Assembly: GCF_025717535.1 (NCBI RefSeq) | Contig: NZ_JAJIRO010000003.1 | Span: forward strand, 62,001-126,000 | Length of the DNA stretch: 64,000 nucleotides | Source: Paucibacter sp. Y2R2-4 | GTDB lineage: Bacteria > Pseudomonadota > Gammaproteobacteria > Burkholderiales > Burkholderiaceae_C | Reading direction: 5' to 3' | Shown: positions 1 to 64,000 of the stretch, in pieces | Position numbering within the stretch: position 1 is the stretch's first letter | Layout of the letters: each line of letters opens with the position of its first letter | Notes under the pieces: model-generated | Databases searched by the model: none | The model's input: only the letters and a program-made list of their open reading frames with translations | What the model was told of the DNA's origin: nothing | Made by a program: the position numbers and the translations under genes

Positions 1-1110
1 GGCATTGAAGAGCTTGATGGCTTGAGCGCCGCGCAGCGATTCCAGGAAATGGCTGTTCTGCTTGGCCTCATGCACCAAGGCTTCTTCCGAGGCCTCGCGC
101 AGCGGCCTGAAGAAGGCCCAGCGCAGCAGGCCATAGCCAGCCACCGCCAGCAGCGCCACCGCGCTCAAACTCGGGCTGTAGACCGCCATCATGGCCAGGG
201 TGATCAGCACCATCAGGCCATCCAACACCGCTTCGGCGAAGCGGGTGGAGAGGGTGCGTTGGATCTGCTGCACGCTGCCAAAGCGCGACCAGATATCGCC
301 CAGATGGCGCTTTTCAAACCAAGCCAGGGGCAGGCGCAGCAAATGGCCGAAAACCTGGGTCAGCCACTGCACATTCAAATTGGCTGAGAGATACAGCACC
401 GCCCAGGAGCGCAAAGCGCCCACCGCCACTTGCAAGCCGACCAAGAGCCCAAAGCCCAGGCCCAGTGTGACCAGCAGGTCGCGGTCGGCGCTGACCAAGA
501 CGCCATCCACCACCCATTGCAGGAAAAAGGGCGAAAGCAGGGCCAGCGTCTCCAGAGCCAGCGCCAGGCCCAAGATCTCCAGCAGCGAGCGTTTCAGGCC
601 GATGATGGGGCCGAACAACTGCCGCCAGCGCAGGCGTGGGGCAGGGGGCTGCGGGTTGAAATTCGCCGCCGGGCGCAGCTCCATCGCTACGCCGGTGAAA
701 TGCGCTGATAGCTCTTTCAGCTTCATGCGCCGGGCGCCATGGGCCGGGTCGTGAATCAAGGCCTGTTCGCCCCGCACCTCGACCAGCACCACAAAATGAT
801 TGAAGTCCCAGTGCAAGATGGCCGGCCATTGCAACTGCGCCAAATGTTCGGGCTCGGCCCGCAAGGCCCGGCTGCTCAGGCCCAAATCGGACGCCATGCG
901 CACCAAGTCCGCCATGGTGGCGCCCTTGAGCGAGAGCGAAAAGCGCGCCCGCAGCTGGGCGAGATCCAGATGCAGCCGGTGGCGATGCGCCACCATCGCC
1001 AAGCAGGCCAGGCCGCATTCGGCCGCCTCGGTCTGCAATAGCAGCGGCGTGCGCGAACGCGGGCCTCGCCAGCCCAGATGCAAGCGTTGAAACAAGCTCA
1101 GTTCAGACAC
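1..1110 (-). CDS. C39-peptidase ABC exporter for double-glycine peptides (partial)
   Basis: Inner-membrane ABC transporter of the CvaB/LagD type, which cuts a double-glycine leader and exports the mature peptide. It reads from a GTG at 1108-1110, overlapping the end of the HlyD gene by 8 bases, and stays open to the left edge (370 codons seen). Residues about 20-135 are a C39 cysteine peptidase: Gln26, catalytic Cys32 in TEAAECGLAC, His105 in DFNHFVVL and Asp121 in HDPA. From about residue 165 the exporter membrane domain follows, up to LESLRGAQAIKLFN at the edge. The nucleotide-binding domain lies outside the window. The peptide gene at 2430-2603 is its obvious substrate candidate. Family assignment is firm; the substrate is inferred. 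Confidence 0.93.
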   Translation of the reverse strand, partial: MSELSLFQRLHLGWRGPRSRTPLLLQTEAAECGLACLAMVAHRHRLHLDLAQLRARFSLSLKGATMADLVRMASDLGLSSRALRAEPEHLAQLQWPAILHWDFNHFVVLVEVRGEQALIHDPAHGARRMKLKELSAHFTGVAMELRPAANFNPQPPAPRLRWRQLFGPIIGLKRSLLEILGLALALETLALLSPFFLQWVVDGVLVSADRDLLVTLGLGFGLLVGLQVAVGALRSWAVLYLSANLNVQWLTQVFGHLLRLPLAWFEKRHLGDIWSRFGSVQQIQRTLSTRFAEAVLDGLMVLITLAMMAVYSPSLSAVALLAVAGYGLLRWAFFRPLREASEEALVHEAKQNSHFLESLRGAQAIKLFNA

Positions 1111-2359
1111 GATGGGCCAGGCTCAAGAGCGGCTCAAAAATCCACTCGATCAGCCGGCGCCGCTCCAGCAGCACATCGGCCTCCAACTGCATGCCGGCCG
1201 ACAGCGGCTGGGCTTCGCCATAGGCTTGGACCGTTTGGGCGTCGAGGCCGACGGTGACACGATACAGCGGTTCGCTCTGCTGGCTCTGGCTGAGCGCGGC
1301 CGGCAGGTGCAAGGTGGCCAGCTCGGCCGGCAGCAAAGGTGTGCGCGAGACCTGCAGCACCCGGCCGTATTGCAGGCCGAATTTTTGGTAGGGAAAGGCC
1401 TGGTAGCGCAGATGCACCGACTGCTGGGGGCGCAAGAAGCCCACCGCGCTAGAGGGCGCATAGAGCTGCGCCTGCATCTCGGTGCGAGCCGGCAAAAGGC
1501 TGGCCAGGGCGGCACCGCTGGCCACGCTTTGGCCGGGTTCGGCCAGCAAGGTGGCCACGATGCCATCGCTGGGCGCGCGCAGCACCAGGCGGCGGCGGTT
1601 CTCGGTTTCCAGGCCGAGGCGGCCCAGCTCGGCCCGGTCACGGGCAATCTCGCCCTGCAGCACCTCGGCTCGCAGCGGCAATTGGCGCGCCTCGCTTTGC
1701 GTGGCCTGCAAGTCGCGCTGCAGCGACTCGCGCTGCCGCTCCAGCGCTTGGCCCTGGGCCTTCAAGGCCAAGAGATCTTCGCGTTTGCTTTGCAGCTGTG
1801 CGGCAGAGATGAAGTTGTCTCGGCTGAGTTGCTCCTGGCGCGCCAAAGTCTCGCTCGCCAGCGCCAGTCTTTCGGCCTGCAGGCTGCTTTCCGCCTTCAG
1901 CAACTGCAGCTCTCGCTCCAGCCCCAGCCTGCGCTGATTCAGCGCTTGCTGCTGAGTGTGCGCTAACTGGCGCTCTTGTTCGGCGGTGTTTTGCAGGCTG
2001 TCTTGGCTGGCCGTCAGATTGCGGGCGATGCCCTCATTGCTCTGGCTGGTGCTGTCCAGGCTCAGCACAAACAAGACATCGCCGGCCTTCACCGACTGGC
2101 CTTCGCTGACCTCGCGCTGCAAGACGGTGGCCGGCTGCACGCTGCTGTTTTGAATGCGCAGCACCCCGCGATCGGGCACGAGGCTGCCGCTGATGCGGGC
2201 CTTGCGGGTGGTCTCTGCCAGCGTCAAAAAGGCGCCAACGCCGATGACGGCCGTGATGGCCAGGGCACTCAGCAGTCGGAGTGACAAAGGGCGCAGCAAT
2301 TGAATGCTGCCCAGCCAAGCTTGTTGCTGGCCAAGGAGGGCTTGAGAACGAAAAAGCAT
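1103..2359 (-). CDS. HlyD-family secretion adaptor for the peptide exporter
   Basis: Periplasmic adaptor (membrane fusion protein) expected to bridge the C39 ABC exporter to an outer-membrane channel. The 418-residue protein has one membrane segment near residues 28-48, then a lipoyl-like half beginning ISGSLVPDRGVLRIQ. A long Gln/Glu/Arg-rich coiled-coil hairpin spans roughly residues 100-260, followed by the second lipoyl half (LRAPSDGIVATLLAEPGQSV) and a beta-barrel region. This is the layout of CvaA-type bacteriocin adaptors. The stop overlaps the exporter start, so the two are translationally coupled. It lies 70 bases after the peptide gene. No TolC gene sits beside it; the one at 18216 belongs to a metal-efflux operon. 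Confidence 0.9.
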   Translation of the reverse strand: MLFRSQALLGQQQAWLGSIQLLRPLSLRLLSALAITAVIGVGAFLTLAETTRKARISGSLVPDRGVLRIQNSSVQPATVLQREVSEGQSVKAGDVLFVLSLDSTSQSNEGIARNLTASQDSLQNTAEQERQLAHTQQQALNQRRLGLERELQLLKAESSLQAERLALASETLARQEQLSRDNFISAAQLQSKREDLLALKAQGQALERQRESLQRDLQATQSEARQLPLRAEVLQGEIARDRAELGRLGLETENRRRLVLRAPSDGIVATLLAEPGQSVASGAALASLLPARTEMQAQLYAPSSAVGFLRPQQSVHLRYQAFPYQKFGLQYGRVLQVSRTPLLPAELATLHLPAALSQSQQSEPLYRVTVGLDAQTVQAYGEAQPLSAGMQLEADVLLERRRLIEWIFEPLLSLAHRV

Positions 2360-2370
2360 GGGGCCGGTCT

Positions 2371-2387
2371 GAGGCCGTGTCAGCCTC
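2371..2387 (-). other. Short hairpin between peptide gene and secretion genes
   Basis: A 5-bp perfect stem (GAGGC / GCCTC) with a 7-base loop lies in the 70-base gap between the peptide gene and the HlyD gene. A hairpin here could protect the upstream mRNA or reduce readthrough so that the peptide is made in excess of its exporter, as in many bacteriocin operons. The stem is short and has no U tract, so it may be chance. Confidence 0.25.
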
Positions 2388-2429
2388 TAGCCTCCCCATG
2401 CAAAAGCGATGACAGCGAATACAACTGAA

Positions 2430-2603
2430 TTACCAAGATCCCTTTGGCGAGGGCTCGGTTGAAATCGGAGCACTAGCCGCACCCCAGGTACCTTTAGGAG
2501 ATCCGCCTCCACTGACCAACTTGAGCAAGCTGGCGTCTAACTCAACTGGACCTGCGTGGTTAGGTTTCTGTTGATCGTTCAGTGTCGATTGATGGTTCTG
2601 CAT
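2430..2603 (-). CDS. Double-glycine leader peptide precursor (bacteriocin- or signal-like)
   Basis: A 57-residue precursor read from ATG 2601-2603; the frame is also open to a GTG at 2637-2639. The leader ends ELDASLLKLVSGG, with Leu at -12, Leu at -7, Val at -4 and Gly at -2 and -1, exactly the rule for C39-peptidase substrates. Cleavage would release a 24-residue peptide beginning GSPKGTWG and ending PSPKGSW. It is rich in Gly, Ser and Pro, has no Cys and has Trp at both repeat units. The near-duplicate SPKGTW/SPKGSW motif at the two ends is unusual. The exporter genes follow directly, and a LuxR gene and a lux-box-like dyad lie upstream. I do not recognise the mature peptide; bacteriocin, autoinducing peptide or other secreted peptide are all possible. 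No modification enzyme is visible nearby. Confidence 0.75.
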   Translation of the reverse strand: MQNHQSTLNDQQKPNHAGPVELDASLLKLVSGGGSPKGTWGAASAPISTEPSPKGSW

Positions 2604-2673
2604 GGCTGATTCCGAGGGTTGGCGTGCGGTGAGGTGCACAAAGGCATTTCAGCAAGCCAGACCCAAACAGGTA

Positions 2674-2691
2674 ACTGTCAACTCTTACAGT
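2674..2691 (-). promoter_or_regulatory. Lux-box-like dyad upstream of the peptide gene
   Basis: ACTGTCAACTCTTACAGT is a perfect 5-bp inverted repeat with an 8-base spacer. It contains CTG-N10-CAG, the core of LuxR-family operators. It lies between luxR and the peptide gene, 71 bases before the peptide ATG. If it acts at the usual position centred near -42, transcription would start near 2640. That would favour the ATG at 2603 over the GTG at 2639. A weak -10 (TGAAAT, four of six) sits about where expected. A match this short can occur by chance. Confidence 0.4.
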
Positions 2692-2716
2692 GTGCAGAAA
2701 AACAGCAGGCAGAACT

Positions 2717-3430
2717 CTAGCGTATCAAGCCCAAGCGCAAGGCCTTCAGAACCGCTTGATGCTTGTTGTTACATCCCAGCTTACGCATGCCGTTGCTGAT
2801 GTGAAGAACAGCGGTTCGCTCAGTGATGCTCATGATGGTGCCGACTTCCCAGGCCGTCTTGCCATCCATGGTCCAACGCAATGCTTCCAACTCTCGGGGG
2901 GTTAGGTGGGGGCGTTCGAGTTGTTGTTCGGGGGGTAGCAAAACGCGCAAGGCCGTATCCATCGCGTGCACTGCGAACAACTGCATGTCTGCCACCATGC
3001 GAGTGAGCTGCACTGGATCGCTTGGCAGATCATCACTTCGATCCATACCTAGCAGGAAGTGGCGACCTTCTGGCAGGTGTAAAGCAAGGCAAATCCCCGT
3101 TCGGTATCCGTATCGAGCCTGGACTTCCCACAGTTCTCCGGCCCCTTGGTCCACATAGGTCTTTTGATTCCATACGATGGGCACGCTTTGCTTTTTGCAG
3201 TGCTGCATGACGGGATCACGCATACCCAGCGCCGGATCATTCCAAGCTTCAGAGAATCCTGGGGGGCAGTTATCCACGCTGATGAACTCAGACCGGCCCA
3301 GGGCGTGGTCTACCACGGTCATGGCATTGAAGGTCTCGAATTCCATAGCCTTGGTGAAGCGTTCAACCTCTTGGAAAAACGCATCCCGGCTACGGGCTTC
3401 AAGCACCGACTGGTATCCCCCCTGCAGCAT
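2717..3430 (-). CDS. LuxR-type regulator with variant autoinducer-binding domain
   Basis: Transcription regulator with an N-terminal autoinducer-binding domain (about 15-165) and a C-terminal GerE/LuxR helix-turn-helix beginning LTPRELEALRW. From ATG 3428-3430 it has 237 residues, normal for the family; the frame is open upstream to a TTG at 3589. Aligned to TraR with a constant offset of two, D70 and W85 are kept (Asp72 in MRDPVM, Trp87 in VPIVW). W57 is Phe59 and Y61 is Trp63 (GFSEAW). Loss of these two aromatics marks LuxR solos such as the OryR/PipR group, where W57 is Met and Y61 is Trp. No luxI gene is present in the window. It lies upstream of the peptide gene on the same strand and probably controls it. 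The ligand is unknown. Confidence 0.9.
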   Translation of the reverse strand: MLQGGYQSVLEARSRDAFFQEVERFTKAMEFETFNAMTVVDHALGRSEFISVDNCPPGFSEAWNDPALGMRDPVMQHCKKQSVPIVWNQKTYVDQGAGELWEVQARYGYRTGICLALHLPEGRHFLLGMDRSDDLPSDPVQLTRMVADMQLFAVHAMDTALRVLLPPEQQLERPHLTPRELEALRWTMDGKTAWEVGTIMSITERTAVLHISNGMRKLGCNNKHQAVLKALRLGLIR

Positions 3431-3604
3431 CACTCCGCTTTCGTCCAAAGGCTGTCGCGTCCAGGCTAGGACGAGCGACTCCACCGTTGCATCCCTGACA
3501 AGGTTTACAGCTAGCAAGCCGAGCCGCTCGTCTGCACACTGAGTGAACTTTAGACGAACGGCCGAAGACTGCTGCTTCCACCCCCTCAACCACTATTTTT
3601 AGAT

Positions 3605-3973
3605 ATGACCCCAGCCTGGATTGTGTACGCTTGGCCTAGAGTTTTGTGCGAGGCGCAACGTGCGCCGAATCTGCAGTTCGCGCATTTGAGTACGCAAGTG
3701 TTGGTGGCAGGCGACGGCCGGCGGCCTTCCCTGGGGCAAACCCTGTGGCAAGGGGCCGAGGGTCAGGCCGTGGCCGGTGTAGCCTGGGATTGGATCAGCC
3801 TGCCGCCCGGCGTGGTGGCCATGGTCGATCCCATGGCCTTGATCACCAATTTGCAGTTCCTCAATGCCGATGGCGAGGTGCTGGCTCCGATGGAGTCGGT
3901 GCTGCAATTGAATGAAATCGTCCACGCTTTGCCTTGGCAGCATGAGGTGCAGCGCGCCCTCGGCCTGCATTGA
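3605..3973 (+). CDS. Conserved hypothetical protein
   Basis: A 122-residue soluble protein starting at ATG 3605, divergent from the LuxR gene and convergent with the sensor kinase. It contains WDWISLPPGVVAMVDPMALI and a C-terminal NEIVHALPW segment. There is no signal peptide or membrane segment, and I recognise no domain. The opposite strand is also open over almost the same interval. The plus strand is preferred because its translation has balanced hydrophobic and charged segments, while the antisense product is rich in His, Gln and Arg like the other antisense frames here. Function unknown. Confidence 0.6.
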   Translation: MTPAWIVYAWPRVLCEAQRAPNLQFAHLSTQVLVAGDGRRPSLGQTLWQGAEGQAVAGVAWDWISLPPGVVAMVDPMALITNLQFLNADGEVLAPMESVLQLNEIVHALPWQHEVQRALGLH

Positions 3974-3996
3974 ATGGCAAGCGGCTAGCTATGCGC

Positions 3997-5811
3997 TCAT
4001 AGCCACAGGCCAAAGCTGCTGCCCTGGCCGAGCGTGCTCTTGATCTCTAGCCGTCCGCCCATCAGTTCGAGCAGCTCTTTGACGATGCTGACGCCCAGGC
4101 CGGTGCCCGGGATATGGCCCGAGGTGTCGGCGCGGAAGAAGCGTTCGCCCATGCGCGCCAGATGTTCGGCCGACAGTCCGATGCCCTGATCGCGAATCTC
4201 GATGCCATAACGGCTGCGGCCCTCGTCCGGCCCGCTCGATGCCGCCGCCAAGAGCCGGATGCTCACCGGCTCACCGCCGGGCGAGTACTTGTAAGCATTG
4301 GAGAGGGTGTTGAGCAGAATCTGTTGCATCTTCTGCCGGTCCACCGAGACCGGCATCGGTCCGGGCGCCGGCCCCACTTCGGGCGCTGCACGGCCCTGCG
4401 GCGGTTTGTAGTCGCTCAGCACATGGTGGAGCAACTCGCCCAGATCCAGCAGCTCAAAGTGCAGGTCCGCTGCGCCGCGCGCCTCGATGCGGGCCAGGTC
4501 CAACAACTCGTTCAAGATGTTGATCATCAGCTTGCTCTGCCGATGAATGCGGTTCAGCAAATCCAGGCGTTTGGCCTCGCTGAACTCGCGGTTCAGCAGC
4601 AGCTCGACGAAGCCGAAGATGCTGGCCATGGGCGTGCGCAACTCATGCGCGGCCAGTGAGAGGAACTCGGACTTCATCCGGTCAAGTTCATGCTGACGGG
4701 TCTCGTCCCGCACATAGAGCACCAGGCTGACCGCCGAGGCCGTCGGCTGGCGCCCGCTGATGGCCAGCACGCGAGGCCGGTCGCCGCGCAGGGTCAGGCT
4801 TTGCCCCTCCGGCCCAAAGCTGGCGGCCAGGCCCGAGAACTCATGGGCGTCGAGGGCGCGTTCGCGCAGCTTGGCGTCCAGACCCAGATCGTCCAGGCCC
4901 AGCACCTCGTCTTCGCGCAGATCGGTCAGGCGCAGAAAAGCCTGGTTGCTGAACTCGATCTTGCCGGCTCGGTTGAAGGTCAGCAGCCCATCGGGGCTGT
5001 TGGCAAAGATGGCGCCGAGCTGGTCGTTTTGAGCCGCCAGCTGGCGCACTTGGGCCAGATGGGTGTCGACGCTGTCGTGCAGCAAGATCATGTGTTGCTG
5101 CAGCAGCACCGAGGTGTCGTTCAAGGCCCGGCGCAGTTCCAGAAACTCTTGCGGGCCGCTCAGCTCCAGCTTGGCGTGGCCCAAGTCGTCGGCCAACTCG
5201 GTGGCAAAGCGGCGCGCTTCGTCCAGGCTGGCCATGGGGCGGCGCAAAAAGCTCCGCAGCAGCCAGTGGCACAAAAGCACCGCGATCACGGCCACGAAGA
5301 AGGTGTTGAGCCAGATGCTGTGGCCCAGTTGCCGCAGCGCTGTCAGGTCAAACTCAATGCAGATCCAGGCCAACAGCCGTTCGCCCGCCAGCACCGGTTG
5401 CCAGGCGATCAGCCGCGAGCCATCGGGCGAGGTCGCCATTTGCGGCAACAAGGCGCTGGGCATGTTCTCTTGCGGCTTGAGCACCACCTGGGCGGCTTGC
5501 CCGGCTTCGTGCTGCACCTCGCTGAGGCTCTGGCCTTGAGGACCAAAGATGCCGATGCGACGCACCGGTTCGATGTCCGCAAAGGACAAAGCCAGCGCCT
5601 GCAGTGCCTCCGGGTTGCTGGTGATGATCAGATTGGTGCTGGCTTCGCTGAGGCCACGGGCCAGCATGCGAGCCTCGCTTTCGACCGCTTGGCGGGCGCG
5701 TGACTGTTGCTGCTGCGCGCTGAAGGCACTCAGCACACCGAGGGCTAGCAAGAGCAGCAGGCCGAAGATCAGGCTGAGCTGATGCTTGAAGGTGCGCGGC
5801 CACAGGCGCAT
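3997..5811 (-). CDS. Membrane sensor histidine kinase with PAS domain
   Basis: Two-component sensor kinase of 604 residues. A membrane segment at about 10-29 and a second near 165-185 enclose a periplasmic sensing region. A HAMP-like linker and coiled coil follow, then a PAS domain at about 265-365 (LGAIFANSPDGLLTFN). The kinase core has phospho-acceptor His389 in AAHELRTPM, an N box (NTLSNAYKYSPGG), G1 (DQGIGL), F box (RFFRAD) and G2 (GTGLGVSIV). The protein ends right after the ATPase domain, with no receiver domain. No response regulator gene lies next to it, so it is an orphan whose partner and signal are unknown. Confidence 0.92.
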   Translation of the reverse strand: MRLWPRTFKHQLSLIFGLLLLLALGVLSAFSAQQQQSRARQAVESEARMLARGLSEASTNLIITSNPEALQALALSFADIEPVRRIGIFGPQGQSLSEVQHEAGQAAQVVLKPQENMPSALLPQMATSPDGSRLIAWQPVLAGERLLAWICIEFDLTALRQLGHSIWLNTFFVAVIAVLLCHWLLRSFLRRPMASLDEARRFATELADDLGHAKLELSGPQEFLELRRALNDTSVLLQQHMILLHDSVDTHLAQVRQLAAQNDQLGAIFANSPDGLLTFNRAGKIEFSNQAFLRLTDLREDEVLGLDDLGLDAKLRERALDAHEFSGLAASFGPEGQSLTLRGDRPRVLAISGRQPTASAVSLVLYVRDETRQHELDRMKSEFLSLAAHELRTPMASIFGFVELLLNREFSEAKRLDLLNRIHRQSKLMINILNELLDLARIEARGAADLHFELLDLGELLHHVLSDYKPPQGRAAPEVGPAPGPMPVSVDRQKMQQILLNTLSNAYKYSPGGEPVSIRLLAAASSGPDEGRSRYGIEIRDQGIGLSAEHLARMGERFFRADTSGHIPGTGLGVSIVKELLELMGGRLEIKSTLGQGSSFGLWL

Positions 5812-6001
5812 GGGGTCGGCTCAGTCCTGCCCGCAGGCCGCTGGGATGGATGCCGCACTGCCAGCGAGGCAGTCATCGGTCGATGCGGGCCTGGGCTCAT
5901 CTGTCTCGTCCGGCGCAAAGCTCAATTCGCCATGCCACATGCGGGTCTCCCGAGGGGCGCCGGAGCTTGTTTTCAAAAACGCGACCAACTCCGGCTTGAG
6001 T

Positions 6002-6022
6002 GCGATCGATCATAGCGATCGC
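6002..6022. repeat. Inverted repeat in the intergenic region after natB
   Basis: GCGATCG and CGATCGC form a 7-bp inverted repeat with a 7-base loop. It sits in the 310-base interval 5812-6121 between the start of the sensor kinase and the end of natB. The rest of the interval shows no convincing gene. It must hold the sensor-kinase promoter and the natB transcript end. The repeat could be a terminator stem without a U tract or a protein-binding site. Confidence 0.4.
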
Positions 6023-6121
6023 CTCGCAAGCCTTGCAATAAAGTTGGGCGGCATTTCCGTGCATTCGCCGCACGGCAAGGCCCGGCCCGCCAGACTGTTC
6101 AGGCCAGCCGGGTCTTGCGTT

Positions 6122-7305
6122 TCAGCGAGACACAGCGCCGCGCATCGAGCGCGCCACAAACAAGAGACAGCCGGCGGTCAGCCCCAAGCCCACCAGCACG
6201 CTGGGCAGCACTTGCATCAAGCCAAGTGGCTCACCTTTCAAGACCAGCATCATCAAAGTGTTCTGGGCCAGACCTGGCATCCACAAATACCAAGGTGCGT
6301 CGCCGCCAGGGTTGAGCATGCTGACCATGGGCGCCATGCCCACCAAGGTGATCACCAGGGCGCTGCCGGCTTGGGCCTCTTTGAAAGTCTTGGAGCGAAT
6401 CGCAAACGCCATCAAGAGCGCGCCCAAGCCCGCCGCCAGCGGCAGCTGCAGCAACAAGAAGGCCACGACCTCTCGCCCGCCGAACTGGAACATGGCTTGC
6501 AAGCTGTCGCTCCTGAGCAGCCACTGCGCCGGGATGAAGCTCAGGCAAGACAGCACCGCCACCAACATGCCCAGCAAGGCCACCGCGCCCCATTTGCCCA
6601 GCACCAGGGCCAGGTGTTGCACCGGGTTCATCAGCAAGGGCTCCAGCGAGCCGCGCTCGCGTTCACCGGCGGTGCTGTCTAGTGCCGCCGTGAGCGCGCC
6701 GTAAAGCACGGCCATGATGATGAACATCGGGATGATGCTGGTGATGCGGGTGGCGCGGGCCTGGGCGCTGGCCAAGTCGCGCTCTTCCACCTGCACCGGC
6801 TGCAGCAGCTCGGTCGATACGCCGCGCAAGGCCAGATTCAGCGAGGCCCGTTCGCGGTTGAAGCCGTTCATCAATCGGTTCAAGCTGCCGACGCCGCTGT
6901 TGGCGCGCTGGTTGGCGCTGTCGCTGACCAGCTCCACGGTGGGCTGCTGGCCGGCTCGCAGCTTGGGCTCGAAGTCTTTGTCCAAGACCAGCACCGGTTC
7001 CAGCAGCTTGTTGTCGCGCAAGCGCTTTTCGTAGTCTGCCGGCGCTGTCTTGATGGTGTAGGTCTGGCGCTGCAGATAGTTCTGCAGCGTTGGCGCATGC
7101 TCGATGCCGGCCACCATGATCTCGCGCTTGTCGGCGCGCTCTTCCAGCGAGCTGATCAGGCCCGACAAGGCCAAGAGCAGCAGCGGCCCCATCAGCACCG
7201 CCGGCACCGTCAAGCGCAGCAGGGTGCGGCGGTCGCGCAAGGCGTCGACCACTTCCTTGCTCAGCACAGTCCAAAAATGCCGCAGCATCGTCGTGTTTGC
7301 TTGGC

Positions 7306-7309
<4 letters not shown>
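6122..7309 (-). CDS. natB: ABC-2 type transporter permease, NatB-like
   Basis: Membrane subunit of a two-gene ABC exporter of the NatAB type (sodium efflux in Bacillus; substrate here unproven). The 395-residue protein has an N-terminal membrane helix at about 32-52 and a large extracytoplasmic domain to about residue 185. A cluster of about five membrane helices follows, with the conserved ABC-2 segment GERERGSLEPLLMNPV between the first two. This long loop after helix 1 is typical of NatB and CcmB-like permeases. The start codon overlaps the stop of the ATPase gene (ATGA), so the pair is translationally coupled. Confidence 0.85.
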
Positions 7310-8115
<806 letters not shown>

Positions 8116-8117
8116 GG

Positions 8118-9656
8118 TTATTGCCCTTGCTTGGCGCTGCTGTTGGCGGCGCCGGTCGAGGCCGCGGGCTGCGGCGGCAGGAAGACGGTGGGGCGCGGGA
8201 TCTTGCTGGCGCAGCTGGCGTCTTGCGGCAGGGCCTGCGCATCGCTCTTGGCGTCGATGAAGCGGAACAAGAGATCACGCATGCAGCCCAGACCCATCAC
8301 CCCGTGGCCGGCCTCGGGCACGACGATGTGTTGCACCCGCTGGGCTTGGGTGGCGCCCAGGGCTTTAGCGACGCGTTCGCCATGCCGAGGCGGAGTCACC
8401 GGATCGGCACCGCCGCTGAGCAGCAGCACCGGCGAAGGGGCCGGCGCCAGCTTGTAGAAGTCGGGGGCAATGGACGCACGTGGCCAGTTCTTGCAGGCCT
8501 GGGTGTAGAACTGCGCCTGGTCTTGGCCAAAGTCCGCGCCAGCGGCGTCTTTGCTGTCAGCCAAACGCGGCATATCTTCGGCGCAGACCACCGAGAAGTG
8601 CATGCCCTGGGCCAGCTTGCCGGCGCGGCCGCCGCCAAAGGCGCTGGACAGTCCGAGCAAGCCTTCAAAGCGGCCTTGGCTGGCGGCCGCAATGGCCGAG
8701 GGCAGGGCGGAGGCCAGCGGTGGAGCATAGAGCGGCAGACGAACCGCGCGCAGCAGCATCTCGCGGCTGAGCGTGAAGCTTTCCGGCAAGCCGGTCAGCG
8801 GATGCTGTACGCTGATTTTGCGCGGCAGGCTTTGCAAGAGACCGGCCCATTGCTGGCGCAGCTGTGGGAACTGCGAGGCGCAAGTGGGCTCTTTTTCGCA
8901 GGCCTTGAAGCTGGCTTCCAGCGCGGCTTGGCCGTCGGTGGAGAAGCTGGCCGGCAAGGCCATATCGGACGGCGCCACGCCGTCGATCACCGTGCGCCGC
9001 ACCTGGGCCGGGAACAGCCGCAGGTATTCCAGCGCGGCCCGCGTGCCGTAGGAGCCGCCGATCAGGTTCCAGGCCGGGGCGCCCAGCGCCACCCGCACGG
9101 CCTCGAAGTCCTGCATCGCGACGGTTGTGGAGAAGTAGCGCAGATCGCCATAGGGCAGTTTGCTCAGGTCTTGGCGGCAGCGCTCCAGGCGCTGGAACTG
9201 GGCGTTCGCGTCCAGCCCTTCGGCCATGGGCAGCTGCTCTTCGTCCGCGCATTGCAGCGGCGCGGACTTGCCGGTGCCGCGCTGGTCGATGAAGACCAGG
9301 TCGCGGCGATTGTTGAGCCGCGCCAGGCGGCTGATCATCGTCGGCGCGATGTTGATGGCGCTCTGGCCGGGCCCGCCGGCCAGCACCAGCACCGGGTCGG
9401 GCTGCTTGTTGCGCGCCATCGCCGGCACCACCACGAAGTGGATGTCGATCTGCGTGCCCTGCGCTTCGGCCGGATTCAAGGGCCGCTTGATGCTGCCGCA
9501 TTGCAGCTCATTGGCCACGCCCTCGATGCGGCAGGGCCGGGTCAACTCCGTGCTGCTGAGCGGGGCGGGCGCTGCGATGGCCGATGCGCCTAGCTGCGCC
9601 CCCGCCAAGGCGATGCCCGCTATGGCACCCAGCCGGGTCCGGTGTCGGTCTGACAT
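8118..9656 (-). CDS. Secreted alpha/beta hydrolase, TAP/prolyl aminopeptidase-like
   Basis: Predicted exported alpha/beta hydrolase related to tripeptidyl aminopeptidases. Start ATG 9654-9656 is chosen because GGAG lies 7 bases upstream and a signal peptide follows (IAGIALAGAQLGASAIAA). The protein has 512 residues. It shows an oxyanion region VLAGGPGQSA, nucleophile Ser in GGSYGTR, acid in LLSGGADPVTPP and His in EAGHGVMG, followed by the TAP-like C-terminal region. Cys residues in the mature part suggest a periplasmic disulfide-bonded enzyme. It heads the natAB operon; the functional link to an exporter is not obvious. The physiological substrate is unknown. Confidence 0.88.
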   Translation of the reverse strand: MSDRHRTRLGAIAGIALAGAQLGASAIAAPAPLSSTELTRPCRIEGVANELQCGSIKRPLNPAEAQGTQIDIHFVVVPAMARNKQPDPVLVLAGGPGQSAINIAPTMISRLARLNNRRDLVFIDQRGTGKSAPLQCADEEQLPMAEGLDANAQFQRLERCRQDLSKLPYGDLRYFSTTVAMQDFEAVRVALGAPAWNLIGGSYGTRAALEYLRLFPAQVRRTVIDGVAPSDMALPASFSTDGQAALEASFKACEKEPTCASQFPQLRQQWAGLLQSLPRKISVQHPLTGLPESFTLSREMLLRAVRLPLYAPPLASALPSAIAAASQGRFEGLLGLSSAFGGGRAGKLAQGMHFSVVCAEDMPRLADSKDAAGADFGQDQAQFYTQACKNWPRASIAPDFYKLAPAPSPVLLLSGGADPVTPPRHGERVAKALGATQAQRVQHIVVPEAGHGVMGLGCMRDLLFRFIDAKSDAQALPQDASCASKIPRPTVFLPPQPAASTGAANSSAKQGQ

Positions 9657-9806
9657 TGCAAGCTCCAGTCTTGTTGTTATGGACTGGGGCGGATTATGGG
9701 CAGCGCCATGCCACCTTTTGGAGAAAAAGCGGCGAGTGGCGGATTGCGCGGCTGAATGGTTGCTGGTGCAGCGTCGTTGGCTGCCAGTGCGCCCTTGCAA
9801 GCTCAG

Positions 9807-10265
9807 TCAGTCGGTGAAGCCTCGATCTCGGGCGAGCTCAGGGTTGGCGAACTGGGCCATGGCGGTTTTCATGAGGCGAAAGCCCAGGTGTTCATAAAAC
9901 GGCTCCTTGCCCGGGGCCGCATACAGCATCGCATGGGCGCCACCCGCGCGAGTTTGCAGGTCTTGCATGATGGCGCGGCCCAAGCCAAGACCTTGGACCT
10001 CGGGCGCCAGCGCCACGTCAAAGATCACCGTCCATGTCAGCCGGTCGCTCAAGGCCCGCCCAGCGCCGACGATCTGGCCCTCGCGATAGGCAAAGCAAGA
10101 CACGCTGCTGTTGCGAAAGCTCTGCTCCAAGAGCTTGGGGTCGCGGGTGCCCAGCGGCGCACGCTCAAACACATCGACCAGCGCGAGCCAATCCACCTCG
10201 TCCAGCTCATGCTTGAGCAAGACCTGACCCTCGCTAGGCGAGGGCTTGTCTGCCTCGGCCTTCAT
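9807..10265 (-). CDS. GNAT family N-acetyltransferase
   Basis: Small acetyl-CoA-dependent acyltransferase of 152 residues, read from ATG 10263-10265, which overlaps the upstream gene stop as ATGA. The acetyl-CoA binding motif is VALAPEVQGLGLGRAIMQDL, followed by AAPGKEPFYEHLGF, the usual end of the GNAT fold. It is co-transcribed with the second acetyltransferase at 10262. The acceptor substrate cannot be told from sequence. The frame runs further upstream, but that would place the start inside the neighbouring gene. Confidence 0.88.
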   Translation of the reverse strand: MKAEADKPSPSEGQVLLKHELDEVDWLALVDVFERAPLGTRDPKLLEQSFRNSSVSCFAYREGQIVGAGRALSDRLTWTVIFDVALAPEVQGLGLGRAIMQDLQTRAGGAHAMLYAAPGKEPFYEHLGFRLMKTAMAQFANPELARDRGFTD

Positions 10266-10885
10266 GCGCTTTGGCGCGCAGCCAGTTGCTGCAAGCGCTG
10301 TTTCACCTCGGGCCACTCGCTGTCGATGATGGCGAAGTAGACGGTGTCGCGCACCCGGCCAGTGTCGGTCTGCACATGGCGGCGGAAGATGCCTTCTTGC
10401 TGCGCGCCGATGCGGGCGATGGCGGCCCGCGATTTCTCGTTCAGAAAGTCGGTCTTCAACTCAACCCGGTGTGCCCCCAGCGTCTCAAAAGCATGAGTCA
10501 GCAAGAGCGTCTTGGCCTCGGTGTTGACGCAGCTGCGCTGCCAGGCTTTGGCGACCCAAGTCCAGCCGATTTCCAGCCGGCGGTCACGCAGCGAGATATT
10601 GCCGAAGCGGGTGCAGCCGATGATGGGGCCGTCTTTCTGATCCGGCCCCGCCAACACCAGGGCAAAAGGCAGGCTGCTGCCGCTCGCTTGCTCGGCCAGC
10701 GCTTGTTCCACATAAGCCCGCATATCGGCGGCACTGCGCACTTGATTCGGCACCCAGCGCCACAAGTCTGGGTCCAGGCCGACTTCGGTCAAACCCGGCA
10801 AATGCTCGAGTGATAGAGGTACCAGGCGCAGATGTGGGCCTTGAAGCGTGAGTGGGGTCACTTGCATGGGGATGATGGGCGTCAT
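10262..10885 (-). CDS. GNAT N-acetyltransferase, RimJ/RimL-like
   Basis: Acetyltransferase of the RimJ/RimL group (207 residues from ATG 10883-10885; ATG 10865-10867 is also possible). It begins LTLQGPHLRLVPLSLEHL and has the family segment LEIGWTWVAKAWQRSCVNTE. The later segment is GAHRVELKTDFLNEKSRAAI, with a long helix before the acetyl-CoA site. It is translationally coupled to the next acetyltransferase. Likely substrates are protein N-termini or small amines; which one is not visible. The start is uncertain because no clear ribosome-binding site is present. Confidence 0.86.
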   Translation of the reverse strand: MTPIIPMQVTPLTLQGPHLRLVPLSLEHLPGLTEVGLDPDLWRWVPNQVRSAADMRAYVEQALAEQASGSSLPFALVLAGPDQKDGPIIGCTRFGNISLRDRRLEIGWTWVAKAWQRSCVNTEAKTLLLTHAFETLGAHRVELKTDFLNEKSRAAIARIGAQQEGIFRRHVQTDTGRVRDTVYFAIIDSEWPEVKQRLQQLAARQSA

Positions 10886-10991
10886 GGTGTTTGCCAAAAT
10901 GTGAAGAGTGGAAATCTGATGTCTGGGCTGGTTCGCTTCGGTGGCCCGGCCCGCCGTCGTGCTCATGGTGCTCGGGTCGGCTCTTTCGAGC

Positions 10992-11398
10992 CGACTTCCC
11001 TCGCTGCTCTCTGCGCGGGTCAGCGGCGGCAAACTCGCTACGTTCGCGCTGCTCACTGCGCTCAAACAAGTGCCGCCAAGTCAGAAGTTGAAGCGCGCTG
11101 CGCGCGCCTGACCCGCTCCGCTGCGCGCTCGGCCGTGCACAAATCGCCGGTCGGCGGGCCGAGCCACCTGCGGACTGGGCGTTCATCCTCGTTGAGGACG
11201 CCAACCGTTTGCCATGCAAGCGCACTGCGGCCCGGGCAGTTGCTGGGCGATTTGTGAGGGGCCGAGCAGCGCAGCAGCTTGGGGCGCGCGCAGCGCGCTC
11301 CAACTTCTGACTTGGCGCAGCATGTTTGAACGAAACGAGCGCAGCGAGTGCAGTGAGTTCTGCGCCGGCCCCAAGCTGAGAGCAGCGCAGGGAAGTCG
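10992..11398. repeat. Large imperfect inverted repeat, non-coding
   Basis: The 589-base interval 10886-11474 has no convincing gene. It holds two arms of about 155 bases in opposite orientation: 10992-11148 and 11246-11398, around a 97-base centre. Matching anchors are CGACTTCCCT (10992) with its complement at 11389, CCAAGTCAGAAGTTG (11076-11090) with its complement at 11301-11315, and CACAAATCGCC (11138) with its complement at 11246. Between anchors the arms differ by small indels. The centre contains a smaller hairpin around 11175-11200. It may be a repeat family of this genome or a remnant of a non-autonomous element. No transposase or target duplication was found. Confidence 0.7.
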
Positions 11399-11474
11399 AC
11401 CCGCGAGGGGAGACCCCCGAGCCATGAGCCCGGCGGCTGCCCGGGCTGCAGTGCCTGCCCGATAAGCATGTTTC

Positions 11475-12098
11475 TCAAATCCCCAGATGCGCCATCCAAG
11501 CCGCCACATCTTGCTCGCTGGGCGTGCCGCTGGCCAGGGCGGTTTGAATACGGGCGCGCTCGGCGGCGCTGCGGTTTTGGCTCAGCTTGAACTTGCCTTC
11601 CCAGCGCTGCACATGCAGGCGAAAGCCGACGATGGCGCCCAACAACTTCTGCTGAAAGTCCGCAGGCAAGGCGCGCCATTGCGCGGCATAGCCGGGCTCG
11701 TGCTGGGCGATCAGGCGTTTCAACAAGGCGTCCTTGGCCTCGGGCTCTTGCACCAACTCCAAGCGGCCATACAGATGCACCGCGGCGTAGTTCCAGGTCG
11801 GCACATTCAGCGCGCTGTCGTAGTGGCTGGGCGACACATAGGCGCCGGGGCCATTGAAGACAGCGTGTACCTCCAGGCCCTTCTCATGCAAAGCCGCCAG
11901 CCAGGCCCAATGCGGGTTGGCGCGCGCCATATGGCCTTCGATCACCAGATCTTCACCTTCGATGACGGTTAGTGGCACATGGGTGCCAAAGCTCTGGCCC
12001 TGGGCGTCGGGGCCCAGCAGCAAGGCCAAGGGGTAGGCGGCCATCAAGCGCTTGGCCTGGGCCAATTCTTTCGAAACGAAATGAGCGGGTTGGTACAT
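11475..12098 (-). CDS. PaiB-like FMN-binding protein
   Basis: Member of the PaiB family, split-barrel flavin-binding proteins first described as negative regulators in Bacillus. ATG 12096-12098 gives 207 residues starting MYQPAHF, the typical family start. Conserved stretches are GTHVPLTVIEGEDLVIEGHM, VFNGPGAYVSPSHY and PTWNYAAVHLYG. Near the C-terminus is WEGKFKLSQNRSAAER, another family hallmark. It is divergent from a MocR-type PLP-dependent regulator, an arrangement often seen for this family. That neighbour probably controls it. A role in vitamin B6 or polyamine metabolism is inference. Confidence 0.9.
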   Translation of the reverse strand: MYQPAHFVSKELAQAKRLMAAYPLALLLGPDAQGQSFGTHVPLTVIEGEDLVIEGHMARANPHWAWLAALHEKGLEVHAVFNGPGAYVSPSHYDSALNVPTWNYAAVHLYGRLELVQEPEAKDALLKRLIAQHEPGYAAQWRALPADFQQKLLGAIVGFRLHVQRWEGKFKLSQNRSAAERARIQTALASGTPSEQDVAAWMAHLGI

Positions 12099-12169
12099 GT
12101 GGAGGGCGCTTTCGGTGGGCGAGGGCAATTGCCTGCTCGAAGCATAGGCCCGGCCTTGGTACGATGAAA

Positions 12170-12203
12170 GATCCAATTTTGATCAATTCAATGGATCCAA
12201 TTT
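12170..12203. promoter_or_regulatory. Direct-repeat operator candidate between paiB-like and mocR genes
   Basis: GATCCAATTT occurs twice, at 12170-12179 and 12194-12203, with TTGATCAA in between. Paired direct repeats spaced by two to three helical turns are typical operators of MocR/GabR-type regulators. The second copy overlaps the first codons of the regulator gene. The 24-base repeat spacing and the location in the divergent promoter region support autoregulation. Confidence 0.45.
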
Positions 12204-13819
12204 CAAACGCGCCGGCACATGCCCCATTGCCTTTTGACGCGACCGGCTTGCGCTTGGTGGCGGGCGGGGGCTTGAGCCAGCAGATTCATGCACAGCTCAA
12301 GGCCAAGATCTTGCAAGGCGAGTTGACGGCCGGCGCCCAGCTGCCAACCAGCCGTGATTTGGCGCGCGCACTCGGCGTCTCGCGCAACACGGTCGTGCGG
12401 GCCTATGAGCAACTGAGCAGCGAAGGCTGCTTGCTGACCCGACTGGGCGCGGGCTGCTTTGTGGCGGCGATCGAGGGCTTGCCGCAGGCGACCGCAGCTA
12501 AGTTGAGCGGGGCATCGCAGCGGCAACAGCCACCCGCCGCCAGCGAGCCCAGCACGCCGCTCTGGCAGCGCCTGCAGGACTACGAACCCACCCCGGTGGC
12601 GCCGCCCACACCGCGTGCCTTTCGCTATGGCCTGCCGGCGTTGGACCTGTTCCCGCATCCGCTGTGGTCGCGGCTGCAAGCGCGCTTCTGGCGCCGTCAG
12701 GCGCGCGGCATTCGGCAGGGCGCGCCTGAGCATGAACTTGCCAGCCTCAGCTACTCGGAAGCCGCCGGTCTGCCACGCCTGCGCGAGTTGATCGCTAGTT
12801 ACTTGAGCCACTCGCGCGGCCTGCCCTGCAGCGCCGAGCAGGTGATCGTCACCGCCGGTTCGCAACAGGCCATTGCCATGGCGGCGCTGGCCTTGCTGCA
12901 GCCGGGCGACCGGGTCGGCATGGAGTCGCCCGGCTATCGCGCTGCGGCAGCGGCCTTGGGTTTGAGTGGTGCCACCGTGCTGCCCGTGCCCGTGGACGAG
13001 CAAGGCCTGCGGGTCGGCGCGCTGGAGGCCTTGGGCCGTGCCGGCACTGCTCAGGCCCTCAAGCTGCTCTACATCACGCCCTCGCACCAATACCCGACCG
13101 GCGTCGCTATGCCTTTGCAGCGCCGGCTCGATTTGCTGGATTGGGCCGAGCGGCATCAGGCCTGGCTTCTGGAAGACGATTACGACGGCGAGTACAGCTT
13201 CAGCGGCCTGCCGCTGGCGCCTCTATCTGCGCTGGATGCCCGCGCGCAGCAGCGCACGCTCTACATCGGCAGCTTCTCCAAGCTCTTGTTTCCGGGCCTG
13301 CGCCTGGGCTATCTGGTGGCCCCCAAAGCCTGGGTGCCCAAGCTGGCGCGGCTGCGTTCGATGTTGGATCGGCAGTCGTCGATTGCCGATCAGGTGGTGA
13401 TGGCCGACTTCATGGCCGAGGGCCATTTCTTGCGCCATGTGCGGCGCATGCGGCGCGGTGCGCGGCAGCGGCGTGATGCCTTGATGCAGGCCTGGAGCCA
13501 GCTCTTGTTGCCACAGCTGCCGCCGGCTTGGGCGGCGCAGCTGAAGCTGCAGCCGGTGGATGCCGGGCTGCAGGCCTTTTTGCCGCTGCCCAGCCGCGCT
13601 ATGGAAGTGCAGCTGCACCGCGCTGCGCTGGCCGCCGGGATTGAGATCGGCAGCCTGGCCCAGGTGGGCGGGCTACCGGCGCACAGCGCCTTAGCCGGCT
13701 TGACGCTGGGCTTTGCCACCGTAGGCCCGGCGGAGATTCGCCGGGCCACCCAGGCCTTGGGGCGGGCGTGGCGGCCAGTGCTGCTGGCCGCCAACCCACC
13801 CGCTGAGATGGGGGATTAG
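12191..13819 (+). CDS. MocR/PdxR-family PLP-dependent transcription regulator
   Basis: Chimeric regulator with an N-terminal GntR winged helix (about 25-95, TSRDLARALGVSRNTVVRAY) fused to a class I aminotransferase-like domain (about 130-530). The PLP-lysine candidate is Lys364 in YIGSFSKLLFPGLRLGY. Upstream lie the Asn/Asp/Tyr cofactor region (YITPSHQYPTG) and EDDYDGEYSF. The length is 542 residues from ATG 12191; an in-frame ATG at 12164 is possible, and neither has a ribosome-binding site. It probably controls the divergent PaiB-like gene in response to PLP or an amino compound. Its stop overlaps that of the RND pump gene by 4 bases on the opposite strand. Confidence 0.92.
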   Translation: MDPISNAPAHAPLPFDATGLRLVAGGGLSQQIHAQLKAKILQGELTAGAQLPTSRDLARALGVSRNTVVRAYEQLSSEGCLLTRLGAGCFVAAIEGLPQATAAKLSGASQRQQPPAASEPSTPLWQRLQDYEPTPVAPPTPRAFRYGLPALDLFPHPLWSRLQARFWRRQARGIRQGAPEHELASLSYSEAAGLPRLRELIASYLSHSRGLPCSAEQVIVTAGSQQAIAMAALALLQPGDRVGMESPGYRAAAAALGLSGATVLPVPVDEQGLRVGALEALGRAGTAQALKLLYITPSHQYPTGVAMPLQRRLDLLDWAERHQAWLLEDDYDGEYSFSGLPLAPLSALDARAQQRTLYIGSFSKLLFPGLRLGYLVAPKAWVPKLARLRSMLDRQSSIADQVVMADFMAEGHFLRHVRRMRRGARQRRDALMQAWSQLLLPQLPPAWAAQLKLQPVDAGLQAFLPLPSRAMEVQLHRAALAAGIEIGSLAQVGGLPAHSALAGLTLGFATVGPAEIRRATQALGRAWRPVLLAANPPAEMGD

Positions 13820-16800
13820 AAGGCCTCCACCGCCTTGCCTTGCGCGCCCTCATCGGCAATCTGGCCGACCAGGCGCTCAATCGCAGGGCGACCGAACATC
13901 GCCACCAAGACCGGCGTCAAGAAGCTGTCCAGCAGCGTCGAGCTGATCAGGCCGCCGAAGATCACCACCGCCACCGGGTGCAAGATCTCGGTGCCGGGCC
14001 GCTCGGCTTCAAACAACAGCGGCGCCAGCGCCAGGGCCGCCACCAGCGCCGTCATCAAGACCGGCGTCAGCCGCTCCAGCGAACCGCGCAGCAGCATGGC
14101 CGTGCCAAAGCGCTGGCCCTCGAAGGCGCAGAGATTGACGTAGTGGCTGATCTTCAAAATGCCGTTGCGGGTGGAGATGCCGGCCAGGGTGATGAAGCCG
14201 ATCAGCGCCGCCACGCTCATCGGCTGGCCCGAGATCCACAGCGCCAAGACCGAGCCGACCAGGGCCAAAGGCACGTTCGCCATAATCAACAGGCTCAGCG
14301 CCATGCTTTGGTAGCGGCTGTACAGCAGCATCAAGACCAGGGCCGCCGAGGCAATGGACAAGAGCCCGATCAAACGACTGGCTTCTTCCTGCGCGGCGAA
14401 CTGCCCGCCCAGCTCGGTGAAGTAGCCCGGCGGCAAGGTCTGCGCGGCCAACACCTGGCGGATATCGGCCACCACCTCGGACAAAGGCCGCTCCGAAGCA
14501 TTGGCCGAGATCACGATGCGGCGCTTGCCCTCGTCGCGCAGGATCTGGTTCGGGCCATCGCTTTCTTCGATGCGCGCCAAGCTGGCTAAAGGCAGCGCGC
14601 CTGCCGGGGTCTGAATCATCAGCCCGGCCAGTGCTTCCGGCCCACGCGCCGACTCGGGCAGGCGCAAGACCAGGCCAAAGCTGCGCTTGCCCTCCACCAC
14701 CTGGGCCAACTGCTCACCGGCCACCAGGGTCTGCAATTGCTCCAGCAACTGAGCGGGGGCCAAGCCGTGGCGCTCGGCGGCAGCTGCGTCCACGCGCACC
14801 AGCAATTGCGGCGTTAGCACCTGCTTTTCGATTTCCAAGTCACCCAGGCCAGGGATGCCGGCCAGCGCCGCGCGCAGGCGTTCGGCCTCGGCGCGCAAGA
14901 GGTCCAGGTCCTCGCCATAGAGCTTCAGCGCGATCTGGCTGCGCACGCCCGAGAGCATGTGGTCGATGCGGTGGCTGATCGGCTGACCGATGCTGACCGA
15001 GGCCGGCAAGGGCGCCAAACGCGCGCGCATATCGGCGTACACCGCCTCATTGCTGCGCTGGCTGGGCCGCATCTTCAGGTCCAACTCGGAGGTGTGCACG
15101 CCCTCGGCATGCTCGTCCAACTCGGCCCGGCCCGAGCGGCGCCCCACATGCGCCACCTCCGGCACCTCGGCCAGCGCCAGTTCGGCCTGCTTGGCGATGC
15201 GCACCGATTCCTCCAGCGTGGTGCCGGGGTTCAGGCGCAAGCCGACCAGCACCGCGCCCTCATTGAAGGGCGGCAAAAAAGTGCGGGCAAAGAAGGGCAC
15301 GCTGGCCGCGGCCAGCAGCACCGCCAGCCCGGCCACGCCCAGCATCAAACGGCCATGGCCCAAGGCCCAGCTCAGCGCGCGCTCGTAGTGGCGCTTGATC
15401 CAGCGTACCGCGCTGGGCTCGGCATGGTCCAGGCTCTTCATCTGCGGCAGCAGGTAGAAGGCCAGCACCGGCGTCAGCGTCACGCTGACCAACATCGAGG
15501 CCAAGATGGCGACGATATAGGCCAGGCCCAGCGGCATGAAGAGTCTCCCCTCAATGCCGGGCAAGAAGAACAGCGGCAGGAATACCAGCACGATGATCAG
15601 CGTCGCTAACACGATGGCCGAGCGCACCTCCAGCGTCGCTTTCAGGATCAGCGGCAGTGCTGGCTGTGGCCGCGCCAACTGGCGGTTCTCCTTCAAGCGG
15701 CGCAAGGTGTTTTCCACCCCCACCACCGCGTCGTCCACCAGCTCGCCCAGCGCAATCGCCAGGCCGCCCAGCGTCATGGTGTTGATGGACAAGCCGAAGT
15801 AACGCAGCACCAGCACGGTGATCAAGAGCGAGACCGGAATCGCGGCCAGCGAGATCAGCGTGGTGCGCGCATTCGCCAAGAAGAAGTACAGCACCACCGC
15901 CACGATGACGGCCGCGCTGATCAGCTTGCCCTGCAGCGTGCCGATCGAGGCTTCGATAAAGCTGGCCTGGCGAAAGCTCACTTGCGGCGCCGAGATGCCG
16001 GCGGGTAAGCCCGGCTTCATTTCTTCCAGCGCGCGCTCGATCTGCTTCGTCAGTGCCACCGTGTCGGCGCCGGGCTGTTTTTGCACGCCCAGAATCACCG
16101 CCGGCCGGCCGCCGAAGCCGGCGTCGCCGCGTTTCAGGGCCGGTGCAAAGCCGACCTGGGCGACTTGCTCGAGCAGAATCGCCCGGCCGTTGGCATAAGC
16201 CACCGGCAGGCGCTGCAGGTCTTGCAGCCGGCCTTGGGCGCCGCCATCGCGACCGATGTGGCGGATCAGCACCTCGCGGCCGCCCAGCTCCACATAGCTA
16301 CCCGAGCTATTGCCTGAGAAGCCGCGCAGGGCTGTCGTTAGCGCATCCAGCGACACGCCCAGCGCCGCCATGCGCGCGGCATCCGGCTGCACCTGGTACT
16401 GGCGCAGCTCGCCGCCGATGGGGATCACCTGGGCCACGCCGGGCAGGCCCAGCAGACGCGGGCGCAGCACGAAGTCGGCGTATTCGCGGGTGGCGAATTC
16501 CGGCTTGATCGCGTCAGTGGTCCCGGGGGATGAGGGTTTGGATTCGTAGGGAATCGCGATCAGCATGATCTCGCCCATGATGGAGCTCACCGGCCCCATG
16601 CCGGCGTGGCTGATGCCGGCCGGCAGCTGCTCGCGCACGCTGCCCAGTCGCTCCGACACCATCTGGCGGGCGCGGTAGATCTCGGTGTCCCAGCCAAAGC
16701 TGATGTAGACAAAGGCCAAGCCCACCGAAGAAACCGAACGCACCGACTCCACCCCGGGCAGGCCGCCCATGGCCGCCTCCAGCGGCAAGGTGATGCGCTG

Positions 16801-16986
16801 CTCCACCTCCTCGGGGGCCATGCCGCCGGCCTCGATCTGCAGCGTCACCTGCGGCCGATTCAGGTCGGGGAACACATCCACCGGCGTGCGCTGCAGAACC
16901 AAAATGCCCAAGCCCATCAGGGCCAAGGCCGCCACCAGCACCATCAGGCGCTTGTGCAAAGAGAAATTCAAAAGCCAAGCAAACAT
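13816..16986 (-). CDS. Heavy-metal efflux RND pump (CzcA/CusA family)
   Basis: Inner-membrane proton-driven metal exporter of the HME-RND family. It has 1056 residues with the usual 12 membrane helices and two large periplasmic loops. The start is MFAWLLNFSLHKRLMV, and TPVDVFPDLNRPQVTLQIEA is the family hallmark. The fourth-helix motif is GELVDDAVVGVEN, carrying two Asp and a Glu. Classical CzcA has the DFG-x3-DGAVV-x-VEN pattern, so the metal is not certain to be Co/Zn/Cd. It is the last gene of the operon CzcI-like, channel, adaptor, pump. Family firm; substrate open. Confidence 0.93.
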   Translation of the reverse strand: MFAWLLNFSLHKRLMVLVAALALMGLGILVLQRTPVDVFPDLNRPQVTLQIEAGGMAPEEVEQRITLPLEAAMGGLPGVESVRSVSSVGLAFVYISFGWDTEIYRARQMVSERLGSVREQLPAGISHAGMGPVSSIMGEIMLIAIPYESKPSSPGTTDAIKPEFATREYADFVLRPRLLGLPGVAQVIPIGGELRQYQVQPDAARMAALGVSLDALTTALRGFSGNSSGSYVELGGREVLIRHIGRDGGAQGRLQDLQRLPVAYANGRAILLEQVAQVGFAPALKRGDAGFGGRPAVILGVQKQPGADTVALTKQIERALEEMKPGLPAGISAPQVSFRQASFIEASIGTLQGKLISAAVIVAVVLYFFLANARTTLISLAAIPVSLLITVLVLRYFGLSINTMTLGGLAIALGELVDDAVVGVENTLRRLKENRQLARPQPALPLILKATLEVRSAIVLATLIIVLVFLPLFFLPGIEGRLFMPLGLAYIVAILASMLVSVTLTPVLAFYLLPQMKSLDHAEPSAVRWIKRHYERALSWALGHGRLMLGVAGLAVLLAAASVPFFARTFLPPFNEGAVLVGLRLNPGTTLEESVRIAKQAELALAEVPEVAHVGRRSGRAELDEHAEGVHTSELDLKMRPSQRSNEAVYADMRARLAPLPASVSIGQPISHRIDHMLSGVRSQIALKLYGEDLDLLRAEAERLRAALAGIPGLGDLEIEKQVLTPQLLVRVDAAAAERHGLAPAQLLEQLQTLVAGEQLAQVVEGKRSFGLVLRLPESARGPEALAGLMIQTPAGALPLASLARIEESDGPNQILRDEGKRRIVISANASERPLSEVVADIRQVLAAQTLPPGYFTELGGQFAAQEEASRLIGLLSIASAALVLMLLYSRYQSMALSLLIMANVPLALVGSVLALWISGQPMSVAALIGFITLAGISTRNGILKISHYVNLCAFEGQRFGTAMLLRGSLERLTPVLMTALVAALALAPLLFEAERPGTEILHPVAVVIFGGLISSTLLDSFLTPVLVAMFGRPAIERLVGQIADEGAQGKAVEAF

Positions 16987-17003
16987 CGTCCTGACTCCTG
17001 GTT

Positions 17004-18203
17004 TCAGCGCACTTGGCGCAACAGCGATGCGCCTTGCACGACCACGCGCTCGCCGGCCTTCAGGCCTTCTTGCACGCTCACCCGGGCGCCATCCAGCGGC
17101 GCCCAGCGCACCGGCCGTGGCTCAAAGCGCTGCGGCCCGGACTGCACCCAGACCATGTCCAGATTGCTGGGGCTCTTGACCACGGCGGCTTGCGGCACGG
17201 CAATGCCGTCCAGCTTCTGGCGGGTTTGCACCAGCACCTTCAGCGTCTGGCCCAGGGCCAAGGGTGTCGCGTTCTGGCTTGGCTGCGCGCTGGTGCGGAA
17301 CTGCAGGGGCAGGGCGCCTTCGCGCAGGCTGAGGCCCGCGCCGACAAAGCGCAGCGGCAGGCTGCTGGCGCTGTCACCGCTGCCGAACAAGGCATGGGCG
17401 CCGCCCACCTGCCCAGCCAGTGCGGCATCAAAGGCATCGGCTTCGACGATCAATCGCGCCGGGTCGACGATCTCAAAGAGCGCCTCTTTGGCATCGACCA
17501 CCTGGCCGGCCACCACATGGCGGGCCGCAATCACGCCGCTGACTGGGGCCAGCAGCGGCTCGCCACCTTGTGGTGCCTGGGCCTGGGCCTTCAGGCGTTG
17601 GCGCAGACCGTCCAGCTCCAGCCGGGCGGCCTCGATCTCACGCTGCGGCACGCTGCCTTCGAGCTGCTGCAGCCGTGCCAGCTTGTTTTGCGCCAGGGCT
17701 TCTTGCGAGCGTAGCTCGGCCAAGGTGGCGCTCAGACTGGCCTTTTCTGACGGGCTCAGGCTGGCGCGCACCCAGGCCAGGGTTTCGCCCTTGCGCACCG
17801 TTTGGCCCAGGGCGGGCAGGCCGCGTGGCCCGGCTTCGATGCGGCCGGCGAACAAGGCTTGCACCTTGCCGCCGGCGTTCGGGTCCATCAGCACCCGGCC
17901 ATTCAGGCTGACGCTGCGCGGCAGGCTTTTCAGCTCGGCGACTTCGCTGCGAATGCCCAGCTGTGTTTGCGTGGCGGTGGGCAGATGCACGCTGCCATCG
18001 GGCTGGCGGCTGGGTTTGTCGCTGGGGGCAGCGGCGGCCGCAACGGGCTTCTTGGTTTTTGGCTCGTCATCATGGTCGCCGTCTCCATGGGCTTGCGAGA
18101 GCAGCGGTGTCAGAGAAAAAAGCAGGGTGGCCAGCAGCGGGCCGGCGGCGCGAGTGGGTTTCATGGCAATGGGAAATTTTTTGAAAAGGTCGGCGTGCTT
18201 CAT
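17004..18203 (-). CDS. RND efflux periplasmic adaptor (CzcB/CusB-type)
   Basis: Membrane fusion protein linking the RND pump and TolC-type channel. It begins at ATG 18201-18203, 12 bases after the channel stop. A second in-frame ATG at 18162-18164 would give a more standard signal peptide (PLLATLLFSLTPLLSQA). The mature N-terminus is His/Asp-rich (HGDGDHDDE), likely metal-binding. Lipoyl halves appear around KVQALFAGRIEAG and PVSGVIAARHVVAGQVV, separated by a coiled coil. A C-terminal barrel and membrane-proximal region follow (VPQAAVVKSPSNLDMVWVQ). The protein has 399 residues from the upstream start, and its place in the operon fits the role. Confidence 0.9.
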   Translation of the reverse strand: MKHADLFKKFPIAMKPTRAAGPLLATLLFSLTPLLSQAHGDGDHDDEPKTKKPVAAAAAPSDKPSRQPDGSVHLPTATQTQLGIRSEVAELKSLPRSVSLNGRVLMDPNAGGKVQALFAGRIEAGPRGLPALGQTVRKGETLAWVRASLSPSEKASLSATLAELRSQEALAQNKLARLQQLEGSVPQREIEAARLELDGLRQRLKAQAQAPQGGEPLLAPVSGVIAARHVVAGQVVDAKEALFEIVDPARLIVEADAFDAALAGQVGGAHALFGSGDSASSLPLRFVGAGLSLREGALPLQFRTSAQPSQNATPLALGQTLKVLVQTRQKLDGIAVPQAAVVKSPSNLDMVWVQSGPQRFEPRPVRWAPLDGARVSVQEGLKAGERVVVQGASLLRQVR

Positions 18204-18222
18204 GGCTTTATGGCTTTATGGC
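18202..18222. repeat. Short tandem repeat at channel/adaptor gene junction
   Basis: Two exact copies of ATGGCTTT followed by ATGGCGTC (plus-strand reading) span the stop of the channel gene and the start of the adaptor gene. A change in copy number would alter the spacing between the two genes and could affect coupling. Only two to three units are present, so variability is unproven. Confidence 0.45.
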
Positions 18223-19529
18223 GTCATGCCTTGGGCTTGGCTCAGGCGCGAGGCGCTGCGCTCTTGTTCGATGCGGGCGCGGGCCAGGGCCAGCTCGGCC
18301 TGGGCCTTGTCGGCTTCGGCGCGCAACCGGGTGGGCAGGTCGATGGCGCCCAGGCTGAAGGCGCGGCGCTGCAGGCCTAAGCTATCGGCAGCCAAGGCCT
18401 GGCGGCTTTGGGCCAGCGCGGCCTGCTCGGCGCTGCGCGCCATCTGCTGTTGGGCTTGCGCGATGGCAGCGGCTTGGCGTTCGCTGAAGAGCGCGATCTC
18501 GGCCTCAAGTTCGGCCCGTTCGGCGGCGAGCTGGACCGCTTGCAGCCCGGCTTCTGGCTGGCGCCCCAGCGGCAGGCGCAGCGTCAACCGTGCGCTATTG
18601 GCGGCGGGCTCCAGGCTGGAGCCACGTTCGCGCAGCAAGGCCAGGCCCACGGTGGGGCCGGCGTAGCTGCCCGCTCGGGCGCGCGCCAGCTGGGCGCTCA
18701 GCAGCGCATATCGGGCTTGCAGCAGGCTCAAGGCCGGATGCTCTTGGGTCGAGGTCGAGGTCGACGTCGCAGCGGGCGTCTCAGCGCTGGCGGGGTCAAA
18801 GGCCGAGTCCGGCGACTCTGGTCCGGTGCTGGCGGAACCCACCAGCAAGGCCCAGGCGCTTTGCGCTGCAGCCCTTGCCGCCTGAGCCTCGGCCAGCGCA
18901 GCTTGAGCGCTTTGCTCGGCCGACAAGGCCTGGTTCAGGTCCAAGCGGGCCAGGTCGCCGGCCTTCAGGCGCCTCTCTACATCGGCACGCAGTGCTTGCA
19001 GATTGGCCAGCTGCTGCTCGGCCGCCGTCTGCTCGGTGGCAGCCAGGCGTAGCGCCCACCAGGCCTCGCGCAGCTCGCCACTCAAGGCCCAACGGGCAGC
19101 GGCTTGGGCGCGGCTCCATTGATGGCCTTGGGCCTCGGCACTGCGGCGCTCGGCCTGGCGCTCACCCGGCCAGCGCAGTGGCAACTCCAGCGCGGCTTCG
19201 TCCTCGCGCAGGCCTTGCGCTGCACCGCCCCAGCCATCGCTGCGGCGTGACAGTTGCAGGCTGGGCGGGGCCGCCAGCCAGCGCTCGGCGGTTTCTGTTT
19301 GCTGGGCGATCAGCGCCTGCGCCGCGCTGGCGCTACGTGCTGCCGGATGGCGCGGCCAAGCCTGGGCCAGGGCCTCGGCCAAGGTGTTGATCGCGGCTTG
19401 GTTTGCCGTGGCTTCAGGGGCTGCGGGTGCTTCAGCGGCGCGCAGCGGCAGGCTGGGCAGCGCCAGACAAAAGCCCAAGGCCAGGGCCGGCCAGGGCTGC
19501 TTCAAAAAAACAGGTCGTCGTAAAGACAT
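18216..19529 (-). CDS. TolC-family outer-membrane efflux channel (CzcC-type)
   Basis: Outer-membrane channel protein of the metal efflux system. ATG 19527-19529 is chosen because GGAGAA lies 5 bases upstream; it gives 437 residues. A signal peptide (PWPALALGFCLALPSLPLRA) precedes two OEP repeats rich in Ala/Gln/Leu coiled helices, with the inter-repeat junction near the low-complexity Thr/Ser stretch encoded at 18740-18770. The second repeat contains YAGPTVGLALLRERGS, as in CzcC/CusC-like proteins. It sits between a CzcI-like gene and the adaptor. Confidence 0.9.
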   Translation of the reverse strand: MSLRRPVFLKQPWPALALGFCLALPSLPLRAAEAPAAPEATANQAAINTLAEALAQAWPRHPAARSASAAQALIAQQTETAERWLAAPPSLQLSRRSDGWGGAAQGLREDEAALELPLRWPGERQAERRSAEAQGHQWSRAQAAARWALSGELREAWWALRLAATEQTAAEQQLANLQALRADVERRLKAGDLARLDLNQALSAEQSAQAALAEAQAARAAAQSAWALLVGSASTGPESPDSAFDPASAETPAATSTSTSTQEHPALSLLQARYALLSAQLARARAGSYAGPTVGLALLRERGSSLEPAANSARLTLRLPLGRQPEAGLQAVQLAAERAELEAEIALFSERQAAAIAQAQQQMARSAEQAALAQSRQALAADSLGLQRRAFSLGAIDLPTRLRAEADKAQAELALARARIEQERSASRLSQAQGMTP

Positions 19530-19659
19530 GGACTTCTCCGTGAACGTCGAAACGGGAGAAGCCGGCGAGCGAAACAAACACGCAGGAAGTGCTCCGCCTC
19601 AAGTCGAAGGCGGACGAATCACAAAAAGAAACTGAATGGAGAGCTGCGCGTGGCCGGCT

Positions 19660-20076
19660 TCAGAACGAGGCTGAAGTCGGCGCGACAAGCGGCACGCGCT
19701 CGATCGCATCGGGCGCCACGCCGGCACGCGGCGGTGCGTCTTGCGGGCGCAGGGTCTCGCGCAGCAGCGCAAACTGCGAGGCGCAGTCGCTGGGCACACC
19801 CAGATTGCAGGCGAAATGGCATTGCGCGCAGTCGCCATGGTCCAGCGAGGCGGCTTCGGCCGCGGCCTTCTTTTGGCCTTGTTGACCTTGGTCTAGCGGC
19901 TTGCTGGCCTTGCTGGGCTGTGCATGCTGATGCTCATGGTGACCGGCATGCACGGGCTGTTGCGTGCTGGTGCTGGTATCGTCTTCATGCAAGCAATAGC
20001 CCAGCGCCATGGCCAAAGAGCCCTGGAGCGGCAGGCAGATTGCCAAGAGCACAACGATGAACCAGCGGCGCAACAT
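19660..20076 (-). CDS. CzcI-like small periplasmic metal-response protein
   Basis: First gene of the metal efflux operon. From ATG 20074-20076 it encodes 138 residues with a signal peptide (RRWFIVVLLAICLPLQGSLA). A Cys/His-rich segment follows: YCLHED, HAGHHEHQHAQP and DHGDCAQCHFAC. This order (YCxHE, a His cluster, then DCxxCH) matches CzcI of the Cupriavidus czc system, a periplasmic protein implicated in regulating czcCBA. The protein is longer than CzcI because of a Lys/Gln/Ala linker and a C-terminal tail. A -10-like TATACT lies 8-13 bases before the ATG. Confidence 0.8.
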   Translation of the reverse strand: MLRRWFIVVLLAICLPLQGSLAMALGYCLHEDDTSTSTQQPVHAGHHEHQHAQPSKASKPLDQGQQGQKKAAAEAASLDHGDCAQCHFACNLGVPSDCASQFALLRETLRPQDAPPRAGVAPDAIERVPLVAPTSASF

Positions 20077-20133
20077 GGGCGGCAGTATAGGGGCGCACTT
20101 CAAGGCCTTGCGCTGCTGGGGGCGAATGCTGAA

Positions 20134-20520
20134 TCAGCGGCGCTGCTGGCTCCAGAAGTAGCCCAAGATGTAGAGCGACACCAGCGCATCCATCAGCGCG
20201 CCGCCCACAAAGCCCGCGCTGGCCGGCTCGCCCCAGTGCAAGAGCACCAGCAGCACCATGCAGGCTTTTTCCAGCCCCACGAAGACCAGGATGGGCGCTC
20301 TCCACTCGCTGCGCAGCGCCGCCAGCAACATCGCCAACCCGACCAGGCCCACCATCGCGCCCCAGTGCTGCGCCAGCACCGTGTAGGCCGGCACATAGTC
20401 CAGCTGAAAAATCGTCTTCAGCGTCCACTCGGGCAAAAAGGCCAAGCCTCCCGCGCCAGCGGTGATGGCGCCGGTCAGCAGGAAGAAGGGGCGGAAGGTA
20501 GTGGTGAAGAAGCGTTGCAT
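20134..20520 (-). CDS. Small four-helix membrane protein, unknown function
   Basis: A 128-residue hydrophobic protein read from ATG 20518-20520, with about four membrane segments. It begins QRFFTTTFRPFFLLTGAITA and ends SLYILGYFWSQQRR. The frame extends upstream without a plausible start, so the later ATG is used. Genes of this look occur as single hypothetical membrane proteins; I recognise no domain. It lies upstream of the czcI-like gene on the same strand, separated by 57 bases, so it could share a promoter with the metal operon, though nothing in the sequence ties it to metals. Confidence 0.7.
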   Translation of the reverse strand: MQRFFTTTFRPFFLLTGAITAGAGGLAFLPEWTLKTIFQLDYVPAYTVLAQHWGAMVGLVGLAMLLAALRSEWRAPILVFVGLEKACMVLLVLLHWGEPASAGFVGGALMDALVSLYILGYFWSQQRR

Positions 20521-20669
20521 GGGGGAGGGGTGTAGCAGGGCCTGAGTGCAAAGGCAATCGGGGTTGATGTCCGTTCGAGTGCTGGCCCCAAGGTCCTCAG
20601 GGTATGACCACTGCCACCCCCAGCCACCTCGCTCTAACATCGCCGCATCCAACAATGGGAGCTCTTCTG

Positions 20670-22619
20670 ATGCGTCGTTTGCTAATCGTGTCGGCCTTGG
20701 CCGCTTGTTTCGCTTTGGGGGCTCAGGCCGAAACCACTTCGGCCGGCCATAGCTACACACCGCCGGAGGCGTTTGCGATCAGCCAGACCGGCTCGCTATT
20801 GCGCCTCACCGCGCCCGAGGGCGATGCCACGGTCAACGTGGTGGAGCTGGGCAAGGACCAGGCCAAGGACGCCGCGGACGCCGTGGCGCAGGCCTGGCAG
20901 CAGGTGCAGCCTGACTTCAAACGCACTTTGTTGCTGGCCACGCCGCGGCCCAAGCGCAATGGCTGGGTGGACCAGTCGGTGTTTGACTATGAGACCTCGC
21001 CGAATGAGAAGCTGGTGATCCAGGCTTTGGCGCGGCGCTCCAGCATCGATGGCGGCTGGGTGGTCTTGCTGCTGCAAGCCTCGCAAGCCACTTTGGAAAA
21101 ACGCGGCTCACCGATTGGCAAGTTCTACACCAGCCTGCGGCCCAAGGGCTATGAGCGCGAGAGCTTTGCCGGCCGCAGCGCCAAGCCGCTCACGCCCGAG
21201 CGGGTCGAGCAGCTCAAGGCCTTTGTCGCCGATGGCATGAAGAAGCTGGACGTGCCCGGCGTGGGCCTGAGCTTTATTGACGGCAACAAGCTGGTCTGGG
21301 CCGGCGGCCTGGGCGTGCGCGCTTTAGGCAAGCCCGAGCCGGTGGACGCCGACACCTTGTTCATGGCCGCCAGCAACACCAAGTCCATGACCACTGGTTT
21401 GCTCGCCAAGGCGGTGGACGCCGGCAAGCTGCGTTGGGACCAACCCGCCGCCAAGGCCTATCCCGGCTTCAAGCTGGCCGACCCTGAGGTGACCCAGAGC
21501 GTGCTGATCAAGCACCTGGTTTGCGCCTGCACCGGCATGCCGCGCCAAGACCTGGACTGGATCTTCGCCAATGGCGCGGCGCCGGCCAAGAGCACCTTTG
21601 ACCAACTCAGCGGCATGAAGCCGACCTCCAAGTTCGGCGAGGTGTTTCAGTACAGCAATCTGATGGTGGGCGCGGGCGGCTATATCGCCGCCGCCACGCT
21701 GAAGCCGGGCTTGGAAGTGGGCAAGGCCTATGACCAGGCCATGAGCGAGCTCTTGTTCAAGCCGCTGGGCATGAACCGCACCACCTTTGACTACAAGCAA
21801 GCGCTGAGCGGCAACCACGCCGAACCGCACGGCGACGCCTTCGACGGCAGCACCCGCCGCGCCAGCATGGACGTCAACTACACCATCGTGCCGGCCCGCC
21901 CGGCCGGTGCGGTGTGGACCAGCCCGCGTGACTTCAGCCAATGGGTGCTGATGGAACTCGGCAAGGGCCGCGCCCCCGATGGCAAGGTGGTGATCAGCGA
22001 GCCCAACTGGGCCGAGCGCTACAAGCCGCAAGTGATGGTGGGTGAGGACACCTATTACGGCATGGGCCTCTTCATCGACAAGCAATACGGCATCACCGTC
22101 GCCTCGCACGGCGGCGACATGCTGGGCTTTCACTCCAATATGATCTGGCTGCCCGAATACGGCATCGGCGTGACTATCTTGACCAACTCAGACGCCGGCG
22201 TGTTGCTGCGCGGCCCGCTGCAACGCAAGCTGCTGGAACTGGTGTTTGACGGCAAGCCCGAGGCCGACGAGCGCCTGCAAGTCGCCATCGCCAACCGCAA
22301 GGCGGAGAACGACAAGCAGCGCGAGTTGCTGACCTTGCCGGTGCCGGCTGAGGCCATCAAGCCGCTGGCCGCCCGCTACCACAGCCCCGAACTCGGTTCG
22401 TTGCAAGTGCTGAAAAAGGCCAAGGGCGGCAAGCTGATCTTCAAGTTCGCCCACTGGGACAGCGAAGTCGCGCTGCGCAAGAACGAAGACGGCACGCACA
22501 GCTACTTCTCCATCGACCCGGGCGAGGCCGGCTTCGAGCTGGTGCGCGACGACAAGGCCGCCAAGCCCACGCTGGTGATGCGCGATGCGCAGCATGAGTA
22601 CCGCTTTGTGGCGCGCTGA
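20670..22619 (+). CDS. Serine beta-lactamase-fold hydrolase, secreted
   Basis: Predicted exported class C beta-lactamase-like hydrolase of 649 residues. ATG 20670 has GGGAG 8 bases upstream and opens a signal peptide (RRLLIVSALAACFALGAQA). After an N-terminal extension of about 160 residues comes the beta-lactamase domain from about residue 175: catalytic Ser and Lys in AASNTKSM, Tyr in FQYSNLMVG, and HGGDML in place of KTG. A C-terminal domain of about 110 residues follows (LTLPVPAEAIKPLAARYHSP), as in esterase or D-peptidase relatives. The substrate could be an ester or D-amino peptide. Antibiotic hydrolysis should not be assumed. Confidence 0.9.
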   Translation: MRRLLIVSALAACFALGAQAETTSAGHSYTPPEAFAISQTGSLLRLTAPEGDATVNVVELGKDQAKDAADAVAQAWQQVQPDFKRTLLLATPRPKRNGWVDQSVFDYETSPNEKLVIQALARRSSIDGGWVVLLLQASQATLEKRGSPIGKFYTSLRPKGYERESFAGRSAKPLTPERVEQLKAFVADGMKKLDVPGVGLSFIDGNKLVWAGGLGVRALGKPEPVDADTLFMAASNTKSMTTGLLAKAVDAGKLRWDQPAAKAYPGFKLADPEVTQSVLIKHLVCACTGMPRQDLDWIFANGAAPAKSTFDQLSGMKPTSKFGEVFQYSNLMVGAGGYIAAATLKPGLEVGKAYDQAMSELLFKPLGMNRTTFDYKQALSGNHAEPHGDAFDGSTRRASMDVNYTIVPARPAGAVWTSPRDFSQWVLMELGKGRAPDGKVVISEPNWAERYKPQVMVGEDTYYGMGLFIDKQYGITVASHGGDMLGFHSNMIWLPEYGIGVTILTNSDAGVLLRGPLQRKLLELVFDGKPEADERLQVAIANRKAENDKQRELLTLPVPAEAIKPLAARYHSPELGSLQVLKKAKGGKLIFKFAHWDSEVALRKNEDGTHSYFSIDPGEAGFELVRDDKAAKPTLVMRDAQHEYRFVAR

Positions 22620-22664
22620 TCAAAGCACGACGATGCGCGTCATTTGTCTGTTAGGGTGGGGCGC

Positions 22665-23228
22665 ATGAACACCGCCACCACCACTCCCGGCCGCATCGTC
22701 AGCCTGCGCCCCGTGCGCGAATCCGATCTGCCTCTGCTGATCCAACTGGCGGGCAGCCCTGAATGGCGCAGCGAGTTTGAATCGGGCCGCTTGAGCGGAG
22801 AGCAGTCGGTCAAGAAGCGCTTTGCCGAGGATGGCCGCTCCAGCGAAGCGGGCGAGCGGCTGATGGTGTGCGATGAGAGCGGGGCGGTGATTGGCAGCGT
22901 CTCGCACTTCCCTGCCCATTGCTACTCCACAGCGCGCGAGATCGGCTGGAGCATCCACGACCCGGCGCTGCGCGGCCGGGGCTACGGCACCGCAGCGGCG
23001 CGCGCCCTGGTGGACTATCTGTTCGAAAACTTCGAGGCGGTGCACCGCATCTGCTGCAACACCGACCCGGCCAATATCGCCTCGCGCCGAATCGCCGAAA
23101 AAGCCGGCCTGCAATACGAAGGGCTGCTGCGCGACGTGATCTTTATTCGTGGCGCTTATGTGGATGGCGCTGTGTTTGGCATCTTGCGGCCGGAATGGCT
23201 GGCGGGGCGGGTGCAGGCTGCGAACTGA
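22665..23228 (+). CDS. GNAT N-acetyltransferase, RimJ/RimL-like
   Basis: Acetyltransferase of 187 residues from ATG 22665, preceded by a G-rich ribosome-binding stretch (GGTGGGG). Family features are VSLRPVRESDLPLLIQL at the N-terminus, IGWSIHDPALRGRGYGTAA (acetyl-CoA loop) and NTDPANIASRRIAEKAGLQY near the C-terminus. The pattern is that of ribosomal-protein or small-amine acetyltransferases. It starts 45 bases after the hydrolase stop and may be co-transcribed with it. The acceptor is unknown. Confidence 0.9.
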   Translation: MNTATTTPGRIVSLRPVRESDLPLLIQLAGSPEWRSEFESGRLSGEQSVKKRFAEDGRSSEAGERLMVCDESGAVIGSVSHFPAHCYSTAREIGWSIHDPALRGRGYGTAAARALVDYLFENFEAVHRICCNTDPANIASRRIAEKAGLQYEGLLRDVIFIRGAYVDGAVFGILRPEWLAGRVQAAN

Positions 23229-23250
23229 TAGCCCGCAGGGCTGGCGCTGC

Positions 23251-24744
23251 TCAGCGCCGGAACGGGTCCGCGAACTTGGGATCAGTGGCCAATGAGCTAT
23301 CGTCCAGCGTCAACAAAAAGGCCACCAAGGCCGCCTTGTCGCTGCCGCTCAGATTGTGGCGGCGCGGCTGGCCGTTTCCTGCGATGAGCCGGTTGTCCAA
23401 GGCCGGGCCCAGTTGCACGCCGCCGTTGTAGTGCTCGACCACCTGCGCTAGGCTGCTGAAGCGGCCGTCGTGCATGAAGGCACCCGAGCGCCCCACGCTC
23501 TTCAAACTGGGCGACTTGAAGATCACCGTCTCGCCGGCATCCAGCCCATTGCCGAGCGAACCCGGTGACAAGGCAAAGCTGGGCGGCTGGTGGCAGCCCG
23601 CACAGCCCAGTCCACCTTGCGGCGGCGGCAGCATGAACAGCGCGCGGCCACGTTCTTCTTGCGCGGTGAAGCTGGCCAGCGGCAAGGAGATGCCTTTGTC
23701 AGGCAGGGCTGCGTCATACACCGTGGCATAGGCCGTGTCCCAGCGGCTGCTGCTGCTGATCATGGCCCGCTCGAACTGAGCAATTGCCCGCCGAACGCGC
23801 GCCTCGGTCACGTTCACGTCGCCAAACGCGGCGCGAAACAGTTCGGGGTAGTAGGGCAGGGCTTGCAGTTTGGTCTCCACGGCGGCCAAGCCACCATGCG
23901 CGCTGTCAAAGCCCATCTCGACGCTGTTCTGTACTGGCTGGCCCGCCTGCACCTCCACGGTGGCGGCGCGCTTGTCCCAAAACATGGTGCCGGGACGGTA
24001 GTAGCGGATATTGCCCAGGCGCATGGCATGGGCTGTGGTCAGTCCGCCGGCGAAGCCGCTGCTGAAACGATTTGTATCGCTAAAGCCTTGCGCTTGCTGA
24101 TGGCAAGAGGCGCAAGACACGCTGTCGTTGATGCTCAAGGCCTTGTCGTAAAACAGCACCCGGCCCAGCGTCGCGATGCGGTCGGTTGCGGGGTCATTGC
24201 GTGGGCTGTTGTCTTGCGCCGCCAGGTCGGTGTCGTAGTGCAGCGGCAGGCTGGGCGATATGTAGTTGGCCGGCGTATCCATCGTGATGGTCAACACCGC
24301 TGGCACCGCCGAAGCCAACGCCTGGATTGCGCTCGATGCCGCCCCGGTGCCTACGCTATTGGTGGCCGCTACGTTGCAGCTGTAGCTGCTGCCGTTGACC
24401 AAGCCGGTCACCACGGCAGGGCTTGCGGTGCTGGTGGCGCTGACGTTCACCGCTCCCAACGTGCAGGTGGCCCGGTACCCGCTGATGGCCGCGCCACCAT
24501 CAGAGGCCGGCGCCGTGAAGGCCAGGCTGACTTGGGCATTGCCAGGACTGGCCGTTACACCGGTGGGTGCACCTGGAACTTGGGCTGTAGGCGCAGGTGT
24601 CGTAGATGAAGAGGCGCCCCCGGCTGCGCTGCTGCCACCACTTCCGCCGCCCCCACAGCCAGCCCCAACCACGAGGGCGAAGACGCTGACCAGACGCGTT
24701 GTGGCGCGTACGGCAATGGAGGGCTGGAAATTGGGTGAGCTCAT
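23251..24744 (-). CDS. Di-haem cytochrome c peroxidase-like lipoprotein with Fn3 domain
   Basis: Exported redox protein of 497 residues. It starts with a lipoprotein-type signal (VFALVVGAGCGGGG) and a Gly/Ser linker. A fibronectin type III module follows at about 55-145 (PGAPTGVTASPGNAQVSLAF). The di-haem peroxidase region carries two c-type haem sites, CASCH and CAGCH, and the MauG/CcpA signatures LGRVLFYDKALS and SPSLKSVGRSGAFMHDGRF. It may reduce peroxide or modify a partner protein like MauG; no partner is visible. The Fn3 fusion at the N-terminus is less common. Confidence 0.9.
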   Translation of the reverse strand: MSSPNFQPSIAVRATTRLVSVFALVVGAGCGGGGSGGSSAAGGASSSTTPAPTAQVPGAPTGVTASPGNAQVSLAFTAPASDGGAAISGYRATCTLGAVNVSATSTASPAVVTGLVNGSSYSCNVAATNSVGTGAASSAIQALASAVPAVLTITMDTPANYISPSLPLHYDTDLAAQDNSPRNDPATDRIATLGRVLFYDKALSINDSVSCASCHQQAQGFSDTNRFSSGFAGGLTTAHAMRLGNIRYYRPGTMFWDKRAATVEVQAGQPVQNSVEMGFDSAHGGLAAVETKLQALPYYPELFRAAFGDVNVTEARVRRAIAQFERAMISSSSRWDTAYATVYDAALPDKGISLPLASFTAQEERGRALFMLPPPQGGLGCAGCHQPPSFALSPGSLGNGLDAGETVIFKSPSLKSVGRSGAFMHDGRFSSLAQVVEHYNGGVQLGPALDNRLIAGNGQPRRHNLSGSDKAALVAFLLTLDDSSLATDPKFADPFRR

Positions 24745-24839
24745 GATGCTTCAGCCCATCACCAGGGAGGGCTGTTGAGTGACCATGCCCCAAATGTGCC
24801 AAAAATTCCCGCTGTCATGGCGGGGCACTTAGCGGTGCC

Positions 24840-24989
24840 ATGGCGCGAATTCGGCAAGAGTTCTCGCACAAGGCTTGGGAGGGCTTGGTCTGGGTCAGAG
24901 TGGGCGCTGAGTATCGGGCGATGGCCGCTGACCTCGCCCGTCCGTGGCAACGGGTCCGGGATCTTGGTGAACTCAAACGTCAGGCCTAA
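24840..24989 (+). CDS. Possible small or remnant ORF, unknown
   Basis: In the 325-base interval 24745-25069 one short frame reads ATG 24840 to TAA 24989 (49 residues). It is charged and Trp-rich (WEGLVWVRVGAEY, ARPWQRVRDLGELKRQA). The same frame is open back to 24783 and includes a CPKC-like start without an initiation codon. It could be a small protein, the remnant of a larger gene or chance. There is no clear ribosome-binding site. The rest of the interval should hold the promoters of the divergent peroxidase and methyltransferase genes. Confidence 0.25.
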   Translation: MARIRQEFSHKAWEGLVWVRVGAEYRAMAADLARPWQRVRDLGELKRQA

Positions 24990-25069
24990 GCTGTGCTGGA
25001 GAGATGTGTGCTCGGGTCAGCAGCATTCTGGCGTTAGCATCCGCTGATTCCTGGCTTTTCGCAGCTCTT

Positions 25070-25756
25070 ATGCCGCAATTTCATGGCTCCGGCCCTGGCG
25101 AGCAGACCCCGGACGGCTGCTCGGTCGAGTTTTATCAACGCTTGCCTTACCAGGGTGAGCTGGACGAGATCCTGCCGCTCTTGCCCGCGCGCTGTTCGGT
25201 CTTGGAGTTAGGTTGCGGCACCGGGCGACTGGCTGCGCAGTTGGCCGCGCGCGGCCATCAGGTGGTGGGTGTGGACGAATCCGCGGCCATGCTGAGCCAT
25301 CTGCCTGCCGAGGTCATCGGCGTTCAGTCTTCGATCGAGCAACTGGCGCTGGCGCAGCGCTTCGATGTGGTGCTCTTGCCCAGCCATTTGATCAACCACC
25401 CGGACGCGCAAGTGCGCGCCGCCTTTGTGCGCTGCGCCGCGCGCCATCTCGCGGTTGGCGGCGTGTTTTGGCTCAAGCGCCATGACCCGGCTTGGCTGCG
25501 CGACGTGAAGCCCGGTCACCTGGGCGAGCGAGCGGGGGTCGAGTACATCGCCGAAGCCGTGGAGCGGCGGCAAGCGGACTTGGTCAGCATGACGCTGGCT
25601 TACCAGGCCTTTGGGCAACGCTGGACGCAGAGCTTCACCGCTGAAGCGCTGGAGGAAGCTGCGATTGAAGACTTGCTGGCTCAGCAGGGCTTGGCGGAGG
25701 TGACTTGGCATGGGGCCAAGCGGCTGTGGGCGGCTGGATGCAGGGCGAGGGTTTGA
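25070..25756 (+). CDS. Class I SAM-dependent methyltransferase
   Basis: Methyltransferase of 228 residues from ATG 25070; an upstream in-frame start at 25004 gives a poorly conserved extension. Motif I is VLELGCGTGRLAAQLAARGH at about residues 44-63, followed by the acidic end of strand two in VVGVDES. The region FDVVLLPSHLINHP corresponds to motif post-I/II. The enzyme probably methylates a small molecule. No neighbour clarifies the substrate; a defence island lies directly downstream in the opposite direction. Confidence 0.88.
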   Translation: MPQFHGSGPGEQTPDGCSVEFYQRLPYQGELDEILPLLPARCSVLELGCGTGRLAAQLAARGHQVVGVDESAAMLSHLPAEVIGVQSSIEQLALAQRFDVVLLPSHLINHPDAQVRAAFVRCAARHLAVGGVFWLKRHDPAWLRDVKPGHLGERAGVEYIAEAVERRQADLVSMTLAYQAFGQRWTQSFTAEALEEAAIEDLLAQQGLAEVTWHGAKRLWAAGCRARV

Positions 25757-25865
25757 CTTCAAAATTTAAGGCCTGCCCCGGGTTTCTTCCAAGAACCTCA
25801 AGAGGGGGAATCGTGATTGCCCAATGACAATGCGCTCAAATAAACACTACTGACCAGCTCATGTT

Positions 25866-26528
25866 CTATGCGACAACACGAGACAGTACGTGGCGAATCG
25901 CTGTTGCGTGAGGGAGTTGATCCGTCATAGCTAATTCATTAACTAATTCAGCTTCGACTAAGGGGCGCCATTCTGATTCGGGGAAACTCTGGCTTATCTG
26001 CTCCCAGCTTTCGAGAGTCTGTAGATAACCTTTAGCTGCAGTTTCTCGAATCTGCCTGAGGCCTCCACCATTCAGATTGAGGATGCGGATAGTCTCTTTG
26101 GCGCGGCGTTGTGCTTCAACATCAAGCCTTGCTCCTGGAGAAACGCCACCATGGGCATCAAAAACCAAGAATGTGTCAGGGTTCTCAATGTCAGGCTTGA
26201 TCAAGTCGTTGTGGTTGTAGTCACCGCACTTATCTTTGTGATCGCCGCAAGTTTCTATGCGGTTGCACGAGCCGAACAAGTTGTTCCAATCAAAAGTGCC
26301 CAGTCGATATCGGCTTCGCTGGCGAAAGTGTTCAATGTGTCTTTGGCTGCTGTCAGTCTTGAGTGCGGTTTCGCAATAAGCACACCTTTGTCCTTGCATG
26401 GTATTGAGCGCTTCCCAGATGGCTTGGCGTTCATCTGGCGTCGGGCTAGCCATGCACCATGTGTGCATTTGAGGGGTGTAACGATCTAAGCCCCCGGGTA
26501 TCTCCAATGGCCGATTAAGCTTTTGCAT
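25866..26528 (-). CDS. ptuB: HNH endonuclease, Septu PtuB-like
   Basis: Predicted HNH-type nuclease of the TIGR02646/PtuB group, 220 residues. The core runs RCAYCETALK, then RHIEHFRQRSRYR, then FDWNNLFGSCNR, matching the family pattern CxYCE, xIEHFxP and WxNLFxxC. More Cys/His occur in ETCGDHKDKCGDYNH, likely zinc-binding. Its ATG directly follows the TGA of the ATPase gene with no gap, so the two are coupled. In Septu the ATPase senses infection and the HNH protein cuts DNA. The locus is AT-richer than the flanks, consistent with transfer. The same HNH family also accompanies some retrons, but no reverse transcriptase is present. Confidence 0.88.
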   Translation of the reverse strand: MQKLNRPLEIPGGLDRYTPQMHTWCMASPTPDERQAIWEALNTMQGQRCAYCETALKTDSSQRHIEHFRQRSRYRLGTFDWNNLFGSCNRIETCGDHKDKCGDYNHNDLIKPDIENPDTFLVFDAHGGVSPGARLDVEAQRRAKETIRILNLNGGGLRQIRETAAKGYLQTLESWEQISQSFPESEWRPLVEAELVNELAMTDQLPHATAIRHVLSRVVA

Positions 26529-27962
26529 TCAACCATTCCCATCGAAACTTGGCAGTGATTGCGAAGGCAGCCTGAGCTTGAATGCTTGCAGTCGGATCAT
26601 GCGCTCAAACTCGAGCATCACCGGGTGTTCATTGCCAAAATGTTTCTCCAGCTTATGGCGCAAGCTTAAGCCTGCATCTTTGTCGTGCAGATTTTGTTGG
26701 ATCAGCGCCTGGTATGTTGACACCATGCGAGCTTCGGGGACGTCAGGGATTGGATCTACGCCCATGATGGATGACAGTACATCAGCGCTGGTCACACCTC
26801 GGGTTTGTTGAGTTACTCCCATGATCTGGGTCTCTTCAGCACTTGATTCAGGATTCACGCGTTGATGTAGTTTTCGAATGCAAGAAGCATCAACGCTGGT
26901 TAATACCTGGGGGCTGTGCGTCGAGACAATCAATTGCAACATTGGAAAGGCTTTGCGCAAAGAGCCTAGGATTGTTTGCTGCCAAGACGGATGCAGGAAC
27001 ATATCTACTTCATCTATCAACGCTACGCCCGGCGTTTCCAGTGCTGCCTTGGCGCCTAGATGAGGATTGAGCTTGTATGCACGGAATGCAAGGTCAGCCA
27101 CCATGGCAATGGCGTTCCGCAAACCATCGCTTAGTTTGTCAACGGGCATGATTCCGTGGCTGTCATGCTGCATCACCAACTGTTGGTTATGGCGCTGGCT
27201 GTACTCCAGACTATGCCAACCGGTAGTTTCTTTCACCAGCGCGTCCACGGCTGTCTTGATGACTTCAACAGTTTGAGCGAAACGCTGACCAGTTCCATCC
27301 AGCGGCGCATTTCGTTGAAATGCGTCGATTTGACTCTCTAAGTAAGACCGGTATACCCAGCCATACCAAGCGGTGAATGCCTTGAAGCTAGACGAGTACG
27401 ACAAGCAGTTCAGATAGCCTGACGTACGGGAATATTCATTTTTGTCTAGTGTGGTGTCTGCCGCATTAGATGTAAATCGCCCCTCAAACCACAAACGCGA
27501 AGTGCCAAGGTAAGAAATCAAAGGCAGGGTGACAGGAGTTGTTCCCTCGCGAACCAGCTTCTGCAGTTCTTCCGCGAAAGCAGTTAGCTGCTTGGTTCTC
27601 TGATCACCAAGGGTTTTGGTACTGGTCTTGATGCTTTCACGTGTTTGAACCCATCCCACTTCCGACATTGCTGAAGCCCATCGACCCCCAGCTTCAATCA
27701 TGCTGGGAAGCTGTGGCTCCATGTTTCCTTCCGCTTGTTTGGACAGGCGTACATCCGATGGATCAATGTTGGCCGCTTTACCCGTTTGGCTGCCCAGATC
27801 AAAGCCCTTTACAAAGGGCCACAAAGCGACCCTGGCAGCGTCCAAGACGGTAGTTTTCCCCGCGCCATTTGGCGCGATCAGCACTGTGAGTTCCGGGTGG
27901 AGCTCAATGGTGAGGTCCCTAAAACAGCGGTAGTTGCGGATATGGAGTTGCTCTAATCGCAT
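26529..27962 (-). CDS. ptuA: AAA ATPase, Septu PtuA-like
   Basis: ABC/SMC-like ATPase of 477 residues from ATG 27960-27962 (RLEQLHIRNYRCFRDL, the typical start of OLD/PtuA ATPases). Walker A is APNGAGKTT, the signature-like segment is VDKLSDGLRNAIAMVADL, and Walker B is GVALIDEVDMFLHPSWQ, followed by the switch His in STHSPQVL. The middle is helical and variable. The frame continues upstream through the coxG region without a credible start. Together with the adjoining HNH gene it forms a two-gene Septu-type antiphage system. The identification rests on the gene pair and family patterns; activity is inferred. Confidence 0.87.
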   Translation of the reverse strand: MRLEQLHIRNYRCFRDLTIELHPELTVLIAPNGAGKTTVLDAARVALWPFVKGFDLGSQTGKAANIDPSDVRLSKQAEGNMEPQLPSMIEAGGRWASAMSEVGWVQTRESIKTSTKTLGDQRTKQLTAFAEELQKLVREGTTPVTLPLISYLGTSRLWFEGRFTSNAADTTLDKNEYSRTSGYLNCLSYSSSFKAFTAWYGWVYRSYLESQIDAFQRNAPLDGTGQRFAQTVEVIKTAVDALVKETTGWHSLEYSQRHNQQLVMQHDSHGIMPVDKLSDGLRNAIAMVADLAFRAYKLNPHLGAKAALETPGVALIDEVDMFLHPSWQQTILGSLRKAFPMLQLIVSTHSPQVLTSVDASCIRKLHQRVNPESSAEETQIMGVTQQTRGVTSADVLSSIMGVDPIPDVPEARMVSTYQALIQQNLHDKDAGLSLRHKLEKHFGNEHPVMLEFERMIRLQAFKLRLPSQSLPSFDGNG

Positions 27963-28131
27963 GGGGAGACCCTGGTGAGCGATATTGAAGAATCGGGCAT
28001 TATCGGCAATGCTTAATCGGCGTGGAGTTAGGTCCCGTTCAGACTTTAGTAGCGCACCGTCAATTGCACCGATGGCGAGTGGTCGAAGTCTGCTTTGGAG
28101 CTCAAGCTTTGCACCCAACGCCGCGATTGCC

Positions 28132-28707
28132 TCACACCTTCCCCGTAAACACCCTTCCCAACCACCCCAAATACCAATCCAGCACCCGCTGGAACAGGCT
28201 CTTCTTCTCCACCTCATCCGCTCCGTCTTCTGCCGGAACAGGCGCAGCAGCCGCCACCCCATAACGCGCTTGCAAAGCGGTATTGAAAGCTGAGAAGAAA
28301 TCGCCGGCCATCTTCTGCGCGGCCATGTCCACCAGGCGGGAGCCGATTTGGGCGATCTTGCCGCCGACGCTGGCTTGCACTTCGTAGTGCAGCAGGGTCT
28401 GGCTGGGGCCTTGAGGCTCGAGCCGCACTTGGGCCGTGCCTTTGCCGTGGCCGGCAGCGCCGCCGCTGCCTTCAAAGGCCAGGCTGTAGCTCTCGGGCGG
28501 CTGCAGATCGGCGAGTTTGAGCTTGCCTTTGAACTTGGCTTTGACCGGGCCGATGGCCACGGTCATCAAGGCTTCGAACTCATGCTCGCCGATCAGCGTG
28601 AGGCTTTCGCAGCCGCTGATGCTGGCTTGCAGCAGGGCGGCGTCGTTCAACGCCTCCCAGGCTTGGGCTTGCGAGACGGGCAGTGTTTCTTGGCCGGTGA
28701 GCTTCAT
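28132..28707 (-). CDS. coxG: CoxG-family protein of the molybdenum hydroxylase cluster
   Basis: Protein of the CoxG (SRPBCC/START-like fold) family, 191 residues. CoxG is thought to anchor carbon monoxide dehydrogenase to the membrane in Oligotropha. It begins MKLTGQETLPVSQAQAW, and ISGCESLTLIGEHEFEA and GKGTAQVRLEP follow the family pattern. A hydrophobic C-terminal segment near residues 168-188 (RVLDWYLGWLGRVF) could attach it to the membrane. It is the last gene of the cox operon, overlapping coxE by 4 bases. The Septu pair begins 169 bases downstream. Confidence 0.9.
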   Translation of the reverse strand: MKLTGQETLPVSQAQAWEALNDAALLQASISGCESLTLIGEHEFEALMTVAIGPVKAKFKGKLKLADLQPPESYSLAFEGSGGAAGHGKGTAQVRLEPQGPSQTLLHYEVQASVGGKIAQIGSRLVDMAAQKMAGDFFSAFNTALQARYGVAAAAPVPAEDGADEVEKKSLFQRVLDWYLGWLGRVFTGKV

Positions 28708-29972
28708 GATGATGTGAATGAGCCTGATGAGTTTGGCTTTCTTGGGTGCGAGGCCAGCAGCTGCGCCAGCGCTTCCAAGCTGGCCAGATTGTGCGCCGGC
28801 AGGTGCAGGCTGACCTCGGGCAGCAGCGCCCGCACGCCGGCGGCCTTGGGCTCGAAGCCTTCAAAACGTAAGAGCGGATTCAACCAGACCAGGCGGCGGC
28901 AGCTCAGGCGCAGGCGCTCGGCTTCAAAGGCCAGGGCGGCGCAGACTGGGTCAGCCTCGCTGCCTTGCTCCAGGCCGTCGGTGATCAGCAGCACGGTGCT
29001 GTCGCTGTGCAAGAGGCGGCGCGCCCAGCGGTGGTTGAACTCTTGCAGGCAGGCGCTGATGCGGGTGCCGCCGGACCAGTCTTGCACGCGGCGCGACACC
29101 GCCGCCACGGCCAGGTCTGGGTCGCGCTGCTTCAGCAGGCGGGTGATAGGGGTGAGCCGGGTGCCGAAGACAAAGCTCTCGACTTTGGGCACATGGCTAC
29201 TGCCGCTGTGCTGCATCGGGTTGGCCAGCCCATGGGCCAGGTGCAAAAGCATGCGCGAGTAGCGGCCCATGGAGCCGGAGATATCGGCCAAGATTAGCAG
29301 CGGCGCCACCTTGGTCTTGCGTGCCTGGCGCGGCAGGGCCAAGCGTTCGCCACGCGCCTGGGCACGCAGGCTGGCGCGCCAGTCCAGGCGGCCGCGCACG
29401 GCCGGGGCCCAGCGCCGGGTGGGGCGCTGCTCAAACAGCAGGCTGTGTTGCAGCTGCGCCAGCAGGCGCTTCGCGGCGAGCCACTCTTGCGCCGTCATGG
29501 TGTCGAAGTCTTGCTGGCGCAAGAGCTCGCGGGCGCTCCAACTCAGGCGGGCGTCAATCTCGATTTGCTGCTCGGGCTCGGGCGCTGGGCTTTGCGCGGG
29601 TGCATGCGGAAACAGCGCCTGAGCCAAGCGCCGGTTCTCCGGCAGCGCCGGCATGCCGGGCTTGGCCTGCGCCTGCGGCAAGAGCATGCGCATCACCCGA
29701 CCCAGCAGATCGGGCTCGCGCCAGAAGATGTGAAAGGCCTGGTCGAATAAGGCTCGGTGTTCGGCTCGGTCGATCAAGCAGGCGGCGAGCGTGGCGTGAA
29801 AGTCCTGCCGCGAAGTCAGCCCCGCCAGCTGCAAGGCCTGCAGGCTCAGCAGGACTCGGTCGCTGCCCACCGCCATACCGGCCTGGCGCAGCACGCGGGC
29901 GAAGTGCATGACGTTCTCCGCCAAGTAACCGTGAGCCTCAGCGGACGGAAGCGCCGTATCAGCTTCAATCAC
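28704..29972 (-). CDS. coxE: CoxE-like VWA-domain protein
   Basis: Accessory protein of the cox cluster, 422 residues, with a C-terminal von Willebrand A domain. The metal-ion site DISGSMGRYSR (DxSxS) lies at about residue 250, and the later MIDAS residues are in VQDWSGGTRIS and VLLITDGLEQ. With the MoxR-type ATPase CoxD it acts in maturation of the molybdenum-copper or molybdenum centre of the hydroxylase. It overlaps coxD by 8 bases and coxG by 4 bases, showing a tight operon. Confidence 0.9.
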   Translation of the reverse strand: MIEADTALPSAEAHGYLAENVMHFARVLRQAGMAVGSDRVLLSLQALQLAGLTSRQDFHATLAACLIDRAEHRALFDQAFHIFWREPDLLGRVMRMLLPQAQAKPGMPALPENRRLAQALFPHAPAQSPAPEPEQQIEIDARLSWSARELLRQQDFDTMTAQEWLAAKRLLAQLQHSLLFEQRPTRRWAPAVRGRLDWRASLRAQARGERLALPRQARKTKVAPLLILADISGSMGRYSRMLLHLAHGLANPMQHSGSSHVPKVESFVFGTRLTPITRLLKQRDPDLAVAAVSRRVQDWSGGTRISACLQEFNHRWARRLLHSDSTVLLITDGLEQGSEADPVCAALAFEAERLRLSCRRLVWLNPLLRFEGFEPKAAGVRALLPEVSLHLPAHNLASLEALAQLLASHPRKPNSSGSFTSS

Positions 29973-30870
29973 GACCTGCCACCCGCAGCTGCTCCAGCAG
30001 CCGGGCCGCCTCGGAGCCCTGCACCCGGGCGATATCGTCCTGGTACTTCAGCAGCACACCCAGGGTGGACTGCAGCGTGGTCGGGTCCAGCACCAGGGCG
30101 TTCAGCTCCAGCAGTGCGCGCGACCATTCAATCGTTTCGGCCACGCCGGGCAGCTTGTACAGGTCCAGCCCGCGCAAGCCCTGGATGAAGGCGACGATTT
30201 GGCGCGCCAAGGCCTCGGGCGCCTGCGGCACGCGCTGGCGCAAGATCTCCAGCTCGCGGGCCGCATCGGGAAAGTCCACCCAGTGGTAGAGGCAGCGGCG
30301 CTTCACCGCATCGTGAATCTCGCGGGTGCGGTTCGAGGTGATGATGACGATGGGCGGGCGGCCCGCCGGCGCGGCGATGGTGCCTAGCTCGGGGATGCTG
30401 ATCTGGTAGTCGCTCAAGACTTCCAGCAGATAGGCCTCAAAAGGCTCGTCGGCGCGGTCCAGCTCATCGATCAAGAGCACCGGCGCGACCGGTTGCGCGG
30501 GGTCTATGGCCTTGAGCAAGGCGCGCGGAATCAGAAATCGCGGCGCAAACAAATCATCGGCCAGCGCCTGCCGGGCCTCGCCCTGGGCCATGCGGATCTC
30601 CAGCATCTGGCGGGCGTAATTCCATTCGTAAGCGGCGCCGGCCAGGTCCAGGCCCTCGTAGCACTGCAGGCGAATCAGCGGCCGGCCGAGCAGGGCGGCC
30701 AGCGCCTTGGCGATCTCGGTCTTGCCGGTGCCGGGCTCGCCCTCCAGAAACAGCGGCCGCTGCAAGCGCAGCGCCAGAAACACTGCCGTGCTCAGCTCAC
30801 GCGGCGCCACATAGCCTTGGCCCAGCAGCCCAGCTGCGGTTTCGTCGATGGAGGCCGGCAGCGCACTCAC
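29965..30870 (-). CDS. coxD: CoxD-like MoxR AAA+ ATPase
   Basis: AAA+ chaperone ATPase of the MoxR family, 301 residues. Walker A is EGEPGTGKTEIAKAL, Walker B is VLLIDELDRADEPFEA, sensor 1 is IVIITSNRTREI, and an arginine-rich segment follows at DAVKRRCLYHW. In carbon monoxide dehydrogenase clusters CoxD works with CoxE to assemble the active site. It overlaps coxM by 4 bases and coxE by 8 bases. Confidence 0.92.
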   Translation of the reverse strand: MSALPASIDETAAGLLGQGYVAPRELSTAVFLALRLQRPLFLEGEPGTGKTEIAKALAALLGRPLIRLQCYEGLDLAGAAYEWNYARQMLEIRMAQGEARQALADDLFAPRFLIPRALLKAIDPAQPVAPVLLIDELDRADEPFEAYLLEVLSDYQISIPELGTIAAPAGRPPIVIITSNRTREIHDAVKRRCLYHWVDFPDAARELEILRQRVPQAPEALARQIVAFIQGLRGLDLYKLPGVAETIEWSRALLELNALVLDPTTLQSTLGVLLKYQDDIARVQGSEAARLLEQLRVAGRD

Positions 30871-31658
30871 CGCGCCGCCGCCACCGCCCGCCCGGCCAAG
30901 ACCGGGATCAGCGCCGCGCGGTACTCGGCCGAGCCGTGCAGATCGCTGTTCAGTCCGTCGGCGCTGATGCTGAGGCCCTGGGTGGCGGCTTGGCTCCAGT
31001 TTTGGCTCAGCGCGGCTTCCACCGCATCAGCGCGGAACACCACCGGCCCAGCGCCGGTGACGGCCACGCGCACGCCGCCGGCCGTCTTGGCGACGAAGAC
31101 GCCGACGATGGAAAAGCGCGAGGCCGGCTGTTTGAACTTTTGCCAAGCGGCCTTTTCCGGCACCGGGAAGCTCACCGAGGTGATGATTTCGCCGGGCTGC
31201 AAGGCGGTCTCAAACATGCCGGTGAAGAAGGCGTCGGCGGGGATGCTGCGCCGGTCGGTGTAGACCGTGGCGCCCAGGCCCAGCACCGCGGCGGGGTAGC
31301 AGGCGGCGGGGTCGTTATTGGCCAGGCTGCCGCCCAGCGTGCCGCGGTTGCGCACCTGGCGGTCGCCGATGTGGCCAGCCAAGTCGGCCAGCGCGGGGAT
31401 GGCCTGCTGCACCTCGCGCGAGGCGGCTACCGAGGCATGGGTACTCATCGCGCCAATGGTGAGCTTGGCGCCGTCCAGGCGTATGCCTTTCAGGTCGGCC
31501 AGGGCGCTCAGATCGACCAGCGACTCTGGCGTGGCCAGGCCCAGCTTGATGGCGCCGAGCAAGGACTGACCCCCGGCAATGATCTTGGCCTCCGAGGCGG
31601 CCGCGGCCTTGGCGGCCTCCGCCACGCTGGCGGCTTGAATGAAGTTGAAGCTGCTCAT
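30867..31658 (-). CDS. coxM: FAD-binding medium subunit, CoxM-like
   Basis: Flavoprotein subunit of a molybdenum hydroxylase, 263 residues. The two FAD-binding signatures are [16 protein letters not shown] near residues 26-41 and [16 protein letters not shown] near residues 103-118. The C-terminal domain ([18 protein letters not shown]) matches the CO-dehydrogenase flavoprotein C-terminal fold. It passes electrons from the iron-sulfur subunit to an acceptor. It follows coxL by 36 bases. Confidence 0.93.
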
Positions 31659-31694
31659 GATGGGATGTTCCTCGTCAAGGGCTTGTCAGCGATT

Positions 31695-34057
<2,363 letters not shown>

Positions 34058-34058
<1 letters not shown>

Positions 34059-34543
34059 CACTTGCTCCCTGTTTGCATGCCAGTGGCGCCTAGCTGCACC
34101 GCCTTGACGATGTTTTGGTAGCCGGTGCAGCGGCAGAGATTGCCTTCCAGCGCTTCGCGGACTTGAGCCTCGGAGTGGTAGCCATGGTGCTGCACCAGGT
34201 CCACCGCGCTCATCACCATGCCAGGGGTGCAAAAGCCGCATTGCAGGCCATGGCACTCCTTGAAGGCGGCTTGCATCGGGTGCAAAGTGCCGTCGGCGGC
34301 GGCCAGGCCTTCGATGGTGGTGAGCTCGGCGCCGCTGGCCTGCACGGCCAGCACCACACAGCTCTTCACCGCGCGGCCGTTCAGATGCACGGTGCAGGCG
34401 CCGCATTGGCCGGTGTCGCAGCCGATATGGGTGCCGGTGAGCGCGAGGTCTTCGCGCAGCAGTTGCGAAAGCAGGCGATCCGGCGCGACCTCGCGCGTGA
34501 CCGCTTTGCCGTTGATCTTGAGCGTGATCTTTTGCGGGCTCAT
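34058..34543 (-). CDS. coxS: 2Fe-2S small subunit, CoxS-like
   Basis: Iron-sulfur subunit of 161 residues from ATG 34541-34543, which has AGGAGA 7 bases upstream. The plant-ferredoxin type cluster is held by Cys in [16 protein letters not shown] and the later KSC. The second cluster, in the helical domain, uses [10 protein letters not shown] and [10 protein letters not shown]. It leads the six-gene operon S-L-M-D-E-G. The 251 bases upstream, before the DUF2789 gene, should contain the operon promoter; no clear element was recognised there. Confidence 0.94.
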
Positions 34544-34794
34544 GGCTTGTCTCCTGGTGGGCGGCACTCGAGTGGTGCTTGTGCTGTGCTGTGCGGCGCT
34601 GGGGCCAGCGGCATCGTCGCCGCTGCTCAAGACCGGCGCCACCCGCCGTTTACCCCCATGTATGCCCATACATGGGTGGCTTGCCGCTGCTGGTTTTGTT
34701 TCGAGTTGATACAAGACAGGGGGCGGGCCTATTCCGTCATCACGCGGGCAAGCGGAACATGCGACCATGCCCTCTCAATCGGAGTAGAACCCTC

Positions 34795-35034
34795 ATGGAC
34801 AAGTCGCATCACCGCTTCAACGAACTGTTCGCTCAGCTGGGCCTGCCCAATGACCCGGCCGGGATTCATGACTTTTTGACCCGGCATGCGCCGCTGGCGC
34901 CGGAGATCCGCTTGGCGGAGGCGCCGTTCTGGTCGCCCTCGCAGTCGGAGATGCTGTGCCGTCAGCGTCTGGACGACGCCGATTGGGCCGAACTGGTGGA
35001 CCAGCTTGATGCGGCTTTGCGTTACCAGGCCTGA
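34795..35034 (+). CDS. DUF2789 family small protein
   Basis: A 79-residue soluble protein from ATG 34795 with GGAG about 10 bases upstream. It matches the DUF2789 pattern: FNELFAQLGLPNDPAGIHDF near the start, AEAPFWSPSQSEML in the middle and DADWAELVDQLDAAL at the end. It is charged and helical, with no catalytic motif. It lies divergent to coxS and 49 bases before the xdhC-like gene on the same strand. Function unknown. Confidence 0.88.
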   Translation: MDKSHHRFNELFAQLGLPNDPAGIHDFLTRHAPLAPEIRLAEAPFWSPSQSEMLCRQRLDDADWAELVDQLDAALRYQA

Positions 35035-35083
35035 TCGCCAGAAGCCGCCCCAAACGGCCCGCTGATGCGCTTAGGATGGCGCC

Positions 35084-36082
35084 ATGGATAACGTCGATCT
35101 TCATGTTTTGCGCCAAGTGGCGGCCTGGCAGGGGCAGGGCCACGGGGTGGTTTTGGGCACCATCACCCGCACCTGGGGCTCGGCGCCGCGCCCGGTGGGC
35201 TCGGTGGTGGCGGTGCGCGACGACGGGCAGATCGCCGGCTCGGTATCGGGCGGCTGTATTGAAGACGATTTGATCGCCAAAGTGCGCGAGGGCGCGCTGA
35301 AGCTGCAAGGCCCGGAGTTGCTGCGTTACGGTGTCGGCGCCGAGGAGGCCACCCGCTTTGGTCTGCCCTGCGGCGGCACCTTGGAGCTGATGCTGGAGCC
35401 CTTGGGCCCCGCCTCGCAAATCAGTGAATTGCTGGCGCGGCTGGACCGCGGTGAGCGCGTTTGCCGCAGCCTGGATCTGGCCAGCGGCGCGGTGCAATTG
35501 AGCGTGCCGGTGGCCGGTGCCGATCTCTTGAGCTTGAGCGAGCAACAGCTGATCACCCACCATGGCCCGCAATGGCGCTTGCTCATCATTGGCGCCGGGC
35601 AGATGACCCAGTACCTGGCCGGCATGGCCTTGGGCCTGGACTACCAGGTGCTGATTTGCGACCCGCGCGAGGAATACGCCGAGGGCTTCTTCGTGCCCGG
35701 CTGCGTGCTGACCCGCGAGATGCCCGACGATGTGGTCAGCGCCTTTGCGCCCGACGGCCACAGCGCCGTGGTGGCGCTCACCCATGACCCCAAGCTGGAC
35801 GATCTGGCGCTGATGGAGGCGCTGAAGAGCCCGGCTTTTTATGTCGGTGCGATTGGTTCGCGGGTCAATCAGGCCAAGCGCAAGGCGCGGCTGGCCGAGC
35901 ATTTCGATCTCAGCGCCGAGCAACTGGCGCGCCTGCATGGGCCGGTGGGCCTGAACATCGGCGCGCGCACGCCGCCTGAGATCGCGCTGGCCATCTTGGC
36001 GCACATGACGGCGGAACGCTACGGCGTGCAATTGAGCAGTTCGCAGCTGCGCTCGGGCGCCGAGAGTGGTTGTGCGATTTAG
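35084..36082 (+). CDS. XdhC/CoxI-family molybdenum cofactor maturation protein
   Basis: Maturation factor of 332 residues for molybdenum hydroxylases; XdhC binds the cofactor and promotes its sulfuration and insertion. The N-terminal XdhC/CoxI domain contains GSAPRPVGSVVAV, GSVSGGCIEDDL and PCGGTLELMLEP. The C-terminal Rossmann domain has LLIIGAGQMTQYLAGMA and FYVGAIGSRVNQAKRKARL. It lies divergent from the cox operon and probably serves CoxL. Its last 17 bases overlap the next gene. Confidence 0.92.
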   Translation: MDNVDLHVLRQVAAWQGQGHGVVLGTITRTWGSAPRPVGSVVAVRDDGQIAGSVSGGCIEDDLIAKVREGALKLQGPELLRYGVGAEEATRFGLPCGGTLELMLEPLGPASQISELLARLDRGERVCRSLDLASGAVQLSVPVAGADLLSLSEQQLITHHGPQWRLLIIGAGQMTQYLAGMALGLDYQVLICDPREEYAEGFFVPGCVLTREMPDDVVSAFAPDGHSAVVALTHDPKLDDLALMEALKSPAFYVGAIGSRVNQAKRKARLAEHFDLSAEQLARLHGPVGLNIGARTPPEIALAILAHMTAERYGVQLSSSQLRSGAESGCAI

Positions 36083-36758
36083 TCGAGCGCTCTTGGCTTG
36101 TGCGCTGGGCGGGATGGCCGGCGCCAGCGTGGCCCAAACGCTTCCTTCGGTGCGCGAGCAAGAGATTGCCGAATGCCGGCCCGGCGAGATCGCCACCTGG
36201 GGCGATGGCCGCGACCGCCCGGCCCTGAGCAAGCCGCTGCGCTTTGTGTATTGGCATGCGGGCGCGCCGGCCTGGTTCAGTGCGACCGATGTACTCAATA
36301 GTTTGCGGCTTGCTTCTCAGGCCTGGTCAGCCTGCGGGGTGGGGAGCCGGGTTCAGCAGCTCGGCGCGCAGGAGGATGTGCCGGCCGGGGCCATCGTCGT
36401 GCAATGGAGTGAGCCGGGCAGCATGGGCAACTTCGGCCTGGCGAATCTGAGCCAACGCACGCTGGCGCTGAGCGCGGCGGCCTTTCAGCTGCTGCGAACC
36501 CGCAACCCCAAGCACCCGGCCGCGCAGACCTTGCAGATGGTGATCTCACATGAGATGGGCCATTTCTTCGGCCTGATGGCGCATTCACGCCGCTGTGTGG
36601 ACGTCACCTCTTACTACCACGATGGCAAGGGCGCGCAGTGCAATGCGCGCGACCGCTCGCTGCTGAACACGGTGGCCGAGTACCGCAGCACCTTGCCCAC
36701 GGCCTGCGATATTCAGCGCTGCCGTGCGGCCAATGGACTGCCTCCGAACCCTCCCTAA
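36066..36758 (+). CDS. Secreted zinc metalloprotease-like protein
   Basis: Exported protein of 230 residues with signal peptide FSRALLACALGGMAGASVAQ. It carries HEMGHFFGLMAH: His162, Glu163 and His166 fit the zinc site. In metzincins the third ligand comes ten residues after the first His, but here that position is Ala172 and a His follows at 173. The fold around the site (FSATDVLNSLRLASQAWSAC) resembles matrixin-like proteins. Several Cys suggest disulfides. The GTG start lies inside the end of xdhC; a GTG at 36072 is an alternative. Activity is not certain given the shifted third His. Confidence 0.72.
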   Translation: MVVRFSRALLACALGGMAGASVAQTLPSVREQEIAECRPGEIATWGDGRDRPALSKPLRFVYWHAGAPAWFSATDVLNSLRLASQAWSACGVGSRVQQLGAQEDVPAGAIVVQWSEPGSMGNFGLANLSQRTLALSAAAFQLLRTRNPKHPAAQTLQMVISHEMGHFFGLMAHSRRCVDVTSYYHDGKGAQCNARDRSLLNTVAEYRSTLPTACDIQRCRAANGLPPNPP

Positions 36759-36846
36759 GGATTGTTTCAACTTTCTTCTGGCACAGTGCGTGGGCCCGCT
36801 TAGGCTCAGGCCTATGTTGTCTTTTCACAAGCGCTTTGTTCACCCC

Positions 36847-39414
36847 ATGCACAAGTTTCGCAAGGCAGGCCCGGCCTGCAGTCTCTGGCTGAGTTTGATG
36901 CTGGCTTTTGGCAGCACCGCCGCCCCCTCGGCCCTGGCGGCCCCGGTCAAGAAGACCGCGCCCGCTGCTAAGTCGACGGCCAAGCCCGCTCCCAAATCCG
37001 CCTCCAAGACCAGCAAGCCGGCGCCCAAGAAAGGCGCGGCCAAGGCCGCAGCGCCGCAGCAGGCCGACGCGGCTTTGAAGATCGAGCGCTTGTTGATCCA
37101 GCAAGACTACCGCGCCGCCGCGCCGCTGATCGAGGCACTGCAGAGCAAGCCGCTGCTGAGCAATGCCGAGCGCAGCCAACTCTACCAATGGCACTTTATA
37201 CGCGAAGACATGGCCACGGTCGACGCGCAGACCCGCGAGGTGCTGGAGCCTGCGGCCAAGGGTTTCATGGCGGCCGACTTCCAGGCCGCTGGTCGCCTGG
37301 CGCTGGAGCAGCGCAATTTCGAGCGCGCCAAGGCCTGCTTTGAGCGTGCCTTGCAGCTGAGCCCCAGCCCGCAAGACCGCGCCACCGCCTTGCAGGGCCA
37401 GGGCCAGATTGCCTTGCAGCAGCGCGACTATGAGGGCTCGCTGAAGCTGCTGGAGAGCAGCGTCAAGACCTACCCGCGCGCCGATGGCTTGATGGCCATG
37501 GCCGACACCTTGATCCGCCTGGGGCGCACCGATGAGGCCATCAGCGCCTCGGAGCGCGCGGTCGCCTTGAACCCGCTTCATGAGATGGCGCATTACCACC
37601 TTGGCAACGGCTACGCACGCAAGAACTACAGCGAACTGGCCAAGCTCAATCCCAAGGCTTTTGTCGCCGCCCAAGACCTGACGCGGCAGGCTTCCGAGGC
37701 CTTTGTGCGCGGCGACTTCAAGGCGGCTGAGGCGCTCAGCTTCCAGGCCTTGCGCCAGCAGCCCGGCTATGGCCGCGCGCATGCGGTGCTGGCCAAGGCC
37801 ATCGAGTCGCAACGCATGGCCATGGACATGCACCGCGCCGCCGCCGAAGCCCGATTCGCCGCCACGCCCATGCCCGAAGTACCCGGCATCGAGCGCTATG
37901 TGCTGAACTGGGCCGAGCTCTCGCCGCGTCACCAAAAGCGCGTGGCGCTGTCGGTGGCGCCCTGGAAGGCTTACATCCCGGTTCTACTGGAGGGCGGGCT
38001 GACGCACTTCATCAAGCCGCTGCATATGAAGCTGTCGGAAACGCCGGGTGCGCAAGCCTTGAAGGACGCCCGCATCAATTACGACTCGCGGCTTTGGGAC
38101 GATGTGCGCGGCGCCGGCGGCTTCAATACCGTCACCGGCATCGAGGATGTGGAACGCTCCATCTTCAACCAGTACAACACCGTGCTGCATGAGCTGACGC
38201 ACCAAGTGCACGGCATCATGACGGCCGATCAGGCGCGCGAGATTCAAGAGTTGTACCGTCAGGCCAAGACTCGCGACGAAGCCAGCCGCGATGGCTTTTT
38301 GTCGCGTTACGCCGGCGGCTCGGTGTGGGAGTATTTTGCCGAGGGCGCTAACAGTTATGACTCGCCGCGCCGCGACGCTTATGACAACCGCGAGATCGTG
38401 CGCGAGCGTCTGCAAGCCATGGACCCGGCCTTGATGGCCCTGGTGAAGCGCCATTTGGAACAGGCCGATGTGCGCGCCAGCCTACCGATAGCGCTGGTGA
38501 ATGCCGGCAATCAAAAGTTGGAAGAAGGTGATGCAACGGCGGCGCAAGCGCTGTTTGCGCGCGCTGCCCAAGCGGCGCCGGACGATGAGCAGGTGCTGGC
38601 TTCGCTCTTGAGCGGCCACGCCATCCTGGGCCAGAAGGCTGAGGCTCGTGCCGTGGCGGCCAAGGCCCTGAGCCGCTACCCGCGCAGCGGGCATTTGCTG
38701 GTGGGCGCCTTGGATGCCGGCTGGCATGGTGGCCAGCCCTTGGCCGAGCTGAGCCAGTCTTTGAGCGCCAGCCGCGAGCGCTTGGCGGGCGAAGACCGCT
38801 ACCGCGTGGACCTGAGTCTGGGCGAGGCCTACCGAAAACTGGGCGATGCGCCGCGTGCGCTGGCTGCGTTTGATGCCGCGCTGGGCTACCAATCCGACAG
38901 CCCCGAGGCGCTTTGGGGCCGCGCCGCGGCGCTGGGCCTGGCCGAGCGTTGGGACGAGGCCTTCGCGGTGTACGAGAAGGCGCTGCGCTTGCGCACCGGT
39001 GTGCTGGAGTTGCGCGCCGACCTGATCCAAGACCTGCTGCGCGCCGGGCGCCTGCCGCAGGCCCGCTCGCAGCTGAAGGAAGCGCGCTTGCTGGACCCGC
39101 AAGAACCGCGTCTGCTGGCGCTGCAGGCCTGGTTGACCTTGGCCGAGCGTGATGCGGCCGGCGCGGCGCGTCTGGCCGATGCGGCCTTGAAGCAGGGCCC
39201 TTGGTGCGATCTGGCCTTGATAGTCAAGGCGGCGGCGCTGCGGGCGCAAAGCCAGGAGGCGGATGCCCAGGTCACGGTGGCGCCTTTGCGGCAGCGCATT
39301 GCGGCCGGCGCGCCGCCCGAGTATCTGTACCGCGCCGACAAGTCGAGCTGGATCTCGGTGCATGAACTGCCGGCCTTGGAACGCGATTTGCTGCGCCGCT
39401 GGTTGGGGGAATGA
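36847..39414 (+). CDS. TPR protein with embedded gluzincin-like metallopeptidase domain
   Basis: Exported protein of 855 residues from ATG 36847 (signal PACSLWLSLMLAFGSTAAPSALA); an in-frame ATG lies at 36814. A Lys/Ala/Pro-rich linker is followed by TPR helices (about 60-340). A central domain has HELTHQVHG with His448, Glu449 and His452, and downstream WEYFAEGANSYDS with Glu495 and Glu499 as candidate third ligands. This matches the zinc site of gluzincins such as the anthrax lethal factor-like fold. More TPR repeats fill the C-terminal half. It probably acts in the periplasm or outside. Substrate unknown. Confidence 0.8.
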   Translation: MHKFRKAGPACSLWLSLMLAFGSTAAPSALAAPVKKTAPAAKSTAKPAPKSASKTSKPAPKKGAAKAAAPQQADAALKIERLLIQQDYRAAAPLIEALQSKPLLSNAERSQLYQWHFIREDMATVDAQTREVLEPAAKGFMAADFQAAGRLALEQRNFERAKACFERALQLSPSPQDRATALQGQGQIALQQRDYEGSLKLLESSVKTYPRADGLMAMADTLIRLGRTDEAISASERAVALNPLHEMAHYHLGNGYARKNYSELAKLNPKAFVAAQDLTRQASEAFVRGDFKAAEALSFQALRQQPGYGRAHAVLAKAIESQRMAMDMHRAAAEARFAATPMPEVPGIERYVLNWAELSPRHQKRVALSVAPWKAYIPVLLEGGLTHFIKPLHMKLSETPGAQALKDARINYDSRLWDDVRGAGGFNTVTGIEDVERSIFNQYNTVLHELTHQVHGIMTADQAREIQELYRQAKTRDEASRDGFLSRYAGGSVWEYFAEGANSYDSPRRDAYDNREIVRERLQAMDPALMALVKRHLEQADVRASLPIALVNAGNQKLEEGDATAAQALFARAAQAAPDDEQVLASLLSGHAILGQKAEARAVAAKALSRYPRSGHLLVGALDAGWHGGQPLAELSQSLSASRERLAGEDRYRVDLSLGEAYRKLGDAPRALAAFDAALGYQSDSPEALWGRAAALGLAERWDEAFAVYEKALRLRTGVLELRADLIQDLLRAGRLPQARSQLKEARLLDPQEPRLLALQAWLTLAERDAAGAARLADAALKQGPWCDLALIVKAAALRAQSQEADAQVTVAPLRQRIAAGAPPEYLYRADKSSWISVHELPALERDLLRRWLGE

Positions 39415-39548
39415 GTGGGGCTATCGCGTGGTCCTTGGCTTCGATTTTTGTCGCTTCAAAAACCACGTGACCTAGGGTGAAGCCTATCGGCGGGCTGCGA
39501 GGGCGCTGCCCATAATTTGGCATCCCCACCCCCTGGAGTGCGCGCGCC

Positions 39549-41261
39549 ATGAGTTCTAGCCCCAAGCTGATTCTTGACCATGTTTATGACCATGAAGCAG
39601 CACAGCCGAATCAGGTCTACCTGACCCAGCCGATCGGCGGCGGGCAGGTGCAGGACTACAGCTGGGGCCAGACCCTGGACCAGGCGCGGCGCATGGCCGC
39701 GCATCTGCAAAGCCTGCATTTAGCACCCGGTGCGCGGGTCGCCATCCTGTCCAAGAATTGCGCTCACTTCATCATGGCCGAGCTGGCCATCTGGATGGCG
39801 GGCGGCACCACGGTGGCCATCTTCCCGACCGAAACAGCCGAGACGGTGCGCTTCGTGCTGGAGCACAGCGAGGCCAGCCTCTTGTTCGTCGGCAAGCTCG
39901 ACACCTGGTTGGCCCAGGCCTCGGGTGTGCCCGCCCACCTGCCCTGCATCACGCTGCCCTTGGCGCCCGCCGAGGCCAAGGCCAATCCTGCGTTTGAGTC
40001 TTGGGACGGCATCGTCGCCCGCAGCGCGCCGCTGGCGGGGCGGCCGCAGCGCCGGCCCGAAGATTTGGCGATGCTGATCTACACCTCGGGCTCCACCGGT
40101 CAACCCAAGGGTGCCATGCACAGCTTTGGGCGCGTCAGCGCGGCCACGGCCGGCGCGGTGGCCTTCATCCGCAGCCTCAGCGGCGAACTGCCCGAGCAGC
40201 GCGTCTTGTCTTATCTGCCGCTGGCCCATGTCTATGAGCGGGCCTGCCTGGAGTGCACCACGCTGATGGAAGGCAAGACGCATGTGTTCTTCGCCGAGTC
40301 GCTGGACACTTTTGTGCAAGACCTGCAGCGCGCCCGGCCCACGCTGTTTTGCTCGGTGCCGCGCCTGTGGCTGAAGTTCCAGCAAGGCGTGTTCAGCAAA
40401 ATGCCGGCGCAGAAGCTGGAGCGCTTGCTGAAGATCCCGCTGCTGGGCGGCATCGTGCGCAAAAAGGTACTCAAGGGCTTGGGCCTGGATCAGGTGAAGG
40501 CGGCGATGAGCGCCTCGGCGCCGATCCCGCCGGAGCTGATTGCCTGGTACCGGCGCCTCGGCCTGAATCTGCTCGAAGGCTATGGCATGACCGAGGACTT
40601 TGCCTACTCGCACAGCTCCACCAACACCCTGCAAGAAACCGGTTATGTGGGCGTGCCCATGCCAGGCGTGGAATGCAAGCTCAGCGAGGAGGGCGAGATC
40701 CTGATCAAGTCGCCGGGCCAGTTGGTGGGCTACTACAAGCGGCCCGATTTGGACGCCGAATGCTTCACCGCCGATGGCTTCTTTCGCACCGGCGACAAGG
40801 GCGAGCGCCGCGCCGGCGACGGTCTGCTCAAGCTGACCGGGCGGGTGAAGGAATTGTTCAAAACCGCCAAGGGCAAATACGTGGCCCCGGCGCCAGTGGA
40901 AAACCGGCTGAACGCGCACCCCATGATCGAGATCACCTTGGTCTCGGGCGTGGGCCAGGCGGCCGCTTTTGGCTTGGTGGTGCTGAGTGAAGACTGGCGC
41001 GTCAAGCTCAAGCAGGCCGCGCCCGGCTCGGCCCTGCATGCCGAGGTGGAGCAAGCTTTGAGCGCGCATCTGCAAACCGTCAACGCCGCGCTGCCCGACT
41101 ATGAAAAGTTGTGCATGCTGGTGATCGCCCAGCAGCCCTGGACGATTGAAAACGGCTGCCTGACCCCGACCATGAAGATCCGCCGCAACCGCATCGAGGC
41201 CGAAGTGGCCGAGCGGATTGAGGCCTGGTACACGGCCGGGCGCGCAGTGCAGTGGGCGTGA
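39549..41261 (+). CDS. AMP-binding long-chain acyl-CoA synthetase-like enzyme
   Basis: Adenylate-forming enzyme of 570 residues related to long-chain fatty-acid CoA ligases. The AMP-binding P-loop is MLIYTSGSTGQPKGAMHSFG near residues 177-196. Further motifs are LSYLPLAHVYERA, LLEGYGMTEDFAYS and the hinge region FFRTGDKGERR, then LFKTAKGKYVAPAPVENRL with the C-terminal Lys region. It converts a carboxylic acid to its CoA ester via an acyl-adenylate. Similar genes are common singletons in Burkholderiales. No transport or beta-oxidation gene is adjacent, so chain length is not inferred. Confidence 0.92.
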   Translation: MSSSPKLILDHVYDHEAAQPNQVYLTQPIGGGQVQDYSWGQTLDQARRMAAHLQSLHLAPGARVAILSKNCAHFIMAELAIWMAGGTTVAIFPTETAETVRFVLEHSEASLLFVGKLDTWLAQASGVPAHLPCITLPLAPAEAKANPAFESWDGIVARSAPLAGRPQRRPEDLAMLIYTSGSTGQPKGAMHSFGRVSAATAGAVAFIRSLSGELPEQRVLSYLPLAHVYERACLECTTLMEGKTHVFFAESLDTFVQDLQRARPTLFCSVPRLWLKFQQGVFSKMPAQKLERLLKIPLLGGIVRKKVLKGLGLDQVKAAMSASAPIPPELIAWYRRLGLNLLEGYGMTEDFAYSHSSTNTLQETGYVGVPMPGVECKLSEEGEILIKSPGQLVGYYKRPDLDAECFTADGFFRTGDKGERRAGDGLLKLTGRVKELFKTAKGKYVAPAPVENRLNAHPMIEITLVSGVGQAAAFGLVVLSEDWRVKLKQAAPGSALHAEVEQALSAHLQTVNAALPDYEKLCMLVIAQQPWTIENGCLTPTMKIRRNRIEAEVAERIEAWYTAGRAVQWA

Positions 41262-41442
41262 GACAGGCGCTGAACCCCCGCTGGGTTCAGTGATCATTGC
41301 CCCGGTATTGAACCGATAAAATGCGGCGTTAGGCCGGCCGCCCCGGATGGCTTGTCCAGGCAAAGTAGCGCCAAGTTGACTCTTTGGGCGCTTGCAACGC
41401 TACCTCGCCCAGGTGCTTTGACGCTCTAGAGCCCGGCCAAGA

Positions 41443-41472
41443 AACTCCCCCTGTTCATACCAACAGGGAGTT
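41443..41472 (+). promoter_or_regulatory. Hairpin that could mask the ribosome-binding site
   Basis: AACTCCC-CTGTT before and AACAGGGAGTT after a CATACC loop can pair over about 11 bp with a two-base bulge. The right arm contains GGGAG, the ribosome-binding site of the lipoprotein ATG at 41477. Closing of the stem would hide that site. A second possible stem lies at about 41368-41391. No known riboswitch class was recognised in 41262-41476. Confidence 0.4.
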
Positions 41473-41476
41473 CCGC

Positions 41477-42424
41477 ATGATTCGAATCCTTCAGATCGAC
41501 GCTTGCTTTCGCAAGCGTCTTCTCGGTAGCGCGCTTGGCTTGAGTTTCAGCCTCGCTTTGACGGCTTGCGGCGGAGGGAGCTCAGAAGACCCGGCGCAAG
41601 CCTCGCGCATCACGGCCGAGAACATGGTGGAGGTCGCGGCCTTGAGTGAATTCGAAAACTGGCAAAGCGGCTACGTCAGTGCTGCGATGTTCTTGCAGAA
41701 CGAGTTCTCAAACGGGGCGAATGGGGCCGGTACGAAGAAGTGTTCGACTTCGGGTTCGGTCGCCTATAAGCAGAGTGATGTTGAATTCAGTCTCACGCCC
41801 GATGCTTGTAAGCACAGCTTCAGCGGTAGGGAGCTGGTGCTGACATCCGGTGACATGCAGATGGGCAGGCAGGCGAATGCGGGCGAAGAGAGTGCGTTCG
41901 CAGACTACAAAAATTGGAAATCCTCCTACAACTTTTTGTCAGATGTGGGGCTCATGGGCGCGGACGCGCCGGTGCTCAACGGCGGTAGCGTCTTTCGAAC
42001 GTCTTCCAGCGGAGTGTATGAACAGATATCCACCTATAGGCTCAACCGGGACAGTTTGTTTTTCAGCCGGGAGAGTTTGTACATCGACGTCCATAGAAAT
42101 CTGCGCCATGACCAGAAGTTCGTTGCGCAGGGTGGCCTTGAGCAGAGCTTCATCGAGATCCAGTCCTCGGTTTCAAACATCAACTTCGCGCAAGCCTTGA
42201 AGATCCGCAGAACCACCGTGCTGAGCCGGCCTGTCGGCGCTGCACCCGGCAATGAGACCGCCTCAGAGCAACCGGTGGTCGTCTCGGCAGTCGACGGTTC
42301 GGAACTCACGATCACACGAGAGGGCGCAGAGTTGCGCCTATCGCTGCGCAACAAAGAGGGGCCGCTGGCTAGCAAGACCATCCAACAAGCAGAGCTCGAC
42401 GCGGCTCTCAAGAAGCTCTTGTGA
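41477..42424 (+). CDS. Lipoprotein of unknown function
   Basis: Predicted lipoprotein of 315 residues from ATG 41477, with GGGAG 6 bases upstream. The signal ends in a lipobox (SLALTACGGGSSEDP). The mature protein has two Cys in the pair KKCSTSG and DACKHSF, probably a disulfide, and is otherwise rich in Ser, Glu and Asn with beta-strand character. The composition is slightly less GC-biased than its neighbours. No domain is recognised and no linked genes suggest a role. The hairpin covering the ribosome-binding site suggests translational control. Confidence 0.8.
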   Translation: MIRILQIDACFRKRLLGSALGLSFSLALTACGGGSSEDPAQASRITAENMVEVAALSEFENWQSGYVSAAMFLQNEFSNGANGAGTKKCSTSGSVAYKQSDVEFSLTPDACKHSFSGRELVLTSGDMQMGRQANAGEESAFADYKNWKSSYNFLSDVGLMGADAPVLNGGSVFRTSSSGVYEQISTYRLNRDSLFFSRESLYIDVHRNLRHDQKFVAQGGLEQSFIEIQSSVSNINFAQALKIRRTTVLSRPVGAAPGNETASEQPVVVSAVDGSELTITREGAELRLSLRNKEGPLASKTIQQAELDAALKKLL

Positions 42425-42557
42425 CTGGGACAAGTGGCTTGAGGTGAGCGCGGAGATTGGCTCTTGTTTTCGCTTTCGGACTGGGATGCTCGTGCGGGGC
42501 TAGCCATTCAGTGGGCGTAAGCCGGATGGCTCAGGAACTAAGCCCTGTGACCGAAGC

Positions 42558-43097
42558 TCAGTCGGCGTGAATCAAGCCCTTGGTGCCGGCATCGCTGTCG
42601 GTCCAGGTGTCTTCGCCCTTGAGACGGCGGTCACCCTGGATGCGGTAGCTGATGGTGCCGGCTTTGAAGCTCAGGCCGCCGTCGCTGCGCTTGGCTTTGA
42701 CGGACTTGCCATTCACCCAGACATGTTCTTTGGCGTCGATGCGGATGGTGGCCACGGTGGCGCCGGAGTCGGCCTTGGCCGTCCATTGCCCGGCATAGGG
42801 GTTGGCGGCCGTGGGGCTGGCCTTGGGCGCAGGCGCTGCGGGGGAGGCACTGGCGGCTGGCGCAGGCTTGACGGCGTCACTGCCAAAGCCGGCCTTGGCA
42901 TTCTCGGCCTTGGTCTTGTGGATGTCGCAGCCCTGCGCTTCCGACACTTGGGTGCAGCCGGAACGCTCCAGTTGCTGTGCGTACTTCGCGTTGATGGCGA
43001 AGGCGTTGGAATGTGCCAACAGCGCGCCCACCGTTGCGACAGCGGCGAGGCCGCTGAGGGTCTTGGGGACGAAGCGAGATTTGGATGCTTTTCTCAT
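42558..43097 (-). CDS. Exported hypothetical protein
   Basis: A 179-residue protein with a signal peptide (TLSGLAAVATVGALLAHSNAFA). After a short segment with two Cys (SGCTQVSEAQGC) comes an Ala/Pro-rich linker, then a compact C-terminal domain (VATIRIDAKEHVWVNGKSVK, GDRRLKGEDTWTD). The plus strand is open over the same interval but gives a Gly-rich product without a signal. The minus reading is preferred for its signal peptide and charged C-terminal domain. Function unknown. The 133 bases upstream of 42558 show no gene. Confidence 0.72.
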   Translation of the reverse strand: MRKASKSRFVPKTLSGLAAVATVGALLAHSNAFAINAKYAQQLERSGCTQVSEAQGCDIHKTKAENAKAGFGSDAVKPAPAASASPAAPAPKASPTAANPYAGQWTAKADSGATVATIRIDAKEHVWVNGKSVKAKRSDGGLSFKAGTISYRIQGDRRLKGEDTWTDSDAGTKGLIHAD

Positions 43098-43206
43098 CGC
43101 TGACTACCTTTGTCTGTGCTCGAATGGAAGGCGAAGTCAAAACCAAGCCTTAGGGTCCGACACTTGGTCGGCAGGCGCCGCTATGCTGCGGATACTGAAC
43201 ATTAGC

Positions 43207-43737
43207 ATGCCGATGAAAACCCTGGACACCCCACGCTTGACGATACGCCCGCTGACCGAAGCCGATGCGGCTTTCATGCTGCGCTTGCTGAATGACGCGA
43301 GCTGGCTGCACTACATCGGCGACCGGGGTGTCAGGACGCTGGAGGATGCCAAGCACTACATCCTCAAGGGACCGGTCGAGATGTATGGCCGTCTGGGCTT
43401 TGGTTTTTGCGCAGTGGAGCTCAAGGCAAGTGGCGAAGCTCCTGACGAGCTCATAGGCATCTGCGGCCTGGCCCAGCGCGACTATCTGGACGACCCCGAT
43501 ATTGGCTTTGCTTTTCTGCCGCAGTTCTGCGGCCAGGGCTATGCCTTTGAGTCTGCTTCAGCCGTGCTGCGTTTTGCTCAACAAGACTTGGGTTTGAGCC
43601 GCGTGCTGGCCACCACCCGGCATTACAACCAGGCTTCGCAAGGCTTGCTGGAGAAGCTGGGCCTGCGCTGCTTGCGCGAGATCGATCACCCGGACGGTGA
43701 CCGCAAACTGCTGCTCTACGGGATTGAGTGGTCTTGA
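43207..43737 (+). CDS. GNAT N-acetyltransferase, RimJ/RimL-like
   Basis: Acetyltransferase of 176 residues from ATG 43207 (43183 and 43213 are also in frame). It begins TLDTPRLTIRPLTEADAAFM. Other family features are PDIGFAFLPQFCGQGYAFES (acetyl-CoA loop) and RHYNQASQGLLEKLGLRC near the C-terminus. The product resembles RimJ/RimL-type acetyltransferases that act on proteins or small molecules. It is a single gene between an antisense hypothetical and mgtC. The frame is open far upstream, but that region is antisense to the preceding gene. Confidence 0.88.
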   Translation: MPMKTLDTPRLTIRPLTEADAAFMLRLLNDASWLHYIGDRGVRTLEDAKHYILKGPVEMYGRLGFGFCAVELKASGEAPDELIGICGLAQRDYLDDPDIGFAFLPQFCGQGYAFESASAVLRFAQQDLGLSRVLATTRHYNQASQGLLEKLGLRCLREIDHPDGDRKLLLYGIEWS

Positions 43738-43768
43738 GGGAAGGCGCAATCGCTAGACAATCCAAAGC

Positions 43769-44485
43769 ATGGAAGCGCTGAACAATATCAATCTGGCCTC
43801 GTTGCTGGACTCCTTCGTCAGCTTGTTCTCTGCCTTTGTGCTGGGCAGTGCGATCGGGCTGGAGCGCCAGGTGCGGCAGCGCACGGCGGGCCTGCGAACC
43901 AATGCCTTGGTGGCGGTGGGCGCGGCGGTTTTTGTCGATCTGGCCAACCGATTGCATGGCGCTGAGGGTGCCGTGCATGTGGTGGCTTATGTGGTCTCGG
44001 GCATCGGTTTTTTGGGTGCAGGGGCCATCATGAAAGAGGGCGCCAATGTCACCGGCTTGAACACGGCGGCCACGCTCTGGGGCTCGGGCGCGGTAGGCGC
44101 TTGCTGCGGGGCCGACATGATCGGCGAGGCTTTGATGGCGACGCTCTTTGTGCTGGCCAGCAACACCTTGTTGCGCCCGGTGGTCAACCGCATCAATCGG
44201 CAGCCGGTGAAGGAGGAGTTTGGCGAAGCCAGTTACACCGTCTATACCGTCTGCCAGCGCGCCCATCAGTCCAAGGTACGCGAGCGGCTGGTGGCGCTGC
44301 TGGAGCAGGCCAATTACCCGGTGCGCGATCTGGAACAGCATGCCTTTGGCCATGATGAAACCGAGATTGAGGCCAAGCTTTATGCCACCTCCATCGACGC
44401 GGATGAGTTGGACAAGGTCATCACCGTACTGGGCTCGCTGCCCGCCGTGACCCAGTGCTTTTGGTCGGCGGTCACCGAGGATTGA
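43769..44485 (+). CDS. MgtC/SapB family membrane protein
   Basis: Inner-membrane protein of 238 residues. The MgtC domain (about 10-145) has four to five helices with the signature SAIGLERQVRQRTAGLRTNA, then VSGIGFLGAGAIMKEGANV and GLNTAATLWGSGAVGACCG. A C-terminal ACT-like cytoplasmic domain follows (EASYTVYTVCQRAHQSKVRE). MgtC proteins are linked to magnesium limitation and inhibition of F-type ATPase in Salmonella; other members have unclear roles. No magnesium transporter or leader regulator lies beside it here, so a general envelope role is equally likely. Confidence 0.93.
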   Translation: MEALNNINLASLLDSFVSLFSAFVLGSAIGLERQVRQRTAGLRTNALVAVGAAVFVDLANRLHGAEGAVHVVAYVVSGIGFLGAGAIMKEGANVTGLNTAATLWGSGAVGACCGADMIGEALMATLFVLASNTLLRPVVNRINRQPVKEEFGEASYTVYTVCQRAHQSKVRERLVALLEQANYPVRDLEQHAFGHDETEIEAKLYATSIDADELDKVITVLGSLPAVTQCFWSAVTED

Positions 44486-44579
44486 ACCCTCGATACCGAT
44501 CTGAAGCGGCGCGCCTGTGAAGCTTTACCCAGGCGCTGCGCCGCATAATGGCCAGGTCTTTGATTTGAAAGTTAGTGCT

Positions 44580-44972
44580 ATGCCAGGACCCGCCCGCGCC
44601 GGCGCCATGATTTATGCCCACAGCCTGACGCGCTTGTCAGACTTTTATCAACGGGTCTTGAGCATGAAGCGCTTGCACGCCAGCTCCGAGCACCATGTGA
44701 TCGAGTCAGCGGACTTGCAGCTCATCATTCACGCCTTGCCCGAGGCGATCGCGTCCACCTTCAGCATCAGCACGCCGCCGGCGGTTCGCGAGGAGCAGGC
44801 GATCAAGCTTTTCTTTACCGTGCCCAGCATTGCCGCTGCGGCCGAGCAGGTGCGTGCCCTCGGGGGCGAAGTCTTTGGCCCCAGCTACCCAGGCCCGGGC
44901 TTCACCGTACGCAATGCCTATGACCCCGAGGGCAATGTGTTCCAGCTGCGGCAGAACATCGATCCTGCCTGA
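44580..44972 (+). CDS. VOC-superfamily (glyoxalase-like) protein
   Basis: Small VOC-fold protein of 130 residues from ATG 44580; a start at 44517 would add a 21-residue tail of low quality. It contains HSLTRLSDFYQRVLSMKRL at the N-terminus, KLFFTVPSIAAAAEQVRALG in the middle and YDPEGNVFQLRQ at the C-terminus, the usual order of paired beta-alpha-beta units. It could be a dioxygenase, glyoxalase or binding protein; metal ligands are not certain. The genes on either side are unrelated. Confidence 0.85.
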   Translation: MPGPARAGAMIYAHSLTRLSDFYQRVLSMKRLHASSEHHVIESADLQLIIHALPEAIASTFSISTPPAVREEQAIKLFFTVPSIAAAAEQVRALGGEVFGPSYPGPGFTVRNAYDPEGNVFQLRQNIDPA

Positions 44973-45042
44973 CTCTCAGAAGCCCGGCTTTTTGGTGTTA
45001 GGGTAGGCCTCCAGATGTTGATCTCGAATCAGGAGGATGTGC

Positions 45043-45861
45043 ATGAACGGTCTTGTGTTGAATCCACGGCGTGTGGCGCTGGCCGCCGCCGGCTTGTTGC
45101 TGACGCTCAGTTTCAGCGGATGTACTGCGGTGAGCGCGGCCAAGCCAAGTGAAGCGGTGAGCGTGCCGGTCGCCTTGGAAGGCTCAGCCTGGATTCAATC
45201 CGCGGGTGAAGCAGCCGGCCAGAAGCAGGGCGCCACGATTCGGTTTGAGAGCGGGCGTGTGCTTGGCAGCGATGGTTGCAATCGCTTCTCGGCGCCTTAC
45301 AAAACGCAGGGCAGCAGCTTCGAGTTGGGTCCACGCGGCCCTTCGACCTTGATGGCTTGCCCGCCCGAAGTCATGGCCCGCGCCGAAGCTTTTGTCAGTG
45401 CCTTGAGCAGTGCCAAGTCCTATCGCGTCAATGCCGGCGGTCAGCTGGAGTTTTTGGCGGCTGACGGCAAGCTGCTGCAAGCCTTGGCGCCGCAGCCGCT
45501 GTCCTTGGTGGGCAATGCCTGGAATGCGATGGGCATCAACAATGGCAAGCAGGCCGTGGTGAGTCTGGTGGGCGGCAGCAGCGTCAGCCTGAACTTCAGC
45601 GCTGAGGGCCGGGTTCATGGCTTTGCCGGCTGCAATCAGTTCAATGGGGCGTATCGGCGCGAAGGCGGCAACAAGCTCGCGATTGGCCCGCTGGTCAGCA
45701 CCCGTATGGCCTGTCCAAGTGAGGACGTGGCCGAGCAGGAGCGGGCTTTTCTGCAGGCGCTGGAGTCGGTCGCCACGCTGCAGATCGAGGGTTCGCGTTT
45801 GGAGCTGCGCCGGGCCGATGGAGCGCTGGCGGTGTCGCTGCAGCGGGGCGAGGGTTCCTGA
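45043..45861 (+). CDS. Lipoprotein with two META (HslJ-like) domains
   Basis: Predicted lipoprotein of 272 residues from ATG 45043; a perfect AGGAGG lies 6 bases upstream and argues against the ATG at 45037. The lipobox is in LTLSFSGCTAVS. Two META/HslJ units follow, at about 45-150 and 150-265, each with a repeated GCNxF/GPxxxTxMACP pattern: GSDGCNRFSAPYK with STLMACPPE, and GFAGCNQFNGAYR with STRMACPSE. Paired Cys in each unit probably form disulfides. HslJ is a heat-inducible outer-membrane lipoprotein in E. coli. Internal duplication is clear; function is not. Confidence 0.88.
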   Translation: MNGLVLNPRRVALAAAGLLLTLSFSGCTAVSAAKPSEAVSVPVALEGSAWIQSAGEAAGQKQGATIRFESGRVLGSDGCNRFSAPYKTQGSSFELGPRGPSTLMACPPEVMARAEAFVSALSSAKSYRVNAGGQLEFLAADGKLLQALAPQPLSLVGNAWNAMGINNGKQAVVSLVGGSSVSLNFSAEGRVHGFAGCNQFNGAYRREGGNKLAIGPLVSTRMACPSEDVAEQERAFLQALESVATLQIEGSRLELRRADGALAVSLQRGEGS

Positions 45862-45879
45862 TTTGCAGTCCTGCCCGGC

Positions 45880-46671
45880 TCAGTGCTTGGGCGGGAACAT
45901 CCAGCGCTCGTAGATCTTCTTGGCCGTGCCGTCTTCGACCATGGTCTTGAAGACGGCATTCACCTGCGCCTCGGCCGCCAGCTGGGTGGACTTTCTGGAG
46001 AACGCGACGGTCAGATGGGTGGTGTTGAGCACCAGCACATCGCCGAACTCGGCCTCCAGGCCGAATTTGTGAATCAGATGACCTAAGGTGGATAGCGATC
46101 CTGCGACCGCCTTGGCGTCTCGGTTCGCCACCGAGATGCGGATGGCCTGGGTGTAGTCCAGCACCAGCTCCTTGCGCACCGTCGGGTCGACGTCAAAGCG
46201 CGGGTCCACCTTCAGCCCGCGCGGCGCCGCGGTGACGATATTCTTGAGGTCCTCATAGCTCTTGAGTGGCACGCCTTGGCGCGCCCTGACGCCGAATTCC
46301 AGCGGTACGAGGGCCGTGCCGCGGCTGGCATAGGCAGCGCGGGCATCGCCCCAGGCCATGATGGAAAAATCAATGTCGCCCACCTGCAGATCGCGCTCCA
46401 CGCGGGCGTAGGGGGTCAGCATGCGCACGGTGCTGTGGCCGCTGCGTCGCTCAAACTCTTTCAGCAGGTCGACGATGATGCCGACATAGGGCTCTTTGGC
46501 GCTGAGCGCAGGGTCCGGGTTGGGCTTGGCCCAGGGGTCGAACTGGATCAGATCGACCTTGAATTCCGCGGCGCTCGCGCAGGGCAGGGCCGCGCAGAGC
46601 AGCAGGGCGGCCAGAGTGCGCCGAATCGGGCAGCGCTTGGCGGAGGGAAGCGAGGAGGGCACAGGAAACAC
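45880..46671 (-). CDS. Periplasmic solute-binding protein, family 3-like
   Basis: Exported protein of 263 residues with signal peptide RRTLAALLLCAALPCASA, starting at a GTG. It has the fold pattern of bacterial family 3 solute-binding proteins: YVGIIVDLLKEFERRSGHS, MLTPYARVERDLQVGDIDF and a C-terminal KTMVEDGTAKKIYERWM. The ligand could be an amino acid or related compound. No permease or ATPase lies beside it, so it may serve a distant transporter or a sensor. Start choice is moderate, as no clear ribosome-binding site is seen. Confidence 0.85.
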   Translation of the reverse strand: MFPVPSSLPSAKRCPIRRTLAALLLCAALPCASAAEFKVDLIQFDPWAKPNPDPALSAKEPYVGIIVDLLKEFERRSGHSTVRMLTPYARVERDLQVGDIDFSIMAWGDARAAYASRGTALVPLEFGVRARQGVPLKSYEDLKNIVTAAPRGLKVDPRFDVDPTVRKELVLDYTQAIRISVANRDAKAVAGSLSTLGHLIHKFGLEAEFGDVLVLNTTHLTVAFSRKSTQLAAEAQVNAVFKTMVEDGTAKKIYERWMFPPKH

Positions 46672-46753
46672 GAGCCCAATTTACACCAGCCTCCTCGGCT
46701 TTTTGGCCGGAACAAGGTCCCGGCATGCCTCTTCTTTCTTTGCTCTGCCTTTT

Positions 46754-46945
46754 TCAGTCGGCCGAGAAGATGGCCTCGATCGGCATTTCGAACACCTTGG
46801 CAATGTCGAATGCCAGGGGCAGGCTGGGGTCGTAGCGCTCGTTTTCGATCGCGTTGATGGTCTGGCGCGAGACCTTCAAGCGCTCGGCCAGTTCGGTCTG
46901 CGACCAGCCACGCTGGGCGCGCAGTTCACGCAAGAGGTTCTTCAT
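46754..46945 (-). CDS. Small XRE-family HTH regulator
   Basis: DNA-binding protein of 63 residues from ATG 46943-46945. The single helix-turn-helix reads LRAQRGWSQTELAERLKVSRQTINAIENERY, written here in parts: SQTELAERLKVSRQTINAIE is the core. It ends FEMPIEAIFSAD. The ATG overlaps the upstream membrane gene stop by one base (TAATG). This compact type is usually a repressor of its own operon, and two matching dyad operators lie at 47345-47402. Confidence 0.9.
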   Translation of the reverse strand: MKNLLRELRAQRGWSQTELAERLKVSRQTINAIENERYDPSLPLAFDIAKVFEMPIEAIFSAD

Positions 46946-47325
46946 TATTTGTAGCGCCTTGAAGCCAGCACCAAGCCGAGCATCCACAGCCCCGCCATCA
47001 AGGGCCAGATCACAAACATGCTCAGGCGCGGGTAGCCCAGGCCTTCCAGAAAACCGTAGCTGAAGCTGATGAACGCAGTGCCAGCAAAGGCCATGGCCAG
47101 CGCTTCGAACTGAACGCGGCGCTGCAGTTCGTCCAAGCGGCTGAGCTGCCGCAAGATTGCCCAGACCACCAGGGCACCCGGCAGCATGGGGCTGAGCGCC
47201 AGCAAATCACGCCAGGGCGTGGCCATGTCTTTCTGGCTGTTCAGCCAGCTGATGGAGCCGACCAAAACGCCGGTGTAGGCCAGCAGGGACAGGCCGAGTT
47301 CCTTGAAATATTGCGTGTGCTTCAT
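46945..47325 (-). CDS. Small membrane protein co-transcribed with HTH regulator
   Basis: A 126-residue protein with four predicted membrane helices, beginning KHTQYFKELGLSLLAYTGVL, with a short charged loop (RQLSRLDELQRRVQFEAL) between the helix pairs. AAGGAGA lies 7 bases before the ATG. It is the first gene of a two-gene operon with the HTH regulator. Such pairs occur widely without a known role. No domain is recognised. Confidence 0.85.
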   Translation of the reverse strand: MKHTQYFKELGLSLLAYTGVLVGSISWLNSQKDMATPWRDLLALSPMLPGALVVWAILRQLSRLDELQRRVQFEALAMAFAGTAFISFSYGFLEGLGYPRLSMFVIWPLMAGLWMLGLVLASRRYK

Positions 47326-47344
47326 GCTTGTTTTCTCCTTGGGG

Positions 47345-47402
47345 TGTAAAGCATGCTTTCCAATGTAGGGGAATTTGATTTGAATGTAAAGGGTGCTTTA
47401 CA
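47345..47402 (-). promoter_or_regulatory. Promoter with two dyad operators for the HTH/membrane operon
   Basis: TGTAAAGGGTGCTTTACA at 47385-47402 is a perfect 7-bp inverted repeat with a 4-base spacer. A second copy, TGTAAAGCATGCTTTCCA at 47345-47362, has one mismatch. The centres are 40 bp apart, about four helical turns. On the minus strand TTTACA (-35) and TACATT (-10) are 17 bp apart, and each operator overlaps or adjoins one element. Autorepression by the HTH protein is the simple explanation. Confidence 0.65.
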
Positions 47403-47664
47403 TGAATGCTTGATATGGGGGCTTGAACTCACGCGTGAGGGGCGTTTCGCCGGGGGCCGGGCTCATCCACGGGCATCGGGCCTCACATGCTTGGAGTGGC
47501 GAATGGGCGCCCAAGCTCTTTGCCAATGAGGCCATTGAGTCGCGAAGTGCTTTGAGGACGGAGCGATCACAATCCGCCTTGCTTTGTGCAAATCAGCCCG
47601 AAGGCGGCCTGTTGGAGACTCGGGCAGAGCCCGGCAGTCGCAAGGCTGGAAATTTCGACCCAAG

Positions 47665-47679
47665 CAAACCAAACCAAAC
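47665..47679 (+). repeat. Short CAAAC tandem repeat upstream of the M2 peptidase gene
   Basis: Three exact copies of CAAAC lie 26 bases before the peptidase ATG. The rest of 47403-47704 holds no convincing gene; it should contain the peptidase promoter and leader. The repeat may be chance or an unstructured translation enhancer. Confidence 0.4.
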
Positions 47680-47704
47680 CGAAGCGAACCGATCGAGGAG
47701 TCTT

Positions 47705-49564
47705 ATGCAATGTTCAAGCCTGTCCGTCCGCGGGTGGCTTCTGGCCACGACCGTGTTCATCTTTGCCAGCACGCAGGGTGCTGCGGCTGTTGCCGCCACG
47801 CTGCCTCAGGCTGACAAGCGCAAGGCCCCGACGGTCCAAGAAGCGGAGCGCTTTGTCCGGGAGGCGGAATTGCGTCTGGAGGCGCTGCTGATCAAGGCTC
47901 AGCGTGCCGAATGGGTGTCGCAGAACTTCATCACCGACGATACCCAGCAAATCACGGCCGAAGCCAATGAAGCCTTGCTGAAAGCCAATGGTGAATTCGC
48001 GCTGGCGGCCAGGCGCTACAAGGGTCTGAAGCTGCCCGCTGATACCGCCCGAAAGCTCAAGCTGATGCAGCTGACGCTGATGATTCCAGACGACCAGGAG
48101 CGCGCCCGCTTCACCCGTCTGGCCAGCAGCATGACCAGCGCCTATGGCATGGCGAAATACTGTCCGCAGCCGACCGACGGGTCCAAGAGTGGCTGCCTAT
48201 CGCTGGACGCGCTGGAAAAAATCATGGCTGAAAGCCGCGATCCGGCGCAGCTGAAAGACGCTTGGATCGGATGGCATGCCCAGGCCAAGGCGTACAAGCA
48301 GGACTATGTGAGCTTTATTGCCCTCTCGAACAAGGGCGCTCGCGCCATGGGTTTTGCTGACACCGGTGCCCTGTGGCGCTCGGCCTATGACATGACGCCG
48401 GATGCCTTCACGAGTGACTTGGAACGGGCGTGGCAGCAAGTGAGGCCTTTGTACGACTCGCTGCACAGCTATGTGCGCCTCAAGCTGCGCCAGACCTATG
48501 GGCCAGACTTGGTGCCGGCCACCGGCCCCATCCCTGCGCACCTGCTGGGCAATATGTGGAGCCAGAGCTGGGAGAACATTTATCCCTTGGTCAAGCCCGG
48601 CACGCAAGCGGGCGACTACGACCTGAGCCAGGTCTTGGCCCAGCGCGGGACCTCCGCCAAGGAGATGATGAAGGTTGCCGAGGGCTTCTACACCTCACTG
48701 GGCATGGAGCCTTTGCCGGAGACCTTCTGGGAGCGTTCGCTCTTGATCAAACCGCAAGACCGTGAAGTGGTGTGCCACGCCTCCGCTTGGGACATCGATC
48801 AGCAGCAGGATGTCCGGGTGAAGATGTGTATCCGCCCGAATGAAGAGGACTTCATCACCATCCACCATGAGCTGGGCCACATCTACTATGACTTGGCTTA
48901 TCGCGGCCAGCCCATGCTGTTTCGCAACGGTGCCAATGAAGGCTTTCATGAGGCCATTGGTGACACCGTGGCGCTTTCCATCACCCCAAACTATCTGCGA
49001 ACGGTGGGCCTGATGAAGGCCGACGATCGCCCGGGTGATGACATCGACAACCTGCTCAAGCAGGCGCTCGCCAAGGTGGCCTTCCTGCCCTTTGCCTACA
49101 AGGTCGATGCGTGGCGCTGGCAGGTCTATGCCGGCCAAGTCAAGCCGCAGGACTATGACCAGGCGTGGTGGTCATTGAGCGAGACCTATCAGGGCATCTC
49201 GCGACCGGTGCCACTGCAGGCGGACGGATTTGATGCCGGGGCCAAGTACCACGTGGCGGCTGACACCTCTTATGCGCGCTACTTTGTGGCGCACCTGCTG
49301 CAGTTCCAGTTTCAGCGGGCCCTGTGTCGTGAGGCGGGCTACACCGGCCCGCTGCACAGCTGTTCGATCTACGGCAATCAAAAAGCAGGCGAAAAATTCC
49401 AAGCCATGCTGAAGCTGGGCGCCAGCAAGCCCTGGCCGGAAGCCCTCTACGCCATGACGGGCGAAAGGCAGCTCGACGGCAGCGCGCTGATTGAATACTT
49501 CCAACCCTTGAAGCTCTGGTTGGACCAGCAAAATGCGCAAGGCCTTGCCGTGAAGGCGCCTTAA
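47705..49564 (+). CDS. Peptidase M2 family, ACE-like peptidyl-dipeptidase
   Basis: Secreted zinc peptidyl-dipeptidase of 619 residues, homologous to angiotensin-converting enzyme. AGGAG lies 5 bases before ATG 47705, and a signal peptide follows (LLATTVFIFASTQGAAAVAA). The zinc site is HHELGHIYYDLAYRGQP with His388, Glu389 and His392, and the third ligand is Glu416 in NEGFHEAIGD, the same 28-residue spacing as in ACE. The C-terminal substrate region (AKYHVAADTSYARYFVAH) is also conserved. It probably cleaves dipeptides from oligopeptide C-termini in the periplasm. It stands alone, with no evident operon partner. Confidence 0.94.
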   Translation: MQCSSLSVRGWLLATTVFIFASTQGAAAVAATLPQADKRKAPTVQEAERFVREAELRLEALLIKAQRAEWVSQNFITDDTQQITAEANEALLKANGEFALAARRYKGLKLPADTARKLKLMQLTLMIPDDQERARFTRLASSMTSAYGMAKYCPQPTDGSKSGCLSLDALEKIMAESRDPAQLKDAWIGWHAQAKAYKQDYVSFIALSNKGARAMGFADTGALWRSAYDMTPDAFTSDLERAWQQVRPLYDSLHSYVRLKLRQTYGPDLVPATGPIPAHLLGNMWSQSWENIYPLVKPGTQAGDYDLSQVLAQRGTSAKEMMKVAEGFYTSLGMEPLPETFWERSLLIKPQDREVVCHASAWDIDQQQDVRVKMCIRPNEEDFITIHHELGHIYYDLAYRGQPMLFRNGANEGFHEAIGDTVALSITPNYLRTVGLMKADDRPGDDIDNLLKQALAKVAFLPFAYKVDAWRWQVYAGQVKPQDYDQAWWSLSETYQGISRPVPLQADGFDAGAKYHVAADTSYARYFVAHLLQFQFQRALCREAGYTGPLHSCSIYGNQKAGEKFQAMLKLGASKPWPEALYAMTGERQLDGSALIEYFQPLKLWLDQQNAQGLAVKAP

Positions 49565-49675
49565 CTCCGCCTGGACCCCGCCACCGCCACCCGCAGCGAT
49601 CACAGGGTACTTTCTTTCGATTTGAGGCCCCAGCTCTAACGTGCTGCCTGTACGTCTTTCAACCCGCTTCTCATC

Positions 49676-50326
49676 ATGATTCAACTGCACTACTACCCCA
49701 GCAATGCCAGCATGGCCCCGCACCTCTTGCTGGAAGAAATCGGCCAGCCCTTCGAGCTGAAGAAGGTGGACCGCGAAAACAATGCGCACAAGTCGGCCGA
49801 GTACTTGAAGCTCAATCCGAATGGGCTGATCCCGGTGCTGGTCGATGGCGACATCGTGCTGTACGAGACCGCCGCCATCCTGATGCACCTGGCCGACACC
49901 CACCCGAACGCGCAATTGGCGCCGGCCCTGGGCAGCGCCGAGCGGGCGCAGTTCTACAAATGGATGGTCTGGTTGACCAACACCTTGCAGCCGGCCTTGC
50001 TGGCCTACTTCTACCCCGAGCGCTGGGTGAGCGAGGGCAATAGCAGCGGCGCTGCTGAGGTCAAGGCACAGGCCGAGGCGCGGGTGGTCAGCTTGTTGGC
50101 GCAGTTAGAAGCGCAGCTGGCGGCGCATGGCCAAGCCTGGGTGCTGGGCGCGAACTACAGTGCCGTCGATGCGCTGGCCTTCATGCTGTGCCGCTGGACG
50201 CGCGGTTTTGCCAGCCGCCCGGCGCGTGACTTTGCCCAAATCGGCGCTTATCTGCAGCGCATGGCGGCACGCCCGGCCTTACAGCGCATGATGGCCACCG
50301 AGCGCTTAAGCGCGCCCTGGTACTAA
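49676..50326 (+). CDS. Glutathione S-transferase family protein
   Basis: Cytosolic GST of 216 residues. The thioredoxin-like domain (about 1-80) begins QLHYYPSNASMAPHLLLEEI and has the cis-Pro motif LNPNGLIPVLVDGD and the glutathione contact ETAAILMHLA. The helical C-terminal domain contains GANYSAVDALAFML, the usual N-capping box region. Ser/Tyr in the N-terminal YPSNAS stretch may activate glutathione. The substrate is unknown. Its stop overlaps that of the MaoC gene by 4 bases on the opposite strand. Confidence 0.92.
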   Translation: MIQLHYYPSNASMAPHLLLEEIGQPFELKKVDRENNAHKSAEYLKLNPNGLIPVLVDGDIVLYETAAILMHLADTHPNAQLAPALGSAERAQFYKWMVWLTNTLQPALLAYFYPERWVSEGNSSGAAEVKAQAEARVVSLLAQLEAQLAAHGQAWVLGANYSAVDALAFMLCRWTRGFASRPARDFAQIGAYLQRMAARPALQRMMATERLSAPWY

Positions 50327-50796
50327 ACCGCTGAGGAGCTGCTGCGGCGGGCGAACATGGTCCAGCCCTCCATGCTCAGCACCTGTTCATCAGCCTGGTT
50401 GAAGACCGCCCATTCGGAGCGCACCAGGCCGATCTGAGGTCGGCTCTGGCTGCCGCGCGCGGCCAGCACCGTCATGCGGGCACGCAGCGTGTCGCCCGGC
50501 CGCACTGGCTTGAGCCATCGCAGGCTGTCGATGCCGGGCGAGCCTTGGCTGGTCGAATCCAGCAAATAGGCATCGCACATCATGCGCATCAGCATCGCGC
50601 AGCTGTGCCAGCCGCTGGCCGATAAGCCGCCAAGCACCGAGGCCTCGGCGGCGACTTCATCCAAATGCAGGGGCTGCGGGTCGAAGGCGGCGGCAAAGGC
50701 CAGCACCTCTTCGCGGCTGACCTGCTTGCTCCCCAGGTCGAACACGCGACCGGGGCTGAAGTCTTCGAAGGCGTAGGTTTTGTGCGAGTCGCTCAT
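50323..50796 (-). CDS. MaoC-like (R)-hydratase family protein
   Basis: Hot-dog fold protein of 157 residues of the MaoC dehydratase family, enzymes that hydrate enoyl-CoA. It begins YAFEDFSPGRVFDLGSKQVS and has the conserved FAAAFDPQPLHLDEVAA segment (the D-x4-H pattern of the hydratase site) and SGWHSCAMLMRMM. The later LRWLKPVRPGDTLRARMTVL is typical. The acyl substrate is unknown. It is a single gene and starts 96 bases from a PEP-CTERM gene. Confidence 0.9.
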   Translation of the reverse strand: MSDSHKTYAFEDFSPGRVFDLGSKQVSREEVLAFAAAFDPQPLHLDEVAAEASVLGGLSASGWHSCAMLMRMMCDAYLLDSTSQGSPGIDSLRWLKPVRPGDTLRARMTVLAARGSQSRPQIGLVRSEWAVFNQADEQVLSMEGWTMFARRSSSSAV

Positions 50797-50891
50797 GGGT
50801 GAGGACTATAGAGAAGCCTGAGGGCGCCAATGCCAGGGCTATGGCGGTGCCGGGCAGCCCCGGCAGGCCCAAGCTTTGCAGGCGCCGGGGC

Positions 50892-51893
50892 TCAGCCGCG
50901 CTTTCTACGCGCGACGGCCAGCACGCTCAGACCGGCCGCTAGCAGGAGCGCGCTGGTCGGCTCGGGCACGGCCGACAAGGTCTGGGCCGAAAACACCTGA
51001 GGAGCGCCAGTGCCGACGCTGAAGGTTTCGACCTTCAACGAATGCGAGAAATCGGCAAAGCCGCCGTTCTCGGCGCCGTTGAAGAGGTAGACCGACAGGA
51101 AGTAGAAGTACTTGCCGCACATGGGCGACACCAGGGTTTCGCAAGTGATCTGCGTGGGGTCGGCGGTCACGTGCAGCACGGTGTCCACGCTCTTGGTGGT
51201 GTCCAAGACCGAGGCCTGCGCGCCAAAGGTCGCGAGATTGCGCTGATGGGTGACCGGCATGCTTTGCAGCTCGGCCAGCAGCGCCGCGCCTTCGGCTGCA
51301 GGGTTCAGGCCTGCGCCGCTGACGAGGCTGTTGTAGCCCTCCGTGCTGCCATTGCTGAGGGAGCCCATGGCAAGCGCAGCCACGGCGGCACCCGAAGGAT
51401 CAACACCCAGGCCGCGTGAGCCTGTCGCTCCGAGATGACCGCTGAGGCGGATGTCGAAGCTCACCGGCAAGTTGCTCGAGGAATAGCCCCAGTACCAGAC
51501 CTGGGCCTGCGCTACAGCGGCAGTGAGCGTGCTGCCGGGATCCAGTCGGTCGATGGCACTGGCGGCGGCGCCCACGCCGTCGATGTGGGTCAACCCCAGC
51601 GCTGAGGCTGTTCTGCCTCCCGACATGAGCGTGCTTTCGGCGCGCAGATCAAACTGGGCCGGGTTGGGGACCGCATGGAACTGCTGCTGGGTGTCGTAGA
51701 TCGCATCGATCGCCGTGCCAGCGGTGGCCAAGTTGCTGCCCAGATACCAACCATCGGGTACTGCGCCGGTGGCCAGGTAGGGCGCGAAGCTGCCCGGCAG
51801 AAATCCCGGTACGCTGACTTGAGCAGAGGCGGCGGGCGAAGCGCTGTACAAAGCAGCGAGGGCCAGGGCCGAGAGGTGCCACGAACGAAGCAT
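50892..51893 (-). CDS. PEP-CTERM sorting domain protein
   Basis: Exported protein of 333 residues with signal peptide SALALAALYSASPAASAQ; AGGAAT lies 7 bases before the ATG. The C-terminus has the PEP-CTERM signal VPEPTSALLLAAGLSVLAVA followed by RRKRG: a Pro-Glu-Pro motif, a membrane helix and a basic tail. Such proteins are processed by an exosortase (EpsH/XrtA) and placed on the surface, often with exopolysaccharide. No exosortase is in the window. The body is low in Cys (two near the C-terminal third) and otherwise unrecognised. A second, unrelated PEP-CTERM gene lies at 53889. Confidence 0.9.
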   Translation of the reverse strand: MLRSWHLSALALAALYSASPAASAQVSVPGFLPGSFAPYLATGAVPDGWYLGSNLATAGTAIDAIYDTQQQFHAVPNPAQFDLRAESTLMSGGRTASALGLTHIDGVGAAASAIDRLDPGSTLTAAVAQAQVWYWGYSSSNLPVSFDIRLSGHLGATGSRGLGVDPSGAAVAALAMGSLSNGSTEGYNSLVSGAGLNPAAEGAALLAELQSMPVTHQRNLATFGAQASVLDTTKSVDTVLHVTADPTQITCETLVSPMCGKYFYFLSVYLFNGAENGGFADFSHSLKVETFSVGTGAPQVFSAQTLSAVPEPTSALLLAAGLSVLAVARRKRG

Positions 51894-52085
51894 GAAGCGA
51901 TTCCTGTTGAGCGAGTCTGGGGCCGGATTCTAGGAGCCGACCTGGCCTGGCCACCGCAGGTCGCGCTCTCAATCTAGGGGGAGGCTGGCCCCTGACTCAA
52001 TGGCCCATCACCCCGCAGCTCGGCCACTGCGGTCCTTGATACAGCCCAGTCCCCCGACCACTTCTTTGCGGGGATCAGCCCTTCT

Positions 52086-52526
52086 TCATGCCTTGGCGAG
52101 GAAGGCCGCCGCATCATCCGCTTCACACTTCCAATCGGCAAAGACCCCGACCAGATTGCATTCCACGCAGTGGCAAGCGATGTAGTACCAGCGCACCTTG
52201 TGGGTGCCCTCGACCACGGAGACGCCGGACATCAGCTCAAACACCTCGTTCTCGCACACGCACTCGTGCGTCTCGGGCACGGATCCTTCAAGGTGGTCCG
52301 CGCTATTGCCCATCAGGTGTTCCTGCCCGCAGTCGGTGCAGGTGCGGATCGCCACGCCGGCTTCTTCATCGCTCTGCAGCGCGAAGGTCCGGCAGCCGCA
52401 GTCGCATTTGGACGCGGCAAACCGGACGGCCTCATGGCGATTCGCAAGGCTGTAGCTGCGCAGCTCGGCTTGGGTGTCGCCCGACGTCGTCCCGTACCAG
52501 AACTCGCCCTTTTTCGTCAGTGCCAT
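52086..52526 (-). CDS. Cys-rich putative zinc-binding protein
   Basis: A 146-residue protein from ATG 52524-52526, with GGAG 9 bases upstream. Eleven Cys occur in close clusters: SKCDCGCRTF, CTDCG, CVCENEV, CHCVECN and KCEAD. The pattern suggests one or more zinc ribbons. It begins ALTKKGEFWYGTTSGDTQAE. There is no signal peptide or membrane segment. I recognise no family. It lies divergent to an XRE-cupin regulator, with a 160-base shared upstream region. Function unknown. Confidence 0.75.
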   Translation of the reverse strand: MALTKKGEFWYGTTSGDTQAELRSYSLANRHEAVRFAASKCDCGCRTFALQSDEEAGVAIRTCTDCGQEHLMGNSADHLEGSVPETHECVCENEVFELMSGVSVVEGTHKVRWYYIACHCVECNLVGVFADWKCEADDAAAFLAKA

Positions 52527-52685
52527 TGATGCTGCTCCATTCTTCAAGGGGGGCTTGCCGGCAGGACTGCTGCCAGGCTCGCCCCGATCAGCTGGATTTT
52601 GCCTGGAGGCTGGGCGAAACGTCGTTTGGGGCACTGATCGGGGTGGTCGCCAGAGATTGCAGCACTTGTCATGCCATCCATTTTT

Positions 52686-53327
52686 ATGGATACTGATTCC
52701 ATCATGCTGGAATCAACCGAAAACAGTCCCATCAACCAACGCATTGCCACCCGCTTGCGCAAGCTGCGGGCCGAGCGGGGTTTGTCCTTGGAGGCCTTGG
52801 CGACCTGCTGCGGCGTCAGCCGTTCCGCCCTGTCTTTGATCGAGCGGGCCGAGAGCAGCCCCACGGCGGTGGTCTTGAACAAACTGGCCGCAGGCTTGGG
52901 CGTGACCTTGTCTTCCTTGCTGGAAGAAGAGACTTTGGACGCCGCTGACACTGCGAAGTCAGTACCGGCTTCTCCGCTGGCCCGCCTAGAAGAACAATTT
53001 GTTTGGCAAGACCCGCTCACCGGCTATTTGCGGCGCAGCGTCTCGCCGGCCGCTGTGGGCTCGCCGATTCAGATCGTGGAGGTGCAGTTTCCGGCCGGCC
53101 AAAGGGTGGCGTTTGAGAACGCGCCCGGCGCCTTGGCCCAGCATCAGCAAATTTGGATGTTGGCCGGCGAGATGGAGTTTGGCATCGGTGAGGCCAGCCA
53201 TCGTCTGAAGGCGGGTGACTGCCTGGCCTTCACGCTGGACCGGCCGACCTTCTTTTACAACCCGGGCGAACACAGCGCTCGTTATGCCGTGGTCATCGTG
53301 GCTGAAACCAAGCCAGGGAAGAAGTAA
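52686..53327 (+). CDS. XRE-family regulator with C-terminal cupin domain
   Basis: Regulator of 213 residues with an N-terminal helix-turn-helix (about 20-75, ATRLRKLRAERGLSLEALA and VSRSALSLIERAESSP) and a C-terminal cupin domain (about 110-205, QIWMLAGEMEFGIGEASHRL and LKAGDCLAFTLDRPTFFYN). Such proteins sense small ligands through the cupin. The start is uncertain: ATG 52671, 52686 or 52704. A perfect dyad overlaps the 5' end, suggesting autoregulation. The stop is immediately followed by the GNAT ATG with no gap (TAAATG), so the two genes form an operon. Confidence 0.88.
   Translation: MDTDSIMLESTENSPINQRIATRLRKLRAERGLSLEALATCCGVSRSALSLIERAESSPTAVVLNKLAAGLGVTLSSLLEEETLDAADTAKSVPASPLARLEEQFVWQDPLTGYLRRSVSPAAVGSPIQIVEVQFPAGQRVAFENAPGALAQHQQIWMLAGEMEFGIGEASHRLKAGDCLAFTLDRPTFFYNPGEHSARYAVVIVAETKPGKK
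52695..52714 (+). promoter_or_regulatory. Dyad overlapping the start of the XRE-cupin gene
   Basis: GATTCC and GGAATC form a 6-bp inverted repeat with an 8-base spacer, starting 9 bases inside the preferred reading frame. It lies in the upstream region shared with the Cys-rich gene. It could be the operator of the XRE protein. A weak TTGCAG element lies about 40 bases upstream. Confidence 0.4.
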
Positions 53328-53864
53328 ATGAACGCCACCGTATCGACCCCCCCATTGACGATTCGCCGGCTTGAAGCCGTGGAAGACGCCCAGATCGAGC
53401 AACTGGCCCAAGTCCTGCTGGACTGTGTGGCCGGCGGCGCTTCGGTCGGCTTTATGCAGCCCTTGGCCCCTGAAAAAGCACGCGCCTTCTGGCGCCGCAT
53501 TGCCGCCGACGTGTCAACGGGTGCCCGTGCCTTGCTGGTGGCCGAGGACGCGCAAGGCATTGTCGGCACGGTGCATCTGGTGCTGGATCAGCCGGACAAC
53601 CAGCCGCACCGGGCCGATTTGTCCAAGATGCTGGTGCACCGCCGCGCGCGCCGGCAGGGCCTGGGCGCCGCCTTGATGCGGGCCGCCGAAGATCTGGCGC
53701 GCGACTGCGGCAAGACGCTCGTGGTGCTGGACACCGCCACCGGCGGCGAGGCCGAGCGGCTCTACACGCGCTTGGGCTGGACGCCGGTGGGCGTCATCCC
53801 GGGCTTTGCGCTCTGGCCGGAAGGTGGTGCTTGCGGCACCACCTTGTTTTACCGCGCGATCTGA
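53328..53864 (+). CDS. GNAT N-acetyltransferase
   Basis: Acetyltransferase of 178 residues, directly joined to the XRE-cupin regulator. It has LTIRRLEAVEDAQIEQLAQV at the N-terminus. The acetyl-CoA motif is LVHRRARRQGLGAALMRAAE, and LVVLDTATGGEAERLYTRLG and WTPVGVIPGFALWPEGG follow. The pairing with the upstream regulator suggests that the regulator controls it in response to the substrate or product. Related genes act on antibiotics or amino compounds; the substrate here is not known. Confidence 0.9.
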   Translation: MNATVSTPPLTIRRLEAVEDAQIEQLAQVLLDCVAGGASVGFMQPLAPEKARAFWRRIAADVSTGARALLVAEDAQGIVGTVHLVLDQPDNQPHRADLSKMLVHRRARRQGLGAALMRAAEDLARDCGKTLVVLDTATGGEAERLYTRLGWTPVGVIPGFALWPEGGACGTTLFYRAI

Positions 53865-53888
53865 GCCGATTCGGCCCGGCCCTTCACT

Positions 53889-54857
53889 TCAGCCGCGCTT
53901 TTGCAGGCGCGTCCAGCCCAGCAGACCAATCAGACCCAGCGAGGCCAGCAAAGCACTGGCCGGCTCGGGCACGGCTGCCGCCACGCCCAGGTACTGATAG
54001 CCGCTGTCCGAGCTGAAGCTGGCACCATCGGCCACTTGCAGGCCCAGATAGTCCGAGTGCGAGGCATCGCTGCTCAGCGAGCAATTGGCCAGATGGAAGC
54101 AGCGCACGCTGTTGTAAGCGGTGTAGCTCAGCTGAATATCGGTGCGCGTCGGCAGCAGCAGTGACAACTCCAGCGAGCCCGTGTAGCGGCCGTTGTCTTC
54201 GTTTCCATTGGTGTAGATGCCGTCCGGCCCGCCCAGGGCAACCTCACGGAACAAGTACTTGGACAAGTTCTCGCGCTGGGTGATGAACTGCTGCGTTTCC
54301 GGTGGGCAGTACATGCCGTCGCTGCCCAGATTGGTGCAGGTCGCACCCGGGTCGTAAGTGGGGTTGGCGACCTCGTAGCTCAGCGACAAGTCGCGGAAAG
54401 AGTTGGCCTGCATGAAGTGAGACAAACCGCCCACGCGGGCAAAGGCCTCAAAACCCAGGCCGGCGAACACGGTGTCGTAGTTCAAGGTCCACTTGACGGC
54501 CACATGATCGCCCGGGCCTTCAAAGCGCAGGCGGTCGCTCATGTCCAGGCGGGTGTAGGCATCGGCAATATTGGTTTGCTCGGTGAAGCCGCTCATCTGG
54601 ACCTGAGTGATCGACTTGAACATGCCGGTGCTGGGGTCGGCCCAAACATTGAGCGTGGCGGCCACACCGCCGGCCACGGCGCTGATCGGCCCCTGGCTGC
54701 TGAAGTTGCCGCTCGTCACGCTGTCGGGGAAGTTGTAGACAAACTGCTGGGTGGCTTGGTTCTCGGCGCTGGCACCGAACTGCAGCGAGGCCGCTGCTTG
54801 GGCGTTCAGGGCGGCGCAGCTCAACAGGGCAGCAAGGCAGACTTGGGTAGGAGTCAC
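53889..54857 (-). CDS. PEP-CTERM sorting domain protein
   Basis: Exported protein of about 322 residues. The start is unsure: GTG 54855-54857 opens the signal TPTQVCLAALLSCAALNAQA, and the frame runs further to a TTG at 54965. The C-terminus carries VPEPASALLASLGLIGLLGW followed by TRLQKRG, a standard PEP-CTERM signal for exosortase processing. The body contains Cys pairs (TCTNLGSDGMYC and RCFHLANCS) and beta-rich repeats. It shares no obvious similarity with the other PEP-CTERM protein outside the sorting signal. Function unknown. Confidence 0.85.
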   Translation of the reverse strand: MTPTQVCLAALLSCAALNAQAAASLQFGASAENQATQQFVYNFPDSVTSGNFSSQGPISAVAGGVAATLNVWADPSTGMFKSITQVQMSGFTEQTNIADAYTRLDMSDRLRFEGPGDHVAVKWTLNYDTVFAGLGFEAFARVGGLSHFMQANSFRDLSLSYEVANPTYDPGATCTNLGSDGMYCPPETQQFITQRENLSKYLFREVALGGPDGIYTNGNEDNGRYTGSLELSLLLPTRTDIQLSYTAYNSVRCFHLANCSLSSDASHSDYLGLQVADGASFSSDSGYQYLGVAAAVPEPASALLASLGLIGLLGWTRLQKRG

Positions 54858-55150
54858 GGGCGTCCGATTCAAAAGAGTGGCAACAAGGCTCGGGGTTATA
54901 CCTAGCTCAGTCGGATACGGCACTCCCTGAGCTGCGGGATGCTGAAAGTCAGCCCAGCGAGTCAAGTCAGTCGCTCAAGGGCACGGCGGACAAAAGCCTT
55001 GGCCAACCATCACGGCAAGTGCCACCTTCAGGCGGCTCATTTGCCGCTTCATCGCAAGGCCGTGAATGCGTGCAGGTACCGGGTTAAGCTCTCAGCATCG
55101 TGACCGTGTTTACGGGATACGCCGCAAACTCAAAGCCGGAGGAAATTGCC

Positions 55151-55486
55151 ATGTCAGACAGCATCGAATTGGAAAAACTGGCCGAACTGCACCAGCGCGG
55201 CGTTTTGAGCGCGGAAGAGTTCGCCCGCGCCAAAGAGCGCTTGCTGAGTGGCTCAACCGCCAAGCCCCATGCGGCTTCCGGCGAGATTCCGGGCATGGCC
55301 GCCATCAACGAACTGCGCCGCAGCCGCGAGGACCGTTGGCTGGGCGGTGTGTGCGGCGGCATCTCGCGCATCACCGGCATCGATGCCTGGATCTGGCGTC
55401 TCTTGTTCACCTTGCTGGTCTTGTGTGTGGGCACGGGCTTGTTCGTCTACGTCTTGCTGTGGATCTTCGTACCCGAAGACCAATAA
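55151..55486 (+). CDS. PspC-domain protein with SHOCT-like N-terminus
   Basis: Protein of 111 residues from ATG 55151, preceded by GGAGGAAA. The N-terminal helical segment LEKLAELHQRGVLSAEEFAR resembles a SHOCT motif. It is joined to a PspC domain (RSREDRWLGGVCGGISRITG) with one long membrane helix (LFTLLVLCVGTGLFVYVLLW). PspC proteins sense inner-membrane stress in the phage-shock response. The rest of a psp operon is not next to it. Confidence 0.9.
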   Translation: MSDSIELEKLAELHQRGVLSAEEFARAKERLLSGSTAKPHAASGEIPGMAAINELRRSREDRWLGGVCGGISRITGIDAWIWRLLFTLLVLCVGTGLFVYVLLWIFVPEDQ

Positions 55487-55558
55487 GCCGTTGTCACGCG
55501 GACTTTTGCAAATGCGCGTAGGCTTGCGCGCTTGTCTGTTTGCAAGGAACCCTGAACC

Positions 55559-56167
55559 ATGAAGCTCTATTACAGCCCCGGCGCTTGCTCCCTGTCTCCC
55601 CACATCGCGCTGCGCGAAGCGGGCTTGGCTTTCGAGCTGGTGCTGGCCAGCACCAAGACCAAGAAGCTGCAAGACGGCACCGACTTCTTCACCATCAACT
55701 CCAAGGGCTCGGTGCCTGTGCTGGAGCTGGACAATGGCGAGCGCCTGACCGAAGGCCCGGCCATCGTGCAATACATCGCCGACCAGGCCCCGGCTTCAAA
55801 CCTGGCGCCGGCCAACGGCACTTTTGCCCGCTACCGTCTGCAAGAGTGGTTGAACTTCATCACCTCCGAGCTGCACAAAGGCTTCTCGCCACTGTTCAAC
55901 CCGGCCACGACTGAAGAGTACAAGCCACAAGTGCGCGCCAAGCTGGCCGAGCGTTTCGCTTGGGTGGACGCGCAACTCGAGGGCAAGACTTATCTGCTGG
56001 GCGAACAGTTCAGCGTGGCTGACGCCTACCTGTTCGTGGTGTCGAACTGGGGCCAATACGTTGGCGTGGAAGTGGCCGCTTATCCGAATCTGGTGGCATT
56101 CCGTGCCCGTGTGGCTGCGCGCCCGGCGGTGGTCGAGGCGATGAAGGCGGAAGGCCTGATTCGCTGA
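55559..56167 (+). CDS. gstA: Glutathione S-transferase, GstA-like
   Basis: GST of 202 residues closely following the bacterial beta-class pattern. It begins KLYYSPGACSLSPHIALREA, with the active-site Cys10. The cis-Pro region INSKGSVPVLELDNGERLTE and the Glu-Gly-Pro-Ala glutathione contact (TEGPAIVQYIA) follow. The C-terminal helical domain has SVADAYLFVVSNWG. It conjugates or reduces electrophiles with glutathione. It is likely a single gene, preceded by a PspC gene. Confidence 0.94.
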   Translation: MKLYYSPGACSLSPHIALREAGLAFELVLASTKTKKLQDGTDFFTINSKGSVPVLELDNGERLTEGPAIVQYIADQAPASNLAPANGTFARYRLQEWLNFITSELHKGFSPLFNPATTEEYKPQVRAKLAERFAWVDAQLEGKTYLLGEQFSVADAYLFVVSNWGQYVGVEVAAYPNLVAFRARVAARPAVVEAMKAEGLIR

Positions 56168-56197
56168 AGCGGCGGATCGTAGGCCGCCCGCTGAGCC

Positions 56198-56707
56198 TCA
56201 GATGGCGGCTTGCTTATGAGTTGGCGCGGTAGCCTCGGGCGTTAGGCCGCGAACACCAAGGTTGAACTTGATGGCCTTGTCCGGGGACTGCGCCTCCACG
56301 GCAATTGAAGTTCCGTTGGGGATCAGATAGTTTTGTTCAAACTCCAGCTGCCAGTCTTGCGGGCTGGTTTTTGAATCAAGTCGTACGGCCACCGCCACTG
56401 GGTCGTTCAGGCGCTGGGCGGCAGCGGGGAGCTTCCCTGGTAGCGGACGACTGACGCGAAAGGTGTAACGCCGCTCCGGCCCTTGAATCCCGGTTTCTTG
56501 AAACGCCAGGGAGGCCGGCTCGCCCTCTTTCAGTCGCAGCTCAAAGCGGTGGTCATCGCCGCGGATTTGCAACTGAAACCATTGTGCGGCCGATTCCTCG
56601 CTGGCGGCCGGGTTGGCGGCATGAGCCAGTGTCCCCACGGCGGCAATTGAGCCGAGAGCCAAAGCAGCGCCCGTCATGGCGGACTTCAATGCGAGGCTTC
56701 GATACAT
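56198..56707 (-). CDS. Exported hypothetical protein
   Basis: A 169-residue protein from ATG 56705-56707, with GGGAG 6 bases upstream. The signal peptide is KSAMTGAALALGSIAAVGTLAHA. The mature part is rich in Glu, Arg, Gln and aromatic residues (WFQLQIRGDDHRFELRLKEG, QDWQLEFEQNYLIPNG) and looks like a small beta-sheet domain. No family is recognised. It lies between two transcription units: gstA ends 30 bases away on the other strand, and the ABC genes end 117 bases upstream. Function unknown. Confidence 0.75.
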   Translation of the reverse strand: MYRSLALKSAMTGAALALGSIAAVGTLAHAANPAASEESAAQWFQLQIRGDDHRFELRLKEGEPASLAFQETGIQGPERRYTFRVSRPLPGKLPAAAQRLNDPVAVAVRLDSKTSPQDWQLEFEQNYLIPNGTSIAVEAQSPDKAIKFNLGVRGLTPEATAPTHKQAAI

Positions 56708-56824
56708 GAGGGCTCCCGGGATGAAAAAGGGGGGCTGGGCGATGTGGCGCATGAATGGTCTAACGTTAAGAGACCACGCCATCCTTGGCATGCTTGTTTA
56801 CCCTAATTGCGCGGTGCTGCGTGC

Positions 56825-57550
56825 TCAGCCGCTGACCATGCCGTCAATCACCTGAATGGTGCGGTCGCAGCGCTGCGCCAACTCGGGGTTGTGGGTAACG
56901 AAGAGGATGGCCGTGCCCTGCTCTTGGTTGACGCGGCGCAGCAGCTCAAAGACGGCGTCGGCGCTCTTGGTGTCGAGATTGCCGGTGGGCTCATCGGCGA
57001 GCAAGAGCGCCGGCTTCATGGCCAGCGCGCGGGCCACGGCGACGCGCTGCTGCTGACCGCCACTGAGATTGCCGGCCAGATGGTCTTGCCAGGGCGTCAG
57101 GCCGACGCTGGCGATCAGCGTCTGGGCTCGCTCATACATTTCAGCATTCGGGAATCCCGCCGCGCCCAGCATCGGCATCATCACGTTCTCCAGCGCGGTG
57201 AAGGCGGTGATCAGGTGGTGGTACTGGAACACAAAGCCGATGTTGTGGCCGCGCAAGCGGGTCAAGGCCGGGTCGTCCAGCTGAGTGGTCTCTTCGCCGC
57301 AGATGGCCAAGGTGCCGCTGCTGGGCCGGTCCAGCAAGCCGACGATATTGAGCAGCGTGCTTTTGCCCGAGCCCGAGGGGCCCATCACCGCGCAGAATTC
57401 GCCGCGGTGCAGCGTCAGGTCGATGCCGTGCAGGATCTCGGCCTCGATGGAGGTGCCGGGGTTGAAGACCTTGCGCACCTCGTGCAGGCGCACGATCTCC
57501 TCGCGGGCTGGCGCTGTGGCGGCATCCACAGTGCGCCTTAGGGGCTGCAT
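56825..57550 (-). CDS. ABC transporter ATPase, LolD/MacB-type
   Basis: ATP-binding subunit of 241 residues from ATG 57548-57550, one base after the permease stop. Walker A is [14 protein letters not shown], the signature is [15 protein letters not shown], Walker B is [17 protein letters not shown], and the switch His is in [10 protein letters not shown]. The insert [23 protein letters not shown] is typical of the LolD/MacB branch. It energises the FtsX-type permease encoded upstream. The three genes run adaptor, permease, ATPase in one tight operon. Confidence 0.93.
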
Positions 57551-57551
57551 C

Positions 57552-58850
57552 TCAAGCACGGATCGCCACCACCGGGTCCAGCCGCGCCGCGCGCAACGCC
57601 GGCGCAAAGGCGGCGATCAAGCCGGTCAGCGTCGCCAGCAGCAGGGCGGCGGCGAACAAACGCGGGTCGAACACCAGCGGGAACAGCGGCGTGCCATCGG
57701 CATTGCGTGCATAGCGCTGCCACAAGCCTAAGGCGAGGGCGCCGATCGCGCTGCCTGCCAGCGAGCCGCCCAGGCCCAGCAGGCCGCCTTGCAGCAAAAA
57801 CACCCGCAGGATCTGGGCCTGTGAAATACCCATGGCCCGCAGAATGCCGATCTCTCGCGACTTCTGCACCACCACCACCACCAGCACGCTGGCAATGCCA
57901 AAGGCCACGGACAGGCCAACAAAGAAGCGGATCGCGGTATTGGCCGTGGTCTGCGCGCTCACCGCTGAGAAAAACTGCGCGCTCGATTTGATCCAGCTGT
58001 CCGCCTCAACGCCGGTGCTGGCGGCAATCAGCTGCGCGATGCGTTCGGCCGCGTAAACATCGGCCACCGTCACATCCAGGCTGGTGACGCCGCCGGGCAG
58101 GCCCAGCAGGCTCTGGGCCGTGTGTAAGGTGACAAAAGTGCTGCGCAAATTGGCGCCTTTGTTGCCGAGGTCGAAGATGCCGGCGATGCTCAGCGTGCTG
58201 ACGCTGGCGGGTGTGGCGGCGCTGTTGCCATTGCTATTGCCATTGCTACCACCGCCGCTGGCCGTGGTCAGGCGCAGCTTGTCGCCCACAGCTACGCCAA
58301 GGTCATGGGCCAGGTCCAGGCCAATCAAGATGTCGGTGGCATTGATCTGGCCTTGGCCGCGCACCAGCTTGTCTTGCAGGTCCACGATGCGGTAGTAGAG
58401 CTCGGGCTCGATGCCATTGACCGAGATCGCCCGGCTGGCATTGCCGCGTAGCAGCAGGGCCGAGCCACTGGCCAGCGGCGACACCACCACCACGCCGGGC
58501 GTGCTGCGCGCCTGCGCGGCCACGGCCTGCCACTGGTCGATCGACTTGAGTTTTTGCAGCGGCGGCTGGACGATGGCGCCCGGCTGCTCGAGCGCTGTGG
58601 CCGCTCGCAGGGCGCGGGTCACTTGCTGCGGCGGCAGCAATTGGATGTGCGCTTGCGCCGACAAAACGCGCCGAATGAAATTGCCTTGCAGCCCCGACAG
58701 CAGGGCCGACATGAACACAATCACGCCCACGCCGATGGCCACGCCCACGATGATGAACAGCGTTTGCAAGCGCCCTTCGCGCAAAAAGCGCAGGGCGACG
58801 ATCCACTCGAAGGGCAGGTAGGGCGGCAATTTGCTGCTCATACGGCGCAT
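57552..58850 (-). CDS. FtsX/MacB-like ABC permease
   Basis: Membrane subunit of 432 residues with one N-terminal helix (about 20-42), a large periplasmic domain and three C-terminal helices, the layout of MacB, LolC/E and FtsX proteins. The FtsX segment is [21 protein letters not shown] Gly/Asn/Ser-rich tract near the middle of the periplasmic domain is encoded by a 12-base repeat at 58225-58253. It differs from true MacB in having the ATPase on a separate gene. The start overlaps the adaptor stop by one base. Confidence 0.9.
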
Positions 58851-60148
58851 CAGGGCAGGGTGGCTTGAGGCGCGGCGCTGGCGCTGCTGCCCACAGACGA
58901 CGGCGCGCCGGCCTGGGCTGCTGTCGGTTTGACACGCACCCGCGCGCCAGCGGCCACCGGCTCATGGCTCAGCACCACGGTGTCGCCCTCGGCCAGGCCT
59001 GAGAGCAGCTCGGCATAGCCGCCGCTGCGCAAACCGAGACGCAGCTCGCGGCGGCTCAGGTGCTGGTCGGCGTCGACTCGCAGTGCCCAAGGCGTGGCGC
59101 TGTTGGCCTCATGCACCGCAATCAGCGGCAGCAGCAAGGCCTTCGGCTTGCGAGCCACCTCGATGTCTACCGAAACCGTCATGTCCTGGCTCAGCTGCGG
59201 CGGCGGGCGGGGTACGTCCAACTTCACTTCGACGGCACCGGTCTGCGCATTCACGCCGGGGTTGATGAAGACCAACTCGGCGGCAAAGCGCTGCTCGGGG
59301 AAGGCGTCGGCTGAGGCCAGCGCTTTTTGGCCCGGCGCGATCAGGCGCAGATTGCGCTCGTCGATGCTCAAGACCAATTGGCTGCGGCCGCTGGGCGACA
59401 GGGTCATCAAGCGCTTGCCGGCTTGCACCACATCGCCCACCTCCACATCGCGGGTGATCAAGGTGCCGGCACTGGGAGCCAGGATGCGGGCATAACGGCT
59501 GCGCGCAGCGGCGGCCTCGGCGCTGGCTTGGGCCTGGGCCAGCGCGGCTTCGGCGAGGGCATGGTCGCTGCCGCTGGGGCGCAGCGATTCGCTTTGTTTT
59601 TGGCTCAGACGCCACTGCGACTCGGCCAGCACGAGGGCGGTGCCGGCTTGGTCCAGCGCGGCCTCGCCGATGAAACCTTGCTCGAACAAGGCCTGTTGGC
59701 GGCGCAGCTGCGCTTGCGCATTCGTCCAGTTGGCTTGGGCTTGGCGCTGCTGCTGTTCGGCCACGGGCGCTTGCAATTCGGCCACCTGCCTCACACGCGC
59801 TTGGGCCTGGCGCACGGCCAGCTCGGCTTGGCGTTGGCTGGCGCGCAACTCGGTGGACTCCAGCTCCACCAAGACGGCGCCGGCCTCGACCATTTGCCCT
59901 TCGGCCACGGGCACGCGAGCGACGGTGCCGGTGATCTGCGCGGCAATGTCCACCCGGTGCGGTGTTTCGACCCGGCCGCTGGCCACCACCGACTGCACGA
60001 AATCACGCCGCAGCACCTGCTCGGTGGCAACCTCCGGCCCTTGCCAGCGCCGCCAGCCGATCAGCAGGCCGCCCAGCAACACGGCCACCAGCGCCCAGCG
60101 GGACTTCCATCCCAGGCCGTGAAGCCAGGTCGCGGGGTTCAATTTCAT
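58850..60148 (-). CDS. Periplasmic adaptor of the MacA/HlyD type
   Basis: Adaptor of 432 residues with one N-terminal membrane helix (WALVAVLLGGLLIGW) and the lipoyl start TEQVLRRDFVQSVVASGRVE. Barrel-lipoyl segments are ITGTVARVPVAEGQMVEAGA and APSAGTLITRDVEVGDVVQA, flanking a long Gln/Ala coiled coil. The C-terminal part has VFINPGVNAQTGAVEVKLDV. It links the permease to an outer-membrane channel such as TolC, not encoded beside it. It is the first gene of the operon. Confidence 0.92.
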   Translation of the reverse strand: MKLNPATWLHGLGWKSRWALVAVLLGGLLIGWRRWQGPEVATEQVLRRDFVQSVVASGRVETPHRVDIAAQITGTVARVPVAEGQMVEAGAVLVELESTELRASQRQAELAVRQAQARVRQVAELQAPVAEQQQRQAQANWTNAQAQLRRQQALFEQGFIGEAALDQAGTALVLAESQWRLSQKQSESLRPSGSDHALAEAALAQAQASAEAAAARSRYARILAPSAGTLITRDVEVGDVVQAGKRLMTLSPSGRSQLVLSIDERNLRLIAPGQKALASADAFPEQRFAAELVFINPGVNAQTGAVEVKLDVPRPPPQLSQDMTVSVDIEVARKPKALLLPLIAVHEANSATPWALRVDADQHLSRRELRLGLRSGGYAELLSGLAEGDTVVLSHEPVAAGARVRVKPTAAQAGAPSSVGSSASAAPQATLP

Positions 60149-60310
60149 GCAAGGCAGCCCATGGTGAATTTGCAGTCAGTCTCGGCGCGTGCGGCTGGCC
60201 GCGTCTTGCGCTAGATCAAGCCTGCCGCAGTGGCCCAAGCCGTGCCCCTGCCTTGCTGTTTTGGCGCATCGGTCCCAGGTGAGCCTGGGCTTGCTGGGAG
60301 AATCCGGCGC

Positions 60311-60928
60311 ATGTCGACCCCTTCACTTCGAGCGCAGGCGCAGCAGATCCTGACTGTCTATTTGGCGCGAGCATTCCCCGATGAGTCTGCGCGTTTGCAG
60401 GCCCTGTCCCAACAACTCGCTGAAGATGCACAAGACCCGTTTTGCCGCAGCAATCTGCGCGGCCACATCACCACCAGCGCGGTGGTGCTGGACCCGGCGG
60501 CGCAGCAGCTCTTGTTGATTCACCACAAGACCCTGGACCGCTGGTTGCAGCCCGGCGGGCATTTCGAGCCGAATCAGGCGGCCGACCCTTTGCTGGCCTC
60601 GGCCCAGCGCGAGGCGAGCGAGGAAACGGGCGTCAGCCAGCTGCTGCCGCACCCCGAGTGGCGCGACCCGGTCTCGGGCTTGGCGCTGCCGTTTGACATC
60701 GACAGCCATCCGATTCCGGCCAACCCGCGCAAGCAAGAAGGCCCGCATTGGCATCATGACTATGCCTATCTGCTCTTGGCCGATGCGGCGCAGAGTCTGA
60801 GCCCGCAAATCGCCGAGGTGCATGCGGCGGCCTGGCTGCCCTTGGCCGAGCTGGCGCAGCTGCCGGATCAGCGCATGCGGCTTCTGGGGGAGAAGCTGTC
60901 GCGCTTGGGGCTCACCACCGCCCCCTGA
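60311..60928 (+). CDS. Nudix hydrolase
   Basis: Nudix-fold pyrophosphohydrolase of 205 residues from ATG 60311. The box reads LQPGGHFEPNQAADPLL and AQREASEETGV. The REASEETGV core is intact, but the Glu that usually lies eight residues before it is Asp, and the spacing to the first Gly is longer by three. It also has HHDYAYLLLADAAQ. A hydrolase for a nucleoside diphosphate derivative is likely. The 162 bases before it separate it from the adaptor on the other strand. Confidence 0.9.
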   Translation: MSTPSLRAQAQQILTVYLARAFPDESARLQALSQQLAEDAQDPFCRSNLRGHITTSAVVLDPAAQQLLLIHHKTLDRWLQPGGHFEPNQAADPLLASAQREASEETGVSQLLPHPEWRDPVSGLALPFDIDSHPIPANPRKQEGPHWHHDYAYLLLADAAQSLSPQIAEVHAAAWLPLAELAQLPDQRMRLLGEKLSRLGLTTAP

Positions 60929-61045
60929 CTTTCGCTTGGGTCATTTGGATCGCCTAGACTGCGCGGCTTTGCGCGCTCTTGCTTGCTTTTGCACGAGCGG
61001 CGCGCTTGACCTCAGGGCGGCCATCTCAAGAGCGGCCTCGCAGAC

Positions 61046-62980
61046 ATGAAGCTTCGATTTTCAGCCCCGGCTTTGCCGACGACTCTCGCTCTGTGCCTGG
61101 CCGCACTGGGCTCCGCCCAGGCCAATGACGCCGCTGTACAAGCCGCCAGCGATGCCTTTGGCACCAGCATCGGCCGCGAGACCATTGGCCTCTACACCAG
61201 CAGCAGCGTGCGCGGTTTTTCGCCCACGGCGGCAGGCAATGTGCGGCTCGAAGGTTTGTATTTCGACCAGGTCTGGGGCATCAGCGCACGCTTGCGCGAG
61301 TCCAGCAAGGTGCGTGTCGGCCTGTCGGCACAAGGCTTTGCTTTCCCCGCACCGACCGGCATCGTGGACCACAGCCTGCGTCGTCCGCTCGACGAGGGCC
61401 GCAGCAATGGTCAGTTGATGCTGACCACCGACAGCTGGGGCGGCCAGTTTCTGGACCTGGACTTCAACCAAAGCCTGGCCGAGGGCAAGGCCGCCGTGAC
61501 CGGTGGCCTGTCGCTGGGCCTGCCCGAGTACACCAACGGCACCAAGGGCCAGTACGGCACTGGCAGCTTGGCCTTCTGGTGGCGGCCGCAGGCCAGCACC
61601 GAAGCCATGGTCTTCGTCTCGGCCATCGACACGCCTTTTGACCGCACCGGCCCGCAGGTCTCCAGCGCCGACGCCGAGCTGCCGCCTTTGGGCGAGCAGC
61701 GCAAGTTCCAAGGGCCCGACTGGGCCAGCTACCGTGGTACCGGCCGCAACTATGGCGGCTTGTTGCGCCATGCCTTTGATGCGCAATGGCAGCTGCGCGC
61801 TGGGCTCTTCCACTCGGAGTCCGATGACCGGTCGGGCTTCAGTAATCTGCTCTTGAATATGCGGCCGGACGGCACGGCGCAGCGCCTGATCATTGCCGAT
61901 GCGCCCAGCAAAGTGGCGTCTGACAGCGGCGAGCTCCGCCTGAGCTGGGCCTTCAGCCCGGCGCCCTGGGCGCAGCGGGTGCATCTGCAGTTGGCCGGCC
62001 GCGCGCGCGATCGGCGTTTGGGCGATTCGCAGACCTTTGATTACGGTCGCGTCAGTCAGACCGAGACCTTCCAGCCGCCCGAGCCGGTGTTCAGCTTCGA
62101 CCCACGCCAAAGCCTGGACGAGGTGCGCCAGTCCTGGCTGGGCCTGGCTTATGAGTTGCGCTGGGCGCAGCAGCTGGAGCTGAACCTCGGCGTGCAGCAA
62201 ACCCATTACCGCAAGCGCGTCAGCCGCCCCGATCAGCCCATGGCCGAAACCAGCGACGCGCCGCTGCTCTACAACCTCAGCGCCGCCTGGCATTGGAGCC
62301 CGACGCTGGCTTTCTACGCCGGCCTGACCCATGGCCTGGAAGAAAGCGGCGTGGCCCCGGGCAACGCCAGCAACCGCAATCAAGCCATGCCGGCCATCAA
62401 GACCTCGCAACACGATGCCGGTCTGCGCTGGCAGTTGCACCCCAAGATGAAGCTGGTGGCCGGTGTGTTTGAGGTGCGCAAGCCCTATTACAACCTCGAC
62501 GCCAAGCAGCTCTACAGCGAGCTGGGCGATGTGCAGCACCGCGGCATTGAGATTTCGCTGAACGGCCAGCCGGCGCCCGAGTGGCAGCTGGTGGGCGGCG
62601 CTGTGCTGATGCAGCCGCGCGTGCTGGGCGAGGGCGTGAGCCTGGGCCGTGTTGGCGCCAAGCCTGTGGGCCAGCCGGAACGAGTCTTCAAGCTCAACAC
62701 CGTCTGGCGGCCCGCGGCTCTGGGCGGCTTGAGCCTGGATGCCGGCCTGACGCACAACGGCGCCATGCCCGCCACACGCGACAACCGCGTCGAGCTGCCT
62801 GCCATCACCGAGCTGGATCTGGGCCTGCGTTGGCCCTTCCAGTTAGGCGCCCAGCCCTCGGCCCTGCGTCTGCTGCTCAGCAATGCGCTGAATCGCCGCA
62901 GCTATGAGCTGCGCGGCAGCGGCAGCTATGCCGAGCGACCCGGCCGCCTGCTGGCGCTGACGGTCGATACCCGCTGGTAA
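61046..62980 (+). CDS. TonB-dependent receptor-like outer-membrane barrel
   Basis: Outer-membrane protein of 644 residues with a signal peptide (LPTTLALCLAALGSAQA). The N-terminal part (about 25-115) is a short plug-like region (ETIGLYTSSSVRGFSPTAAG, FDQVWGISARL) without a clear TonB box. The rest is a beta-barrel with alternating strands, ending in RLLALTVDTRW with a C-terminal aromatic, as in barrels. The segment LLLSNALNRRSYELRGSGSY is the usual late TonB-receptor motif. The shortened plug suggests an atypical receptor. The substrate is unknown. Confidence 0.82.
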   Translation: MKLRFSAPALPTTLALCLAALGSAQANDAAVQAASDAFGTSIGRETIGLYTSSSVRGFSPTAAGNVRLEGLYFDQVWGISARLRESSKVRVGLSAQGFAFPAPTGIVDHSLRRPLDEGRSNGQLMLTTDSWGGQFLDLDFNQSLAEGKAAVTGGLSLGLPEYTNGTKGQYGTGSLAFWWRPQASTEAMVFVSAIDTPFDRTGPQVSSADAELPPLGEQRKFQGPDWASYRGTGRNYGGLLRHAFDAQWQLRAGLFHSESDDRSGFSNLLLNMRPDGTAQRLIIADAPSKVASDSGELRLSWAFSPAPWAQRVHLQLAGRARDRRLGDSQTFDYGRVSQTETFQPPEPVFSFDPRQSLDEVRQSWLGLAYELRWAQQLELNLGVQQTHYRKRVSRPDQPMAETSDAPLLYNLSAAWHWSPTLAFYAGLTHGLEESGVAPGNASNRNQAMPAIKTSQHDAGLRWQLHPKMKLVAGVFEVRKPYYNLDAKQLYSELGDVQHRGIEISLNGQPAPEWQLVGGAVLMQPRVLGEGVSLGRVGAKPVGQPERVFKLNTVWRPAALGGLSLDAGLTHNGAMPATRDNRVELPAITELDLGLRWPFQLGAQPSALRLLLSNALNRRSYELRGSGSYAERPGRLLALTVDTRW

Positions 62981-63032
62981 CAAGTAACGACTTGAAAGCA
63001 GCGAAGAAAACCCAGCTAAGCGATTCTGCCTA

Positions 63033-63084
63033 GGCGGCCCGGCGTAGACAGTACTGGCGTACGGCAAGCCGGGCCAACGCCGCC
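63033..63084. terminator. Hairpin between convergent genes
   Basis: GGCGGCCCGGC and GCCGGGC-CAAC-GCCGCC can pair with a four-base bulge around a 24-base loop in the 126-base gap between the convergent TonB-receptor-like and DUF3034 genes. It may act as a bidirectional terminator. A short T run (GTTTTATT) follows on the plus side. Confidence 0.35.
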
Positions 63085-63106
63085 AGAAGGGTTTTATTCG
63101 CTGCGC

Positions 63107-63994
63107 TCAGAACTGCGCTTGCAGTGAGACGTAGCTGCTGCGCTGCTGGGTCTTGTTGGCAATCTGGCCCAGGTCCAGATAGGCCACGGTCAGGTTCAGG
63201 TTCGCTTGGGGCCACCAAGTCACAAAAAGATCCAGTGCGCGGGTTTCGGGCGCGGCGCTCAGCAGGCTGGGCTTGCTGCGCCACTCCAGCCCCAAGCCCA
63301 GGTTGTCGCGCGGCAGCACGACCAGTGAGCCCTCGGCATGCAGCTGGCGAGACTGGCCGCGGTCGCCGCCAAAACCGAGCAAGCCCATTTGGTTGGCCCG
63401 CGTGCCGCGCAGCGTCAGATTACCCAGCAGATTGAAGCCACCGGCCGCACCCAACCAGAGCTTGGTGGCGGCGATATAGGGCTCGGTGTCTTGGTCTTGC
63501 CGGGCGCCCAGCAAACGCGGCACGGCCGGGTCGCGGTTGCGCTTGTGTTGCAGGCCCAGGGCAATTTGCGGCAGCCAGCTGTCGGCCTCATACACCGCGT
63601 CGCCCAAGACGCGCCACTTCAGCCCCAGCACCTCCAGGCCCAGGCTTTGGCCGGGTACGGTGTCCGAGAGGCCAAAGCGCCAGCGCGCCAGCGACAGTTC
63701 CAGCCGGTCATAAAAACCCACGGCAGCACCGCCGGCTTCCAGCACATAGCCGCCGCGGGTCTCCACCCGGGTGACAAAGGCCGAGGCGCCGATCTGGTCG
63801 CGGCTGCCGCTGCCGGCAATCACCGCCCAGGGGCTGAGTCCCCCGCCGGCCGCGCCTTCCACCTGGCTGACGCCGGAGCTGCCCAGCAAGCGGTCGCCTG
63901 CACGGCTGGCTTGGGGGAGCAAGGCCAGCAGAGTGAGGCTCAAAGCGCTGAGGAGGCGGAGGGGAAGGGCAGAAGTCACAAGCATGGCTCGCAT
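63107..63994 (-). CDS. DUF3034 family outer-membrane protein
   Basis: Exported protein of 295 residues with a signal peptide (RLLSALSLTLLALLPQASRA) and a C-terminal aromatic-ending strand (YVSLQAQF), as in outer-membrane barrels. The DUF3034 pattern appears in VEGAAGGGLSPWAVIAGSG, ALGLQHKRN and LVTWWP-like strands (LFVTWWPQANLNLTVAYL). The two ATGs at 63992 and 63983 are both possible. The gene starts 7 bases from the right edge, so its promoter is outside. Function unknown. Confidence 0.88.
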   Translation of the reverse strand: MRAMLVTSALPLRLLSALSLTLLALLPQASRAGDRLLGSSGVSQVEGAAGGGLSPWAVIAGSGSRDQIGASAFVTRVETRGGYVLEAGGAAVGFYDRLELSLARWRFGLSDTVPGQSLGLEVLGLKWRVLGDAVYEADSWLPQIALGLQHKRNRDPAVPRLLGARQDQDTEPYIAATKLWLGAAGGFNLLGNLTLRGTRANQMGLLGFGGDRGQSRQLHAEGSLVVLPRDNLGLGLEWRSKPSLLSAAPETRALDLFVTWWPQANLNLTVAYLDLGQIANKTQQRSSYVSLQAQF

Positions 63995-64000
63995 GTCTCA

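Follow-up and report, generated by a model that had tools for sequence, protein, structure and literature searches.

The start of the DNA analysed here, a window of 64,000 nucleotides from Paucibacter sp. Y2R2-4, probably encodes a self-contained signalling circuit in which, to judge from its sequence, the ligand of a LuxR-type receptor is not an acyl-homoserine lactone (AHL) made by LuxI but a hexapeptide (xPxxxW) with a gene of its own. We also lean towards a wider reading, in which a LuxR clade within one family of the Burkholderiales exchanged AHL for a hexapeptide held in the same pocket, a minigene that can be as short as 10 codons took over from the signal synthase gene, the receptor coevolved with its peptide to form groups of differing specificity, and C39/HlyD export was gained or lost as a module.

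A first-pass annotation of this DNA had listed four minus-strand genes, and all of them are present. The LuxR-type regulator (237 amino acids; 2717..3430) matches Autoind_bind (E 2.9e-22) and GerE (E 1.3e-14). It is followed by a double-glycine precursor of 57 amino acids (2430..2603), a HlyD-family periplasmic adaptor of 418 amino acids (1103..2359; HlyD_3, E 5.8e-14; NCBIfam TIGR01843, E 2.1e-34, which is below that model's cut-off) and the N-terminal part of a C39 peptidase ABC exporter (1..1110; Peptidase_C39, E 2.4e-35; ABC_membrane, E 1e-31), whose full frame of 709 amino acids (L003:8981-11110) has its remainder outside the window (C3:60981-62000). The exporter's C39 triad was found to be intact, as claimed (Cys32, His105, and Asp121), and the precursor leader, read from the sequence, does obey the double-glycine rule; the window therefore holds both the GG leader and the intact Cys/His/Asp of a double-glycine peptide with its C39 exporter. 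That inventory of four genes stood, and had missed an RsaM-like gene, two near-identical hexapeptides within the precursor, and two lux-box dyads.

The co-occurrence of the four genes exceeds chance. They had been proposed to form one unit, and the order indeed recurs in relatives (41/41 loci of a first scan, from which, as from all locus counts, L001-L004 of the organism's own genome were excluded), so that an absence of linkage is not borne out; the unit, with the RsaM-like gene as its fifth member, occurs in dozens of Burkholderiales. Directly downstream of luxR, all 41 loci found with LuxR have a homologous frame whose leader is of the GG or GA type and which starts with ATG in 40 (no ATG start was found in L010). 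Matches to HlyD and the C39 exporter come next in 37 of the 41, and an exporter adjoins in 26 of the 32 loci of a further set, 7 of which are records already in the first set. These seven (L076, L082, L083, L086, L088, L092, and L093, taken as duplicates of L025, L039, L009, L035, L041, L043, and L042) were left out of the motif-ORF counts, trees, and covariation tests described below. An order-wide search of 300 genomes at E 1e-60 returned three matches, two inside the family and one distant (in f23), so that none of the close LuxR orthologues came from another family. Similar DNA was not found in a plasmid search with positions 2400-3600.

The conserved product of the precursor is a hexapeptide, xPxxxW, present in 1 to 7 copies. 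In the window there are two, SPKGTW at residues 35-40 (2484..2501, minus strand; codons TCT CCT AAA GGT ACC TGG) and the C-terminal SPKGSW at residues 52-57 (2433..2450, minus strand); relative to the first, the second copy has four codons changed synonymously and one with an amino-acid change. Among two-copy precursors, which were chosen by eye with the omission of L027 (whose second copy is doubtful), 15 of 17 six-residue pairs are identical, where shuffling expects 1.1 and reached a maximum of 7 in 20,000 trials, and synonymous differences occur at 39 of 96 degenerate codons across 19 precursors. Exceptions to the pattern are the precursors of L037, L041, and L043, from which the C-terminal copy is missing, and those of L016, L017, L019, and L027, from which the Trp is missing. 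The earlier annotation had taken the 24 residues after the double glycine as the functional product; we rejected the 24-mer because only the hexapeptide repeats and persists, and it is on the hexapeptide that conservation falls.

That the peptide gene lies behind a lux box was borne out by 41 of 42 loci. Box A (CACTGTAAGAGTTGACAGTT; 2673..2692, minus strand), upstream of the peptide gene, has a 16-base core that is conserved across loci at ≤2 mismatches (41/42, and 30 of the 32 further loci, 7 of the 32 being repeated records), and the core in the window is the only exact copy in the genome. It is weak or missing in L024 (4 mismatches), L095 (5), and L105 (6), and was not found in eight distant loci (5-8 mismatches). 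At ≤3 mismatches the genome has 16 matches to the core versus 12 for a reversed control, and therefore no regulon beyond box A can be claimed. A lux-box-like dyad B (AGCTGTAAACCTTGTCAGGG; 3493..3512, minus strand), of the form CTG-N10-CAG, lies between luxR and the rsaM-like gene, and of the 20 loci where the luxR start was placed by script, 19 have such a dyad ahead of the gene. The pattern shared by A and B has three exact matches in the genome, two of them at this locus; the third (L059) is within a coding region and was judged to be due to chance. With one mismatch allowed, the pattern has 27 matches, fewer than the control's 43.

Taken together, we envisage a circuit in which peptide-bound LuxR would switch on the peptide operon at box A, the conservation of the box being observed and the activation presumed. 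The C39 exporter would then cleave the precursor behind its double glycine and, together with HlyD and an outer-membrane channel of the host, secrete a peptide that bears from one to several hexapeptide copies; here the motifs and the linkage are observed, while cleavage and secretion are predicted from the families. In the window's lineage, the C39/HlyD exporter would thus send out the peptide as a pheromone. The product may subsequently be trimmed to the hexapeptide and re-enter the cell, probably via an oligopeptide permease, where it would occupy the pocket in which other LuxRs bind AHL. Altered pocket residues and covariation between pocket and peptide are consistent with this putative binding. 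Finally, the circuit may be damped by the RsaM-like protein, much as luxI/luxR circuits are by RsaM. A hexapeptide would be a large ligand for a LuxR pocket, which counts against binding.

The persistence of the peptide gene where the export genes are gone bears on where the peptide acts. In one related genus (g12), minigenes of 10-62 codons with the motif remain behind a lux box and have no double-glycine leader, the shortest encoding, for example, MQVLLPRNAW. None of the 15 loci of this genus has an HlyD/C39 exporter beside luxR, and a C39 domain match is absent throughout the genome in 10 of the 15. We counted loci with an ORF ending in the motif ≤450 bases downstream of luxR, using a strict motif and a lax one that was defined after the distant loci had been inspected. 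Such ORFs occur in 55 (strict) or 57 (lax) of 64 close loci (shuffled means 0.9 and 1.6), in 12 or 14 of the 15 g12 loci (0.2 and 0.6), and in 2 or 7 of 8 distant loci (0.1 and 0.1), and on the antisense strand of these three sets there are none. In 21 RsaM control loci, 19 of which carry luxI, the counts are 0 and 1 (shuffled 0.4 and 0.6); four of the 25 control loci (L148, L154, L164, and L165) are without a LuxR match and do not enter this count. In the genome with the second-nearest LuxR (G282; L142/L168), the retrieved stretch contains no LuxI motif ORF and there is no motif peptide either, which counts against the pairing. Since g12 retains the LuxR-peptide pair and the lux box without an adjoining exporter or leader, this pair appears to be the core and export a module that can be dispensed with.

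The same observations lend themselves to a second explanation, namely that the peptide is a LuxR ligand that acts mainly inside its producer, as built-in feedback or timing, and that the exporter removes rather than broadcasts it. The g12 minigenes would fit such a role, as would the leaderless motif ORFs of 9-23 amino acids in 7 of the 8 distant loci. Against it, a dedicated adjoining exporter is the commonest arrangement (37/41 and 26/32 loci), and all six searched genomes that have a GG leader and no adjoining exporter carry a C39 domain elsewhere, which may handle the peptide; the products of the short ORFs could also exit through a different exporter. We consider an intracellular role unlikely, and since it shares its core with the secreted-peptide circuit, our confidences in the two overlap.

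The LuxR protein itself is the only PF03472 match in the genome, and its autoinducer-binding and LuxR HTH domains both exceed the Pfam cut-offs. We found no match to LuxI (PF00765) in the organism's own genome, using a model whose positive control, a scan of 150 members of the family, yielded nine with E below 1e-20; among genomes with a close LuxR, a strong LuxI was present in 3 of 33 and a partial match in one. The protein is accordingly a LuxR solo, that is, a LuxR-type receptor without a cognate LuxI in the genome. One possibility is that it eavesdrops on AHLs and in response switches on a secreted effector, so that the peptide would be its output and not its ligand. In favor of this are the genome's lack of a LuxI match, as in other solos, and the lux box before the peptide gene; in addition, the structures nearest to the AlphaFold model are the AHL receptors QscR, SdiA, and RhlR. 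The AHL-binding signature is W57, Y61, D70, P71, W85, and G113 in TraR numbering. D70, P71, W85, and G113 are retained in nearly all close LuxR rows, as expected of an AHL receptor. However, the window LuxR has F, W, D, P, W, and G at the six positions, and therefore departs from the full signature. W57 and Y61, fixed in the controls (22/22 for each), are mostly replaced, W being retained in 5 and Y in 17 of 88 LuxR rows. A branch separates the LuxRs of the close, g12, and distant loci from the controls (88 and 22 rows; SH-aLRT 99), in quick trees that carry a long-branch warning. L142 and L168 are one locus counted twice among the 22 control rows, and the short L156 was excluded from the tree, the signature table, and later tests. 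The persistence of the g12 minigene beside luxR without an adjoining exporter, in genomes of which 10 of 15 have no C39 match, also speaks against a secreted effector.

A further argument against eavesdropping is that the pocket positions covary with the peptide, albeit not significantly when sequences are reduced to 75% identity clusters. The AHL-pocket positions, taken from a list of LasR residues drawn up after a first view of the covarying columns, are more informative about the peptide than the domain's remaining positions (Mann-Whitney p 4.7e-5). The partial Mantel correlation of peptide with pocket, given non-pocket, was 0.222, and random position sets scored as high in 1/500 and 0/500 cases, although one shifted position set (−2) also scored fairly high (0.164). 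A repeat with 18 pocket residues taken from a publication, which makes up only in part for the timing of that list, gave 0.236 (0/1000 random sets). Among close pairs, the ratio of pocket to non-pocket differences was 0.46, 0.60, 0.80, 0.85, and 1.00 for 0-4 peptide differences (n 9, 50, 84, 51, and 29). With one sequence per 75% cluster (N 35), the partial value fell to 0.063, with 93/500 random sets and 107/500 permutations as high. Of the 80 hexapeptides in these tests, 63 were chosen by the pattern xPxxxW and 17 were set by hand from precursors, so that P2 in all and W6 in 63 are fixed by the selection; the result was the same when the seven hexapeptides that do not end in W were omitted. 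We regard eavesdropping as improbable. As for the claim of LuxR control, the peptide gene does lie behind a lux box, but the evidence points to a peptide receptor and not a mere regulator.

Divergent from luxR lies a gene for an RsaM-like (DUF4902) protein of 122 amino acids (3605..3973, plus strand), which is present in 39 of 41 loci. Its Pfam score of 18.6 bits is under the cut-off of 25, so that by itself it does not reach the threshold; 21 of 24 family members match the same model with E values no higher than 0.1 (lowest 1.2e-5). The assignment draws on a profile search of the PDB, in which the sole match was 4o2h (BCAM1869; E 0.0021), and on a structure model (mean pLDDT 76) for which Foldseek ranked 4o2h, an RsaM homologue, first and second (best E 1.8e-3, TM 0.66; none reaches 1e-3). 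Thus, the window protein is predicted to have the RsaM fold. Its near-constant presence might suggest that the peptide targets this protein, which then controls LuxR. We think this very unlikely, given that peptide distance follows the LuxR ligand-binding domain once RsaM distance is accounted for (partial 0.130; 6/1000 permutations), whereas the reverse partial is only 0.042 (144/1000), and that RsaM loci with luxI occur without the peptide.

Microcins are usually exported by means of a double-glycine leader, a C39 exporter, and HlyD, all of which are present here, but a small bacteriocin under LuxR control is the most doubtful reading of all, as the stretch after GG is only 7-9 residues in some loci (e.g., L024, L036, L038, L039, and L042), hexapeptide copies are kept identical within precursors, leaderless minigenes persist, and the precursor has no match in Pfam or NCBIfam. 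The first-pass annotation had left the joint role as bacteriocin or peptide signal; a signal role is the likelier, and that side of its proposal is favored.

The proposed peptide-sensing circuit resembles several known systems in part. In ComRS, Rgg-SHP, and other RRNPP systems, a very short gene beside a cytosolic receptor-regulator encodes a short linear peptide signal. The window differs in being Gram-negative, and in having a double-glycine leader, a C39 exporter, and a LuxR-type receptor; Pfam matches above cut-off gave only LuxR-type domains, and no RRNPP-type repeat receptor. With LuxI/LuxR quorum sensing accompanied by RsaM, it shares the AHL-binding and GerE domains, the lux boxes, and an RsaM-like neighbor, but there is no luxI found, a tiny peptide gene lies beside luxR, and W57/Y61 are changed. 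The OryR/PipR solos are LuxR homologues that do not answer AHLs, as we propose for the window LuxR, and PipR of Pseudomonas GM79 answers Ser-His-Ser and protein hydrolysates and requires an ABC peptide importer (PMC4981722). There, the signal is exogenous (from plant or medium) and the neighbors are peptidases and an importer (PMC4981722), whereas the window has a peptide gene and an exporter next to luxR; no proline iminopeptidase or peptide importer was found among the six window proteins scanned. The divergent rsaM/luxR-solo arrangement is already in print as RsaM "type 6", in a paper whose main text is without the words peptide, transporter, or export (PMC10710839). No description of a LuxR that has its own ribosomal peptide was found in the open-access literature searched, which takes in neither preprints nor the majority of subscription journals, and a prior report is possible. 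The parts belong to known families, and what is new is the pairing of a LuxR with its own ribosomal peptide. On a cautious view, it may be called a variant of LuxR signalling until binding is demonstrated.

Textbooks present LuxR receptors as sensors of diffusible, lipid-like signals and treat pheromones made of peptide as the paradigm of Gram-positive bacteria. If our interpretation is true, pheromone signalling by peptides through a receptor of the LuxR fold would join the two, and would constitute a new mode of communication for Gram-negative bacteria. It would also supply ligands for a set of orphan LuxR solos, including the published divergent rsaM/luxR-solo pairs, and what such solos sense could be put to a direct and inexpensive test, with synthetic hexapeptides designed from genome sequences. 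Since genes encode the signal as well as the receptor, and both vary, the family would offer a natural system for receptor-signal coevolution.

The own genome of the Paucibacter strain comprises 5.13 Mb in nine contigs, the window being C3:62001-126000. All four minus-strand genes described by the first-pass annotation are present: luxR (2717-3430; 237 aa), a peptide precursor (2430-2603; 57 aa), hlyD (1103-2359), and a C39 ABC exporter whose N-terminal portion (1-1110) falls within the window and whose complete frame, read into the adjoining sequence, has 709 aa. Cys32, His105, and Asp121 of the C39 peptidase were likewise all found in the exporter. A further C39 domain lies in a 272-aa frame elsewhere on the contig (G000:C3:747034-747441). 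Divergent from luxR is a fifth, plus-strand gene (3605-3973; 122 aa), which matches DUF4902 weakly.

This fifth gene resembles RsaM. A profile built from 24 relatives and searched against all PDB sequences at E values up to 10 gave a sole match, 4o2h (BCAM1869; E 0.0021), the RsaM homologue of Burkholderia cenocepacia. Both 4o2h chains were also the top Foldseek matches (best E 1.8e-3, TM 0.66) of the AlphaFold model (mean pLDDT 76), and 21 of the 24 family members matched DUF4902 with an E value no higher than 0.1. Pelomonas and Kinneretia are among the taxa for which a 2023 paper on RsaM lists rsaM divergent from a luxR solo; neither "peptide" nor "transporter" occurs as a word in the main text of that paper (PMC10710839).

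The expected sharing of gene order among relatives was borne out. A LuxR pattern scan of a species-genome collection gave 41 loci. Directly 3′ of luxR, each has a precursor frame whose leader is of the GG or GA type (the search for its ATG start failed in L010); 37 have HlyD and the C39 exporter downstream, and 39 the RsaM-like gene. In a second sample of 150 genomes of the family, 33 had a close LuxR (E 1e-100 or better); among the 32 loci fetched (the window's own excluded; seven of these records had already appeared in the first scan), a motif-bearing ORF was found in 32 (LPRVGGW in L099), the RsaM-like gene in 31, and HlyD and exporter nearby in 26. No close LuxR orthologue was found outside the family among 300 genomes of the order. 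A PAS histidine kinase gene (window 3997-5811, minus) adjoins the rsaM-like gene; since it has matches in only 4 of the 41 loci (L005, L030, L032, L035), it lies outside the conserved unit. mnmG (gidA; L003:5083-7206 in the own genome) falls inside the fetched stretch of 27 of the 41 loci, suggesting that the locus occupies a stable place in the chromosome and is not part of a mobile element. Two loci, both reversed, carry tandem LuxR paralogues beside one peptide gene, four in L093 (6303-9360) and five in L102 (6228-10465); an additional motif peptide was sought among these paralogues and none was found.

A PF00765 search for a LuxI synthase gave no match in the own genome, whose sole PF03472 protein is the window's LuxR; as a working control, 9 of 150 relatives had a match to the same profile with E below 1e-20. 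Among the 33 genomes with a close LuxR, 29 had no PF00765 match at E 0.001, three had a strong LuxI (G013, G028, G127), and one a partial match (G103).

The precursors are very divergent, and what recurs is a hexapeptide, xPxxxW, at the end or at the start after GG, variable at positions 1 and 3-5. In two-copy precursors, chosen by eye, the six-residue pairs are identical in 15 of 17, where shuffling expects 1.1 (maximum 7 in 20,000 shuffles). Across 19 precursors, 39 of 96 degenerate codons show synonymous differences between the copies, so it is the peptide, not the DNA, that is being kept, and the unit is the hexapeptide. Precursors hold one to seven copies (five of GPNGGW in L089, four of SPKGTW in L095, seven of GPRGTW in L131), and at several loci the part after GG is just 7-9 residues, for example TDLPNKTW or ALPKFAW. 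A Rubrivivax-like group (L016, L017, L019, L027) has the repeat LPRVS, LPRIGGL, or LPRVGG, without Trp.

The lux box 5′ of the peptide gene (box A) has 20 bases close to ACCTGTAAGAGYTGACAGTT. Its 16-base core has at most two mismatches in 41 of 42 loci (four in L024) and in 30 of 32 loci of the second sample (five in L095, six in L105); no exact core other than the window's occurs in the own genome. Between luxR and the RsaM-like gene there is a second dyad, present in 19 of 20 loci with a script-placed luxR start.

In g12, a related genus, 15 of 21 genomes have a close LuxR, and at these 15 loci neither HlyD nor exporter was found beside luxR and no double-glycine leader was seen. All 15 have the lux box core with at most three mismatches, and they keep a motif minigene (MQVLLPRNAW, MQAVKTVSTRPVQLPRAGW, MTAIARRIDTAPQLPKQGW, and others), with the exceptions that no ATG start is present in L136, the sequence of L137 ends LPRVGGG, and L132 repeats TPRGGSW. 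Ten of the 15 genomes gave no C39 domain match, an absence that is weaker for four of them because they are under 90% complete. Conversely, all six searched genomes with a GG leader and no adjacent exporter (G119, G028, G043, G150, G151, G152) have a C39 domain elsewhere, as does G090, whose leader reads VVGS. Leader and exporter thus tend to go together, and the hexapeptide stays with luxR and the lux box, as would be expected if LuxR were its partner.

Eight more distant loci have a LuxR 40-48% identical, divergent from an RsaM-like gene and followed by a short ORF whose C terminus is a related motif in seven (LGLPRNGG, FPRTGW, FPRVGF, NIPRVGGW, and others) and FPITGN in L114. Their lux box differs, the core being five to eight mismatches away; L108 and L113 have near-perfect 20-base palindromes 3′ of luxR, AGCTACAAGGGGTTGTAGCT and ACCTAGCAGACTTGCTAGGT, unlike box A, suggesting that other binding specificities may exist in this clade. 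Within 450 bases 3′ of luxR, ORFs bearing the motif at their C terminus, counted in strict and lax versions, numbered 55 and 57 of 64 close loci (shuffled means 0.9 and 1.6), 12 and 14 of 15 g12 loci (0.2 and 0.6), and 2 and 7 of 8 distant loci (0.1 and 0.1), the last lax count being descriptive because the lax motif was defined once these loci had been seen. The antisense strand gave none in any of the three sets, and RsaM control loci gave 0 and 1 of 21 (shuffled 0.4 and 0.6). A Pfam-confirmed LuxI-type ORF is present in 19 of the 21 control loci; PF00765 matched 20 of 20 submitted ORFs, one of them from L141. In a quick tree, the 88 close, g12, and distant LuxRs split from 22 control rows (SH-aLRT 99); the nearest control, from G282 of another family (f23), had no LuxI motif ORF in its fetched stretch and no motif peptide.

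The control rows are invariant at the positions of TraR W57 and Y61 (22 of 22 each). In the 88 rows, the former is Y/F in 80 and W in 5, and the latter F in 30, Y in 17, M in 12, S in 7, I in 6, and others. D70, P71, W85, and G113 are mostly kept; W85 is Y in seven of the eight distant rows, and D70, an AHL-contact residue (TraR numbering), is C in two Roseateles LuxRs (L030, L041; position 72). The columns with the highest mutual information with the peptide were C114, G69, L100, W63, F59, L68, and L126, five of which align with LasR contacts (T115, F101, Y64, W60, A127), and pocket positions scored higher than the domain's other positions (Mann-Whitney p 4.7e-5; entropy-corrected 6.7e-5). 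Given non-pocket distance, peptide and pocket distances had a partial correlation of 0.222, reached by 1/500 and 0/500 random position sets in two runs and by 0/500 label permutations; one shifted position set scored 0.164. The reverse partial was 0.080 (69/1000). For the peptide-pocket partial, 18 LasR pocket residues printed in a paper gave 0.236 (0/1000). Thinned to single rows from 85% clusters (N 64), the data gave a peptide-pocket partial of 0.201 (1/500); at 75% (N 35) it was 0.063 (93/500), not significant. The ligand-binding domain signal was kept given RsaM (0.130, 6/1000), exporter (0.178, 0/1000), or HlyD (0.156, 1/1000). Among close pairs, which share sequences and are not independent, the pocket/non-pocket difference ratio increases as the peptides differ at more positions, from 0.46 up to 1.00.

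A precedent for a peptide-responsive LuxR homologue is PipR, described as responding to Ser-His-Ser through a peptide importer, although its signal is exogenous (PMC4981722). Gram-positive RRNPP systems are described as pairing short peptides with cytosolic receptors, which belong to a family other than LuxR (PMC13220807). Linkage, lux boxes, repeat conservation, joint loss of leader and exporter, and pocket covariation are shown within the limits given with each, and from these sequence comparisons we consider it probable that LuxR is the receptor of the hexapeptide. The C39/HlyD machine would cleave and export the peptide in the window's lineage; after trimming and uptake, it would be bound by LuxR, which would then auto-activate the circuit through lux box A, with the RsaM-like protein damping it.
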